This document shows positions 1-41,904 of a stretch of 41,904 nucleotides of DNA, piece by piece; the first letter of the stretch is position 1, and the number at the start of each line of letters is the position of its first letter. The position numbers were made by a program, and so were the translations under genes. The notes below the pieces were generated by a model, which was not told the origin of the DNA, made no database searches, and saw only the letters and a program-made list of their open reading frames with translations. This stretch comes from Bacteroidaceae bacterium (lineage in GTDB: Bacteria > Bacteroidota > Bacteroidia > Bacteroidales > Bacteroidaceae), in assembly GCA_017517605.1 (NCBI GenBank), contig JAFWYQ010000098.1, positions 1 to 41,904 on the forward strand, read 5' to 3'.

Positions 1-99
1 AAAATTTAAATGATTCAAGTAGTAATCTTCCAATAAGTCATGCAATAGAGCATTCTTCTCTGAATAACTACGATTAATTCGCTTTTTATTTCCTTGCAT
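1..99 (-). CDS. Partial CDS, N-terminal 33 codons of an unrecognised protein
   Basis: An ATG at 99 (minus strand) opens a frame that stays open to the window edge. It begins MQGNKKRINRSYSEKNALLH and continues with an acidic/aromatic stretch (DLLEDYYLNHLNF). I do not recognise the family. The fragment is hydrophilic, rich in Asn, Lys and Leu, with no signal peptide. A 7-base inverted repeat (101-107 with 118-124) sits directly in front of the start codon and could be a 5' UTR hairpin. The gene follows the terminator-like hairpin of the upstream adk-obg-pgeF operon, so it probably has its own promoter. With only 33 codons visible, a chance open frame cannot be excluded. Confidence 0.4.
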   Translation of the reverse strand, partial: MQGNKKRINRSYSEKNALLHDLLEDYYLNHLNF

Positions 100-100
100 T

Positions 101-124
101 AGGTTGAATCTTGGGAGTCAACCT
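101..124. repeat. Inverted repeat before the edge CDS
   Basis: AGGTTGA at 101-107 pairs with TCAACCT at 118-124 around a 10-base loop. On the minus strand the hairpin ends one base before the ATG at 99, so if transcribed it would occlude the ribosome-binding region of the partial gene. On the plus strand four T's follow it, so it could also be a weak terminator. Confidence 0.4.
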
Positions 125-130
125 TTTCTA

Positions 131-158
131 CAAAAAGACAAGGCCCTATTTATAAGGC
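131..158 (-). terminator. Intrinsic terminator of the adk-obg-pgeF operon
   Basis: On the minus strand GCCTTA (158-153) pairs with TAGGGC (148-143, one G-T pair) around a TAAA loop. It is followed by CTTGTCTTTTTG. It lies about 30 bases past the last gene of the operon, as expected for a rho-independent terminator. Confidence 0.55.
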
Positions 159-186
159 TATTAGATACTGATTAGAGGTGTTTCTC

Positions 187-369
187 TTATTTATGTCTGT
201 TTGCCCGTTTCTTACGGAAGTCGGCTTTCATCTTGGCCGCACCAGAGCCGTGGGCACCCGTGATGTAAGACTTCTTTTTAGCTTTGGTCTTTACTTTATC
301 CTCCTTCGGGCGCGAAGAGGCGCCTTTGAAGGTGATTCCTTGTAGGATAGTTTTGGAAATATCGTCCAT
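187..369 (-). CDS. Small basic conserved-type hypothetical protein
   Basis: A 60-residue protein read from the ATG at 369; an in-frame GTG at 393, six bases after the pgeF stop, would add eight residues. The N-terminus is short and neutral (MDDISKTILQGITFKG). The rest is strongly basic, with runs such as KVKTKAKKKSYI and a C-terminus rich in Lys, Arg and His (KKRANRHK). There is no signal peptide or membrane segment. It is the last gene of a minus-strand operon with adk, obg and pgeF. The basic tail and the GTPase Obg upstream could hint at RNA or ribosome binding, but that is only inference. I do not recognise a named family. Confidence 0.6.
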   Translation of the reverse strand: MDDISKTILQGITFKGASSRPKEDKVKTKAKKKSYITGAHGSGAAKMKADFRKKRANRHK

Positions 370-399
370 ATTGTTTAAAGGGTTATTGTTCACTAATCA

Positions 400-1176
400 T
401 TACTTACCTCGTCGCATGATGGCTGTAAGTATGCGACCTGATAGAATGCCTAACCGGCGGGCAGAGAAGAAGCGGTCGACATGTTGGAAAGTACAGATAT
501 TGGCCACTTCAATGGATTCGGGGAGCAGACCTTCATCCAGTAACTGAAGGCGATTGGCCTCCCACAGGTCTATATGCCACTTTGCATAACGGCGGGCGAT
601 ATGCTCCATAGGGAAGTCGGCCTGACGGAATGCATCATACACCTCATCGCCCACTTCAAAAGCGTCCATGGATATCCCCGGTCCGATAACGGCACGCACA
701 TCTACTCCACGAGTACCGTACAACTCCCTCATCCGACTAAGGGTCAGAGATACGATACGGGCCACCGTACCCCGCCATCCGGCATGAATGGCCGCCACAA
801 TTCGCGCGCGCGTATCATATAATAATATAGGTATGCAATCAGCGGTGGAGATGGCCAAGCAGACTTCGGACAAAGGGGAGATGAGTGCATCCACGCCATC
901 GAGCTGTTGCTCTTGTTCGGTAGAAGGTAATGCAAGAAACGCTTCATCAATGACCGCCACGTCTGTACCATGTACTTGTCGCGGAATAATCAACCGGTTG
1001 AAAGGAATTGACCAATCTGCACAAAGCCTCTGACGATTGGTTGCAACATGTATAGGATTATCGCCGCAATAATGCGTGCAATTGAAGGAGGTGTAGGCTC
1101 CTTCGCCCACACCTCCATCACGGCATGTACTGAATGCCGTTATACCCTCAGGGAATGGGTACGATAAGTAACTCAT
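400..1176 (-). CDS. pgeF: Peptidoglycan editing factor PgeF (YfiH/laccase-domain family)
   Basis: A 258-residue protein of the YfiH/DUF152 family. These are cytosolic enzymes; in E. coli the homologue removes wrongly incorporated amino acids from peptidoglycan precursors, and other members act on purine nucleosides. The metal-binding His-Cys-His set is visible: RQVHG near residue 69, STADC near 113 and HAGWRGT near 130. The family motif SFNCT lies near the N-terminus. The start is set at the ATG at 1176; a TTG at 1197 would add seven residues but begins in the TTCAAAG repeat. The gene lies between obg (75 bases upstream) and a small basic ORF, in the adk operon. Length is normal for the family. 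Confidence 0.9.
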   Translation of the reverse strand: MSYLSYPFPEGITAFSTCRDGGVGEGAYTSFNCTHYCGDNPIHVATNRQRLCADWSIPFNRLIIPRQVHGTDVAVIDEAFLALPSTEQEQQLDGVDALISPLSEVCLAISTADCIPILLYDTRARIVAAIHAGWRGTVARIVSLTLSRMRELYGTRGVDVRAVIGPGISMDAFEVGDEVYDAFRQADFPMEHIARRYAKWHIDLWEANRLQLLDEGLLPESIEVANICTFQHVDRFFSARRLGILSGRILTAIMRRGK

Positions 1177-1189
1177 GTTTCTAATCTCT

Positions 1190-1234
1190 GGGGTCAAGGT
1201 TCAAAGTTCAAAGTTCAAGGTTCAAAGCACTAAA
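1190..1234. repeat. Short TTCAAAG direct repeats between obg and pgeF
   Basis: Four to five copies of a 7-base TTCAAAG/TTCAAGG unit lie head to tail in the spacer between obg and pgeF. Related strings occur at 18034-18046 and 22690-22714 (GGTTTAAG units). They do not extend into either coding region if pgeF starts at 1176. No function can be read from the sequence. Confidence 0.6.
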
Positions 1235-1251
1235 GACTCAGAATTCAAAAC

Positions 1252-2430
1252 TCATTCCTCTTCTTCGTATTCAAAATCTTCCAACTCTTCCCACTCTTCT
1301 TCATCCTCGTCCCAATCATCGATGAACTCGATATCTTCGTCTTCGCCCATCTCGCGGAGTTCCTGTTGCAACTTGCTCATATCCTTAGGGCGATGTACCA
1401 ACTTATCATCGCGGACAATGCATGACAACTTGTTGCTTTCGCTATTGAGAGCCACCCACAGGAGGTCTTTCAATTCCTGAATGCCTTGTCCTGTAAGCGA
1501 TGAGATGAAGACATGAGGCACATCCTCGGGCAGGTGTTCACCCAACATCTGGATAAGTTCCTCATCAAGCATATCGCTCTTGGTAATGGCCAGAATACGC
1601 TGCTTGTCCATCATTTCGGGATTGAAGGTTGCCAATTCATTAAGCAACACGTCGTATTCGCGGCGGATATCGTCGGTATCGCCCGGCACCATAAAGAGTA
1701 GAAGCGAGTTGCGTTCGATATGACGCAAGAAGCGAAGTCCCAATCCCTTTCCTTCGCTGGCACCCTCGATGATACCGGGAATATCGGCCATAACGAATGA
1801 CTTGCCTTCGCGATAAGGCACAATACCCAAATTGGGTTCCAAGGTGGTAAAAGGATAGTTGGCAATCTTTGGACGGGCCGAAGATACAGCTGAAAGCAAT
1901 GTTGATTTACCCGCATTAGGAAAACCAACCAAACCGACATCGGCCAATAGTTTCAACTCCATAATCACAGTGAGTTCCTGCATAGGCTCGCCCGGCTGTG
2001 CAAAACGTGGAGCTTGACGGGTGGCCGTACGGAAATGCCAATTGCCCAATCCACCACGGCCTCCTTTAAGCAGGGTTACCATTTGGTCGTGTTCTGTAAC
2101 ATCGCAAATGTATTCACCCGTCTCAGCATTGTAAACTACGGTTCCGCAAGGGACATCTATGATTTTGTCTTCACCATCCTTGCCGAAGCTCTTGCATTTG
2201 GAGCCATTGCCTCCGTGCCCGGCAAACACATGACGGTCGTACTTCAAATGAAGCAACGTCCAATAGTTGCGATTCCCTCGCAGGATTACATCGCCACCTC
2301 GTCCGCCATCACCACCATCGGGGCCACCATTGGGAACATATTTGGCACGGTGCATGTGCATGGAACCACGTCCACCCTTACCCGAGCGGCAATATATCTT
2401 CACGTAATCTACAAAGTTGCTTTCTGCCAT
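1252..2430 (-). CDS. obg: GTPase Obg
   Basis: A 392-residue Obg/CgtA-type GTPase that binds the large ribosomal subunit and acts in its maturation and in the stringent response. Residues 1-158 form the glycine-rich Obg fold ([23 protein letters not shown]). The G domain follows: G1 GFPNAGKST near 168, switch [12 protein letters not shown]3 DIPGIIEGA. The G4 motif reads TKSD in place of the usual NKxD. The last 35 or so residues are an acidic tail of Glu, Asp and Trp ([18 protein letters not shown]), a poorly conserved extension seen in many Obg proteins. The start at 2430 gives the expected [13 protein letters not shown] beginning. It is 36 bases downstream of adk. Confidence 0.96.
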
Positions 2431-2466
2431 ATAAAAAACTTAAGGTAGGTTTTAAAAATTCACACC

Positions 2467-3042
2467 TCAACCAATTACATTGTCAATTGCTCCTGCAATG
2501 TCGGCAAAGATACCTTCCATCGTGCCCAATCCGTGGATGTGGCAGTACTTGCCATCGGCTTTGTACCAATCAATGAGGGGAGCTGTCTGGGAGTGATATA
2601 CCAACAAACGTTTCTTGATAGTCTCATCGTTGTCGTCAGCACGTCCACTCTCTAGTCCACGCTTGATAAGACGAGTCATCAATTCATCTTCGGGAACTTC
2701 CAAGTCCAACATAACAGAAACTTCCTGTCCGCGCTCAGCCAACATCACTTTCAAAGCCTCTGCTTGAGCAATGGTGCGGGGAAAACCATCGAAAATAACA
2801 CCTTTGCTATCCTTGAACGAATCAAACACGCTGGCCAAAATATCAATCATCAACGCATCGGGGATGAGCTGGCCTTGGTCGATGTATCCTTTAGCGGTTT
2901 TACCAAGTTCTGTACCATTCTTTATCTCTGCACGAAGCACATCACCTGTTGATATGTGGTTCAATCCATACTTCTCAACAATACGTGCACTCTGTGTTCC
3001 CTTACCCGAACCTGGTGCACCGAAAATTACAATATTCAGCAT
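2467..3042 (-). CDS. adk: Adenylate kinase (short form)
   Basis: A 191-residue cytosolic enzyme that interconverts ATP + AMP and 2 ADP. The P-loop GAPGSGKGTQ is at residues 8-17. The AMP-binding segment STGDVLRAEI follows, then the conserved FDGFPRT, the RGLESGRADDN region where the LID lies, and the C-terminal arginine helix (KKRLLVYHSQT). The LID is short, with no Cys4 zinc site, as in other short-form enzymes. It is the first gene of the operon adk-obg-pgeF-small ORF and is divergent from nnr; the promoters of both must lie in the 156-base gap between them. Confidence 0.97.
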   Translation of the reverse strand: MLNIVIFGAPGSGKGTQSARIVEKYGLNHISTGDVLRAEIKNGTELGKTAKGYIDQGQLIPDALMIDILASVFDSFKDSKGVIFDGFPRTIAQAEALKVMLAERGQEVSVMLDLEVPEDELMTRLIKRGLESGRADDNDETIKKRLLVYHSQTAPLIDWYKADGKYCHIHGLGTMEGIFADIAGAIDNVIG

Positions 3043-3127
3043 TTTGTCTTGTTATTAAATTTATATTTATATACCTATTTTTATACTGTTTTCTGCTTTC
3101 TGAAAAACCTTTTCAAGAAAATTGGCA

Positions 3128-3135
3128 CAAATTTA
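3128..3135 (-). promoter_or_regulatory. Putative -7 box for the adk operon
   Basis: On the minus strand the bases read TAAATTTG, a full match to the Bacteroidetes -7 consensus TAnnTTTG, 85 bases before the adk start. No clear -33 TTTG is found at the usual 19-21 spacing. A plus-strand near-match (TACTTTTA at 3169-3176) could serve nnr. Confidence 0.4.
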
Positions 3136-3198
3136 GCACTTTTCTTTCATACTTTACCAGAAAAGTACTACTTTTACATCATAATTGATAGATATTTT

Positions 3199-4749
3199 AT
3201 GAAATTATTGACAACATTACAAATAAGAGAGCTCGACAGACGCACTATCGAGGAAGAAAACATACCATCCATCGACTTGATGGAACGGGCTGCAACGGCA
3301 CTGACCAATGCCATCAAACACATGTTCCAACAACCACGGACATTCAAGATATTTGCCGGACCAGGCAACAATGGTGGCGACGCTTTGGCCGTAGCCCGTA
3401 TGCTGACAGGATGTGGCCATAAGATAGAGGTATACCTATTCAACCCGAAAGGCCATCTGTCCGACGATTGCCAAACAAATGCCGAACGGCTGTTGGATTA
3501 CCCCGAAGTGCAATTCACGGAAGTGACTTCGCACTTCGCCCCTGTGCCCTTGTTGAAAAGCGATGTGATTATCGACGGTCTGTTCGGTTCGGGACTCAAC
3601 AAAGCATTAGATGGCGGTTTTGCCGCTGTAGTCAAATACATCAATGCTTCGCCAGCCATGGTAATTTCCATCGACGTACCTTCGGGACTAATGTGCGAAG
3701 ACAACAGTTACAATATTGGCGAGAACATCATCAGAGCCGACACAACGCTTTCCATACAACTGCCCAAATTGGCATTTTTCTTTCCCGAGAACCAAAAGTA
3801 TATCGGAGAGTGGTTCTGCTTGGATATTTGTTTGAGCCAACAAGGTTTGAACGAAGCGTTCAGCAAATATTATGCGACCACCATGGACATGGTACGTCCC
3901 ATGTTGAAAGCACGGAATGAGTTTTCACACAAAGGGACATACGGTCATGCCCTGTTGATAGCCGGCTCATACGGGATGGCCGGGGCTTCGGTGTTGGCCG
4001 CGCGTGCTTGCTTGCGGAGCGGTGTAGGCCTGTTGACTGTACATGCGCCACAATGCAACAACCCAATACTGCAAATTGCAGTGCCAGAAGCAATGGTTCA
4101 TCACGACGAGCACGAACACCACTTCTCTTCATCGTTGGACGCTCAGGATTACAATGCTGTAGCCATCGGCCCAGGTCTTGGGCAACACGAAGAGACAGAG
4201 CAGGCCCTGTACAATCAATTGGAACTAAGCCTCTCCCCTATCATATTGGATGCTGACGCTCTCAACATTCTGGCAAATCACAAGACATGGCTGCCCCTTG
4301 TACCCAAACATAGCATCCTCACTCCTCACCCCAAAGAGTTGGAACGGCTGATAGGACACTGCTCAAACAGCTACGAACGGTTGACCCGAGCACAGGAACT
4401 GGCAGAACGGATGCAGGTAAACATCATACTGAAAGGGGCATGGACGGCAGTCGTAACCTCTGATGGCATTTGCCATTTTAACCCCACAGGGAATCCGGGT
4501 ATGGCAACAGCAGGCAGTGGCGATGTGTTGACCGGAGTACTGTTGGCACTGATGGCACAGGGTTATTCTCCCGAAAATACAGCCATCATCGGCACCTATC
4601 TACACGGAGCAGCAGGCGATTTGGCTGCTGAAGAAAAAGGTGAAAATGGCATGATAGCCAGTGATATTGTCGAGAAATTGCCACTTGTATGGAGCCAATT
4701 GAAAAAGAATGACTATCTTTGCGGCAACAAGGAATTGAAATGTTACTAA
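3199..4749 (+). CDS. nnr: Bifunctional NAD(P)H-hydrate epimerase / ADP-dependent dehydratase
   Basis: A 516-residue repair enzyme that returns hydrated, inactive NADH and NADPH to the active form. The N-terminal half (about 1-220) is the YjeF_N epimerase, with AGPGNNGGDALAVAR near residue 50 and the IDVPSGL motif near 157. The C-terminal half is the ribokinase-like dehydratase, with IGPGLGQHEET, TPHPKE and GNPGMATAGSGDVLTG as the nucleotide site. The frame is open further upstream to 2956, but that part is antisense to adk and rich in Phe and Tyr. The ATG at 3199, giving MKLLTTLQIRELDR, is the proper start. It is divergent from adk and 27 bases ahead of the DUF4831 gene. Confidence 0.96.
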   Translation: MKLLTTLQIRELDRRTIEEENIPSIDLMERAATALTNAIKHMFQQPRTFKIFAGPGNNGGDALAVARMLTGCGHKIEVYLFNPKGHLSDDCQTNAERLLDYPEVQFTEVTSHFAPVPLLKSDVIIDGLFGSGLNKALDGGFAAVVKYINASPAMVISIDVPSGLMCEDNSYNIGENIIRADTTLSIQLPKLAFFFPENQKYIGEWFCLDICLSQQGLNEAFSKYYATTMDMVRPMLKARNEFSHKGTYGHALLIAGSYGMAGASVLAARACLRSGVGLLTVHAPQCNNPILQIAVPEAMVHHDEHEHHFSSSLDAQDYNAVAIGPGLGQHEETEQALYNQLELSLSPIILDADALNILANHKTWLPLVPKHSILTPHPKELERLIGHCSNSYERLTRAQELAERMQVNIILKGAWTAVVTSDGICHFNPTGNPGMATAGSGDVLTGVLLALMAQGYSPENTAIIGTYLHGAAGDLAAEEKGENGMIASDIVEKLPLVWSQLKKNDYLCGNKELKCY

Positions 4750-4776
4750 ATATACACTAATATTGCAAGGTCACAC

Positions 4777-5850
4777 ATGAAAAAAGGTCTCATATTATTA
4801 GGTCTGCTCGCCTGCATGGATGGCTTGGCACAGACGGAAGTGAATGATTATACTCCGGGATTAAACGCCGAAGGAGTCACTTATTTTTTGCCCAGAACAT
4901 TGATAAACATTACGCTGACTGCAGAAAAGGAAGTATACACTCCTGGGGAATTCTGCGACTATGCCAACAAGTTTCTTCGTATGCAGGACGTATCCAACAC
5001 GCCTCGAACTACCTGGAAAATCAAAGGCATGACTGTAAAAGCAGAGGGAGAACGCGACCCGAAAAAAGGATATACCGTAAAGTTGAAGGACAAGAGCATT
5101 GCTTCGCTGATAGAATTGGACGAGCAAGGTGTGCTACTGTCCATCAACCAACCAAGTAAACAAGAAATTGAGGTTCCTCAAAACAAGAATAGGGAAACAA
5201 CAAAAGAGGTAAATCCCAAAGATTTCTTGAGCGAAGAAATCCTGTCTGCAACGTCTACAGCCAAAATGGCAGAACTTGTAGCCAAAGAAATATACAACAT
5301 CCGTGATAGCCGCAATGCCATCTTGCGCGGTCAGATGGAGAATATGCCCAAAGACGGAGAGGCATTGAAAATAATCCTCGCCAACCTCGAAGAACAAGAG
5401 GCTGCACTCATGGCCATGTTCAAGGGTAAGACAAGCACAGCAAACGAGAAGGTCTCTTTCATGCTCACACCAGACAGTATCGACATCCATGAGAATGTAC
5501 TTTTCCGCTTCTCCAACAAACTGGGAGTATTGGCCGCCGATGACTTAAGCGGAAGCCCTGTCTATTACAGCATAAAGAACACTACTGACCTGCCGCAGCC
5601 TATAGTAGTAGACAAGAAAGGGAAAAAGATAAAGAGCGTGAAACGTCCGCAAGGAATCATCTATAACATTCCCGGAAAAGCCTTACTGAAGATTTACAAC
5701 GGCAAAGAAGTCCTCTACGAAGAAGAGATGTCTGTAGCCCAATACGGCAATACCGACGTGCTTGCAACCGACCTCTTCGACAAAGGGGCGACCACCCGTA
5801 TCACTTTCGACCCTTGCACAGGAGCCATCCGAAAGATAAGCCGCGAATAA
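4777..5850 (+). CDS. DUF4831 family secreted protein
   Basis: A 357-residue protein with a signal peptide (MKKGLILLGLLACMDGLAQ, probable cleavage after about residue 18), so exported to the periplasm or envelope. The pattern after it (YTPGLNAEGVTYFLPRTLINI, then the Tyr-Ala-Asn-Lys-Phe-Leu motif) matches my memory of the Bacteroidetes DUF4831 family, whose function is not known. The centre is rich in Lys and Glu. The C-terminal third (YYSIKNTTDL onward) looks beta-rich. It is 27 bases after nnr and is followed by a strong hairpin, so the two probably form an operon. No catalytic motif is visible. Confidence 0.85.
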   Translation: MKKGLILLGLLACMDGLAQTEVNDYTPGLNAEGVTYFLPRTLINITLTAEKEVYTPGEFCDYANKFLRMQDVSNTPRTTWKIKGMTVKAEGERDPKKGYTVKLKDKSIASLIELDEQGVLLSINQPSKQEIEVPQNKNRETTKEVNPKDFLSEEILSATSTAKMAELVAKEIYNIRDSRNAILRGQMENMPKDGEALKIILANLEEQEAALMAMFKGKTSTANEKVSFMLTPDSIDIHENVLFRFSNKLGVLAADDLSGSPVYYSIKNTTDLPQPIVVDKKGKKIKSVKRPQGIIYNIPGKALLKIYNGKEVLYEEEMSVAQYGNTDVLATDLFDKGATTRITFDPCTGAIRKISRE

Positions 5851-5929
5851 AACATTCTGTTCCAGCCTTATACCATCACAGCACACCTTTCGCACGAGCA
5901 TCGGACCAACCATTGAACAACCCTATCAG

Positions 5930-5970
5930 ACAAACGCCTTTTCATCCTTTGAAGAGGCGTTTGTTCTGTT
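5930..5970 (+). terminator. Terminator after nnr-DUF4831
   Basis: A perfect 10-base stem (5930-5939 with 5955-5964, ACAAACGCCT pairing with AGGCGTTTGT) encloses a 15-base loop and is followed by TCTGTTT. The T-tract is short, so efficiency is uncertain. Confidence 0.6.
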
Positions 5971-6049
5971 TACGTATTACGGTTTCAGCCCGAAAATCCG
6001 GTTGCAAATGATGATGTATCTGATTTTTCAGACCGACCCTATATTAAGG

Positions 6050-6229
6050 TTTCGGAACTCACACATGTAAGTTTTTCGGAACTCGCATGAAAGTTTTTCG
6101 GAACTCACACGTAAGTTTTTTTCAACTTGCGTGTAGGCTTAAAAATCCCTCTTGAGAGTATCTCAGGACCCTCACGTAAGTCTCCCAAAAACTCTCAAGT
6201 AGGCTTCCCAAAAAACTCAAGAGAGTTAT
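6050..6229. repeat. Intergenic array of about 22-base degenerate repeats (array A)
   Basis: Three close copies of a 22-base unit, TTTCGGAACTC followed by CACACGTAAG-like bases, start at 6050, 6074 and 6096. They are followed by about five decayed copies (TTTCAACTTGCGTG, CCCTCACGTAAG, AAACTCTCAAGTAGGC and so on) to about 6229. The array fills the spacer between two convergent transcription units. I see no gene in 5851-6324 apart from this array and the two flanking hairpins. Confidence 0.75.
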
Positions 6230-6243
6230 TTACCACACTACAA

Positions 6244-6285
6244 AAACAAAAAAAGGAAGGGAGTGTATCAAAAAGATACACCCCC
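6244..6285 (-). terminator. Terminator of the outer-membrane barrel gene
   Basis: On the minus strand a stem of about 11 pairs (6285-6275 with 6269-6259, core GTGTATC/GATACAC) has a five-T loop. It is followed by TTCCTTTTTTTGTTTTTG. This is a textbook rho-independent terminator 40 bases after the stop. Confidence 0.85.
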
Positions 6286-6324
6286 TTTCCCAATCAAGTT
6301 TTATATGATGATTACTTGTTCTTT

Positions 6325-9300
6325 TTAGAAACGACCGCCACCGAAGCCACCGCCGAAGCCGCCGCCCATACCGCCGGGCATTCCACCGCCCATACCACCA
6401 GGCATCATTCCACCGCCCATACCACCGGGCATCATTCCGCCACCAGGCATCATTCCACCGCCCATACCGCGGTTTCTACGGAAGGCATTCTGACCATCAC
6501 CGAAGATGTTCAAACGGTAGATGAAGTGTACCATGCAGTAGCTGTTGATTGCATTGCTTTCGCTATCGCGACGCATTGAAGCATTGATAGTACGGCTGAT
6601 ATTGCTCTGCTCCTGCAAGATGTCGTAGAACTGCAATGAGAGTGTAGCTGCTCCATTGAAAAGACCTTGAGCAATCTGAGCATTCCAAATAAGCTCGTCA
6701 GTATTCATGTTGGGGTCGCTATAACCACGACGGCTGTTCATACTCATGTCAGTAGAGATAGTCATGTTCCAGGGGAAGTTGATGTTGGTGCTACCTCCGT
6801 AAGTGTACATGAAGGTTTCCATGTTACGGTCGGGTTGCATCTCGTTCTCGGCGTGCTGGTAGTTGAGGTTTCCTGTGAGCGACACTTCCAGTCCCCATCC
6901 GCTTTCCCAATCGTTACGATATGTACCGCGCAAGTTCTCACCCAAGTTGATTGTACGGGTAGCATTCTTCACGCTGGAACCATCGTTTACACCGATTTGG
7001 CTGAAATACTGAACACTGTTGTTGTATCTGGCATTCGTGTTGGTACTGATAGTGAAGCTTTGGTTAGGCAATGCAGTATTGAATCCCAAGGTAGCGTTTG
7101 CGCTCCAGTTACCATTGATATTCTCGGGTCTTGTGATACGTCCACCGGTTGTGGGGTCATAAGTCACCTTGCTGCTTACATTGTTTCGAGTCAACTGTCC
7201 GCCCACTGTAGCAAAGATACTACGCTGATGATCCATATTGAAGGTACGGAAGTTCGCATTCACGTTATGATTGAATGAAGGTTTCAAGCCAGGATTACCC
7301 TGAGTAATGTTCAACGGATTAGTATCATCGTAGATGTCCAACATGTCTGTCATACTGGGTTGGCTGCTACGTCCACGGTAAGTTACATCCAACTGAGTCT
7401 GTCTGTCCCAATTGTAACGGAGACGTACATTAGGAGTGAAGTTTACAACCGTACGCTTCAAGATAGTATCCTTACCCAAGTACTTATAATCCATCTTTGA
7501 AGTCTGAGGCAATACAGTGAAACCTGCATTGAACTGGTAGTTGTCACGGTTTACACGGAACATAACCTGCGCTTCATGGTCGAAGTTATAGTACTCCTGG
7601 TACTGGCTCTGTTGCTTGTCAAGATAAGCCTTATAATCTTCAGGAAGCATAGGGAAATCATCGAACATATAATCAATATACTGATTATCCTCATATATAA
7701 TTTGGCCAAATTCATCACGCATAATTTCGCCTGCCTCATTTCTCTTTGCAAGACGACTGAAGTCATAAGTCGAGCGGTCATTCAATCTATAGCTTTCAGT
7801 AAACTTATAGATGAATTGCAAGTAAGTCTGTTCCATGATAGGCTCGCTATAAGTAAGCTGTGCGCTATAGTTCCAGTTCTTACCGGGTGTCACGTTGTAA
7901 CGATTACGAACATCTACTGAATTAGTTGCAATATACTCTACATTTGAAGCTGAAACTGAATTGTTTTCGCTATCTCCGTAGCTGTATGTGCCCACGAGAG
8001 TAATGTTTCTACCTTCGTCATTAAGGCGTCTGTTCACTTGCAATGTACCGCTGGCATTCAAGTTTTCGGTATCACTCTGCGACTTGCTGTCATTGAGGTT
8101 GACGCGAGGATCTGTTTCTCCATCTTTGTTCCATGCATCTGCATTATGAGCTTCTGCCAATGGATCGGTTACATATTCATACGGATCCTTGTTGAATGTA
8201 GCTGAATTGCTTTCTGAGAAGCTGCTGGATTTGCTGATAGTGAGTGAAGGACGGAAGATGATGTTGGTATAATCATCAGGTCTCCATTCCAAACGGAAGT
8301 TGATGTTCCAGCTGTCGTTGCAGCTCAAGCTGTTGCTACGGCTGTTAGAGTAAGAACTACCTTGCTGGAGGAAGGTTTCACTTGAAGTGATGCTCTTGTT
8401 ATCAGTATCACCATGAGTGTAACGGATATCACCGCCAAATTCGATAGTTTCTGTTTCACCTGCGAAGTTGAAACCAACATTCTTGTTAGAACGAAGGCCG
8501 CCACCGCCGCCACCGCCCATGAAACCACCTCCCATACCGCCACCGGGGAATCCACGACCACCTACGTTGTTGGCACCACCAATCAATGACATCTGCTGAG
8601 CATCATCGAAACGGTTCAACATAAGACGAGCAGAATAACGGTCTTCGGTACCATAACCAAGGTCGGTATTACCGAACCATCCCTTAGCCATACCAGGCTT
8701 CACCTGCATATCAATTACGGTTTCCTCATTACCATCATCGATTCCTGTAATACGAGCCAAATCACTCTCTCTGTCATAAACCTTCAATCGTTCAATCATT
8801 TCCACAGGCACATTCTTCATGGCAGTCTCAGTATCGCCATTAAAGAAATCCTTACCATTCATCTGGAACTTTTTAACCTCCTTGCCATTGATAGTGATTT
8901 TACCATCTGAATCCACTTGGGCGCCGGGAAGTTTCTTCACCAATTCTTCCAACATTGAACCAGGAGGCACACGATAAGCTCCGGCATTGTACATCACAGT
9001 GTCTTCCACTACTTGTACCTCTGCAAGTTTGGCTGTTACTGTTGCCTGTTTCAACAATACGGCATCTTGTTCAAGAGAAACCATACCTACATCAGTAGAT
9101 TTAGTCAAAGTCAAGTTCTTGAACTGAGGAATATAACCTGTGTAGGAAATCTTTAACAGATAAGAACCTGCTGCTACGTTGGGCAAGGTAAAACGACCCT
9201 CAATGTCGCTGACATTACCAACAACGAAGGTGCTATCCTTCACGGTTAATAACTGTACAGTAGCTTGCATTACAGGCTCAGAACTTTTCTTGTCCTGTAC

Positions 9301-9390
9301 CAATCCACTAACTACCACATTCTTTTCCTGTGCAATCGCCATAGCCGATGCGCACATACATACAATTACAAATGACAGAAGTTTTTTCAT
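6325..9390 (-). CDS. TonB-receptor-like outer-membrane beta-barrel protein with Gly/Met-rich tail
   Basis: A 1021-residue outer-membrane protein. A signal peptide (residues 1-20, ending AMAIAQ) leads into a carboxypeptidase-regulatory-like domain (about 27-110, VVSGLVQDKKSSEPV). A plug-like region follows (about 125-235, VPPGSMLEELVKKLPGAQ), then a long barrel of alternating polar and aromatic strands. This order fits the OMP_b-brl_3 family, relatives of SusC/TonB receptors; many lack a clear TonB box, and I see none. Two glycine-rich inserts stand out: GGRGFPGGGMGGGFMGG near residue 280, and a tail of about 45 residues built of GGM, MMPGG and GGF units ending in GGRF, after what looks like the last strand. 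The substrate is unknown. No SusD partner is adjacent. It is divergent from aroB. Confidence 0.88.
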   Translation of the reverse strand: MKKLLSFVIVCMCASAMAIAQEKNVVVSGLVQDKKSSEPVMQATVQLLTVKDSTFVVGNVSDIEGRFTLPNVAAGSYLLKISYTGYIPQFKNLTLTKSTDVGMVSLEQDAVLLKQATVTAKLAEVQVVEDTVMYNAGAYRVPPGSMLEELVKKLPGAQVDSDGKITINGKEVKKFQMNGKDFFNGDTETAMKNVPVEMIERLKVYDRESDLARITGIDDGNEETVIDMQVKPGMAKGWFGNTDLGYGTEDRYSARLMLNRFDDAQQMSLIGGANNVGGRGFPGGGMGGGFMGGGGGGGLRSNKNVGFNFAGETETIEFGGDIRYTHGDTDNKSITSSETFLQQGSSYSNSRSNSLSCNDSWNINFRLEWRPDDYTNIIFRPSLTISKSSSFSESNSATFNKDPYEYVTDPLAEAHNADAWNKDGETDPRVNLNDSKSQSDTENLNASGTLQVNRRLNDEGRNITLVGTYSYGDSENNSVSASNVEYIATNSVDVRNRYNVTPGKNWNYSAQLTYSEPIMEQTYLQFIYKFTESYRLNDRSTYDFSRLAKRNEAGEIMRDEFGQIIYEDNQYIDYMFDDFPMLPEDYKAYLDKQQSQYQEYYNFDHEAQVMFRVNRDNYQFNAGFTVLPQTSKMDYKYLGKDTILKRTVVNFTPNVRLRYNWDRQTQLDVTYRGRSSQPSMTDMLDIYDDTNPLNITQGNPGLKPSFNHNVNANFRTFNMDHQRSIFATVGGQLTRNNVSSKVTYDPTTGGRITRPENINGNWSANATLGFNTALPNQSFTISTNTNARYNNSVQYFSQIGVNDGSSVKNATRTINLGENLRGTYRNDWESGWGLEVSLTGNLNYQHAENEMQPDRNMETFMYTYGGSTNINFPWNMTISTDMSMNSRRGYSDPNMNTDELIWNAQIAQGLFNGAATLSLQFYDILQEQSNISRTINASMRRDSESNAINSYCMVHFIYRLNIFGDGQNAFRRNRGMGGGMMPGGGMMPGGMGGGMMPGGMGGGMPGGMGGGFGGGFGGGRF

Positions 9391-9537
9391 TTGGCTTTTA
9401 ATTTTGATTATATTTATATTTTATTTTTTCTCTTTCGATATACTAATCCAGACACAATTCGTCTGCAACAAAATTTTGCATTCGGTTCTATGACTTGATG
9501 CGCCATAAATAGTTTAATACCCTCATTGGCAAAATAC

Positions 9538-9578
9538 CTGATTCGTCGACGAAACCTTTTTTTTTATCGACGAATCAG
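9538..9578. promoter_or_regulatory. 12-base perfect inverted repeat in the OMP/aroB divergent spacer
   Basis: CTGATTCGTCGA (9538-9549) is the exact reverse complement of 9567-9578, with a 17-base T-rich gap. It ends one base before the region expected to hold the aroB -33 element. Its place in a divergent promoter region suggests an operator, but the T-rich loop also allows an RNA hairpin. Confidence 0.5.
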
Positions 9579-9609
9579 TTTAGACTTTCAAAGATTTGCA
9601 CTATCTTTG
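9579..9609 (+). promoter_or_regulatory. aroB promoter
   Basis: TATCTTTG at 9602-9609 is a full match to the Bacteroidetes -7 box. A -33-like TTTA lies 19 bases upstream at 9579-9582 (consensus TTTG). The start codon of aroB is 37 bases downstream of the -7 box. Confidence 0.65.
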
Positions 9610-9646
9610 CCAACCAAATACAACCCTTAAAGACCTAAACATAATT

Positions 9647-10705
9647 ATGTTCCAACAAAAAGTAACGTTGTCCGACAACGTAAAAGAATGTCTGAATCAA
9701 GTCATAAATGCTTGCCCACACGACAAATTATTCGTGCTTGCCGACGAATATACAGCCCGTCTGTGTCTCCCTCTAATACAAAATCAAGAATATTTGGATA
9801 AAGCGGAATGCATTATTATCGGTTCCACAGACACTCACAAGACATTAGATTCCCTGTCCTATGTTTGGAAAGAATTAAGCGACAAAGGAGGTACGCGTCA
9901 TTCGTTGATGCTGAATGTCGGTGGAGGAATGGTAACAGATTTAGGCGGTTTCGCTGCATCAACTTTTAAACGAGGCATTACCTATATTAATATACCAACT
10001 ACCCTACTTGCCATGGTAGATGCATCAGTAGGAGGAAAAACCGGCATAAACTTCAATGGGTTGAAAAACGAAATAGGCGTGTTCAATCCTGCCAAGACGG
10101 TTCTTATTGATACGAACTTTTTACGTACATTAGACTCTCAGAATATATTCTCTGGATATGCCGAAATGCTAAAGCACGGGCTTATCAGTACAAAAGAGCA
10201 CTGGGCCGACTTATTAAACTTCAACCTTAACGATATTGACTACACAAGTTTGCAGACATTAGTAGCTCATAGTATTGGTATCAAAGAGAACATTGTAAAA
10301 CAGGATCCATTGGAACGAGGTATCCGTAAAGCCCTGAATTTAGGACACACCGTAGGCCATGCTTTTGAAAGTCTGGCATTGGAAGAGAATCGTCCCCATT
10401 TACATGGTTATGCTGTTGCATGGGGATTGGTGTGTGAACTATACCTGTCTCATCTGAAAGTAGGATTCCCCATAGACAAAATGCGACAAACCATCCAATT
10501 TATACGCGAGACCTATGGAGTATTCCCCTTCGAATGCAAACAATACAATAGACTTTATGAGTTTATGACTCACGACAAGAAAAACACATCAAATTCTATC
10601 AATTTCACTTTGCTTAGTGACATCGGAGACATACATATCAACCAAACTGCCACACAAAAAGAGATAGAAGAGATGTTGGACTTCTACCGTGAAACAATGG
10701 GATAG
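9647..10705 (+). CDS. aroB: 3-dehydroquinate synthase
   Basis: A 352-residue cytosolic enzyme that cyclises DAHP to 3-dehydroquinate, the second step of the shikimate pathway, using NAD and a divalent metal. The signature GGGMVTDLGGFAASTFKRG is present, followed by IPTTLLAMVDASVGGKTG. The metal ligands are in GYAEMLKHG (Glu), NLGHTVGHAFE (His) and HGYAVAWG (His). An upstream ATG at 9596 would lie inside the -7 box region, so the ATG at 9647 is preferred. Length is normal. It is a single gene with its own promoter; aroK lies 25 kb away. Confidence 0.96.
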   Translation: MFQQKVTLSDNVKECLNQVINACPHDKLFVLADEYTARLCLPLIQNQEYLDKAECIIIGSTDTHKTLDSLSYVWKELSDKGGTRHSLMLNVGGGMVTDLGGFAASTFKRGITYINIPTTLLAMVDASVGGKTGINFNGLKNEIGVFNPAKTVLIDTNFLRTLDSQNIFSGYAEMLKHGLISTKEHWADLLNFNLNDIDYTSLQTLVAHSIGIKENIVKQDPLERGIRKALNLGHTVGHAFESLALEENRPHLHGYAVAWGLVCELYLSHLKVGFPIDKMRQTIQFIRETYGVFPFECKQYNRLYEFMTHDKKNTSNSINFTLLSDIGDIHINQTATQKEIEEMLDFYRETMG

Positions 10706-10861
10706 AAACAACAGATTTATTGATACTCTATTTTGACAAAAGAATAAAAAAATATTAAACTTTTACATATACAATTAAACTATGTCATTTAAAATAAATC
10801 TTTGAAATATTAAAACATAAAAAACAATAGGAATCTAAACGACTAAAAACATTAATAATCT

Positions 10862-11941
10862 ATGAACAAACTTACCAAATGGAGTCTCGTAGGCATTATA
10901 GTTATTGGTTTGGCCGGTTGGGCAATCTGGTCACAAATGCCTAAAGAAAACAAAGAATTACAGTTGGCCGACAAGGTAAAAACTGGCGGCGGTGGTCGCA
11001 AAGCATTAAATGTAATAGCCGAAGTCATTAAGCCTCGTGAATTGACGGATGAAATCATTATTAGTGGTGAATTGCTTCCTGATGAAGAGGTCAACCTTTC
11101 GTTTGAAAATTCTGGTAAAATTGTCAGCATCAACTTTACTGAAGGTTCACATGTAACAAAAGGACAACTGTTAGCCAAGGTAAACGACGGTCCTCTACAG
11201 GCACAACTAAAGAAATTGGAGTCACAATTGCAGTTGGCACAAGATCGGGTGTACCGTCAAAGCGCTCTATTGGAAAAGGATGCCGTAAGTAAAGAGGCTT
11301 ATGAAGAAGCACAAACGAATTTAGCGTCACTGAAAGCAGACATAGACCTTGTAAAAGCCAATATAGCCCAAACCGAACTACGTGCTCCTTTCGACGGTAT
11401 TATCGGATTGCGTCAAGTGAGTGAAGGTGCATACGCCAATACAGGAACCGTAGTGGCCACATTGACAAAAATCTCTCCTCTTAAAATTGAATTTGCAGTA
11501 CCCGAACGTTACGCAGGTGCAATCAAACCTGGCATGAATCTTGATTTCAATGTTGAAGGAAGACTGGAAACTCTTCCAGCACGCATTTATGCTACCGAAT
11601 CAAAAGTTGACCGTACCACACACACATTGCCAGTACGTGCCCTCTATGCCAATAGTCGTGGAGAATTACTTCCCGGACGTTTCACTAATATTCATTTGAA
11701 AACACAAGAAATAGAAAATGCCATAGCCATTCCTACCGAATGTATTGTTCCTGAAATGGGTGTAGACAAGGTCTATCTTTACAAGAATGGAAAGGCTCAA
11801 CCCGTAACTATCACCAAAGGAATACGTAACGAGGCCCGTGTACAGGTGTTGACAGGTCTCAATTATGGCGACACCATCATAACATCGGGAACTATGCAGT
11901 TGCGCACAGGTCTGCCCGTAACTTTGGATGAGGTGAAGTAA
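10862..11941 (+). CDS. RND efflux periplasmic adaptor (HlyD/AcrA family)
   Basis: A 359-residue membrane-fusion protein that links the inner-membrane pump to the outer-membrane channel. One N-terminal hydrophobic segment (about 8-24, WSLVGIIVIGLAGWAIW) anchors or exports it, with no lipobox Cys. The split biotinyl-lipoyl domain is seen as FENSGKIVSINFTEGSHVTKGQLLAK (N half) and ELRAPFDGIIGLRQVSEGAY (C half), with a coiled-coil hairpin between them (about 110-165). The beta-barrel and membrane-proximal domains follow to TSGTMQLRTG. It is the first of three genes: adaptor, pump, channel. The 156-base upstream spacer is AT-rich with only a near-match -7 box (AATCTTTG). No regulator gene is adjacent. 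Confidence 0.93.
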   Translation: MNKLTKWSLVGIIVIGLAGWAIWSQMPKENKELQLADKVKTGGGGRKALNVIAEVIKPRELTDEIIISGELLPDEEVNLSFENSGKIVSINFTEGSHVTKGQLLAKVNDGPLQAQLKKLESQLQLAQDRVYRQSALLEKDAVSKEAYEEAQTNLASLKADIDLVKANIAQTELRAPFDGIIGLRQVSEGAYANTGTVVATLTKISPLKIEFAVPERYAGAIKPGMNLDFNVEGRLETLPARIYATESKVDRTTHTLPVRALYANSRGELLPGRFTNIHLKTQEIENAIAIPTECIVPEMGVDKVYLYKNGKAQPVTITKGIRNEARVQVLTGLNYGDTIITSGTMQLRTGLPVTLDEVK

Positions 11942-11989
11942 TATTAGATTAATTAGTCAAATCTTTCCTATTAGACCAATTAGAGAAAT

Positions 11990-14900
11990 ATGAATATATC
12001 AGAACTCAGCATACGCCGTCCGGTACTCTCTACGGTAATGACACTCATTATCTTACTTTTTGGAGTTATCGGTTACTATACATTGGGTGTGCGCGAATAT
12101 CCGTCGGTCGACAACCCAATCATTTCAGTAAGCTGCTCCTATCCGGGTGCCAATGCGGATGTAATCGAAAACCAGATTACCGAACCACTTGAGCAAAACA
12201 TCAATGGTATTCCTGGAATCCGTTCGTTAACCAGCGTCAGCAGCCAAGGAAACAGCCGAATTACCGTAGAATTTGAATTGTCTGTGGATTTGGAAACAGC
12301 AGCCAATGACGTACGAGACAAAGTATCCCGTGCCCAGCGCTTCCTGCCACGTGACTGCGACCCTCCCACCGTATCAAAAGCCGATGCAGATGCTACCCCT
12401 ATTCTGATGGTGGCTATCCAGAGCGACAAACGTTCCCTGCTTGAAATCAGCGAGATAGCGGACCTTACCGTAAAGGAACAATTACAGACTATCCCCGATG
12501 TTAGTGGTGTTAGCATTTGGGGAGAAAAGCGTTATTCTATGCGTTTGTGGCTCGACCCTGTAAAGATGTCCGGTTACGGTATTACTCCTATGGATGTAAA
12601 AAATGCGGTTGACCGAGAGAATGTAGAACTCCCCTCAGGAAGTATTGAAGGAAACACCACTGAGTTGAGTATCCGAACCTTAGGACTGATGCACACGGCA
12701 CAAGAATTCAACGACATCATCATCAAGGAAGACGAAGGCCGCATCATCCGTTTTAGTGACGTAGGTCGTGCAGAAGTGGAAGCCCGAGACATCAGAAGCT
12801 ACATGAAGATGAATGGTGTACCCATGGTAGGTGTCGTCGTTATACCTCAACCGGGAGCCAATCACATCGATATTGCAGATGCTGTTTATGAACGCATGAA
12901 GGCTATGGAGAAAGACCTTCCTGAAGACATCAAATACAGTTATGGATTTGACAATACCAAATTTATCCGCGCTTCCATTTCTGAGGTTAAAGAAACAGTC
13001 TATATTGCTTTTGTACTCGTTATCATAATCATTTTCTTATTCCTTCGTGACTGGCGCGTTACACTGATACCCTGCATGGTGATTCCTGTATCACTTGTCG
13101 GTTCATTCTTCATCATGTATATTTTAGGATTCTCCATCAACGTGCTATCCATGTTGGCGGTAGTATTGGCGGTGGGCTTGGTGGTGGATGATGCCATCGT
13201 AATGACAGAAAACATTTATATCCGAATAGAGCGGGGGATGAACCCGAAAGAGGCAGGTATTGAAGGTTCAAAGGAAATCTTCTTCGCTGTCATTTCCACC
13301 ACAATTACATTGGTTGCCGTATTCTTCCCAATCGTCTTTATGGAAGGTATGACAGGGCGTTTGTTCCGCGAGTTCAGTTTCGTTGTGTCAGGTGCGGTTC
13401 TCATTTCATCGTTTGCGGCCCTGACATTCACTCCTATGTTGGCAACCAAATTACTGAAGAAACGCGAGCAACAAGGTTGGTTCTATCGTAAGACAGAGCC
13501 GTTCTTTATAGGGCTGAATAATGTTTATGCCCGCGGATTGGATTTCTTCTTGAAGAACCAATGGATATCTCTCGTTATGTTTGTTGCCACTTTGGGAGTT
13601 ATCGGTTGGTTATGGAATGCCATTCCTTCAGAAATGGCACCATTGGAAGACCGTTCACAAATAAACATCAGTACCCGAGGGGCAGAAGGCATCACCTATG
13701 AGTATATCCGTGATTATACTGAGGACATCAACGATTTGGTCGATTCATTGGTTGATGACGTTCCTGCTGTTACCGCCCGTGTATCCAGCGGTTCTGGTAA
13801 TATACAATTAGCTTTGAGCGACATCCGTGACCGTGACTATACACAGATGGAACTGGCTGAAAAGATTTCTGCCGCAGTGAGTAAAAAGACCAAGGCACGT
13901 TCTTTTGTACAACAACAAACGACCTTCGGCGGACGACGTGGCGGTATGCCCGTACAATATGTATTGCAGGCTACCAACATAGAGAAGTTGGAAGAGATAT
14001 TGCCGGTATTTATGGAAAAGGTACAGGAGAGCCCCGTATTCCAGATGGCTGATGTCAATCTGAAGTTCAGCAAACCTGAAGCGCGTATCAACATCAACCG
14101 CAACAAGGCCAGTGTGATGGGAGTAAGCACACGCAACATCGCACAGACTTTGCAATATGGATTGGCAGACCAGCGCATGGGCTATTTCTACATGAACGGC
14201 AAGCAATACGAGATTGTGGGCGAAATCAACCGCCAGCAGCGTAACAAGCCGGTAGACTTGAAGTCAATCTATGTACGTAGTGACAAGGGTGACATGATAC
14301 AGATGGACAACCTCATCGATTTGGAAGAGGGTATTGCTCCACCGAAGCTCTATCGCTATAACCGTTTTGCAGCAGCAACAGTGTCTGCCGGTTTGGCTGA
14401 AGGAAAGACCATCGGCGACGGTTTGGATGAGATGGACCGCATTGCCAAAGAGGTGTTGGACGACACGTTCCGTACAGCCCTTTCGGGTGACTCCAAGGAG
14501 TATCGCGAGAGTTCCGACAGTCTGATGTTTGCCTTTATATTGGCATTGGTTCTCATCTATTTGATTCTGTCTGCGCAGTTCGAGAGTTTCAAGGACCCGT
14601 TGATTATCATGTTCACCGTTCCTTTAGCCGTAGCCGGAGCACTTATCTTTATGGCAGTTGACGGGCAGACCATGAATATCTACAGTGAGATCGGTATCAT
14701 TATGTTGATTGGTCTTGTGGCCAAGAACGGTATCCTCATCGTTGAGTTTGCCAACCAGAAGCAGGAGGCCGGACTCGACCGTCTGAATGCTATCCGCGAA
14801 GCTGCTATCCAACGTCTGCGTCCCATCCTGATGACGAGTGTGTCCACCATCCTCGGACTTATACCCTTGGCCTTTGCCACAGGTGAAGGTGCGAACGGAC

Positions 14901-15016
14901 GTATTGCGATGGGTATTGCGGTTATAGGCGGCATGTTGGTATCGACCCTGCTGACCCTGCTTGTTGTTCCGGGTATATACCTTTATATATCTACGAACCG
15001 TGCGAAGAAGAAATAA
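11990..15016 (+). CDS. RND efflux pump, inner-membrane permease (AcrB/MexB superfamily)
   Basis: A 1008-residue proton-driven exporter. TM1 is at about 12-32. A first porter loop follows (YPSVDNPIISVSCSYPGA, then the repeat-1 fold). TM2-TM6 run from about 335. TM4 carries the proton-relay pair DD (VGLVVDDAIVMTEN). TM7 is at about 520, followed by a second porter loop. TM8-TM12 run from about 845, with the conserved Lys in GLVAKNGILIVEF. The length is slightly under the 1030-1050 of AcrB. An odd GGRRGGMP insert lies near residue 650 in the second loop. It is 48 bases after the adaptor and 44 before the TolC-like gene, so a complete tripartite system. Substrate is not predictable from sequence. 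Confidence 0.95.
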   Translation: MNISELSIRRPVLSTVMTLIILLFGVIGYYTLGVREYPSVDNPIISVSCSYPGANADVIENQITEPLEQNINGIPGIRSLTSVSSQGNSRITVEFELSVDLETAANDVRDKVSRAQRFLPRDCDPPTVSKADADATPILMVAIQSDKRSLLEISEIADLTVKEQLQTIPDVSGVSIWGEKRYSMRLWLDPVKMSGYGITPMDVKNAVDRENVELPSGSIEGNTTELSIRTLGLMHTAQEFNDIIIKEDEGRIIRFSDVGRAEVEARDIRSYMKMNGVPMVGVVVIPQPGANHIDIADAVYERMKAMEKDLPEDIKYSYGFDNTKFIRASISEVKETVYIAFVLVIIIIFLFLRDWRVTLIPCMVIPVSLVGSFFIMYILGFSINVLSMLAVVLAVGLVVDDAIVMTENIYIRIERGMNPKEAGIEGSKEIFFAVISTTITLVAVFFPIVFMEGMTGRLFREFSFVVSGAVLISSFAALTFTPMLATKLLKKREQQGWFYRKTEPFFIGLNNVYARGLDFFLKNQWISLVMFVATLGVIGWLWNAIPSEMAPLEDRSQINISTRGAEGITYEYIRDYTEDINDLVDSLVDDVPAVTARVSSGSGNIQLALSDIRDRDYTQMELAEKISAAVSKKTKARSFVQQQTTFGGRRGGMPVQYVLQATNIEKLEEILPVFMEKVQESPVFQMADVNLKFSKPEARININRNKASVMGVSTRNIAQTLQYGLADQRMGYFYMNGKQYEIVGEINRQQRNKPVDLKSIYVRSDKGDMIQMDNLIDLEEGIAPPKLYRYNRFAAATVSAGLAEGKTIGDGLDEMDRIAKEVLDDTFRTALSGDSKEYRESSDSLMFAFILALVLIYLILSAQFESFKDPLIIMFTVPLAVAGALIFMAVDGQTMNIYSEIGIIMLIGLVAKNGILIVEFANQKQEAGLDRLNAIREAAIQRLRPILMTSVSTILGLIPLAFATGEGANGRIAMGIAVIGGMLVSTLLTLLVVPGIYLYISTNRAKKK

Positions 15017-15060
15017 ATTCCTTTAGGTCTTAACACCTTAAAAAGATAAAGCAAGAAAGT

Positions 15061-16398
15061 ATGAGACTCAGACATATCCTCAACAACACCCTCGCTGGCA
15101 TGGCATTAGCCAGTGCCATGCCCATGCAGGCGCAACAGATATATACACTGCAATCGTGCCTGGAGGAGGGATTACAGAACAACTATTCCATTCAGATTGT
15201 GCGCAACGACGAGCAGGTTGCCCACAACAATGCCAGCATTGCCAATGCGGGATACTTGCCTACGCTTGACTTGAGTGCCGGATACAGCGGTTCGATTAAC
15301 AGCACGGAGACCACGTCGCGCGAAACTGGAGAGAAGAGCAGCCAGAACGGTGTGTTCGACCAGACGCTGAATGCCGGGCTGTCGCTCAACTGGACCATCT
15401 TCGACGGATTGGGCATACAGGCCAACTACAAGAGGCTGAAGGAACTGGAGCTGATGGGTGAGACACAGACACGCATCACCATCGAGAACTTCATCGCCGA
15501 GCTGTCGGCCGAATACTACAACTTCGTGCAACAGAACATCCGTCTGAAGAACTTGCGCTATGCCGTATCGCTGTCGAGGGAGCGCCTGCGTATCGTGGAG
15601 GCACGGTACAACATCGGTAGTTTCTCGCGCCTCGACCTCCAGCAGGCACGTGTCGACTTCAATGCCGACCAGGCCTCGTTCATCAAGCAGCAGGAGCTGC
15701 TGCACTCCTCACGCATCCGCTTGAACGAGCTGATGGCCATCAGCGACATGGGTGCCGCAGTCACCGTACAGGACACGCTCATCGTCCCCAACACGCTGCT
15801 GCACTTTGACCGGCTGTGGGACAATACGCTGAAGACCAACGCTACCCTGCTGAGGGCTGAACAGAACCAGACGTTGGCCAAACTGGACCAGAAGGCTGTG
15901 CTGAGCCGCAACTATCCATACGTGAAGGCCAACGCCGGGTATGGCTACACGCACAACATTTATGAGATGGGGGCCAACAAGGACCGCGACAACCTGGGGC
16001 TGAACTTCGGTGTGACCGTGGGAATCAATCTCTTCAACGGTGACAAGCGACGCCAGAGCCGCAATGCCAAGATTGCCATCGAGAATGCCCGACTGGAACG
16101 CGAGGAGCTGGAGCAGAGCCTCCGTGCCGACTTCATCACCCTGTGGCAGGCTTATCAGAACAACATCAACCTGTTGCAGCTGGAGCGCGACAACCTGATT
16201 GCGGCACGCGACAACTACGAGATTGCACGCGACCGCTACCTGTTGGGCGACCTTTCGGGTATCGAGATGCGCGAGGCACAGAAGAGCCTGCTCGATGCCG
16301 AGGAACGCATCCTTTCGGCTGAATACAACACGAAGATGTGCGAAATCTCCCTGCTGCAAATCAGTGGAGGGGTGACGGAATACTTGGGGGAGAACTGA
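15061..16398 (+). CDS. TolC-family outer-membrane efflux channel
   Basis: A 445-residue protein with a signal peptide (about 1-24, ending PMQAQQ) and two OEP repeats made of long helices: about 30-215 and 235-430. Typical strings are SYSGSIN-like beta segments, LSLNWTIFDG near residue 113 and GVTVGINLFNGDKRR near 320, the two strands expected before each helical hairpin. There is no lipobox Cys. It is the third gene of the RND operon. Its base composition is clearly higher in G+C than the adaptor and the first half of the pump (one 60-base stretch at 15661 has 37 G/C), with CTG- and GGC-type codons. This may mean a different history for the 3' part of the operon. Confidence 0.93.
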   Translation: MRLRHILNNTLAGMALASAMPMQAQQIYTLQSCLEEGLQNNYSIQIVRNDEQVAHNNASIANAGYLPTLDLSAGYSGSINSTETTSRETGEKSSQNGVFDQTLNAGLSLNWTIFDGLGIQANYKRLKELELMGETQTRITIENFIAELSAEYYNFVQQNIRLKNLRYAVSLSRERLRIVEARYNIGSFSRLDLQQARVDFNADQASFIKQQELLHSSRIRLNELMAISDMGAAVTVQDTLIVPNTLLHFDRLWDNTLKTNATLLRAEQNQTLAKLDQKAVLSRNYPYVKANAGYGYTHNIYEMGANKDRDNLGLNFGVTVGINLFNGDKRRQSRNAKIAIENARLEREELEQSLRADFITLWQAYQNNINLLQLERDNLIAARDNYEIARDRYLLGDLSGIEMREAQKSLLDAEERILSAEYNTKMCEISLLQISGGVTEYLGEN

Positions 16399-16453
16399 TG
16401 CCGCTACCCAAGCACACGGTATAATCCTATTTTTGGGGGACAGAGAGAGACAC

Positions 16454-16504
16454 ACACAGAGTCACAGAGGGCTTATCCGTACCCTCGTGGCTCTGTGTCT
16501 TTTT
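16454..16504 (+). terminator. Hairpin of ACACAGAG motifs ending the RND operon
   Basis: ACACAGAGTCACAGAGGG (16454-16471) pairs with 16482-16498 with one mismatch and one bulge around a 10-base loop. It is followed by CTTTTTG. It is 56 bases after the TolC-like stop and has the form of an intrinsic terminator. The arms belong to the ACACAGAG repeat family also found at 17997-18084, 21785 and 22447. Confidence 0.65.
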
Positions 16505-16521
16505 GTACCCGTTTCCTACCC

Positions 16522-16737
16522 CACGCGTGGGGTACACTCAGAGGGCACGCGTGGGGTACATTCAGAGGGCACGCGTGGGGTATGATACGACCTCACGCGT
16601 GGGGTACCTTCAGGGGTCATATATGGGGTATATTCACGACCTATGGCAGGGAATTATGACAACCTGCTGCAGGGCACGAATACGAGTTACGGTAGGGCAC
16701 GAAAAAGGGTCATAATGACTATGCAGGATAGTTCATC
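16522..16737. repeat. 24-base tandem repeat array with CACGCGTG core (array B)
   Basis: Units start at 16522, 16546, 16570, 16594 and 16618 with the form CACGCGTGGGGTA plus 11 variable bases; the fifth reads CATATATGGGGTA. Three or four decayed units continue in exact 24-base phase to about 16737. The core CACGCGTG is a perfect palindrome. A 70-codon frame passes through (RVGY repeats), but it is only the product of a period divisible by three and has no homology that I recognise. The spacer 16399-16790 holds no gene. Confidence 0.85.
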
Positions 16738-16790
16738 ATGACCCTTGATGATTGGTGTCTGTGACTCGCGAAGAGCCTTATGCACGTCTC

Positions 16791-17960
16791 TTACTTCTTC
16801 AAATTCTTCCACAAGCCGGGGAGGAAGCGGTAATAGAGCAGGTGCTTCCATGCCACCAGGTCGTGTGCACCGTTGCTGCCCACATAGTAGTCGTGCCTGA
16901 TGCCCATTTCGTCCAACTCCCTATGCAGCTTTTCGTGACGGGCCATGAAGCCGGTCTCGTGTGTACCGGCACCTACGAAGAGGTAGTCAATCTTGTCGTT
17001 GATGTCCTTGTCGTACAAGGCCGGAGTCTCCTTGATGTCGATGGCCGAACTCAGCAGGCCGAAGTTGGCAAAGAGGTCGAGGCAACGGAACCCTACGTAC
17101 TGCGACAAGCGTCCGCCCATAGAAAGGCCGCTGATGGCACGTGCGTGGCGGTCCTTGATGACGGGGTACTTCGATTCGATGAAGGGGATGATGCACTTGC
17201 GGTACTCCTCCTCCATCATCGGGAAGGCCAGTTCGGTGTGCTTGGGGTGCGAGCGTGTAACCATCTGGTCGTTCGGGAATACCACAATCATCGGCTCGGC
17301 CTTGCCCTCAGCAATCAGGTTGTCGAGGATGAAGTTAGCCTTGCCATGCATCACCCACGTCTCGGTCAAGTCGCCCGAGCCACCCATCAGGTAGAGTGTG
17401 GGGTACTTCTTCTTGGGATTGTAGTTGGCCGGTGTATAGACAATCAGGTCGCGCACACCCTTGGTCACCTCCGAATAGTAGTAGTGAGTCGTGAGGCTGC
17501 CATGCTCCACATCGGGCTTGGCATCGTAGAAGGCAGGCTCGTCGCCATGCACATGCAGGATACTGAATGCGGGCATGGCGGCATGGCCGGTGAAGGTGTT
17601 GTTCGGGTCAACATTCTGCACACCGTCCACAATGAAGTAGTAGAAATAGATTTCGGGAGCCAACGGACCGATAGTGAGTGTCCACACACCCTTTTCGTCC
17701 TTGGTGAAAGGCACACGCTTGCGTGCATCGGCACCCACGAACATGTTGCCCGTGAGCAGCACCTCCTTGGCATTGGGAGCTTTCAAACGGAAAGTCACCG
17801 TGTGGTCATCATGCACCTCGGGCGAGATGAGATTGGCACTGAACGGCGTGATGTTCTCAGTATTCTTCTGTGGCGCCCAATCCACATTGACGTGCGACTG
17901 CTGGGCTGAAAGTGTGATGGCACCCAAGGCCATCCATAAAGACAATACAACCTTTTTCAT
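16791..17960 (-). CDS. Secreted CE1-like esterase with N-terminal CBM48-like domain
   Basis: A 389-residue protein from the ATG at 17960; a start four codons earlier is possible but would spoil the signal peptide MKKVVLSLWMALGAITLSAQ. Residues about 40-140 look like an immunoglobulin-like CBM48/E-set domain (VTFRLKAPNAKEVLLTGNM, GVWTLTIGPLAPEIYFYYF). Residues 150-389 are an alpha/beta hydrolase of the esterase D / feruloyl-esterase type: GGSGDLTETW near 193, nucleophile Ser280 in GLSMGG, and the catalytic His in GSNGAHDLVAWKHLLY near the C-terminus. Such proteins remove acyl groups from plant or other polysaccharides in the periplasm or outside. It is alone between two repeat spacers on the minus strand. 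The exact substrate is unknown. Confidence 0.88.
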   Translation of the reverse strand: MKKVVLSLWMALGAITLSAQQSHVNVDWAPQKNTENITPFSANLISPEVHDDHTVTFRLKAPNAKEVLLTGNMFVGADARKRVPFTKDEKGVWTLTIGPLAPEIYFYYFIVDGVQNVDPNNTFTGHAAMPAFSILHVHGDEPAFYDAKPDVEHGSLTTHYYYSEVTKGVRDLIVYTPANYNPKKKYPTLYLMGGSGDLTETWVMHGKANFILDNLIAEGKAEPMIVVFPNDQMVTRSHPKHTELAFPMMEEEYRKCIIPFIESKYPVIKDRHARAISGLSMGGRLSQYVGFRCLDLFANFGLLSSAIDIKETPALYDKDINDKIDYLFVGAGTHETGFMARHEKLHRELDEMGIRHDYYVGSNGAHDLVAWKHLLYYRFLPGLWKNLKK

Positions 17961-17996
17961 GATACAATACAATTTGAGTTAATATAAAAACATGTC

Positions 17997-18084
17997 AAGA
18001 ACACAGAGACACAGAGTCACAGAGAATAGTAAACTTTGAACCTTAAACCATTCCAACTCTGTGTCTTCGTGCCTCTGTGTTCTT
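17997..18084. repeat. 28-base imperfect inverted repeat of ACACAGAG motifs
   Basis: Left arm 17997-18024 and right arm 18057-18084 match at 24 of 28 paired positions around a 32-base loop. It sits between nrdJ and the esterase gene, both on the minus strand, starting 18 bases after the nrdJ stop, so it may end the nrdJ transcript. No long T-tract follows on that strand. Confidence 0.7.
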
Positions 18085-18101
18085 CCAATCAATAAAGCAC
18101 A

Positions 18102-20639
18102 TTATCCACAACGTGAACTACCGCAGTGCTTGCAGATGAGGCACCCCTCCTGGTAAACCAATGTCTCGTGACCACAGTTGGGACACTTCTGGCCCTTGGC
18201 TTCGGTACCGTCCTGAACGTATTTCTTCAAGGCACGTTCCACACCGTTCTTCCACGTATTGATGCTCTCGCTGTCGAGTTGGAGCGAACCTACCAACTTG
18301 ATGACCTGCTCAATAGGCATACGATAACGGAGCACACCGGAAATCAGCTTCGCATAGTTCCAATACTCCTTGTTGAACTTCTCGGAAAGTCCCTCTACGG
18401 TAGTCTTGTAGCCTCGCTTGTTCTCGAACTGGAAGTCGTAACGCTTGCGTCCCTCCTCATCCGTAGTCTTGATGATGCGGCCGCGTGTCACACTCTTGGG
18501 AAGGATGATACCCTCTTCGTCGTCCTGCAGACCGGTAAAGATTTCGTAGGGATAACCGTCGAGCAGACCCACGAATGCCACCCACTTCTCCTTGTTGTTC
18601 TGGAAACGCACGATGTCGCAATCGAGTACTGTCGGACGCACCTCAGTCACTGTAGGCGGCTTGCAGGGAAGCGGCTCGTCCTTCTTGTCGCTCTTGGTAG
18701 AGACGAGCACACCGGCACGGCTTCCGTCGCGATATACGGTACAGCCCTTGCAGCCGCTCTTCCATGCCTCCACATAGAGACGGTTCACCAACTCCTCATC
18801 CACATCATTGGGCAAGTTGATAGTCACACTGATGGAGTGGTCCACCCACTTCTGGATAGCTCCCTGCATCTGCACCTTCATCAACCAGTCCACATCGTTT
18901 GATGTAGCCTTGTAGTAAGGCGACTGTGCCACCAGCTCGTCAATCTCCTCCTGTGTGTAACGCTTATCGGTGTCATAGCCGTTCACACGCATCCACTCCA
19001 GGAACTTGTGGTGATATACAATATATTCTTCGAAGGCATCGCCCGTTTCATCCATAAAGTCCACATGCACTTCCGGGTCGTTGGGGTTCACCTTGCGGCG
19101 ACGTTTGTATACGGGCATGAATACAGGTTCGATACCACTCGTTGTCTGCGTCATCAAACTGGTTGTACCTGTAGGTGCAATGGTAAGGCAGGCAATGTTG
19201 CGGCGGCCATACTGCTTCATCTCCTCGTACAGTGCTGGGTCTGCCTCCTTGATACGGTTCACAAAGGGGTTGTTCTTCTCACGCTCGCTGTCATACACGG
19301 CAAATGCGCCACGCTCCTTAGCCATGTTCACCGATGAGCGGTAAGCCTCCACAGCCACTGTCTGGTGCACCTTCACGCTGAAGTCCGTAGCCTCCTGTGT
19401 ACCGTAGCGGAGTCCCATAGCTGCAATCATATCGCCCTCGGCTGTGATACCCACACCGGTACGACGGCCCTGTCCGCTCTTCTTGTAAATCTTCTCCCAC
19501 AACATCATTTCGCTACCCTTCACCTCGTTGCTTTCGGGGTCGCTCTTGATCTTGTCCATGATACGCTCAATCTTCTCCAGCTCCAGGTCGATGATGTCGT
19601 CCATGATGCGCTGTGCCAATCCCACATGCTTCTTGAAGAGGTCAAAGTCGAAGTAAGCATCCTTGGTAAAGGGGTTCACCACGTATGAGTAGAGGTTGAT
19701 GGCCAACAGACGGCATGAGTCGTAGGGGCAGAGAGGAATCTCACCACAGGGGTTGGTGCTGACAGTGCGGTAGCCGAGGTCGGCATAGCAGTCGGGCACA
19801 CTCTCGCGGATGATGGTGTCCCGGAAGAGCACACCCGGTTCGGCGCTCTTCCAAGCATTGTGTACAATCTTCTTCCACAGAGCCTGCGCATTGATTTCTT
19901 TGCTCACCATCGGATTGTCGCTCACGATGGGATATTGCTGGGTATAGGGAACACCCTCGATGGCTGCACGCATGAAGTCATCGTCCAACTTCACCGACAC
20001 GTTGGCACCCGTCACCTTACCCTCGGTCATCTTGGCATCAATGAACGATTCTGAATCGGGATGCTTGATGCTCACACTCAACATCAGCGCACCACGACGA
20101 CCATCCTGTGCCACCTCGCGCGTACTATTAGAATAGCGCTCCATGAAGGGTACCAATCCTGTAGAGGTCAGTGCCGAGTTCTTCACCGGTGAACCTTTGG
20201 GACGGATGTGTGAGAGGTCGTGTCCCACACCACCGCGACGCTTCATCAGCTGCACCTGTTCCTCGTCGATACGGATGATGGCACCGTAAGAGTCGGCCTG
20301 ACCGTCCATACCGATAACGAAGCAATTCGATAGTGAAGCAATCTGGAAATCGTTGCCGATACCCGTCATGGGGCTACCCTGCGGCACGATGTAACGGAAG
20401 TGGTCCATCAAGTCAAAGAGTTCCTTTGCACTCAACGGGTTGGCATACTTCTGCTCGATACGGGCCACCTCATTGGCAATACGCCAATGCATGTCCTCCG
20501 GCGAGCGTTCATAGATTTTTCCGAACGAGTCTTTCACGGCATACTTATTCACCCACACGCGGGCTGCCAGCTCGTCTCCCTTGAAGTATTCGAGTGACGC
20601 CTCGAACGCTTCGTCATAAGAATAGGTTTTTTGTTCCAT
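18102..20639 (-). CDS. nrdJ: Class II (adenosylcobalamin-dependent) ribonucleoside-diphosphate reductase
   Basis: An 845-residue enzyme that makes deoxyribonucleotides using coenzyme B12, so it works with or without oxygen. Visible motifs: SLSNCFVIG (first redox Cys), STNPCGEIPLCPYDSC (the Asn-Cys-Glu catalytic set), APTGTTSLM (phosphate binding) and GCKGCTVYRDGSR. A TSCPD-type domain follows near residue 730 (GLSEKFNKEYWNYAKLISG), then a C-terminal zinc ribbon (CPNC ... CLIC.HC). The start is the second of two adjacent ATG codons, giving MEQKTYSYDEAF; the upstream MQPVRKF frame would overlap the promoter. The promoter leaves a leader of only about 30 bases, too short for a cobalamin riboswitch. 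Confidence 0.95.
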   Translation of the reverse strand: MEQKTYSYDEAFEASLEYFKGDELAARVWVNKYAVKDSFGKIYERSPEDMHWRIANEVARIEQKYANPLSAKELFDLMDHFRYIVPQGSPMTGIGNDFQIASLSNCFVIGMDGQADSYGAIIRIDEEQVQLMKRRGGVGHDLSHIRPKGSPVKNSALTSTGLVPFMERYSNSTREVAQDGRRGALMLSVSIKHPDSESFIDAKMTEGKVTGANVSVKLDDDFMRAAIEGVPYTQQYPIVSDNPMVSKEINAQALWKKIVHNAWKSAEPGVLFRDTIIRESVPDCYADLGYRTVSTNPCGEIPLCPYDSCRLLAINLYSYVVNPFTKDAYFDFDLFKKHVGLAQRIMDDIIDLELEKIERIMDKIKSDPESNEVKGSEMMLWEKIYKKSGQGRRTGVGITAEGDMIAAMGLRYGTQEATDFSVKVHQTVAVEAYRSSVNMAKERGAFAVYDSEREKNNPFVNRIKEADPALYEEMKQYGRRNIACLTIAPTGTTSLMTQTTSGIEPVFMPVYKRRRKVNPNDPEVHVDFMDETGDAFEEYIVYHHKFLEWMRVNGYDTDKRYTQEEIDELVAQSPYYKATSNDVDWLMKVQMQGAIQKWVDHSISVTINLPNDVDEELVNRLYVEAWKSGCKGCTVYRDGSRAGVLVSTKSDKKDEPLPCKPPTVTEVRPTVLDCDIVRFQNNKEKWVAFVGLLDGYPYEIFTGLQDDEEGIILPKSVTRGRIIKTTDEEGRKRYDFQFENKRGYKTTVEGLSEKFNKEYWNYAKLISGVLRYRMPIEQVIKLVGSLQLDSESINTWKNGVERALKKYVQDGTEAKGQKCPNCGHETLVYQEGCLICKHCGSSRCG

Positions 20640-20675
20640 CATTAGACTAAGTATATTGAATTTCCTAACTGGCTG

Positions 20676-20707
20676 CAAAACTACAGAGACTTTTTGAGTT
20701 GACCAAA
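20676..20707 (-). promoter_or_regulatory. nrdJ promoter, consensus Bacteroidetes type
   Basis: On the minus strand TTTG (20707-20704), 20 bases, then TAGTTTTG (20683-20676) match both the -33 and -7 consensus elements at ideal spacing. The -7 box is 37 bases before the nrdJ ATG. Confidence 0.8.
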
Positions 20708-21074
20708 CTTTTCACAAAGAAGTTATCAACAATTTGCAAAGTTTTCCAAAACAAAAACTTTAATCCCTAATTATCAGACAATTAAAAAATTCCATAACAT
20801 CCAAAAGTTATCCAAAACAGAAAACTACAGCAACACCAAGTTCTCTTTTTCAACAAACAAACATCACCAAACCCGCATCAACAAACGACTCTATAGGAAT
20901 CACTGAAAGATATGTACGTCGGGCACGAAAGAACCGTATCTTCAATGCCAAACATCCGCTATCTTATAGCCATAAAAAGTGAAGGATATATGAAAAGTTG
21001 TATTATCCTTTGGAGGAATAAAATATTTTGGGTAACCTGCGGGCGATTTATTAACTCCTCAAAAAATCAAGGTT
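20708..21074. other. AT-rich spacer, no gene seen
   Basis: This stretch is rich in A and short A-runs and has DnaA-box-like strings (TTATCAACA at about 20723, TTATCCAAA at about 20807). There is no further evidence for an origin. Frames on both strands are short and uneven. Confidence 0.5.
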
Positions 21075-21317
21075 ATGAAACGAATCATTTACTTTTTGTG
21101 TATATCAGCATGGATTCTTTCCCTTAATGCCGTAAATTCCTCGGATGAAGATGTTGTAAAGGATTACAAAGACTCTACGGAGTTCTCGATGACAGATACA
21201 AAATGGTATAGCAACACTCCAGTCTGTTACAGTTTAGGTACGGATACACTCATTGACGGCAATATATGGAGAAGCCTGTATAGAGGCTTGCAGCCTGATT
21301 CCCTTTTCGTCGTATGA
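21075..21317 (+). pseudogene. Truncated gene for a secreted protein
   Basis: An ATG opens a signal peptide (MKRIIYFLCISAWILSLNA). About 55 residues of mature sequence follow, with the string KWYSNTPVCYSLGTDTLIDG and then IWRSLYRG. This resembles the N-terminal part of many short Bacteroides secreted proteins of unknown function, which normally run 150-300 residues. The frame stops at 21317. The final codons overlap the point where the opposite strand becomes readable as an IS110 transposase N-terminus. The gene is therefore best seen as cut by a deletion or insertion that joined it to the IS remnant. It may still be transcribed as an 80-residue product, but that is doubtful. Confidence 0.55.
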
Positions 21318-21420
21318 ATAGCTGCCTTGAATACTCTTTTCATCCTCATTGAATGAAAAAACATGCATCAAATTTCTCTTTGGAGATGTCAATTCCAATA
21401 ATTTTGCTTACCTTTGCCAT
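21295..21420 (-). pseudogene. IS110-family transposase, N-terminal fragment, frameshifted
   Basis: From the ATG at 21420 the frame reads MAKVSKIIGIDISKEKFDAC. GIDISK is the first strand of the RuvC-like DEDD domain and holds the first catalytic Asp. At a run of six T's (21361-21356) the frame breaks to a stop four codons later. With one base less it continues as NEDEKSIQGSYSYDEKGIR, again IS110-like. A complete protein of the family has 300-400 residues, so about a tenth remains. Beyond about 21295 the strand becomes antisense to the truncated secreted-protein gene. Confidence 0.65.
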
Positions 21421-21439
21421 AACTATTTTATTTAAGTCT

Positions 21440-21640
21440 TGCAGAAGGCTCTTTGTGTGTTTCATCGATTCTACACACAGGCTCTAACGCCTAACGAACT
21501 GTCCGAAATCTACAAAGAGGGTAAAGGGGACTAACATTCTGAACGGTGTTATGAACACCAATGACAGTTAATAACCTTCATCCTTTACCTCTTCTGTTTT
21601 CTTTGCGAAGATAGCGAAAAATCGCTATCTTCGTTTTTTC
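21440..21640 (-). ncRNA. Candidate bridge RNA of the IS110 remnant
   Basis: Read on the minus strand downstream of the TATATTTG box. First comes a 5' hairpin of 11 perfect pairs (21633-21623 with 21616-21606). Then a domain closed by GGTAAAGG/CCTTTACC (21589-21582 with 21527-21520), with a large internal loop and an apical hairpin GGTGTT-AACACC (21559-21545). Directly after it is a second domain closed by CTCTTTGT/ACAAAGAG (21519-21512 with 21456-21449), with an internal loop and inner stem AGGC/GCCT (21492-21479). A 5' hairpin plus two stem-internal-loop domains just upstream of the transposase is the layout known for IS110 bridge RNAs. Read by eye, not folded. Alternatively the first hairpin plus T6 on the plus strand is only a terminator. 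Confidence 0.45.
21606..21639 (+). terminator. Terminator-like hairpin on the plus strand
   Basis: CGAAGATAGCG and its perfect complement (21606-21616, 21623-21633) with a six-base loop are followed by six T's. On the plus strand this has full intrinsic-terminator form, though no intact plus-strand gene lies upstream. On the minus strand the same hairpin would be the 5' stem of the candidate bridge RNA. Confidence 0.5.
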
Positions 21641-21642
21641 TG

Positions 21643-21650
21643 CAAATATA
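21643..21650 (-). promoter_or_regulatory. -7 box before the IS110 leader
   Basis: TATATTTG on the minus strand matches TAnnTTTG exactly. It places a start site within a few bases of the 5' hairpin. No good -33 element is found at the right distance. In IS110 elements this is expected if the upstream element is supplied by the other IS end in the circular form. Confidence 0.45.
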
Positions 21651-21760
21651 GGATGACAGAGACATCATCATTTGCAACAGTTTGGATGACACGGATTACC
21701 CTCCTCTCATAAAACGCTTGCTTTGTATCCGTGGAAATCCATCAACGCGCCGAATGGTAC

Positions 21761-22500
21761 AACCGTGTTATCCGTGCCTAAAAAAACTCTGTGTCTCCGT
21801 GTTCCAAATAAAAAAAATGTAATAAAGATACTTTTTGCTTACATTTTGTCAGATTGGAAATGTATATTTCCCCTGCCCGAAATGAATAAATATGCAACAG
21901 TGAGGGGGACAACAATCACCTTTTGTATATTTATGCAGAAAAAGAGGCATGGAAAAGCGGGAGGCTTCCCCCAAATAGATCGGATGAAGTCTCATGCAGA
22001 CTCTATGGCCCTACAAAAACGCTTAAGCGTGGCTGCGGTAACGCTTAACCGTTTTTTCGGCAGACTGAACACTTATTGCATTTTCTCTTAACAGTTATTC
22101 AACAACGCTTAAGAGATACCCGGTAAGTGTCAAGATTTGCCGTGCCAAGTCTCCTCTTCCTTTGAATAAACCTTCAGAATTGTGCCGCCAACCTCGATTT
22201 TTGCTTCTTTGGGATGCTTTACCGGCAAAAAAAACTCCTTTCGCGATTTTTTAGAGGCAAAACAGGAAACAAGAAAATAGAGCTTAATCAACTATATACC
22301 AGTATGGTAACTGGAATATGGAAGCGATTTCCTTCGCATATTTCTCTCCATCCTGTACCCCCCTTACGGAAATACAGAACTCTCGAAAGGCCGAATATAC
22401 ATTTTTACAAAATGTCAATAGTGGACAAATTATTTGGAAAGCAGAGACACGGAGACACAGAGTTTTTGTTTTAGGCACGGATGACACTGATGACACGGTT
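21761..22500. repeat. Region bounded by a long imperfect inverted repeat
   Basis: The arm 21761-21802 (AACCGTGTTATCCGTGCCTA, an A-run, then CTCTGTGTCTCCGTG) is repeated inverted at 22447-22500. The core ACACGGAGACACAGAGTTTTT is identical over 21 bases, and GGCACGGAT is also shared; the right arm has two small insertions. A further GATGACACGGATTACC lies at 21684. The interior (about 640 bases) has no convincing gene. The arms use motifs seen elsewhere in the window, so the pairing may be two independent copies and not one element. Confidence 0.55.
21805..22446. other. Gene-poor stretch with possible decayed coding
   Basis: No complete gene is seen. CGCTTAAG-type palindromes occur at about 22019-22030 and 22105. 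On the minus strand 22291-22130 is an open frame of 53 codons without an ATG (TTG start), with a protein-like composition in its second half (KHPKEAKIEVGGTILKVYSK). I do not recognise it. A plus-strand frame from 21881 starting MNKYATVRG is of random appearance. Confidence 0.4.
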
Positions 22501-22526
22501 GTTAGTCTTCGATTTAAGTTTACTAC

Positions 22527-22647
22527 AAGAATAGCATTCTTGTTAATGGAAGAATGCATTCTTCCCTGCTGACGAATACCATTCTTCTGAACAGTTAACT
22601 CCGTTCGCGAACCGGACAAATACGGTTCACGAACGGAGTTAACTGTT
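22527..22647. repeat. Near-palindromic repeat cluster and 25-base hairpin (array D)
   Basis: AAGAATAGCATTCTT (22527-22541), AAGAATGCATTCTT (22550-22563) and ACGAATACCATTCTT (22572-22586) are palindromes spaced 22-23 bases. A hairpin with 25-base arms follows (22590-22614 with 22623-22647, 24 of 25 paired). It contains GTTCGCGAAC and GTTCACGAAC exactly 22 bases apart, and AGTTAACT twice. It lies about 220 bases before the CotH gene. Confidence 0.85.
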
Positions 22648-22788
22648 TGGACCATTCCGCTTCGCCACGATGGAAGGGAACTATAGACATAGTTTAAGGT
22701 TTAAGGTTTAAGGTGCAAGAAAAAGCTCTGTGCCTCTGTGCACCAAGCACCTTTTTCCAACAATCCATCACATTTTTCGGTCACAAAG

Positions 22789-22820
22789 TTTTACTTATAA
22801 AGTAAAAAACACTATCTTTG
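22789..22820 (+). promoter_or_regulatory. CotH-gene promoter with a palindrome at -33
   Basis: TATCTTTG at 22813-22820 is a consensus -7 box. At 22789-22807 TTTTACTT-ATA-AAGTAAAA is a perfect 8-base inverted repeat covering the -33 region. A dimeric repressor or activator could bind there; the AT-rich composition makes chance occurrence possible. The start codon is 47 bases after the -7 box. Confidence 0.6.
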
Positions 22821-22867
22821 CACAAGCGAAACTATACACTTTGTATGCAAACCATTTACGATTGCCT

Positions 22868-25342
22868 ATGATAAAGATTCTTACCCGACATTTGATACTC
22901 TGCCTGCTGAGTGCCATGTATTGGCATCAAGCACAGGCACAGATTGTTATCAACGAAGTGATGCAATCGAACATCGATTGTGTGATGGACGATTTGAACG
23001 ACTTCCCCGACTCGTGGGTGGAACTTTACAACACCTCGGACAAGAGTGTAAACTTGGGAGAGTTCAAGATTGGCATCCTCAACAACCCCGACAACGCATG
23101 GAGCCTCCCCCACACGACCCTTGCCCCCCATAGTTATTACCTCGTATACTGCGACAAGGAGGGCACAGACAGACATACCGACTTCCGTCTGGAGTCGGGC
23201 AAAGGATGTTGCGTATACCTGTTCAAGAGCGACAACACGATAGCCGACCGGATTGAGAACCTACCCAAGCAACCGGCCCCCAACATTGCATACGGCCGTA
23301 AGGATAATGGCGGAGAGGAATGGGGCTATCAAGAGACTCCCACCCCGGGCAAGGAGAATTGTGGCATCATCTGCAACAACATATTGGGCGAACCGCAGTT
23401 CAGCCGGAACGGGTATGTCAAGACCAGTTCCAGTCCCTTCTTCCTCACTTTGTCGCTACCCGAAGATGCTCCCGAAGGGTGTGTCATACGCTACACTACT
23501 GACGGAAGCGAACCGACAGAGGCAAGCGAAGCCTACACCTCGCGCATAGTCATCGGCAAGACTACCGTTGTCCGTGCCAAACTCTTCTGCCAAGGATGGC
23601 TGTCACCGCGCTCGACTACCCATTCCTACATCTTCTTCCCACGCGAAATGACATTGCCTGTCATCTCCATTGTGTCAGACGAAAGTTATTTTTACGACGA
23701 CAAAAAGGGTATCCTTGTGCAAGGGACATACAATACGGAGCAGAAGAACTACCAGTACAATTGGCGACGCCCTATCAACCTGGAGTTCTTCCTCAAGACG
23801 ACAACAGACAGCGAACTGAACCAACTGTGCGAAACACGGATATTCGGTGCCGCCTCGCGCGACCATGCCCTGAAGTCGTTAGCCGTATATGCCCACAAGC
23901 GGTTCGGACAGAAACGATTCAACTACGAGTTCTTTCCCGACCAACGGCCGGGCATTGACGAATACAAGTCCTTTGCCTTGCGCAACTCGGGCAACGACTT
24001 CGACTACCTGTATATGCGCGATGCCGTCATCCAACGCATCATGGCCTCACACGTAGACCTTGACTGGCAGGCTTGGCGCCCGGCCATTGTCTATATCAAT
24101 GGCGAGTACATGGGTATGCTGAACATCCGTGAACGGAGCAACGAAGACAACATCTATTCCAACTACAATGGATTGGAAGACATCGACATGATTGAGAACT
24201 GGTGGGAACTGAAGGAAGGGACATGGGACAACTACAATACCTTCAAAGAGTTCTATACCGAACACGGACACACCTTGGCTGAATACGAGGAGTGGATGGA
24301 CTGCACCGAGTTTGCCAACCTGATGATTATGAACCTCTACTACAATAACCAGGACTTCCCCGGCAACAACGTAGTCCTGTGGCGTCCACGTGCCGAAGGT
24401 GGACGCTGGCGGTTCATTGCCAAGGACACGGACTTCGGGTTGGGACTGTATGGCTCGCGTGCCGACTACAACACCATCCAATGGATATACACCCCCGGCA
24501 TCGACCCCGACCGCGATTGGGGAAACAGCAGTGATGCTACCCGTCTCTTCCGCCGGCTGATGGATGACGAAGACTTCAAAAGGGATTTCATTGACCGCGC
24601 TGCCATTTACATGGGCGACTTCATGAACCACCAAGGCACGTGGGAATTGCTACAGTCCATGTACGAAGAGATAAAATACGAATACCCCAACCATCGTAAG
24701 CTGTTCAATGCTTGGTGGCCCAACTACGACGACGAACTGAACCAAATAAACAACTGGTTGTCCGAACGCTCGAACCACTTCTACCGACACATGGCCGACT
24801 ACTACGAGTTGGGTACTCCTACACCCATGACAATCAATACCGGCATCACCGATACCCAACGGGAGAATGTACAGATTACATTCAACGACATACCTCTTTC
24901 CGAAGGCAAATTCGACGGCAAGTTCTTCACAGGGCGCAACATCACCCTGAAGGCCCAGCCAACCAACGAATCTACCCGAATAACAGGATGGAACCTCACT
25001 ATCATAAAAGAGACTGGAACGAGTGAAGGAATCATTCACGGCGATGAGTGCTCCATCAAGATGCCGGCATGTGCCAGATTGGCATTCAATGTGCAAACGG
25101 AAACCGTATCAGCCATTCAAGAGATGAACACTCTACATTGGACATGGAAATCTGATGGCGGATACCTCAGCATTGATGGCACACAATACGGAGATGTCAT
25201 CCGACTGTACAATGCACAAGGAACACTTGTCGCTTCCACACGCTCAACAGGCGAAACGGTACGATTGGAACTCTCCGCAGCCCCGATACACATACTGACC
25301 GTTGGCGACAGTGCCGGTATCAAGATAGCAACGCCACAATAA
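22868..25342 (+). CDS. CotH kinase family secreted protein with lamin-tail and chitobiase-like domains
   Basis: An 824-residue protein. The ATG at 22868 gives a signal peptide (MIKILTRHLILCLLSAMYWHQAQAQ); the frame extends upstream across the promoter, which is not coding. Domain order: lamin-tail domain (about 26-135, INEVMQSN ... SWVELYNTS), chitobiase/HexA C-terminal-type domain (about 175-255, GCVIRYTTDGSEPT), and CotH kinase-like domain (about 265-610) with GMLNIRERSNEDN and the metal-binding KDTDFGLG. A beta-rich tail ends in a T9SS-like pattern (VIRLYNAQGTLV ... HILTVG). Family members are atypical protein kinases of the cell surface or spore coat; the substrate here is unknown. It starts a run of five same-strand genes, 23 bases before the M20 deacylase. 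Confidence 0.88.
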   Translation: MIKILTRHLILCLLSAMYWHQAQAQIVINEVMQSNIDCVMDDLNDFPDSWVELYNTSDKSVNLGEFKIGILNNPDNAWSLPHTTLAPHSYYLVYCDKEGTDRHTDFRLESGKGCCVYLFKSDNTIADRIENLPKQPAPNIAYGRKDNGGEEWGYQETPTPGKENCGIICNNILGEPQFSRNGYVKTSSSPFFLTLSLPEDAPEGCVIRYTTDGSEPTEASEAYTSRIVIGKTTVVRAKLFCQGWLSPRSTTHSYIFFPREMTLPVISIVSDESYFYDDKKGILVQGTYNTEQKNYQYNWRRPINLEFFLKTTTDSELNQLCETRIFGAASRDHALKSLAVYAHKRFGQKRFNYEFFPDQRPGIDEYKSFALRNSGNDFDYLYMRDAVIQRIMASHVDLDWQAWRPAIVYINGEYMGMLNIRERSNEDNIYSNYNGLEDIDMIENWWELKEGTWDNYNTFKEFYTEHGHTLAEYEEWMDCTEFANLMIMNLYYNNQDFPGNNVVLWRPRAEGGRWRFIAKDTDFGLGLYGSRADYNTIQWIYTPGIDPDRDWGNSSDATRLFRRLMDDEDFKRDFIDRAAIYMGDFMNHQGTWELLQSMYEEIKYEYPNHRKLFNAWWPNYDDELNQINNWLSERSNHFYRHMADYYELGTPTPMTINTGITDTQRENVQITFNDIPLSEGKFDGKFFTGRNITLKAQPTNESTRITGWNLTIIKETGTSEGIIHGDECSIKMPACARLAFNVQTETVSAIQEMNTLHWTWKSDGGYLSIDGTQYGDVIRLYNAQGTLVASTRSTGETVRLELSAAPIHILTVGDSAGIKIATPQ

Positions 25343-25365
25343 AACGAATAAAACGAACAGGATAT

Positions 25366-26427
25366 ATGAAAGAACAGAGTCTGTCCGAAGCTATCGGACT
25401 TCTGAAACTACTTATAGCCACTCCATCAGTCAGCCGCGAGGAAGAAGCCGCGGCAGATGCTTTGCAGAATTTTATCGAAGGAGCAGGCATTATGACATAC
25501 CGTTCAGGAAACAACGTATGGTGCCTCAGCCCCGGGTTCGATCCCAAGAGGCCGACATTACTACTGAACTCGCATATCGATACAGTGAAACCCGTAGCAG
25601 GTTGGAAACATCATCCACACGTGCCCGTCATCGAAAACGGCCGTCTTTACGGATTAGGCAGCAACGATGCCGGAGCCAGCGTGGTCACTCTGTTGCAAGT
25701 GTTCCGCCAACTGTGCCTGCGTCCACAAACCTACAACCTTATATTCTTAGCCTCGTGCGAAGAAGAGGTGTCGGGGAAAGGAGGTATCGAAAGCATACTG
25801 CCCATATTGCCCCCCATCACAACAGCCATCGTGGGAGAACCGACAGGAATGCAACCGGCCATAGCAGAAAAGGGACTGATGGTGCTCGACGTAACAGCTT
25901 ACGGACGTGCAGGACATGCAGCCCGTAACGAGGGAGACAATGCCATATACAAGGTGTTGGAAGACATCACTTGGTTCCGCGACCATCAGTTCGAGAAGGT
26001 ATCTCCGTTATTGGGACCGGTAAAGATGAGTGTCACACAGGTGAATGCGGGAACACAGCACAACGTAGTACCCGACCATTGCACTTTTGTGGTAGACATA
26101 CGCAGCAATGAACTGTACTGCAACGAGGACCTATACAAGGAGATTTGCCAACACATCCAATGCGAAGCCAAAGCACGTTCGTTCCGTTTGAACTCCTCAC
26201 ACATCAGCACCGATCATCCGTTGGTAAAGCGTGCTATGGAAATGGGACTAAAACCTTTCGGCTCGCCCACCCTATCAGATCAGGCACTGATGCCCTTCCC
26301 CTCGCTGAAAATGGGACCGGGAGAAAGCTGCCGTTCACACACAGCCGATGAGTACATCCTGATTGACGAAATCGAAGATGCCATCAAGATGTACATGGAA
26401 TTATTGGACGGCATTACATTAAAATAA
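25366..26427 (+). CDS. argE: M20 family N-acyl-amino-acid deacylase, ArgE type
   Basis: A 353-residue zinc hydrolase. The catalytic domain holds the metal and active-site residues His70 and Asp72 (NSHIDTV), Asp101 (GSNDAGAS), Glu132-Glu133 (CEEEVSG), the acidic position in GEPTG, and the last His in the region GESCRSHTADEY. A dimerisation domain is inserted at about 165-275 (GRAGHAARNEGDNA). It fits the ArgE/DapE group. Bacteroides species make arginine through N-succinyl intermediates, so the likely reaction is N-succinyl- or N-acetyl-ornithine (or -citrulline) deacylation. That is inference from the group and from argB elsewhere in the window. Neighbours are not other arg genes. The symbol is tentative. 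Confidence 0.82.
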   Translation: MKEQSLSEAIGLLKLLIATPSVSREEEAAADALQNFIEGAGIMTYRSGNNVWCLSPGFDPKRPTLLLNSHIDTVKPVAGWKHHPHVPVIENGRLYGLGSNDAGASVVTLLQVFRQLCLRPQTYNLIFLASCEEEVSGKGGIESILPILPPITTAIVGEPTGMQPAIAEKGLMVLDVTAYGRAGHAARNEGDNAIYKVLEDITWFRDHQFEKVSPLLGPVKMSVTQVNAGTQHNVVPDHCTFVVDIRSNELYCNEDLYKEICQHIQCEAKARSFRLNSSHISTDHPLVKRAMEMGLKPFGSPTLSDQALMPFPSLKMGPGESCRSHTADEYILIDEIEDAIKMYMELLDGITLK

Positions 26428-26448
26428 AAATCAAAAAAATAATCGTAT

Positions 26449-27384
26449 ATGTTACCCTATCACGAACTCGGAAAGACCGGAATGAAGATTTCGGCACTCA
26501 GTTTTGGAGCCTCATCGTTAGGCGGAGTATTCCACGACTTAAAAGAGAAAGAAGGCATTGAAGCTGTATTTACAGCCATCGAAGCAGGTATGAATTTCAT
26601 TGATGTATCCCCTTATTATGGACACTACAAAGCGGAAACAGTATTGGGGAAGGCACTGAAGGATATTCCCCGCGACCGTTACTACTTGTCAACCAAAGTG
26701 GGTCGCTATGGAAAAGATGGCGTGAACACTTGGGACTACAGCGGCAAACGGGCCACAGAGAGTGTCTATGAAAGTATGGAGCGACTGAACATCGATTACA
26801 TTGACCTCATCAATGTGCACGACATAGAATTTGCCGACCTCAACCAAGTAGTGAACGAGACATTGCCTGCACTCGTTGAGTTACGCGAGAAAGGTGTAGT
26901 AGGTCATGTGGGAATCACCGACCTACAGTTGGAGAACCTGCAATGGGTAGTAGACCATAGTCCCGAAGGAACAATAGAATCTGTATTGAATTTCTGCCAT
27001 CACTGTCTGTGCGACGACAAGTTGGTAGACTATTTGGACTACTTTGAATCACGCGGAATCGGTATCATCAATGCTTCACCGCTATCTATGGGACTGTTAA
27101 GCGAACGCGGCATTCCCAATTGGCATCCGGCTCCACATCCTTTGGTAGAGGCTTGCCAACGTGCTGCAGAGCATTGCAAACAGAAGGGATACCCCATCGA
27201 GCGCCTTGCCATACAGTATGCAGTCAGCAATCCCCGCATTGCGTCCACCCTGTTCAGTACCACAAATCCACAAAACGTATTGAAGAATGTCGCCTATGCT
27301 CAAGAACCCGTAAACGAAGAATTGTTACGCGACGTGAGAGAGATTATCGGAGACCAGATGCGGGTAAGTTGGAAAAACTCGTAA
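26449..27384 (+). CDS. Aldo/keto reductase, L-fucose/L-galactose dehydrogenase-like
   Basis: A 311-residue TIM-barrel oxidoreductase with the AKR catalytic tetrad: Asp52 and Tyr57 in FIDVSPYYG, Lys83 in STKVGR, His124 in NVHD. The opening LGKTGMKISALSFGASSLGG and the insert TWDYSGKRATESVYESMERL match the sugar-dehydrogenase branch that oxidises L-galactose, L-fucose or D-arabinose to the 1,5-lactone with NAD(P). The assignment to that branch is from memory of its motifs. It is 21 bases after the deacylase and four bases before an amidohydrolase that could open the lactone, which supports the role. Confidence 0.82.
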   Translation: MLPYHELGKTGMKISALSFGASSLGGVFHDLKEKEGIEAVFTAIEAGMNFIDVSPYYGHYKAETVLGKALKDIPRDRYYLSTKVGRYGKDGVNTWDYSGKRATESVYESMERLNIDYIDLINVHDIEFADLNQVVNETLPALVELREKGVVGHVGITDLQLENLQWVVDHSPEGTIESVLNFCHHCLCDDKLVDYLDYFESRGIGIINASPLSMGLLSERGIPNWHPAPHPLVEACQRAAEHCKQKGYPIERLAIQYAVSNPRIASTLFSTTNPQNVLKNVAYAQEPVNEELLRDVREIIGDQMRVSWKNS

Positions 27385-27388
27385 TACC

Positions 27389-28303
27389 ATGATTATTGAT
27401 GCACATGCCCACCTGTGGCTAAAACAGGATACCGAAGTGGATGGACTGCCCATCCGTACACTGGAAAACGGCCGCTCACTCTTTATGGGAGAAGTCCGTC
27501 AGATGATTCCACCTTTTATGATTGATGGTGTGAACAGCGCTGAAGTATTCCTTTCGAATATGGATTATGCCCAGGTGTCAGCCGCCGTCATTACGCAAGA
27601 GTACATCGACGGCATCCAGAATGATTACTTATCCGAGGTTATACGTAAATATCCTAACCGTTTCTTTGTATGCGGTATGTGCGAGTTCCGCAAACCGGAT
27701 TTCCTGCCTCATGCCAGGGAATTATTGGATGGCAGTTTCCGTGCCATCAAGATTCCTGCACAGCGATTGCTGCTGAAGGAAGGCCGCGTCATGCTTACCT
27801 CGGACGAGATGATGCAAATGTTCCACTTGATGGAGGAACGGGGTGCTATCCTCTCCATCGATTTGGCCGACGGAGACCTACAAGTGGCCGAGATGGAGGA
27901 GATTATCCAAGAATGCCCCCAATTGAAGATTGCCATCGGCCACTTCGGCATGGTCACCCGCAAAGGATGGTTGGAACAAATCAAACTTGCCCGCCACAAG
28001 AATGTAATGATTGAATCGGGCGGTATCACTTGGTTGTTCAACGATGAGTTCTATCCCTTCCACGGAGCCATTCGTGCCATCCGCGAGGCGGCAGACTTGG
28101 TGGGAATGGAGAAACTTATGTGGGGTTCAGACTATCCGCGCACCATCACAGCCATCACCTACCGTATGTCGTACGACTTCGTCACTAAAAGCGACGAACT
28201 GACCGAAGAGGAAAAGGTTCTCTTCCTCGGCGAAAATGCCCGTCGCTTCTACGGATTCGAAGATTTAGTGGAATTGCCCTATATCAAAAACATGTCAGAA
28301 TAA
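27389..28303 (+). CDS. Amidohydrolase-2 family protein, possible sugar lactonase
   Basis: A 304-residue TIM-barrel metal hydrolase of the amidohydrolase-2 group. The N-terminal His6-x-His8 (DAHAHLW) binds the metal. A His lies in IAIGHFGM near 185, and the catalytic Asp is in GSDYPR near 247. The C-terminal NARRFYGF ending is typical. Members include L-fucono- and L-rhamnono-lactonases as well as decarboxylases. The tight link to the aldo/keto reductase (four-base gap) and to a zinc dehydrogenase (45 bases) makes a lactonase in a sugar-oxidation path the best guess. No signal peptide, so cytosolic. Confidence 0.8.
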   Translation: MIIDAHAHLWLKQDTEVDGLPIRTLENGRSLFMGEVRQMIPPFMIDGVNSAEVFLSNMDYAQVSAAVITQEYIDGIQNDYLSEVIRKYPNRFFVCGMCEFRKPDFLPHARELLDGSFRAIKIPAQRLLLKEGRVMLTSDEMMQMFHLMEERGAILSIDLADGDLQVAEMEEIIQECPQLKIAIGHFGMVTRKGWLEQIKLARHKNVMIESGGITWLFNDEFYPFHGAIRAIREAADLVGMEKLMWGSDYPRTITAITYRMSYDFVTKSDELTEEEKVLFLGENARRFYGFEDLVELPYIKNMSE

Positions 28304-28348
28304 AACAAATTAGCCCAATAGGACTTATTAGATAAACAATAACGAACA

Positions 28349-29365
28349 ATGAAAGCAGTACAGATTATTGAACCTTCTCAAGTGAAGGTCGTAGAGATAG
28401 AAAAGCCCTGTGTAGGAGCAGGACAAGTGATGGTAAAGATTGAGTACGTAGGATTCTGCGGTTCAGACCTCAACACCTTCCTCGGACGCAACCCGATGGT
28501 GAAATTACCCGTCATCCCCGGCCACGAAGTGGGTGCTGTCATCGAATCCGTAGGCGAAGGTGTTCCCGAATCATTGAAACCAGGCATGATCGTAACACTG
28601 AACCCTTACACCAACTGCGGAACATGCGCTTCGTGCCGCAACGGCCGTGTGAATGCCTGTGAGCACAACGAAACTCTCGGCGTACAGCGCAACGGTGTGA
28701 TGGCCGAATATGCCGTACTCCCATGGCAGAAGATTATTCCTGCAGAAAGTATTTCAGCCCGCGACTGTGCCTTGATTGAACCGATGAGCGTAGGTTTCCA
28801 TGCTGTCAGCCGTGGTTCCGTACAGGATGGTGAATACGTGATGGTTATCGGTTGCGGCATGGTCGGTATGGGTGCTGTGGTACGTGCAGCTCTGCGTGGC
28901 GCCATCGTCATTGCCGTGGATGTAGATGACGAGAAGTTGGCCTTAGCCAAGGAGTCGGGAGCCGCATACACCATCAATTCCATGTCCGAAGACGTTCATG
29001 CCCGTATGCAGGAAATCACTTCAGGCTATGGAGCCGACGTGGTGATTGAAGCCGTAGGCAACCCCATTACCTACGTTATGGCAGTAAACGAAGTGGGCTT
29101 CACCGGCCGCGTAGTCTGCATCGGCTATGCCAAGAGCGAAGTGAGTTTCCAGACCAAGCTGTTCGTACAAAAGGAACTGGATATCCGCGGTTCGCGCAAT
29201 GCCATGCCCGGAGACTTCCGCGGTGTCATCAGCTACCTGCAAGCCGGACGTTGCCCGATAGAGAAGTTCATTAGCCGTATCGTCACCCCCGAAGAGGCAG
29301 AAACTGCCTTGAACGATTGGGCTGCCGCCCCCGGAAAGGTGTTCCGCATATTGGTGAAATTCTGA
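28349..29365 (+). CDS. Zinc-dependent medium-chain alcohol/polyol dehydrogenase
   Basis: A 338-residue MDR-superfamily enzyme. Catalytic zinc ligands are Cys37 (FCGSD) and His59-Glu60 (PGHEVG). The structural zinc loop has four Cys (NCGTCASCRNGRVNAC). The Rossmann motif reads VIGCGMVGMGA near residue 170, with an acidic residue after the second strand (VDVDDEKL) that favours NAD. It resembles sorbitol, L-idonate and L-galactonate dehydrogenases. As the last gene of the run it would fit oxidation of a sugar acid or alcohol made by the two preceding enzymes, but the substrate cannot be read off. Confidence 0.85.
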   Translation: MKAVQIIEPSQVKVVEIEKPCVGAGQVMVKIEYVGFCGSDLNTFLGRNPMVKLPVIPGHEVGAVIESVGEGVPESLKPGMIVTLNPYTNCGTCASCRNGRVNACEHNETLGVQRNGVMAEYAVLPWQKIIPAESISARDCALIEPMSVGFHAVSRGSVQDGEYVMVIGCGMVGMGAVVRAALRGAIVIAVDVDDEKLALAKESGAAYTINSMSEDVHARMQEITSGYGADVVIEAVGNPITYVMAVNEVGFTGRVVCIGYAKSEVSFQTKLFVQKELDIRGSRNAMPGDFRGVISYLQAGRCPIEKFISRIVTPEEAETALNDWAAAPGKVFRILVKF

Positions 29366-29419
29366 CATTAAAAATCAGATTCTGTAAAGCTCATTTTTAT
29401 GATTAAAACAACGGATTCA

Positions 29420-29485
29420 TCAAAGTTGAACCTTTACAATGCCAAAGTTCAACTTCGGCATCGTCAAAGTTCAACTTTGACACCA
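29420..29485. repeat. Three 22-base repeats with CAAAGTTCAACTTTG core (array C)
   Basis: Units at 29420, 29442 and 29464, each exactly 22 bases, have the form tCAAAGTTcAACtTTG plus variable bases. The third core is a near-perfect palindrome. The array lies between the zinc dehydrogenase and the GH31 gene and separates the two transcription units. Confidence 0.8.
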
Positions 29486-29532
29486 TAAGGATTTAATAGA
29501 CTTTTAACGTTTTATTTTATACAGGAATTACT

Positions 29533-32124
29533 ATGAACAAAAATCAATGGAAAAAACGGATTTCATACCTGTTGGCATGTCTTCTCATTGTCTTGCAGGT
29601 AAAGGCTGCCGATGAGAAAAGGAATAATGAAGTGAATATACCTTTTAATAAAGGTACACTGCATCTGAAGATAATGTCTCCTAATGCCATCCGAGTACAA
29701 TACATGGAAGGAGAGGGGCGAGAGCTGTCTGAATGGATATATCTACCCGAAGCAGGAGAGGGGAAAGTAAAATTCAAATGCAGACAAACTGAAAACGGAA
29801 CCCTCATCGAAACTGCGGAGATGAGTATCCGTGTAAATCAAGAAGAACAAATTCTAACAGTAAACAACAAACAAGGCGAAGAGGTATTCAAAGCCACTTC
29901 ACACCAGTTGCAAGCAAGCACAGTACAAGGTGAACCCACCTACATAGCCCAATTGCAGATGGATTCGCCCACAGATGAATACCTCTACGGACTTGGTCAG
30001 TTTCAAGACGGATACAGTAACGTACGCGGATTGACCCGCCGATTGACACAGGTAAACACCCAAATCGCCATCCCCTTCCTAATGTCAAGCAAAGGGTATG
30101 GTTTGCTTTGGAACAACTACGGCCTGACCGATTTCAATCCCGCCGACGCTTCGCTGAAGTTAGAACGGGGTAACGAAATGGGTGAAGCAGTAACCGTTGA
30201 TGTAACTTCTACAGAAGGAGGCAAGCGCGAAGTACGTCGTTCAAATGCCTTCCAAGGCACACTGGACATCCCAACGGATGGCAAATATGCTCTGTTACTC
30301 GATGTCGGCCAAAAAATGGCCCGCCGCCACCATTTGAACATTGACGGGAAAAACATTATGGACATCAGAAACACATGGCTCCCCCCAACCACCTCTGTCA
30401 TCGTGGATTTGAAAGCCGGCACACACAAAGTGAGTGCCGAATTGGAACGTAATGACCGACCGACACTTTACTACAAAGCTGTGGATGATTTGACGACCTT
30501 ACGCTCGCCTGTAGCCTCGTGTGTAGATTACACATTGTTCGTGGGCAATGCCGACGAGGTGATAGCCACCTATCGCGATTTGACAGGCGAAGTTCCCATG
30601 TTACCCGAATGGGCATTGGGCTATGTGCATTGTCGCGAACGATACAAATCACAAAACGAATTATTAGAAAATGCAACCACCTTCCGCCAACGCAAATTGC
30701 CTCTCGATCTGATTGTACAGGACTGGCAATATTGGGGTAAATATGGTTGGAACTCTATGCAATTCGATGAAGCACACTACCCCGACCCTGCCGCCATGGT
30801 AAAGAGTTTGCACGACATGAACATACGTCTGATGCTTTCCGTATGGTCCAAAGTAGATGAGAATTCCGAAGTAGGCAAGCAAATGACAGCCAAAGGATAC
30901 TACATTCCAAAAACATCATGGATTGACTTTTTCAATCCCGATGCAGCCGCATTCTATTGGAAGAACTTCAGCGAACGATTATTGAAACCATATAGCATTG
31001 ATGCATGGTGGCAAGATGCGACCGAACCCGAAAACGACGATTTGGAAGGCCGACGGGTAAACAACCAGACAATCCCTGGTGAAGTGTATCGTAATGTTTA
31101 TCCACTATTGGTCAGCAAAACCGTTTACGAAGGATGCCGCACTGACGCCCCCGACCGTCGCCACATGATATTCACCCGTAGTGCCTTCCCTGGCATACAA
31201 CGCTATGGCTCAGTATTTTGGTCAGGCGATGTAGGCAACGACTGGGAAACTCTACGCCGACAGATTGTTTCCGGTTTAGGACTTGTCAGTACCGGCCTGC
31301 CCTGGTGGACTTATGATGCAGGAGGATTCTTCCGCCCAGGAAATCAACACTCCAATGCCGACTATATTGAGTGTATGATCCGTTGGATACAGGCTGGCAC
31401 TTTCCTGCCATTGATGCGTGTACATGGATATATGAGCGATACAGAGCCTTGGCGCTATGGCAAAGAGGCCGAACAAATTATTTCCAAATATTTGGAATTG
31501 CGTTACCGGTTATTACCTTATATATATTCCGAAGCCGCACGGGTATCTTATGACGGTTCAACCCTGATGCGTCCTCTCGTATTCGATTTTGCTAACGACG
31601 AAGAGGCATTGAAGCAAGATGTTGAATATATGTTCGGTCCCTCCATGCTCATCAATCCTGTAATAAAGAAAGGAGCAACCACTTATCAAAGTTACTTGCC
31701 CGAGAACAAAGGTGGTTGGTATGATTTCTGGACAGGCAAACAATACTCCGGTAAGCAATATGTAAGCACCAACATCGATATTGAAAAGATTCCTGTTTTC
31801 ATTAAAGCAGGTTCTATCCTTCCTTTGGGTCCAGTAAAGCAATATGTTGCAGAAAAAAGCGACGAACCCATAGCCTTACACATCTACCCTGGAGCAGATG
31901 CAACCTTCTGCCTCTACGAAGACGAAGGTGTCAACCACAATTATGAATCAGGTGCCTATAGCCTTATACCTCTGACATGGGACGAAAACAAACAGACCTT
32001 GACCATCGGCAAGCGCCAAGGAGAGTTTGAAGGTATGCAGCAAGAACGAACATTCACTGTCGTCAAAGGAGATGTAAAGAAAGAGGTTGTTTATACGGGA
32101 AAGAAGATACAAATTAAATGGTAA
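29533..32124 (+). CDS. Glycoside hydrolase family 31 with PA14 insert, alpha-xylosidase-like
   Basis: An 863-residue exported enzyme (signal peptide about 1-25, ending LQVKAA). The N-terminal beta-sandwich (about 30-220) is interrupted by a PA14-like domain (about 222-345; GTLDIPTDGKYALLLDVG, HHLNIDGKNIMD). The GH31 barrel follows from about 355. The nucleophile is Asp495 in WWQDATEPE, and the acid/base is Asp566 in FWSGDVGNDW. The C-terminal beta domains contain PVFIKAGSILPLG and YEDEGVNHNYE. A PA14 insert at this place is known from xyloglucan alpha-xylosidases of GH31, so release of alpha-xylose, or else alpha-glucose, is likely. The stop overlaps the start region of the SGNH gene; the two are one operon. 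Confidence 0.93.
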   Translation: MNKNQWKKRISYLLACLLIVLQVKAADEKRNNEVNIPFNKGTLHLKIMSPNAIRVQYMEGEGRELSEWIYLPEAGEGKVKFKCRQTENGTLIETAEMSIRVNQEEQILTVNNKQGEEVFKATSHQLQASTVQGEPTYIAQLQMDSPTDEYLYGLGQFQDGYSNVRGLTRRLTQVNTQIAIPFLMSSKGYGLLWNNYGLTDFNPADASLKLERGNEMGEAVTVDVTSTEGGKREVRRSNAFQGTLDIPTDGKYALLLDVGQKMARRHHLNIDGKNIMDIRNTWLPPTTSVIVDLKAGTHKVSAELERNDRPTLYYKAVDDLTTLRSPVASCVDYTLFVGNADEVIATYRDLTGEVPMLPEWALGYVHCRERYKSQNELLENATTFRQRKLPLDLIVQDWQYWGKYGWNSMQFDEAHYPDPAAMVKSLHDMNIRLMLSVWSKVDENSEVGKQMTAKGYYIPKTSWIDFFNPDAAAFYWKNFSERLLKPYSIDAWWQDATEPENDDLEGRRVNNQTIPGEVYRNVYPLLVSKTVYEGCRTDAPDRRHMIFTRSAFPGIQRYGSVFWSGDVGNDWETLRRQIVSGLGLVSTGLPWWTYDAGGFFRPGNQHSNADYIECMIRWIQAGTFLPLMRVHGYMSDTEPWRYGKEAEQIISKYLELRYRLLPYIYSEAARVSYDGSTLMRPLVFDFANDEEALKQDVEYMFGPSMLINPVIKKGATTYQSYLPENKGGWYDFWTGKQYSGKQYVSTNIDIEKIPVFIKAGSILPLGPVKQYVAEKSDEPIALHIYPGADATFCLYEDEGVNHNYESGAYSLIPLTWDENKQTLTIGKRQGEFEGMQQERTFTVVKGDVKKEVVYTGKKIQIKW

Positions 32125-32135
32125 TGGATTTATTT

Positions 32136-32945
32136 ATGAACAAGAAACTAATCACCTTGATTTTGTGCCTGACCTTGTTTGCACCTGTCATGGCACAATT
32201 GACCGTAACTCATCCTTGGAGCGGAAAGAAAGTTGCCTATTTCGGAGATTCCATCACTGACCCAAGAAACAAAGCCTCGCGCACCAAATATTGGGGATTC
32301 TTGGAAGAGTGGTTAGGTATCACTCCCTTTGTTTATGGTGTTAGCGGACGTCAGTGGGATGATATTCCCCGACAGGCTAACAAGTTAAAGGAAGAACATG
32401 GAGATGATTTTGATGCCATTCTCATCTTTATGGGAACCAACGATTACAACAATGCCATACCCATTGGAGAATGGTTCGATGAAAAAATGGAAGATGTGGA
32501 ATATGGACATCAATATACAAAACGGATGGAGAAACGTATGCGTCGCACTCCCATAATGACAAACGATACATACCGTGGACGCATCAACATTGCACTTGAT
32601 TCCCTAAAACGCATGTTCCCTACCAAACAGATTGTACTGCTTACCCCCATCCACCGCGCAGGGTTCTATGCCAACGACAAGAACTGGCAATGTACAGAAG
32701 ACTATGTAAACCGTTGTGGAGAATATCTCGATGCCTACGTTGAATCAATCAAGGAAGCCGGTAATCTGTGGGCTGTACCCGTTATAGACCTGAATGCATT
32801 GTGCGGACTTTATCCTATGATTGAGGATCACATGGATTATTTCAAGGACAAACAGACAGACGGACTGCATCCCAATGATGCCGGACACCAACGTATGGCT
32901 CGTACATTGATGTACCAATTATTGGCATTACCATGCCTCTTTTGA
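32136..32945 (+). CDS. Secreted SGNH/GDSL-type esterase
   Basis: A 269-residue protein from the ATG at 32136, which gives a clean signal peptide (MNKKLITLILCLTLFAPVMAQ); upstream ATGs at 32118 and 32124 overlap the GH31 stop. SGNH blocks: Ser in YFGDSITD, Gly in the VSGRQWDD region, Asn in FMGTNDYN, and Asp-His in TDGLHPND near the C-terminus. Such enzymes remove acetyl or other acyl groups from polysaccharides or act as lipases. Coupling to the GH31 gene suggests deacylation of the same glycan. A strong terminator follows. Confidence 0.9.
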   Translation: MNKKLITLILCLTLFAPVMAQLTVTHPWSGKKVAYFGDSITDPRNKASRTKYWGFLEEWLGITPFVYGVSGRQWDDIPRQANKLKEEHGDDFDAILIFMGTNDYNNAIPIGEWFDEKMEDVEYGHQYTKRMEKRMRRTPIMTNDTYRGRINIALDSLKRMFPTKQIVLLTPIHRAGFYANDKNWQCTEDYVNRCGEYLDAYVESIKEAGNLWAVPVIDLNALCGLYPMIEDHMDYFKDKQTDGLHPNDAGHQRMARTLMYQLLALPCLF

Positions 32946-32992
32946 CGTATCTTATAAGCGCAACAAAACGGTTTAAAATCTAAATTTACCTT

Positions 32993-33041
32993 AAAAAAGA
33001 AGATTCTTACCTTATTATATAGGTGGGAATCTTCTTTTTTT
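32993..33041 (+). terminator. Terminator after GH31-SGNH operon
   Basis: AAAAAAGAAGATTC (32993-33006) pairs with GAATCTTC plus a T-run (33027-33041), with inner TTACC/GGTGG pairing around an AT-rich loop. The T-run joins directly to the topA -7 box. Confidence 0.8.
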
Positions 33042-33042
33042 C

Positions 33043-33050
33043 TACTTTTG
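33043..33050 (+). promoter_or_regulatory. topA -7 box
   Basis: TACTTTTG matches TAnnTTTG and lies 31 bases before the topA ATG. The -33 position falls inside the terminator hairpin and has no clear TTTG. Confidence 0.5.
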
Positions 33051-33081
33051 CGGCCGAATTTAAAAGAAACCATCAAGAATC

Positions 33082-35424
33082 ATGCAAAAGAATCTGGTTA
33101 TTGTAGAGTCTCCGGCCAAAGCGAAGACTATTGAGAAGTTCCTGGGAAAGGACTATAAAGTATTGTCGAGCTTCGGACATATACGGGATTTGAAGAAAAA
33201 GGAATTCAGCATCAATACAGAGACTTTCGAGCCTCTTTATGAAATACCAGCAGACAAGAAAAAACTTGTGAGCGAATTAAAGGCAGAAGCCCAAAAAGCC
33301 GAAATGGTCTGGTTAGCATCCGATGAGGACCGCGAAGGAGAAGCTATTTCGTGGCACCTATTTGAGGTTTTAGGTCTGAAGCCAGAGAACACACGCCGTA
33401 TCGTATTTCACGAAATTACCAAGAATGCGATTCTACAGGCTATAGAGAATCCTCGTAATATAGACATCAATTTGGTTAATGCCCAACAAGCACGCCGTGT
33501 GTTGGACCGTATTGTAGGTTTCAAACTCTCTCCAGTCTTGTGGCGCAAAGTCAAACCTGCTCTTTCTGCCGGTCGTGTCCAATCAGTAGCTGTACGACTG
33601 ATAGTAGAACGTGAACGCGAAATACAGCGTTTTGTAAGCGAAGGTTCTTACCGTGTAACTGCAATCTTTCAGGTAACGGACAATGAAGGACTCATTTCTG
33701 AACTGAAAGCCGAATTGGATAACCGGTTCAAGACACGCGAAGAGGCTGAAGCCTTCCTGCATCGTGCCAATGGTTCGACCTTTACCATTGACGACATTGT
33801 AACCAAGCCCATAAAGAAAAGTCCTGCAGCCCCATTTACAACCAGTACTCTGCAACAAGAGGCTGCCCGTAAACTGGGATTTACCGTTTCGCAAACCATG
33901 ATGGTCGCACAACGCCTCTACGAAAGCGGACACATCACCTACATGCGTACCGACTCTGTAAATCTTTCATCATTGGCAATCAACACCAGTCGCGAAGCCA
34001 TCAAGGAACAAATGGGTGAAGAATACGTAAAGAACCGCCAATTTGCGACCAAAAGCAAAGGTGCACAAGAAGCACACGAAGCCATTCGTCCCACCTACAT
34101 GGACAAACAATCCATTGAAGGGTCTCCACAGGAGCGCCGTCTTTACACTCTCATCTGGAAACGTACCATTGCTTCACAGATGGCCGATGCCGAATTGGAA
34201 AAGACTACGGTTACCATTTCAATGAGTGGAAATCCTGAGCAATTCATTGCAACAGGTGAAGTGGTAAAGTTTGACGGATTCCTGCGTGTATATCGCGAAT
34301 CAAACGACGAAGAACAGGAACAAGAAGCTGAAAGCCTATTGCCCCCCTTACGAAAAGGACAAAACCTCGCATTAAGTGAATTGAACGCAACCGAACGATA
34401 TACCCAACACCCATTGAGATACACCGAAGCCAGTCTTGTCCGCAAATTGGAGGAATTAGGTATTGGACGACCTTCAACTTATGCTCCTACCATTTCAACC
34501 ATCCAACAACGTGAATATGTGGAAAAGGGAGACAAACCCGGAGAGCCCCGTTCCATCCATGTCATCATCCTGAAAGATGGAAAAATCTCTAACGAGACAC
34601 GAAGTGAAACATTTGGTAACGAAAAAGCCAAATTGATACCTACCGACACAGGAATTGTTGTAAATGACTTCTTGCTCCAATATTTTCCACAGGTAATGGA
34701 TTATAATTTTACAGCCAGTGCAGAAAAGCGATTTGATGAAGTGGCTGAAGGAGATCAAGAATGGACAGGAATGATTAAGGATTTCTATCATGACTTCGAA
34801 CCATTAGTAGACGAAGCCATGACAACCAAAAGCGAACGGAAAGTTGGTGAACGAATATTGGGAACAGACCCTGCAACAGGAAAGCCAGTATCAGTTAAAA
34901 TTGGTCGTTTTGGTCCTGTTGTACAAATAGGCTCAGCCGACGACGAAGAAAAGCCCCGTTTTGCCCAAATGAAGAAGGGATTGACAATGGATAACATCAC
35001 GTTGGAAGAAGCATTGGAGTTATTCCGTTTACCCCGAACAGTTGGAGAGTTGGAAGGCCATCCCATTACAATCGGGACCGGACGATTCGGTCCATACGTC
35101 CAACACGATGGCAAATACATTTCTATCCCTAAAGGTACAGACCCTATGGATATTACATTGGAAGAGGCTATTCTGCTGATAAACGAGAAGAAACAAGCCG
35201 AAGCCAACCGTCACATCAAGACTTTGGGAGAAGGGGAAGAAATGATACAGATTCTGAATGGGCGCTATGGTCCCTACATTGCTTATAAAGGCAAAAATTA
35301 TAAAATACCCAAAGAGACCGAACCTTCAACCTTGCAAGCAATCCATTGCCTGGCTATTATAGAAGAACAGGAAAAAGATGCTCCCCATAAAACAACCAAA
35401 AGGACTTCTACAAGAAAGAAATAG
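33082..35424 (+). CDS. topA: DNA topoisomerase I (type IA)
   Basis: A 780-residue enzyme that relaxes negative supercoils. TOPRIM domain at the N-terminus: NLVIVESPAKAKTIEKFLG with the catalytic Glu, and SDEDREGEAISWHL with the metal-binding Asp residues. The active-site Tyr is in SGHITYMRTDSVNLS near residue 290. The C-terminal part has three copies of the topoisomerase C-terminal repeat (GRFGPVVQIG, GRFGPYVQHDGKYISIPKG, GRYGPYIAYKGKNYKIPK) and a basic tail. No four-Cys zinc ribbons of the E. coli type are seen. It is followed two bases later by aroK, so the pair is co-transcribed. Confidence 0.97.
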   Translation: MQKNLVIVESPAKAKTIEKFLGKDYKVLSSFGHIRDLKKKEFSINTETFEPLYEIPADKKKLVSELKAEAQKAEMVWLASDEDREGEAISWHLFEVLGLKPENTRRIVFHEITKNAILQAIENPRNIDINLVNAQQARRVLDRIVGFKLSPVLWRKVKPALSAGRVQSVAVRLIVEREREIQRFVSEGSYRVTAIFQVTDNEGLISELKAELDNRFKTREEAEAFLHRANGSTFTIDDIVTKPIKKSPAAPFTTSTLQQEAARKLGFTVSQTMMVAQRLYESGHITYMRTDSVNLSSLAINTSREAIKEQMGEEYVKNRQFATKSKGAQEAHEAIRPTYMDKQSIEGSPQERRLYTLIWKRTIASQMADAELEKTTVTISMSGNPEQFIATGEVVKFDGFLRVYRESNDEEQEQEAESLLPPLRKGQNLALSELNATERYTQHPLRYTEASLVRKLEELGIGRPSTYAPTISTIQQREYVEKGDKPGEPRSIHVIILKDGKISNETRSETFGNEKAKLIPTDTGIVVNDFLLQYFPQVMDYNFTASAEKRFDEVAEGDQEWTGMIKDFYHDFEPLVDEAMTTKSERKVGERILGTDPATGKPVSVKIGRFGPVVQIGSADDEEKPRFAQMKKGLTMDNITLEEALELFRLPRTVGELEGHPITIGTGRFGPYVQHDGKYISIPKGTDPMDITLEEAILLINEKKQAEANRHIKTLGEGEEMIQILNGRYGPYIAYKGKNYKIPKETEPSTLQAIHCLAIIEEQEKDAPHKTTKRTSTRKK

Positions 35425-35426
35425 GA

Positions 35427-35978
35427 ATGAAACGAATCATTTTGATAGGTTATATGGGCGCGGGCAAGACAACTTTAGGAAAAGTTCTTGCCCGCGAACT
35501 GAATTTGGAATTAATAGATTTAGATTGGTATATAGAGAACCGCTTTCATCAAAGCGTAACTCAACTGTTTGCTACACGTGGTGAAGAAGGATTTCGCCAG
35601 ATTGAGCGGAACATGCTACACGAAGTGGCTGAATTTGAGAATGTCATCATTTCCTCTGGCGGAGGAACTCCTTGTTTCTTTGACAACATGGAGTACATGA
35701 ACCAACAAGGTTTGACGGTTTACTTAAAAGCCACCCCCGAAACCTTGCGTACCCACCTACGCATGGGTAAACAGAAACGTCCGTTGGTAGCGCAAAAGAA
35801 TGATGAAGAGCTGGATGTCTTCATCCATGAATCGCTCAACAAGCGCGAACCATTCTACAATCAGGCACGTTTGATTTTCGATACCGGTCTGTTGGATAAC
35901 GGTACTCGAATACAAGAAACAGTACAGTTGTTGGTAGAAACAATCAGACATTCACTAAATACAGGAGTCCAAGGATAA
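35427..35978 (+). CDS. aroK: Shikimate kinase
   Basis: A 183-residue P-loop kinase that phosphorylates shikimate at the 3-OH. Walker A is GYMGAGKTT (residues 8-16). The shikimate site DLDWYIENRF follows at about 31-40, the ISSGGGTPCF motif near 77, and the LID region RPLVAQK near 117. It starts two bases after the topA stop, a tight link without known metabolic logic. aroB is separate at 9647-10705. Confidence 0.96.
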   Translation: MKRIILIGYMGAGKTTLGKVLARELNLELIDLDWYIENRFHQSVTQLFATRGEEGFRQIERNMLHEVAEFENVIISSGGGTPCFFDNMEYMNQQGLTVYLKATPETLRTHLRMGKQKRPLVAQKNDEELDVFIHESLNKREPFYNQARLIFDTGLLDNGTRIQETVQLLVETIRHSLNTGVQG

Positions 35979-36036
35979 CAGTAGTAAAGAAGTTCAGACA
36001 AGGGGTTATCCTCCCTAAACAATATAATCTGAACAT

Positions 36037-36048
36037 CTGTAATTACAG
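36037..36048. promoter_or_regulatory. Palindrome CTGTAATTACAG before speA
   Basis: A perfect 12-base palindrome 50 bases upstream of speA. An adjacent longer inverted repeat, GTTCAGA/TCTGAAC, lies at about 35994-36034. It could be a regulator site for polyamine synthesis or an RNA leader structure; no regulator is known from the window. Confidence 0.35.
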
Positions 36049-36097
36049 GACCTGTGCAACTCCGATATTATTAACCCACAAATACTTCTATCAGAGA

Positions 36098-37990
36098 ATG
36101 AGAAAATGGCGCATTGAAGACTCCGAAGAGCTGTACAACATCACCGGATGGGGAACAAGCTACTTCAGCATCAATGAGAAAGGACACGTAGCAGTCACTC
36201 CCAAAAAGGAGGATGTGTCCGTCGACTTGAAAGAGTTGGTTGACGAATTGCAACTACGCGATGTATCGGCACCTATGCTGATACGTTTCCCCGACATCCT
36301 GGACAACCGCATCGAGAAAGTTTCCTGCTGTTTCCAAAAAGCCGCACAGGAATACGGTTATAAAGGCGAGAATTTCATAATCTACCCCATCAAAGTAAAT
36401 CAGATGCGGCCTGTCGTGGAAGAGATGATTACCCACGGACAGAAATTCAACCTTGGTCTGGAAGCAGGATCAAAACCCGAGCTTCATGCTGTAATTGCTG
36501 TTAATACCGATCCAAACTCTTTGGTCGTATGCAACGGATACAAGGACGAAAGTTTCATTGAATTGGCCTTGCTGGCACAAAAGATGGGCAAACGCATTTT
36601 CTTGGTGGTAGAGAAACTGAACGAACTGAACATCATTGCCCGCATGGCAAAACGGCTGAAGGTACGCCCCAACATAGGTATACGCATCAAGTTGGCCAGC
36701 AGTGGAAGTGGCAAGTGGGAAGAGAGCGGTGGTGATGCCAGCAAATTCGGATTGACCTCCAGTGAATTGCTCGAAGCCCTTGACTTGCTTGAAAAGAAAG
36801 ATATGAAGGATTGCCTGAAACTGATACATTTCCACATAGGCAGCCAGATAACCAAAATACGTCGCATCAAGAACGCTCTGCGCGAAGCCTCGCAATTCTA
36901 CGTACAGTTGCACAAGATGGGATTCAACATAGAGTTTGTAGATACAGGCGGCGGCATGGGAGTCGATTATGATGGCACACGCTCATCCAATAGCGAAAGT
37001 TCGGTGAACTACTCTATCCAGGAATATGTCAACGACGTAGTTTCTACCTTTGTAGATGCTGCAAACAAACACGGTTTTGCCCATCCCAATATCATATCCG
37101 AGACGGGACGTAGCCTTACTGCACACCACTCTGTGCTCATTTTTGAAGTACTGGAGACAGCTTCGCTACCCGAAATGGACGACGATTGGGAACCTGAAGA
37201 TGATGCACATGAATTGGTGAAAGAGTTGTACAAGATATGGGACAACTTGAGCCAACGCAGCATCTTGGAGCCATGGCACGATGCCCAACAGATACGCGAA
37301 GAGGCGCTTGACCTTTTCAGTCACGGCATTGTCGACCTCAACACTCGGGCGCAAATCGAGAAACTCTATTGGAGCATCTGCCGCGAAATAAACGCTATAG
37401 CGACACACATGAAGCACTGTCCCGAGGAGTTCCGGAAACTGAACAAACTATTGGCCGACAAATACTTCTGTAATTTTTCGCTATTCCAGTCGTTACCCGA
37501 CTCGTGGGCCATCGACCAGATGTTCCCCATCATGCCCATCCAACGCTTGGACGAACGGCCTGACCGCGAAGCCACCTTGCAGGACATGACGTGCGACTCC
37601 GACGGAAAGATTGCCAACTTTGTATCTTCACATGCCGACACCACGACCCTGCCCCTGCATTCACTACGCGATAAGGAAAGTTACTACTTGGCCGTGTTCC
37701 TCGTAGGAGCCTATCAGGAAATCCTTGGCGACATGCACAACCTCTTTGGCGACACTAATGCCGTACACGTTTCGGTCAACTCCAAAGGATACACCATCGA
37801 CCAACTTATTGATGGCGAAACAGTAGCCGAAGTACTCGACTATGTGCAGTACAACCCTAAAAAACTTGTTCGCACACTCGAAACTTGGGTGACACAATCT
37901 GTCAAGGAAGGAAAGATTACCGTAGAGGAGGGAAAAGAGTTCCTAAGCAACTATCGCTCGGGATTGTATGGATATACGTATCTTGAATAA
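36098..37990 (+). CDS. speA: Biosynthetic arginine decarboxylase
   Basis: A 630-residue PLP enzyme of the alanine-racemase-fold type that converts arginine to agmatine, the first step of polyamine synthesis. The PLP Lys is Lys99 in YPIKVNQ. Further family motifs: GLEAGSKPEL, FHIGSQ near 247, DTGGGMGVDYDG (glycine loop for PLP phosphate) and SETGRSLTAHHS. The C-terminal region carries the conserved CDSDGKI with the substrate-binding Cys-Asp, and the long helical part typical of SpeA (about 630-660 residues). It is followed 63 bases later by argB, so arginine-linked genes are paired. Confidence 0.96.
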   Translation: MRKWRIEDSEELYNITGWGTSYFSINEKGHVAVTPKKEDVSVDLKELVDELQLRDVSAPMLIRFPDILDNRIEKVSCCFQKAAQEYGYKGENFIIYPIKVNQMRPVVEEMITHGQKFNLGLEAGSKPELHAVIAVNTDPNSLVVCNGYKDESFIELALLAQKMGKRIFLVVEKLNELNIIARMAKRLKVRPNIGIRIKLASSGSGKWEESGGDASKFGLTSSELLEALDLLEKKDMKDCLKLIHFHIGSQITKIRRIKNALREASQFYVQLHKMGFNIEFVDTGGGMGVDYDGTRSSNSESSVNYSIQEYVNDVVSTFVDAANKHGFAHPNIISETGRSLTAHHSVLIFEVLETASLPEMDDDWEPEDDAHELVKELYKIWDNLSQRSILEPWHDAQQIREEALDLFSHGIVDLNTRAQIEKLYWSICREINAIATHMKHCPEEFRKLNKLLADKYFCNFSLFQSLPDSWAIDQMFPIMPIQRLDERPDREATLQDMTCDSDGKIANFVSSHADTTTLPLHSLRDKESYYLAVFLVGAYQEILGDMHNLFGDTNAVHVSVNSKGYTIDQLIDGETVAEVLDYVQYNPKKLVRTLETWVTQSVKEGKITVEEGKEFLSNYRSGLYGYTYLE

Positions 37991-38004
37991 AAGCCTCTCC
38001 CTAA

Positions 38005-38023
38005 CCCTCCCCTGAAGGGAGGG
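38005..38023. repeat. CCCTCCC/GGGAGGG hairpin between speA and argB
   Basis: A perfect 7-base stem with a five-base loop. A sister copy lies after argB at 38828-38846. The form resembles dispersed extragenic palindromes of Bacteroidetes genomes. No T-tract follows, so it may weaken rather than end transcription. Confidence 0.65.
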
Positions 38024-38053
38024 AACTTAGAATGAATCGAATATGAACTTATT

Positions 38054-38821
38054 ATGGACAAACTGACCATCATCAAAGTAGGTGGGAAAATTGTAGAGGA
38101 AGAAGAAACCCTACAGCGCCTGCTGACCGACTTTGCCGCTATCCCCGGCAAGAAACTGTTAGTGCACGGAGGAGGCCGCTCGGCCACCCGATTGGCTGCA
38201 CAACTTGGCATTGAGAGCCAAATGGTAAACGGACGCCGCATCACCGATGCCGACACGTTGCGCGTGGTGACTATGGTATATGGCGGATTGGTAAACAAGA
38301 ATATCGTGGCAGGACTTCAGGCACGCGATGTCAATGCTTTGGGCTTGACGGGAGCGGACATGAACGTCATCCGTTCACACAAGCGCCCTGTGAAGGATAT
38401 CGACTATGGTTTTGTGGGCGATGTGGACGAGGTGAACGGCGAGTTCTTGGGAAAGCTCATCAACGAGGGTGTTGTACCCGTGATGGCTCCCCTTACCCAC
38501 GACAAGCAGGGACACCTGCTCAACACCAATGCCGACACCATTACAGGCGAAACAGCCAAGGCATTGGCCCGTCTGTTCGACGTGACACTTATTTTCTGCT
38601 TTGAAAAGAAGGGAGTACTTCGCGACGAGAACGATGACGACAGCGTCATTCCCCATATCACCCGTGCCGACTTCGACAAACTTGTAGCCGATGGCACCAT
38701 CCAAGGCGGTATGATTCCTAAATTGGAGAATGCATTCGATGCCCTCCGCGCCGGTGTCAACCGCGTCATCATCACACAGGCTTCGGCCATTGACGGCACA
38801 CAAGGTACGGTTATCAACTGA
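38054..38821 (+). CDS. argB: Acetylglutamate (succinylglutamate) kinase
   Basis: A 255-residue amino-acid kinase, second step of arginine synthesis. ATP- and substrate-binding motifs: IKVGGKIVEEE at the N-terminus, LVHGGGRSATRL near 35, NTNADTITGETAKAL near 155, and GGMIPKLENAFDALRAGVNRV near 220. Bacteroides enzymes of this pathway use N-succinyl substrates, so the substrate may be N-succinylglutamate; the sequence alone does not settle this. No Arg-sensing N-terminal helix is seen, so feedback inhibition is uncertain. Confidence 0.94.
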   Translation: MDKLTIIKVGGKIVEEEETLQRLLTDFAAIPGKKLLVHGGGRSATRLAAQLGIESQMVNGRRITDADTLRVVTMVYGGLVNKNIVAGLQARDVNALGLTGADMNVIRSHKRPVKDIDYGFVGDVDEVNGEFLGKLINEGVVPVMAPLTHDKQGHLLNTNADTITGETAKALARLFDVTLIFCFEKKGVLRDENDDDSVIPHITRADFDKLVADGTIQGGMIPKLENAFDALRAGVNRVIITQASAIDGTQGTVIN

Positions 38822-38827
38822 TCCTCA

Positions 38828-38882
38828 CCCCTCCACAAGGGAGGGGAGTAGATAGTGTAGCAATGCTATTTACTCCTTCCCC
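38828..38882. terminator. Convergent terminator region argB / histidine kinase
   Basis: CCCCTCC/GGAGGGG (38828-38846) is followed by GGAGTA (38845-38850), which pairs with TACTCC (38871-38876) around an inner TAGC/GCTA. Nested hairpins between convergent genes suggest a bidirectional terminator, though T-tracts are weak. Confidence 0.45.
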
Positions 38883-38912
38883 TTGGGAAAGGCAGGGATG
38901 GGATCCGTTACT

Positions 38913-39884
38913 TCAAATCGTCACCATAAACACAGCCCCCTGTCCATTGATGGGGAGCAATTTCAAGTCACCGCCATGCAGGCGCATGATTTGTCGGCTC
39001 AGGCAAAGCCCAATACCAGAACCCTCCTGCTTGGTGGTGTAGAAGGGTAGGAATATCTCATCGCGGATAGTTTCAGGCACACCAGGACCATTGTCGCTTA
39101 CTTGAATGTATGGCACACCGTCCGCCTCAGTAGCTATTATTTTCACACTTGCATCCGGCATTCCCTCCGTTGCTTCGCGCGCGTTCCTTATAAGATTTAT
39201 AAGAACGAGATGGAGCATCGTTTCGTCAGCCATCAAAGTCATTCCCTCTGCCCACGAGAAGTGGATAGCCGGGTCGTTCAACAATTCCTGCATCCGCCCA
39301 AAGAATTCATCCACCTTTATCTCCTCCTTTTGTGGCTCTGGCAAGTGAGTCAACTTATAGTAAGAGTCGAGGAACGACTTTACATTCTCACACTCACCAT
39401 GTATCACCTTCAAACTCCGACGCAGTTTGTCGGGATGGTAGCTATCCTGTCGCTTCAAGATGTCACTTGACAAGCTGATGACGGGAGTGATGGAGTTGCG
39501 GAGTTCGTGTGTCATAACACGCAACAGGCGGTTATAGTACTGCTGCTTATAGTGGATATCCAACAGGTTGTCGCGGTATTGTCCGATAATGCAGTTCATA
39601 TTCTCGTACATATCCTCCAATTCAGCATCCTTTGTGGGTGGGAAGTGTATCATGTAGTCGTTGCAAAGAAGCGAGTGCAGGAAGTAGTTCACCTGTGTAG
39701 GCACAAAATTCACCATCCGCACCAGCAGCCTCAGCAACACAATGGCAGCCACTACTATGACACCGATGTAGATGGCCCTTTGCTCTTCAAGCAACGGACT
39801 TGCCAACAACCATCCCAATGCCATGAAGGCCAAGGCAACGAGCACGAAGCGTATCTGATAGAAGTTCTTGATCCGTATCCTCAT
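38913..39884 (-). CDS. Sensor histidine kinase
   Basis: A 323-residue inner-membrane kinase. Two membrane helices (about 11-30 and 37-56) have almost no periplasmic loop, so it probably senses a membrane or cytosolic signal. The H box MTHELRNSITP places the phosphorylated His at 126. N box NLIRNAREA, G1 box DNGPGVP, F/G2 box FYTTKQEGSGIGL. The H box His-Glu-Leu-Arg-Asn resembles NtrB-type kinases. The start overlaps the stop of the response regulator by four bases (ATGA), so translation is coupled and the two are a cognate pair. Confidence 0.93.
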   Translation of the reverse strand: MRIRIKNFYQIRFVLVALAFMALGWLLASPLLEEQRAIYIGVIVVAAIVLLRLLVRMVNFVPTQVNYFLHSLLCNDYMIHFPPTKDAELEDMYENMNCIIGQYRDNLLDIHYKQQYYNRLLRVMTHELRNSITPVISLSSDILKRQDSYHPDKLRRSLKVIHGECENVKSFLDSYYKLTHLPEPQKEEIKVDEFFGRMQELLNDPAIHFSWAEGMTLMADETMLHLVLINLIRNAREATEGMPDASVKIIATEADGVPYIQVSDNGPGVPETIRDEIFLPFYTTKQEGSGIGLCLSRQIMRLHGGDLKLLPINGQGAVFMVTI

Positions 39885-40480
39885 GCCATCAATCCGTATT
39901 TCTTTAACCGGTCATACAATTTCTGTCGTCCGATACCCAAGCGTTTGGCTACGTCCGTCAAGTTGCCATCGCACTCCTCCACCACCTCCAGGATATGTTT
40001 CTTCTCCAACTCGTCCAATGTCATCTGGCGGGTCGTCTCATAGCGTTCTATCAATTGGTCGGCTTCGCTGACCTTTTCACTTTCTATCCGCTTCAGATTT
40101 CTCTTTTCAATTGCGCCCAGCAATTTTTCCACCAGTTCGTCGTTGTCCCACGGCTTGGTGATGAAGTCCTCGGCCCCTACCTTCATGGTATTCACCGCCA
40201 GACTGATGTCGCCAAAGGCGGTTATCATCACCACGGCCGGTGCATTGGGGCGCTCCTTGATATACTTCAACCAATTGAGTCCCTCCTGCCCGTCAAGATT
40301 CTGTGCACTGAAGTTCATATCCAGCAACACTACGTCCACCTTCCCTGTGGAAAGGACGGAAGGCAATCCATGGGGATGCGGCAAGGTAGTGACTTTGGAA
40401 AACACATCCTCGAGCACCAACTTCAACGACTGAAGTACGGCCCGATTGTCATCAACAACTACAATGTGATAATCGTACAT
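39881..40480 (-). CDS. Response regulator: receiver plus Fis-type HTH, no AAA+ domain
   Basis: A 199-residue protein. Receiver domain about 4-125 with the acidic pair Asp10-Asp11, phosphorylation site Asp54 (LLDMNF), Thr87 (MITAFGD) and Lys109 (TKPWDN). After a helical linker, a Fis-like helix-turn-helix ends the protein (about 155-199: HILEVVEECDGNLTDVAKRLGI, RQKLYDRLKKYG). NtrC-type regulators have a sigma-54 AAA+ domain between these parts; here it is absent, as in the PrrA/RegA group. It is first in its operon, divergent from an ABC transporter gene that is a natural target. Confidence 0.92.
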   Translation of the reverse strand: MYDYHIVVVDDNRAVLQSLKLVLEDVFSKVTTLPHPHGLPSVLSTGKVDVVLLDMNFSAQNLDGQEGLNWLKYIKERPNAPAVVMITAFGDISLAVNTMKVGAEDFITKPWDNDELVEKLLGAIEKRNLKRIESEKVSEADQLIERYETTRQMTLDELEKKHILEVVEECDGNLTDVAKRLGIGRQKLYDRLKKYGLMA

Positions 40481-40498
40481 AAAATGCTAATTTTTGCA

Positions 40499-40542
40499 CA
40501 AAAGTACACATTTTCAAAAATTGAGTGTATGAAAATCATACA
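40499..40542 (-). promoter_or_regulatory. Two-component operon promoter with a TGTATGA palindrome
   Basis: On the minus strand TACTTTTG (40506-40499) is a consensus -7 box 19 bases before the regulator start. The palindrome TGTATGA-AAA-TCATACA (40526-40542) begins 20 bases upstream, covering the -33 position. It is a candidate operator for autoregulation. Confidence 0.55.
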
Positions 40543-40602
40543 ATTTTCACTTAAAAAAAACGATTTAACTCATTTTAAGATAATTTATTTGGAGGGAATA
40601 TT

Positions 40603-40610
40603 TAACTTTG
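40603..40610 (+). promoter_or_regulatory. ABC-transporter -7 box
   Basis: TAACTTTG matches TAnnTTTG, 66 bases before the ATG of the ABC ATPase gene. No -33 TTTG at the usual spacing, which would fit a promoter that needs an activator. Confidence 0.45.
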
Positions 40611-40676
40611 TTGAGCAAAAAACAAAAAAGTGCGTATAAAATCAACTTATTCATAAACCTAAAAAACTAAAAAGTT

Positions 40677-41354
40677 ATGATGATCAAGACAGACAGTTTG
40701 CGGAAAGTCTTCCGCACCGAAATGGTGGAAACCATTGCCGTGGCAAACGTGAGTATCGAAGTGGAGAAGGGCGAGTTCGTAGCCGTTATGGGTCCTTCGG
40801 GTTGTGGAAAGTCTACGTTGCTCAACATGCTGGGCCTGCTCGACAGCCCCACAGAGGGAAAGTATTGGTTGGATGGCCAGGAAGTGTCCACCATCACCGA
40901 GGACGAGCAGACGATGCTCCGCCGTGGTGGTATCGGCTTCGTCTTCCAGAGCTTCAATTTGATTGACGACCTCACCGTGTATCGCAACATCGAACTTCCG
41001 CTCGTCTATATGCGTGTGCCAGCCGAGGAGCGCAAGCGTCGCGTAGAGGAGGTGATGGCACGTATGGACATCAGCCACCGCGCCAAGCACTTCCCCAACC
41101 AGCTTTCGGGAGGTCAGCAACAACGTGTAGCCATTGCCCGCGCCGTCATCAGCAATCCCAAGGTAATCCTTGCCGACGAGCCTACGGGTAACCTCGACTC
41201 AAAGAACGGTATCGAAGTGATGAACCTCCTCAAGCAGCTTCACTCCGAAGGCGCCACCATCGTCATGGTAACCCACTCGCAACGCGATGCCGGTTTTGCC
41301 GACCGCATCATCAACATGTTCGACGGTAACATCGTGCAACAGATTACAGTATAA
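40677..41354 (+). CDS. ABC transporter ATPase, MacB/LolD type
   Basis: A 225-residue cytosolic ATPase. Walker [10 protein letters not shown] (39-47), Q loop VFQSFNL, signature LSGGQQQR, Walker [14 protein letters not shown], switch His in MVTHSQRD. The features (short length, [23 protein letters not shown]) fit the MacB/LolD/FtsE class, which drives FtsX-like permeases in lipoprotein transport, macrolide or peptide export. No permease is seen in the window; a secreted protein begins after 466 bases. An ATG at 40680 is an equal start. It is divergent from the two-component pair, which probably controls it. Confidence 0.92.
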
Positions 41355-41370
41355 TCAGTTAAGGAAGATT

Positions 41371-41460
41371 CTTTAGACGCGGACGACACAGAATGACGCG
41401 GACAAAACAATAACATACGGAAAAAAGAATCCGCATCATCTGTGTCATCTGCATCTAAAG
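41371..41460. repeat. Long imperfect hairpin of GACGCGGA / GACACAGA motifs
   Basis: Arm 41371-41402 (CTTTAGACGCGGACGACACA onward) pairs with 41430-41460 with few mismatches and one bulge around a 27-base loop. It starts 17 bases after the ABC ATPase stop and so would end or protect its transcript. The motif GATGACACGGAT at 21684 and 22480 is related. Confidence 0.75.
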
Positions 41461-41530
41461 GAATAAAGGAACACTGCCACGAAAGCAAAGGACATCCACT
41501 ATCCGTCCATCCACCTTTAGCCAAAAGGGT

Positions 41531-41593
41531 AAAAGCGCATTGCGAAAGAGCAAAAGTGCAGTGCCGCACTACGGAAAAGTGCAGTGCCGCACT
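41531..41593. repeat. Three near-palindromic repeats at 21-23-base spacing (array E)
   Basis: AAAAGCGCATTGCG at 41531, then AAAAGTGCAGTGCCGCACT at 41552 and 41575. The core GTGC-AGTGCC-GCAC is an inverted repeat. It lies in the 466-base spacer after the ABC ATPase gene, in which I see no gene. Confidence 0.8.
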
Positions 41594-41750
41594 GCACTTT
41601 CAACAAAACGCGAAGGTCCTGCAAACAAACAAGCAAAGCCCGACAGACAAACAAGTAACGGACGATAAAGGAACACCCCTTGACCAATGGCGGGATATGC
41701 CCCGCCCTAAAATGACAAACCGCTATAAGCCCAATAGCTTCTATTATAAG

Positions 41751-41795
41751 ACTATAGGCTCTATAGTTACTATAGCCACTATAGGCACTATAAAA
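41751..41795. repeat. Five 9-base ACTATAGGC-like tandem repeats
   Basis: ACTATAGGC, TCTATAGTT, ACTATAGCC, ACTATAGGC and ACTATAAAA follow each other without gaps, 25 bases before the start of the last, partial gene. Copy number change by slippage could alter the promoter or leader of that gene. Confidence 0.75.
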
Positions 41796-41820
41796 AACTA
41801 AAAAAAACAAATAAAGCCCA

Positions 41821-41904
41821 ATGCCCAAGAACAAACGCATCATCCCCACCCTGCTGCTTGCAGCCCTAAGCCTGACGGCCACGGCCAACGGCGAGACAGG
41901 GCAG
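41821..41904 (+). CDS. Partial CDS, secreted protein N-terminus
   Basis: ATG at 41821, open to the window end (28 codons). It reads MPKNKRIIPTLLLAALSLTA and then TANGETGQ: a basic start, a hydrophobic core and a likely signal peptidase I site after TATA or TANG. There is no lipobox Cys. By position after a MacB-type ATPase it may be a TolC-like outer-membrane protein or another part of the same export system; too little is visible to say. Confidence 0.6.
   Translation, partial: MPKNKRIIPTLLLAALSLTATANGETGQ

What the first reader, a model, noticed from the sequence alone, without database searches (positions are those of the whole stretch)
21295..21660. IS110 5' remnant with a leader shaped like a bridge RNA
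Seen: a minus-strand IS110-like start (GIDISK motif) at 21420. It is preceded by a consensus -7 box (21650-21643), an 11-pair hairpin (21606-21633) and two adjacent domains closed by perfect 8-base stems (21582-21589/21520-21527 and 21512-21519/21449-21456), each with a large internal loop and an inner hairpin. Known: IS110-family elements such as IS621 encode a bridge RNA upstream of the recombinase with a 5' stem-loop, a target-binding loop and a donor-binding loop. Inference: this is a Bacteroidales version kept in a dead element. Its internal loops would name the target and donor sequences of the parent IS.
Basis: partly seen in the sequence, partly recalled or inferred. Interest (0 to 1): 0.75.

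Follow-up and report, generated by a model that had tools for sequence, protein, structure and literature searches.

The report
Dead IS110 start with bridge RNA
A broken jumping gene in a gut bacterium still carries the guide RNA that would have told it where to land, and intact copies in related bacteria show which small repeated DNA sites that kind of guide reads.

Summary
Window 21654-21295 (minus) is the left end of an IS110-group element: a -7 box, a 12-pair hairpin, two internal-loop domains and the recombinase start, frameshifted and cut off after about 42 codons. Intact relatives exist in two Bacteroidaceae genera. Their recombinases match IS621 and ISCro4 (E about 1e-33, 1e-32) and keep the DEDD and serine residues. 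The leader folds far better than shuffles (z -5.87). In an alignment not fitted to the structure, 5 of 8 pairs of the target-loop stem have compensatory changes.

The guide was the decisive test. The element inserts at GTCAT|N, mostly in a REP-like palindrome (GTCATNCTGARCG..GAAGN'ATC). N and the next bases differ between genomes, and the 3' side of the first loop differs with them. Of 120 reassignments of five guide types, only the true one reaches the observed fit. Eight distant elements repeat the result (6 of 40,320), though three of the eight fit poorly. The second loop matches the element's own ends, its right half weakly. Joined ends would form a Bacteroidota-type promoter.

It is a defunct new member of a known kind, with a likely AT core where IS621 has CT. 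Transcription and activity are inferred.

The parts
21655..21666 (-). Left flank GATGTCTCTGTC, the left part of a REP-like target (left target, LT)
   Evidence: GTCTCTGTCAT is the left context of intact REP copies: own genome 5 copies at up to 2 mismatches; also seen left of several G165 copies
21653..21654 (-). Probable core dinucleotide AT at the left boundary of the element
   Evidence: GTCAT at left ends, GTTCAT plus a variable base at 16 of 16 right ends retrieved by similarity to the right end; AT is inferred within the shared TCAT
21643..21650 (-). -7 box TATATTTG; in a circle the right end would supply TTTG 20 bases upstream
   Evidence: 5 of 5 right-end types joined to the left end give TTTG-N20-TATATTTG; consensus quoted in PMC7366714. 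Promoter activity not tested
21606..21633 (-). 5' stem-loop, 12 pairs
   Evidence: the 12 pairs never vary in seven leaders, so covariation says nothing for or against it
21442..21596 (-). Body of the bridge RNA, closed by CAGAAG/CTTCTG
   Evidence: the outer stem is out of register in distant leaders in the unfitted alignment
21520..21589 (-). Target-binding domain, closed by GGTAAAGG/CCTTTACC
   Evidence: 5 of 8 stem pairs have changes on both sides in 15 leaders
21561..21567 (-). Left target guide CUGUCAU
   Evidence: Identical to the left flank CTGTCAT of this copy; 4 of 1000 shuffled loops match as long
21535..21545 (-). Right target guide CGUUCAGAAUG, naming CATTCTGAACG
   Evidence: Same guide as G165, whose six right flanks start CATTCTG; this copy's own right flank is lost
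21449..21519 (-). Donor-binding domain, closed by CTCTTTGT/ACAAAGAG
   Evidence: outer stem 64.6% paired, inner hairpin 92.0% paired in 15 leaders
21493..21502 (-). Left donor guide ACAGUUCGUU (one base changed from ACAGUUCAUU of the relatives)
   Evidence: Right ends read ACAGTTCAT; 7-base match left in this copy, 9 bases in 5 of 5 relatives tested
21468..21473 (-). Right donor guide UAGAAU, complementary to ATTCTA of the left end of the relatives
   Evidence: 6-base match that 9.6-15.9% of shuffled loops reach: weak by itself
21295..21420 (-). Start of the IS110 recombinase gene, frameshifted and truncated

Best explanation
This is the left end of a dead IS110-group insertion sequence. In intact relatives (about 1.23 kb) the element would excise as a circle; joining right and left ends would complete a promoter that drives a bridge RNA of roughly 200 nt. 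Its first loop would pair with both strands of a genomic site of the form GTC-AT-N, mostly a REP-like palindrome, and its second loop with the element's own joined ends. The DEDD/serine recombinase would then exchange strands at a short core, probably AT. Shown here: homology, structure, complementarity of guides with target and donor, covariation of the right target guide with the insertion site, and REP-like repeats as the main target. Inferred: transcription, RNA binding, the circle and the recombination itself. The window copy has no working recombinase and no right end.
For: Intact relatives with both ends; profile match to IS621 and ISCro4 with D11, E60, D102, D105 and S241 of IS621 all identical in L005; folding z -5.87; compensatory changes in 16 of 46 pairs over 15 leaders; guide-target fit reached by 1 of 120 reassignments of guide types and 6 of 5040 of genomes, and by 6 of 40320 in eight distant elements; left donor guide equals the right end over 9 bases in 5 of 5 leaders tested; REP-like target in 7 of 9 genomes searched, backward control 0 of 9.
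Against: No expression or activity data. In one search the number of pairs with both sides changed (16) is not above shuffles (mean 13.7; 83 of 500) and the +1 slide has an equal covariation score (0.254 against 0.249). Three of eight distant elements (L083, L086, L087) fit their guide poorly. The exact REP pattern is absent from G214 and G263. For G227, G239, G263 and five of six G165 flanks the leader and right end lie on different contigs. The right donor guide match is weak. Rfam names nothing here.
Confidence: 0.92

Rival explanations
1. The leader is only an untranslated regulatory structure (attenuator or translation control) of the transposase; its resemblance to a bridge RNA is formal.
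For: Stable hairpins before a transposase gene are common (recalled). No expression data.
Against: It does not explain why the 3' side of the first loop changes with the insertion flank or why the second loop repeats the far right end.
Confidence: 0.04
2. The agreement of guide and flank reflects host REP composition: the element carries REP-like bases that drift with the host's repeats, without pairing.
For: In G165, 59 of 63 exact REP copies have N = T, as the guide does; in a 274-kb sample of G239 the TTTG form its guide names is common (5, against 6 TCTG).
Against: In G123, 25 of 32 exact REP copies have T and only 4 have G, yet both guide and insertion have G. The distant elements sit in flanks that look unrelated to the REP and five of eight fit at 4 or more of 5 positions, G-U counted half.
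Confidence: 0.03
3. The hairpins act as DNA, as subterminal structures recognised by a transposase in the manner of IS200/IS605.
For: A perfect 12-pair hairpin near the end.
Against: The protein is an IS110 recombinase, not an HUH enzyme; the loops fit both strands of target and donor.
Confidence: 0.01

Closest known systems
IS621 (IS110 group) and its bridge RNA, PMC11208160 and PMC11208158
   Same: Recombinase homology and catalytic residues; long left end with a 5' stem-loop and two internal-loop domains; 5' side of each loop like the top strand, 3' side complementary to it; REP-like target; promoter across the circle junction.
   Different: Core probably AT instead of CT; Bacteroidota-type promoter motif instead of sigma-70; right target guide up to 11 bases instead of 4-7; both domains held in one enclosing stem in the predicted fold.
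ISCro4 (PDB 9t56)
   Same: Recombinase matches at E 1.3e-32.
   Different: Its RNA and target were not compared here.
ISPa11 and other IS1111-group elements with a seekRNA, PMC11187229
   Same: RNA-guided DEDD transposase; ISPa11 targets REPs of Pseudomonas aeruginosa (passages).
   Different: Their RNA maps downstream of the transposase gene; here it lies upstream.

Membership tests
IS110 family | DEDD RuvC-like domain PF01548 plus PF02371 | tested here: met
   L004 and L006, both domains above cut-off. The window fragment alone is below cut-off (E 0.094).
IS110 family | Catalytic D, E, D, D and serine | tested here: met
   All five identical to IS621 in the alignment of L005 (residue numbers from passages of PMC11208158). 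Not present in the truncated window copy beyond the first D.
IS110 group (not IS1111) | Long left end with the RNA, short right end | tested here: met
   About 234 bases from AT to ATG in the window; about 22 bases from stop to CAT in L004.
Bridge RNA | 5' stem-loop and two domains with internal loops, conserved by compensation | tested here: met
   with the limits given there
Bridge RNA | First loop complementary to both strands of the target, covarying | tested here: met
   Right guide. Left guide: 6-7 base match in 6 of 6 leaders tested but invariant in the close group, so no covariation there.
Bridge RNA | Second loop complementary to both sides of the donor | tested here: inconclusive
   Left side met (9 bases, 5 of 5); right side 6 bases, reached by 9.6-15.9% of shuffles.
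Bridge RNA | Promoter rebuilt at the circle junction | tested here: inconclusive
   Motif and spacing present in 5 of 5 end types; activity not testable here.
Bridge RNA | RNA is made and bound by the recombinase | not testable with these tools
   No RNA-seq or binding data.
IS621 itself | CT core | tested here: not met
   The base after CAT at right ends varies with the target, so the exchange lies within TCAT.

The most novel reading that the evidence does not exclude
Within one Bacteroidaceae IS110 lineage the right target guide has been rewritten several times by one to three base changes, so that the element reads different variants of a host REP-like palindrome (N = T, G, A, C, or TT), while its left target guide and left donor guide stay almost fixed. 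This would be a natural record of guide reprogramming, run from an AT core and a Bacteroidota-type circle-junction promoter.
Probability: 0.6. Interest if true: 0.6.

Novelty: new member of a known kind. Interest (0 to 1): 0.5.

Why it matters
It gives a compact natural series of bridge RNAs that differ mainly in the right target guide, with matching insertion sites, so natural retargeting can be tested directly. It offers candidate bridge recombinases from Bacteroidaceae and ties IS110 targeting to a Bacteroidaceae REP-like palindrome.

Tried and rejected
Rfam at gathering thresholds gave no match in the window. The viral collection gave no relatives. The genome-contig scan gave 10 loci, 4 of them close. 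Short hits (23-48 bases, such as L002, L003, L010-L021) were treated as chance or repeat matches; only L015 was looked at, in the junction table.

An RNAalifold outer stem joining the -7 box to the end of the second domain was set aside: a transcript should start after the -7 box, and the fold of the window uses CAGAAG/CTTCTG. In the distant leaders helices 3, 5 and 6 are only 49.3, 64.6 and 41.3% paired in the unfitted alignment; I did not refit them. Folds of four pieces of three distant leaders were not clearly better than shuffles (z -1.79, -0.77, +0.93, +1.06).

Rows dropped: G314 (guide, no right end), G317 and G172 (right end, no leader) and the window (no right end) could not enter. 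One search used one flank per genome for the close group. For L087, whose right end lacks CAT, I set the register by eye; L081 and L083 share one guide, so their exchange is counted as a separate reassignment. One search covered six leaders (not G239, G310, G314); for G165 the left flank came from another copy, because the contig of L004 starts at the element. Right ends had to align to at least position 68 of a 75-base query, so conservation up to CAT is partly a condition of retrieval. L015 and the head-to-head left ends L051-L054 were left out. No covariance model, structure prediction or fold search was run.

Full report
What is there. On the minus strand from 21666 down to 21295 the window holds a flank GATGTCTCTGTC, then AT, a TATATTTG box, a 12-pair hairpin, two internal-loop domains inside a 6-pair stem, and the first codons of an IS110 recombinase. 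The frame is lost in a T run and homology to intact elements ends near 21295. The leader folds far better than shuffles (z -5.87, 0 of 200).

Relatives. A DNA search of 301 family genomes gave 19 with a match at E <= 0.001; besides the own genome only G165, G123, G214, G227, G263 and G239 have long ones. Genus searches found it in 3 of 15 genomes of the window's genus, the own one included, and in 6 of 44 of a second genus. Named records of four of these loci are Bacteroidaceae MAGs from roe deer, sheep, yak and water buffalo. A protein profile matched 16 of 399 family genomes at E <= 1e-40; the own genome, 80.5% complete, is not among them.

Recombinase. L004, L005 and L006 encode 323, 323 and 321 residues. 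L004 and L006 carry PF01548 and PF02371. The profile matches two distinct PDB sequences, IS621 (E 1.3e-33) and ISCro4 (1.3e-32). The residues D11, E60, D102, D105 and S241, whose mutation abolished IS621 activity (PMC11208158, passages), are identical in the alignment of L005.

Structure across relatives. In seven close leaders 57 pairs are 99.2% paired, with 2 pairs changed on both sides (275 of 500 shuffles reach that) and 6 such cells (0 of 500). These leaders are too alike for more. Eight leaders of elements about 33-37% identical in protein were added with MAFFT, not fitted to a structure. Now 71.7% of cells pair (slid versions 38.7-56.1%; shuffles 63.1%, 0 of 500). Sixteen of 46 pairs have changes on both sides (shuffles 13.7; 83 of 500), 62 cells (0 of 500), and the target-domain stem has 5 of 8 compensatory pairs. 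Against it: the +1 slide has an equal covariation score (0.254 against 0.249), which I put down to shifted registers in the distant leaders, and the number of further pair types is not above shuffles (500 of 500).

Insertion sites. Left ends read GTCAT then TCTATATTTGC (the window: GTCATCC). The 16 distinct right ends retrieved all read GTTCAT, followed by a base that differs between genomes. Reading that table, 9 of 16 right flanks contain the far half of the palindrome (GAAG.ATC or GAAAAATC), 3 a variant (GAGG.ATC) and 4 do not. Exact copies of GTCATNCTGARCGNAGYGAAGNATC: G165 63, G123 32, G239 19, G227 14, G314 12, own genome 6, G310 2, G214 0, G263 0; the backward pattern gives 0 in 9 of 9 genomes. 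Many lie as inverted pairs about 60-65 bases apart. With the left context kept in the window flank, the own genome has 5 copies at up to 2 mismatches, so the window element probably sat in such a repeat; its right half is gone.

Guide and target. [quoted passage not shown] Here the 3' side of the first loop reads CAGAAUG in G165 (flanks CATTCTG), CAGCAUG in G123 (CATGCTG), CAGUAUG in G263 (CATACTG), CAAAAUG in G239 (CATTTTG), and CGGGAUG in G214 and G310 (CATCCTG, one G-T) and G227 (CATCCGG with one mismatch, CATTCCG with one G-T). Over 7 genomes and 14 flanks, 6 of 5040 reassignments fit as well (12 of 5040 on base N alone); over five guide types, 1 of 120, the true one. Leader and flank are on one contig for G123, G214, G310 and one G165 copy only.

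Distant elements. All eight have leader and right end in one locus. On five positions, G-U counted half, L084 and L085 score 5, L090 4.5, L089 and L081 4, L083 and L087 2.5, L086 1.5. Six of 40320 reassignments reach the total (4 of 40320 with G-U counted half). Pooled with the close group, 0 of 200000 shuffles do.

Donor and promoter. The 5' side of the second loop repeats ACAGTTCAT of the right end in 5 of 5 relatives tested (at most 3 of 1000 shuffles); the window keeps 7 bases. The 3' side complements ATTCTA of the left end, which 9.6-15.9% of shuffles reach. Joined ends give TTTG-N20-TATATTTG in 5 of 5 right-end types, like the sigma-ABfr motif TAnnTTTG with TTTG near -33 (PMC7366714, passages). 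IS621 likewise rebuilds a promoter in its circle (PMC11208160, section 5 read).

Core. Since the base after CAT comes from the target, exchange lies within the shared TCAT; AT is the pair that all four proposed guides cover (inference). Non-CT cores, AT among them, were made in IS621 and were generally less efficient (PMC11208160, passages).

Novelty. It meets the family features that could be tested; CT belongs to IS621, not to the family. Searches on bridge RNA, IS110, Bacteroides, seekRNA, ISCro4 and REP (listings seen) showed no title on a Bacteroidota bridge RNA, and no word beginning with Bacteroid is in the main text of PMC11208160. The library lacks most subscription papers, and PMC11208160 predicts bridge RNAs in 85.7% of ISfinder IS110s, so a relative may already be predicted. 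The window copy is a relic: no recombinase, no right end, ATCCTA at its left end and one changed base in the left donor guide.

Noticed in passing
L051-L054 (G165:C23 near 31571-31651 and G165:C42 near 213723-213803): Two left ends of the element face each other through the perfect 5' hairpin, with different flanks on both sides. Probably an assembly error at a palindrome, but a real head-to-head junction is not excluded.
   Followed up: partly
for example G165:C6:121725-121813: A REP-like palindrome GTCATNCTGARCGNAGYGAAGN'ATC in which N pairs with N' and GAAC..GTGAAG swaps with GAGC..GCGAAG, often as inverted pairs about 60-65 bases apart: 148 exact copies in 9 genomes, backward control 0.
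   Followed up: partly
L081, L083-L087, L089, L090: A distant group of Bacteroidaceae IS110 elements (about 33-37% protein identity) with the same leader plan, very variable right target guides and diverse insertion flanks; L089 has an extra C in both left guide and left flank.
   Followed up: partly
window 21075-21317, + strand: An 80-codon frame that begins like a secreted protein runs into the insertion remnant and ends there; it may be a host gene cut by the same deletion.
   Followed up: no
window 21833-22289, minus; second copy G000:C90:45827-46289 (L232): About 457 bases beside the remnant recur elsewhere in the own genome at 84% identity. Nature unknown.
   Followed up: no
L015 (G151:C20:16441-16468): A 28-base match to the very left end (GTCATTCTATATTTGCAGAAAAACGAA) without the rest of the leader; perhaps a solo remnant or a host promoter.
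   Followed up: no
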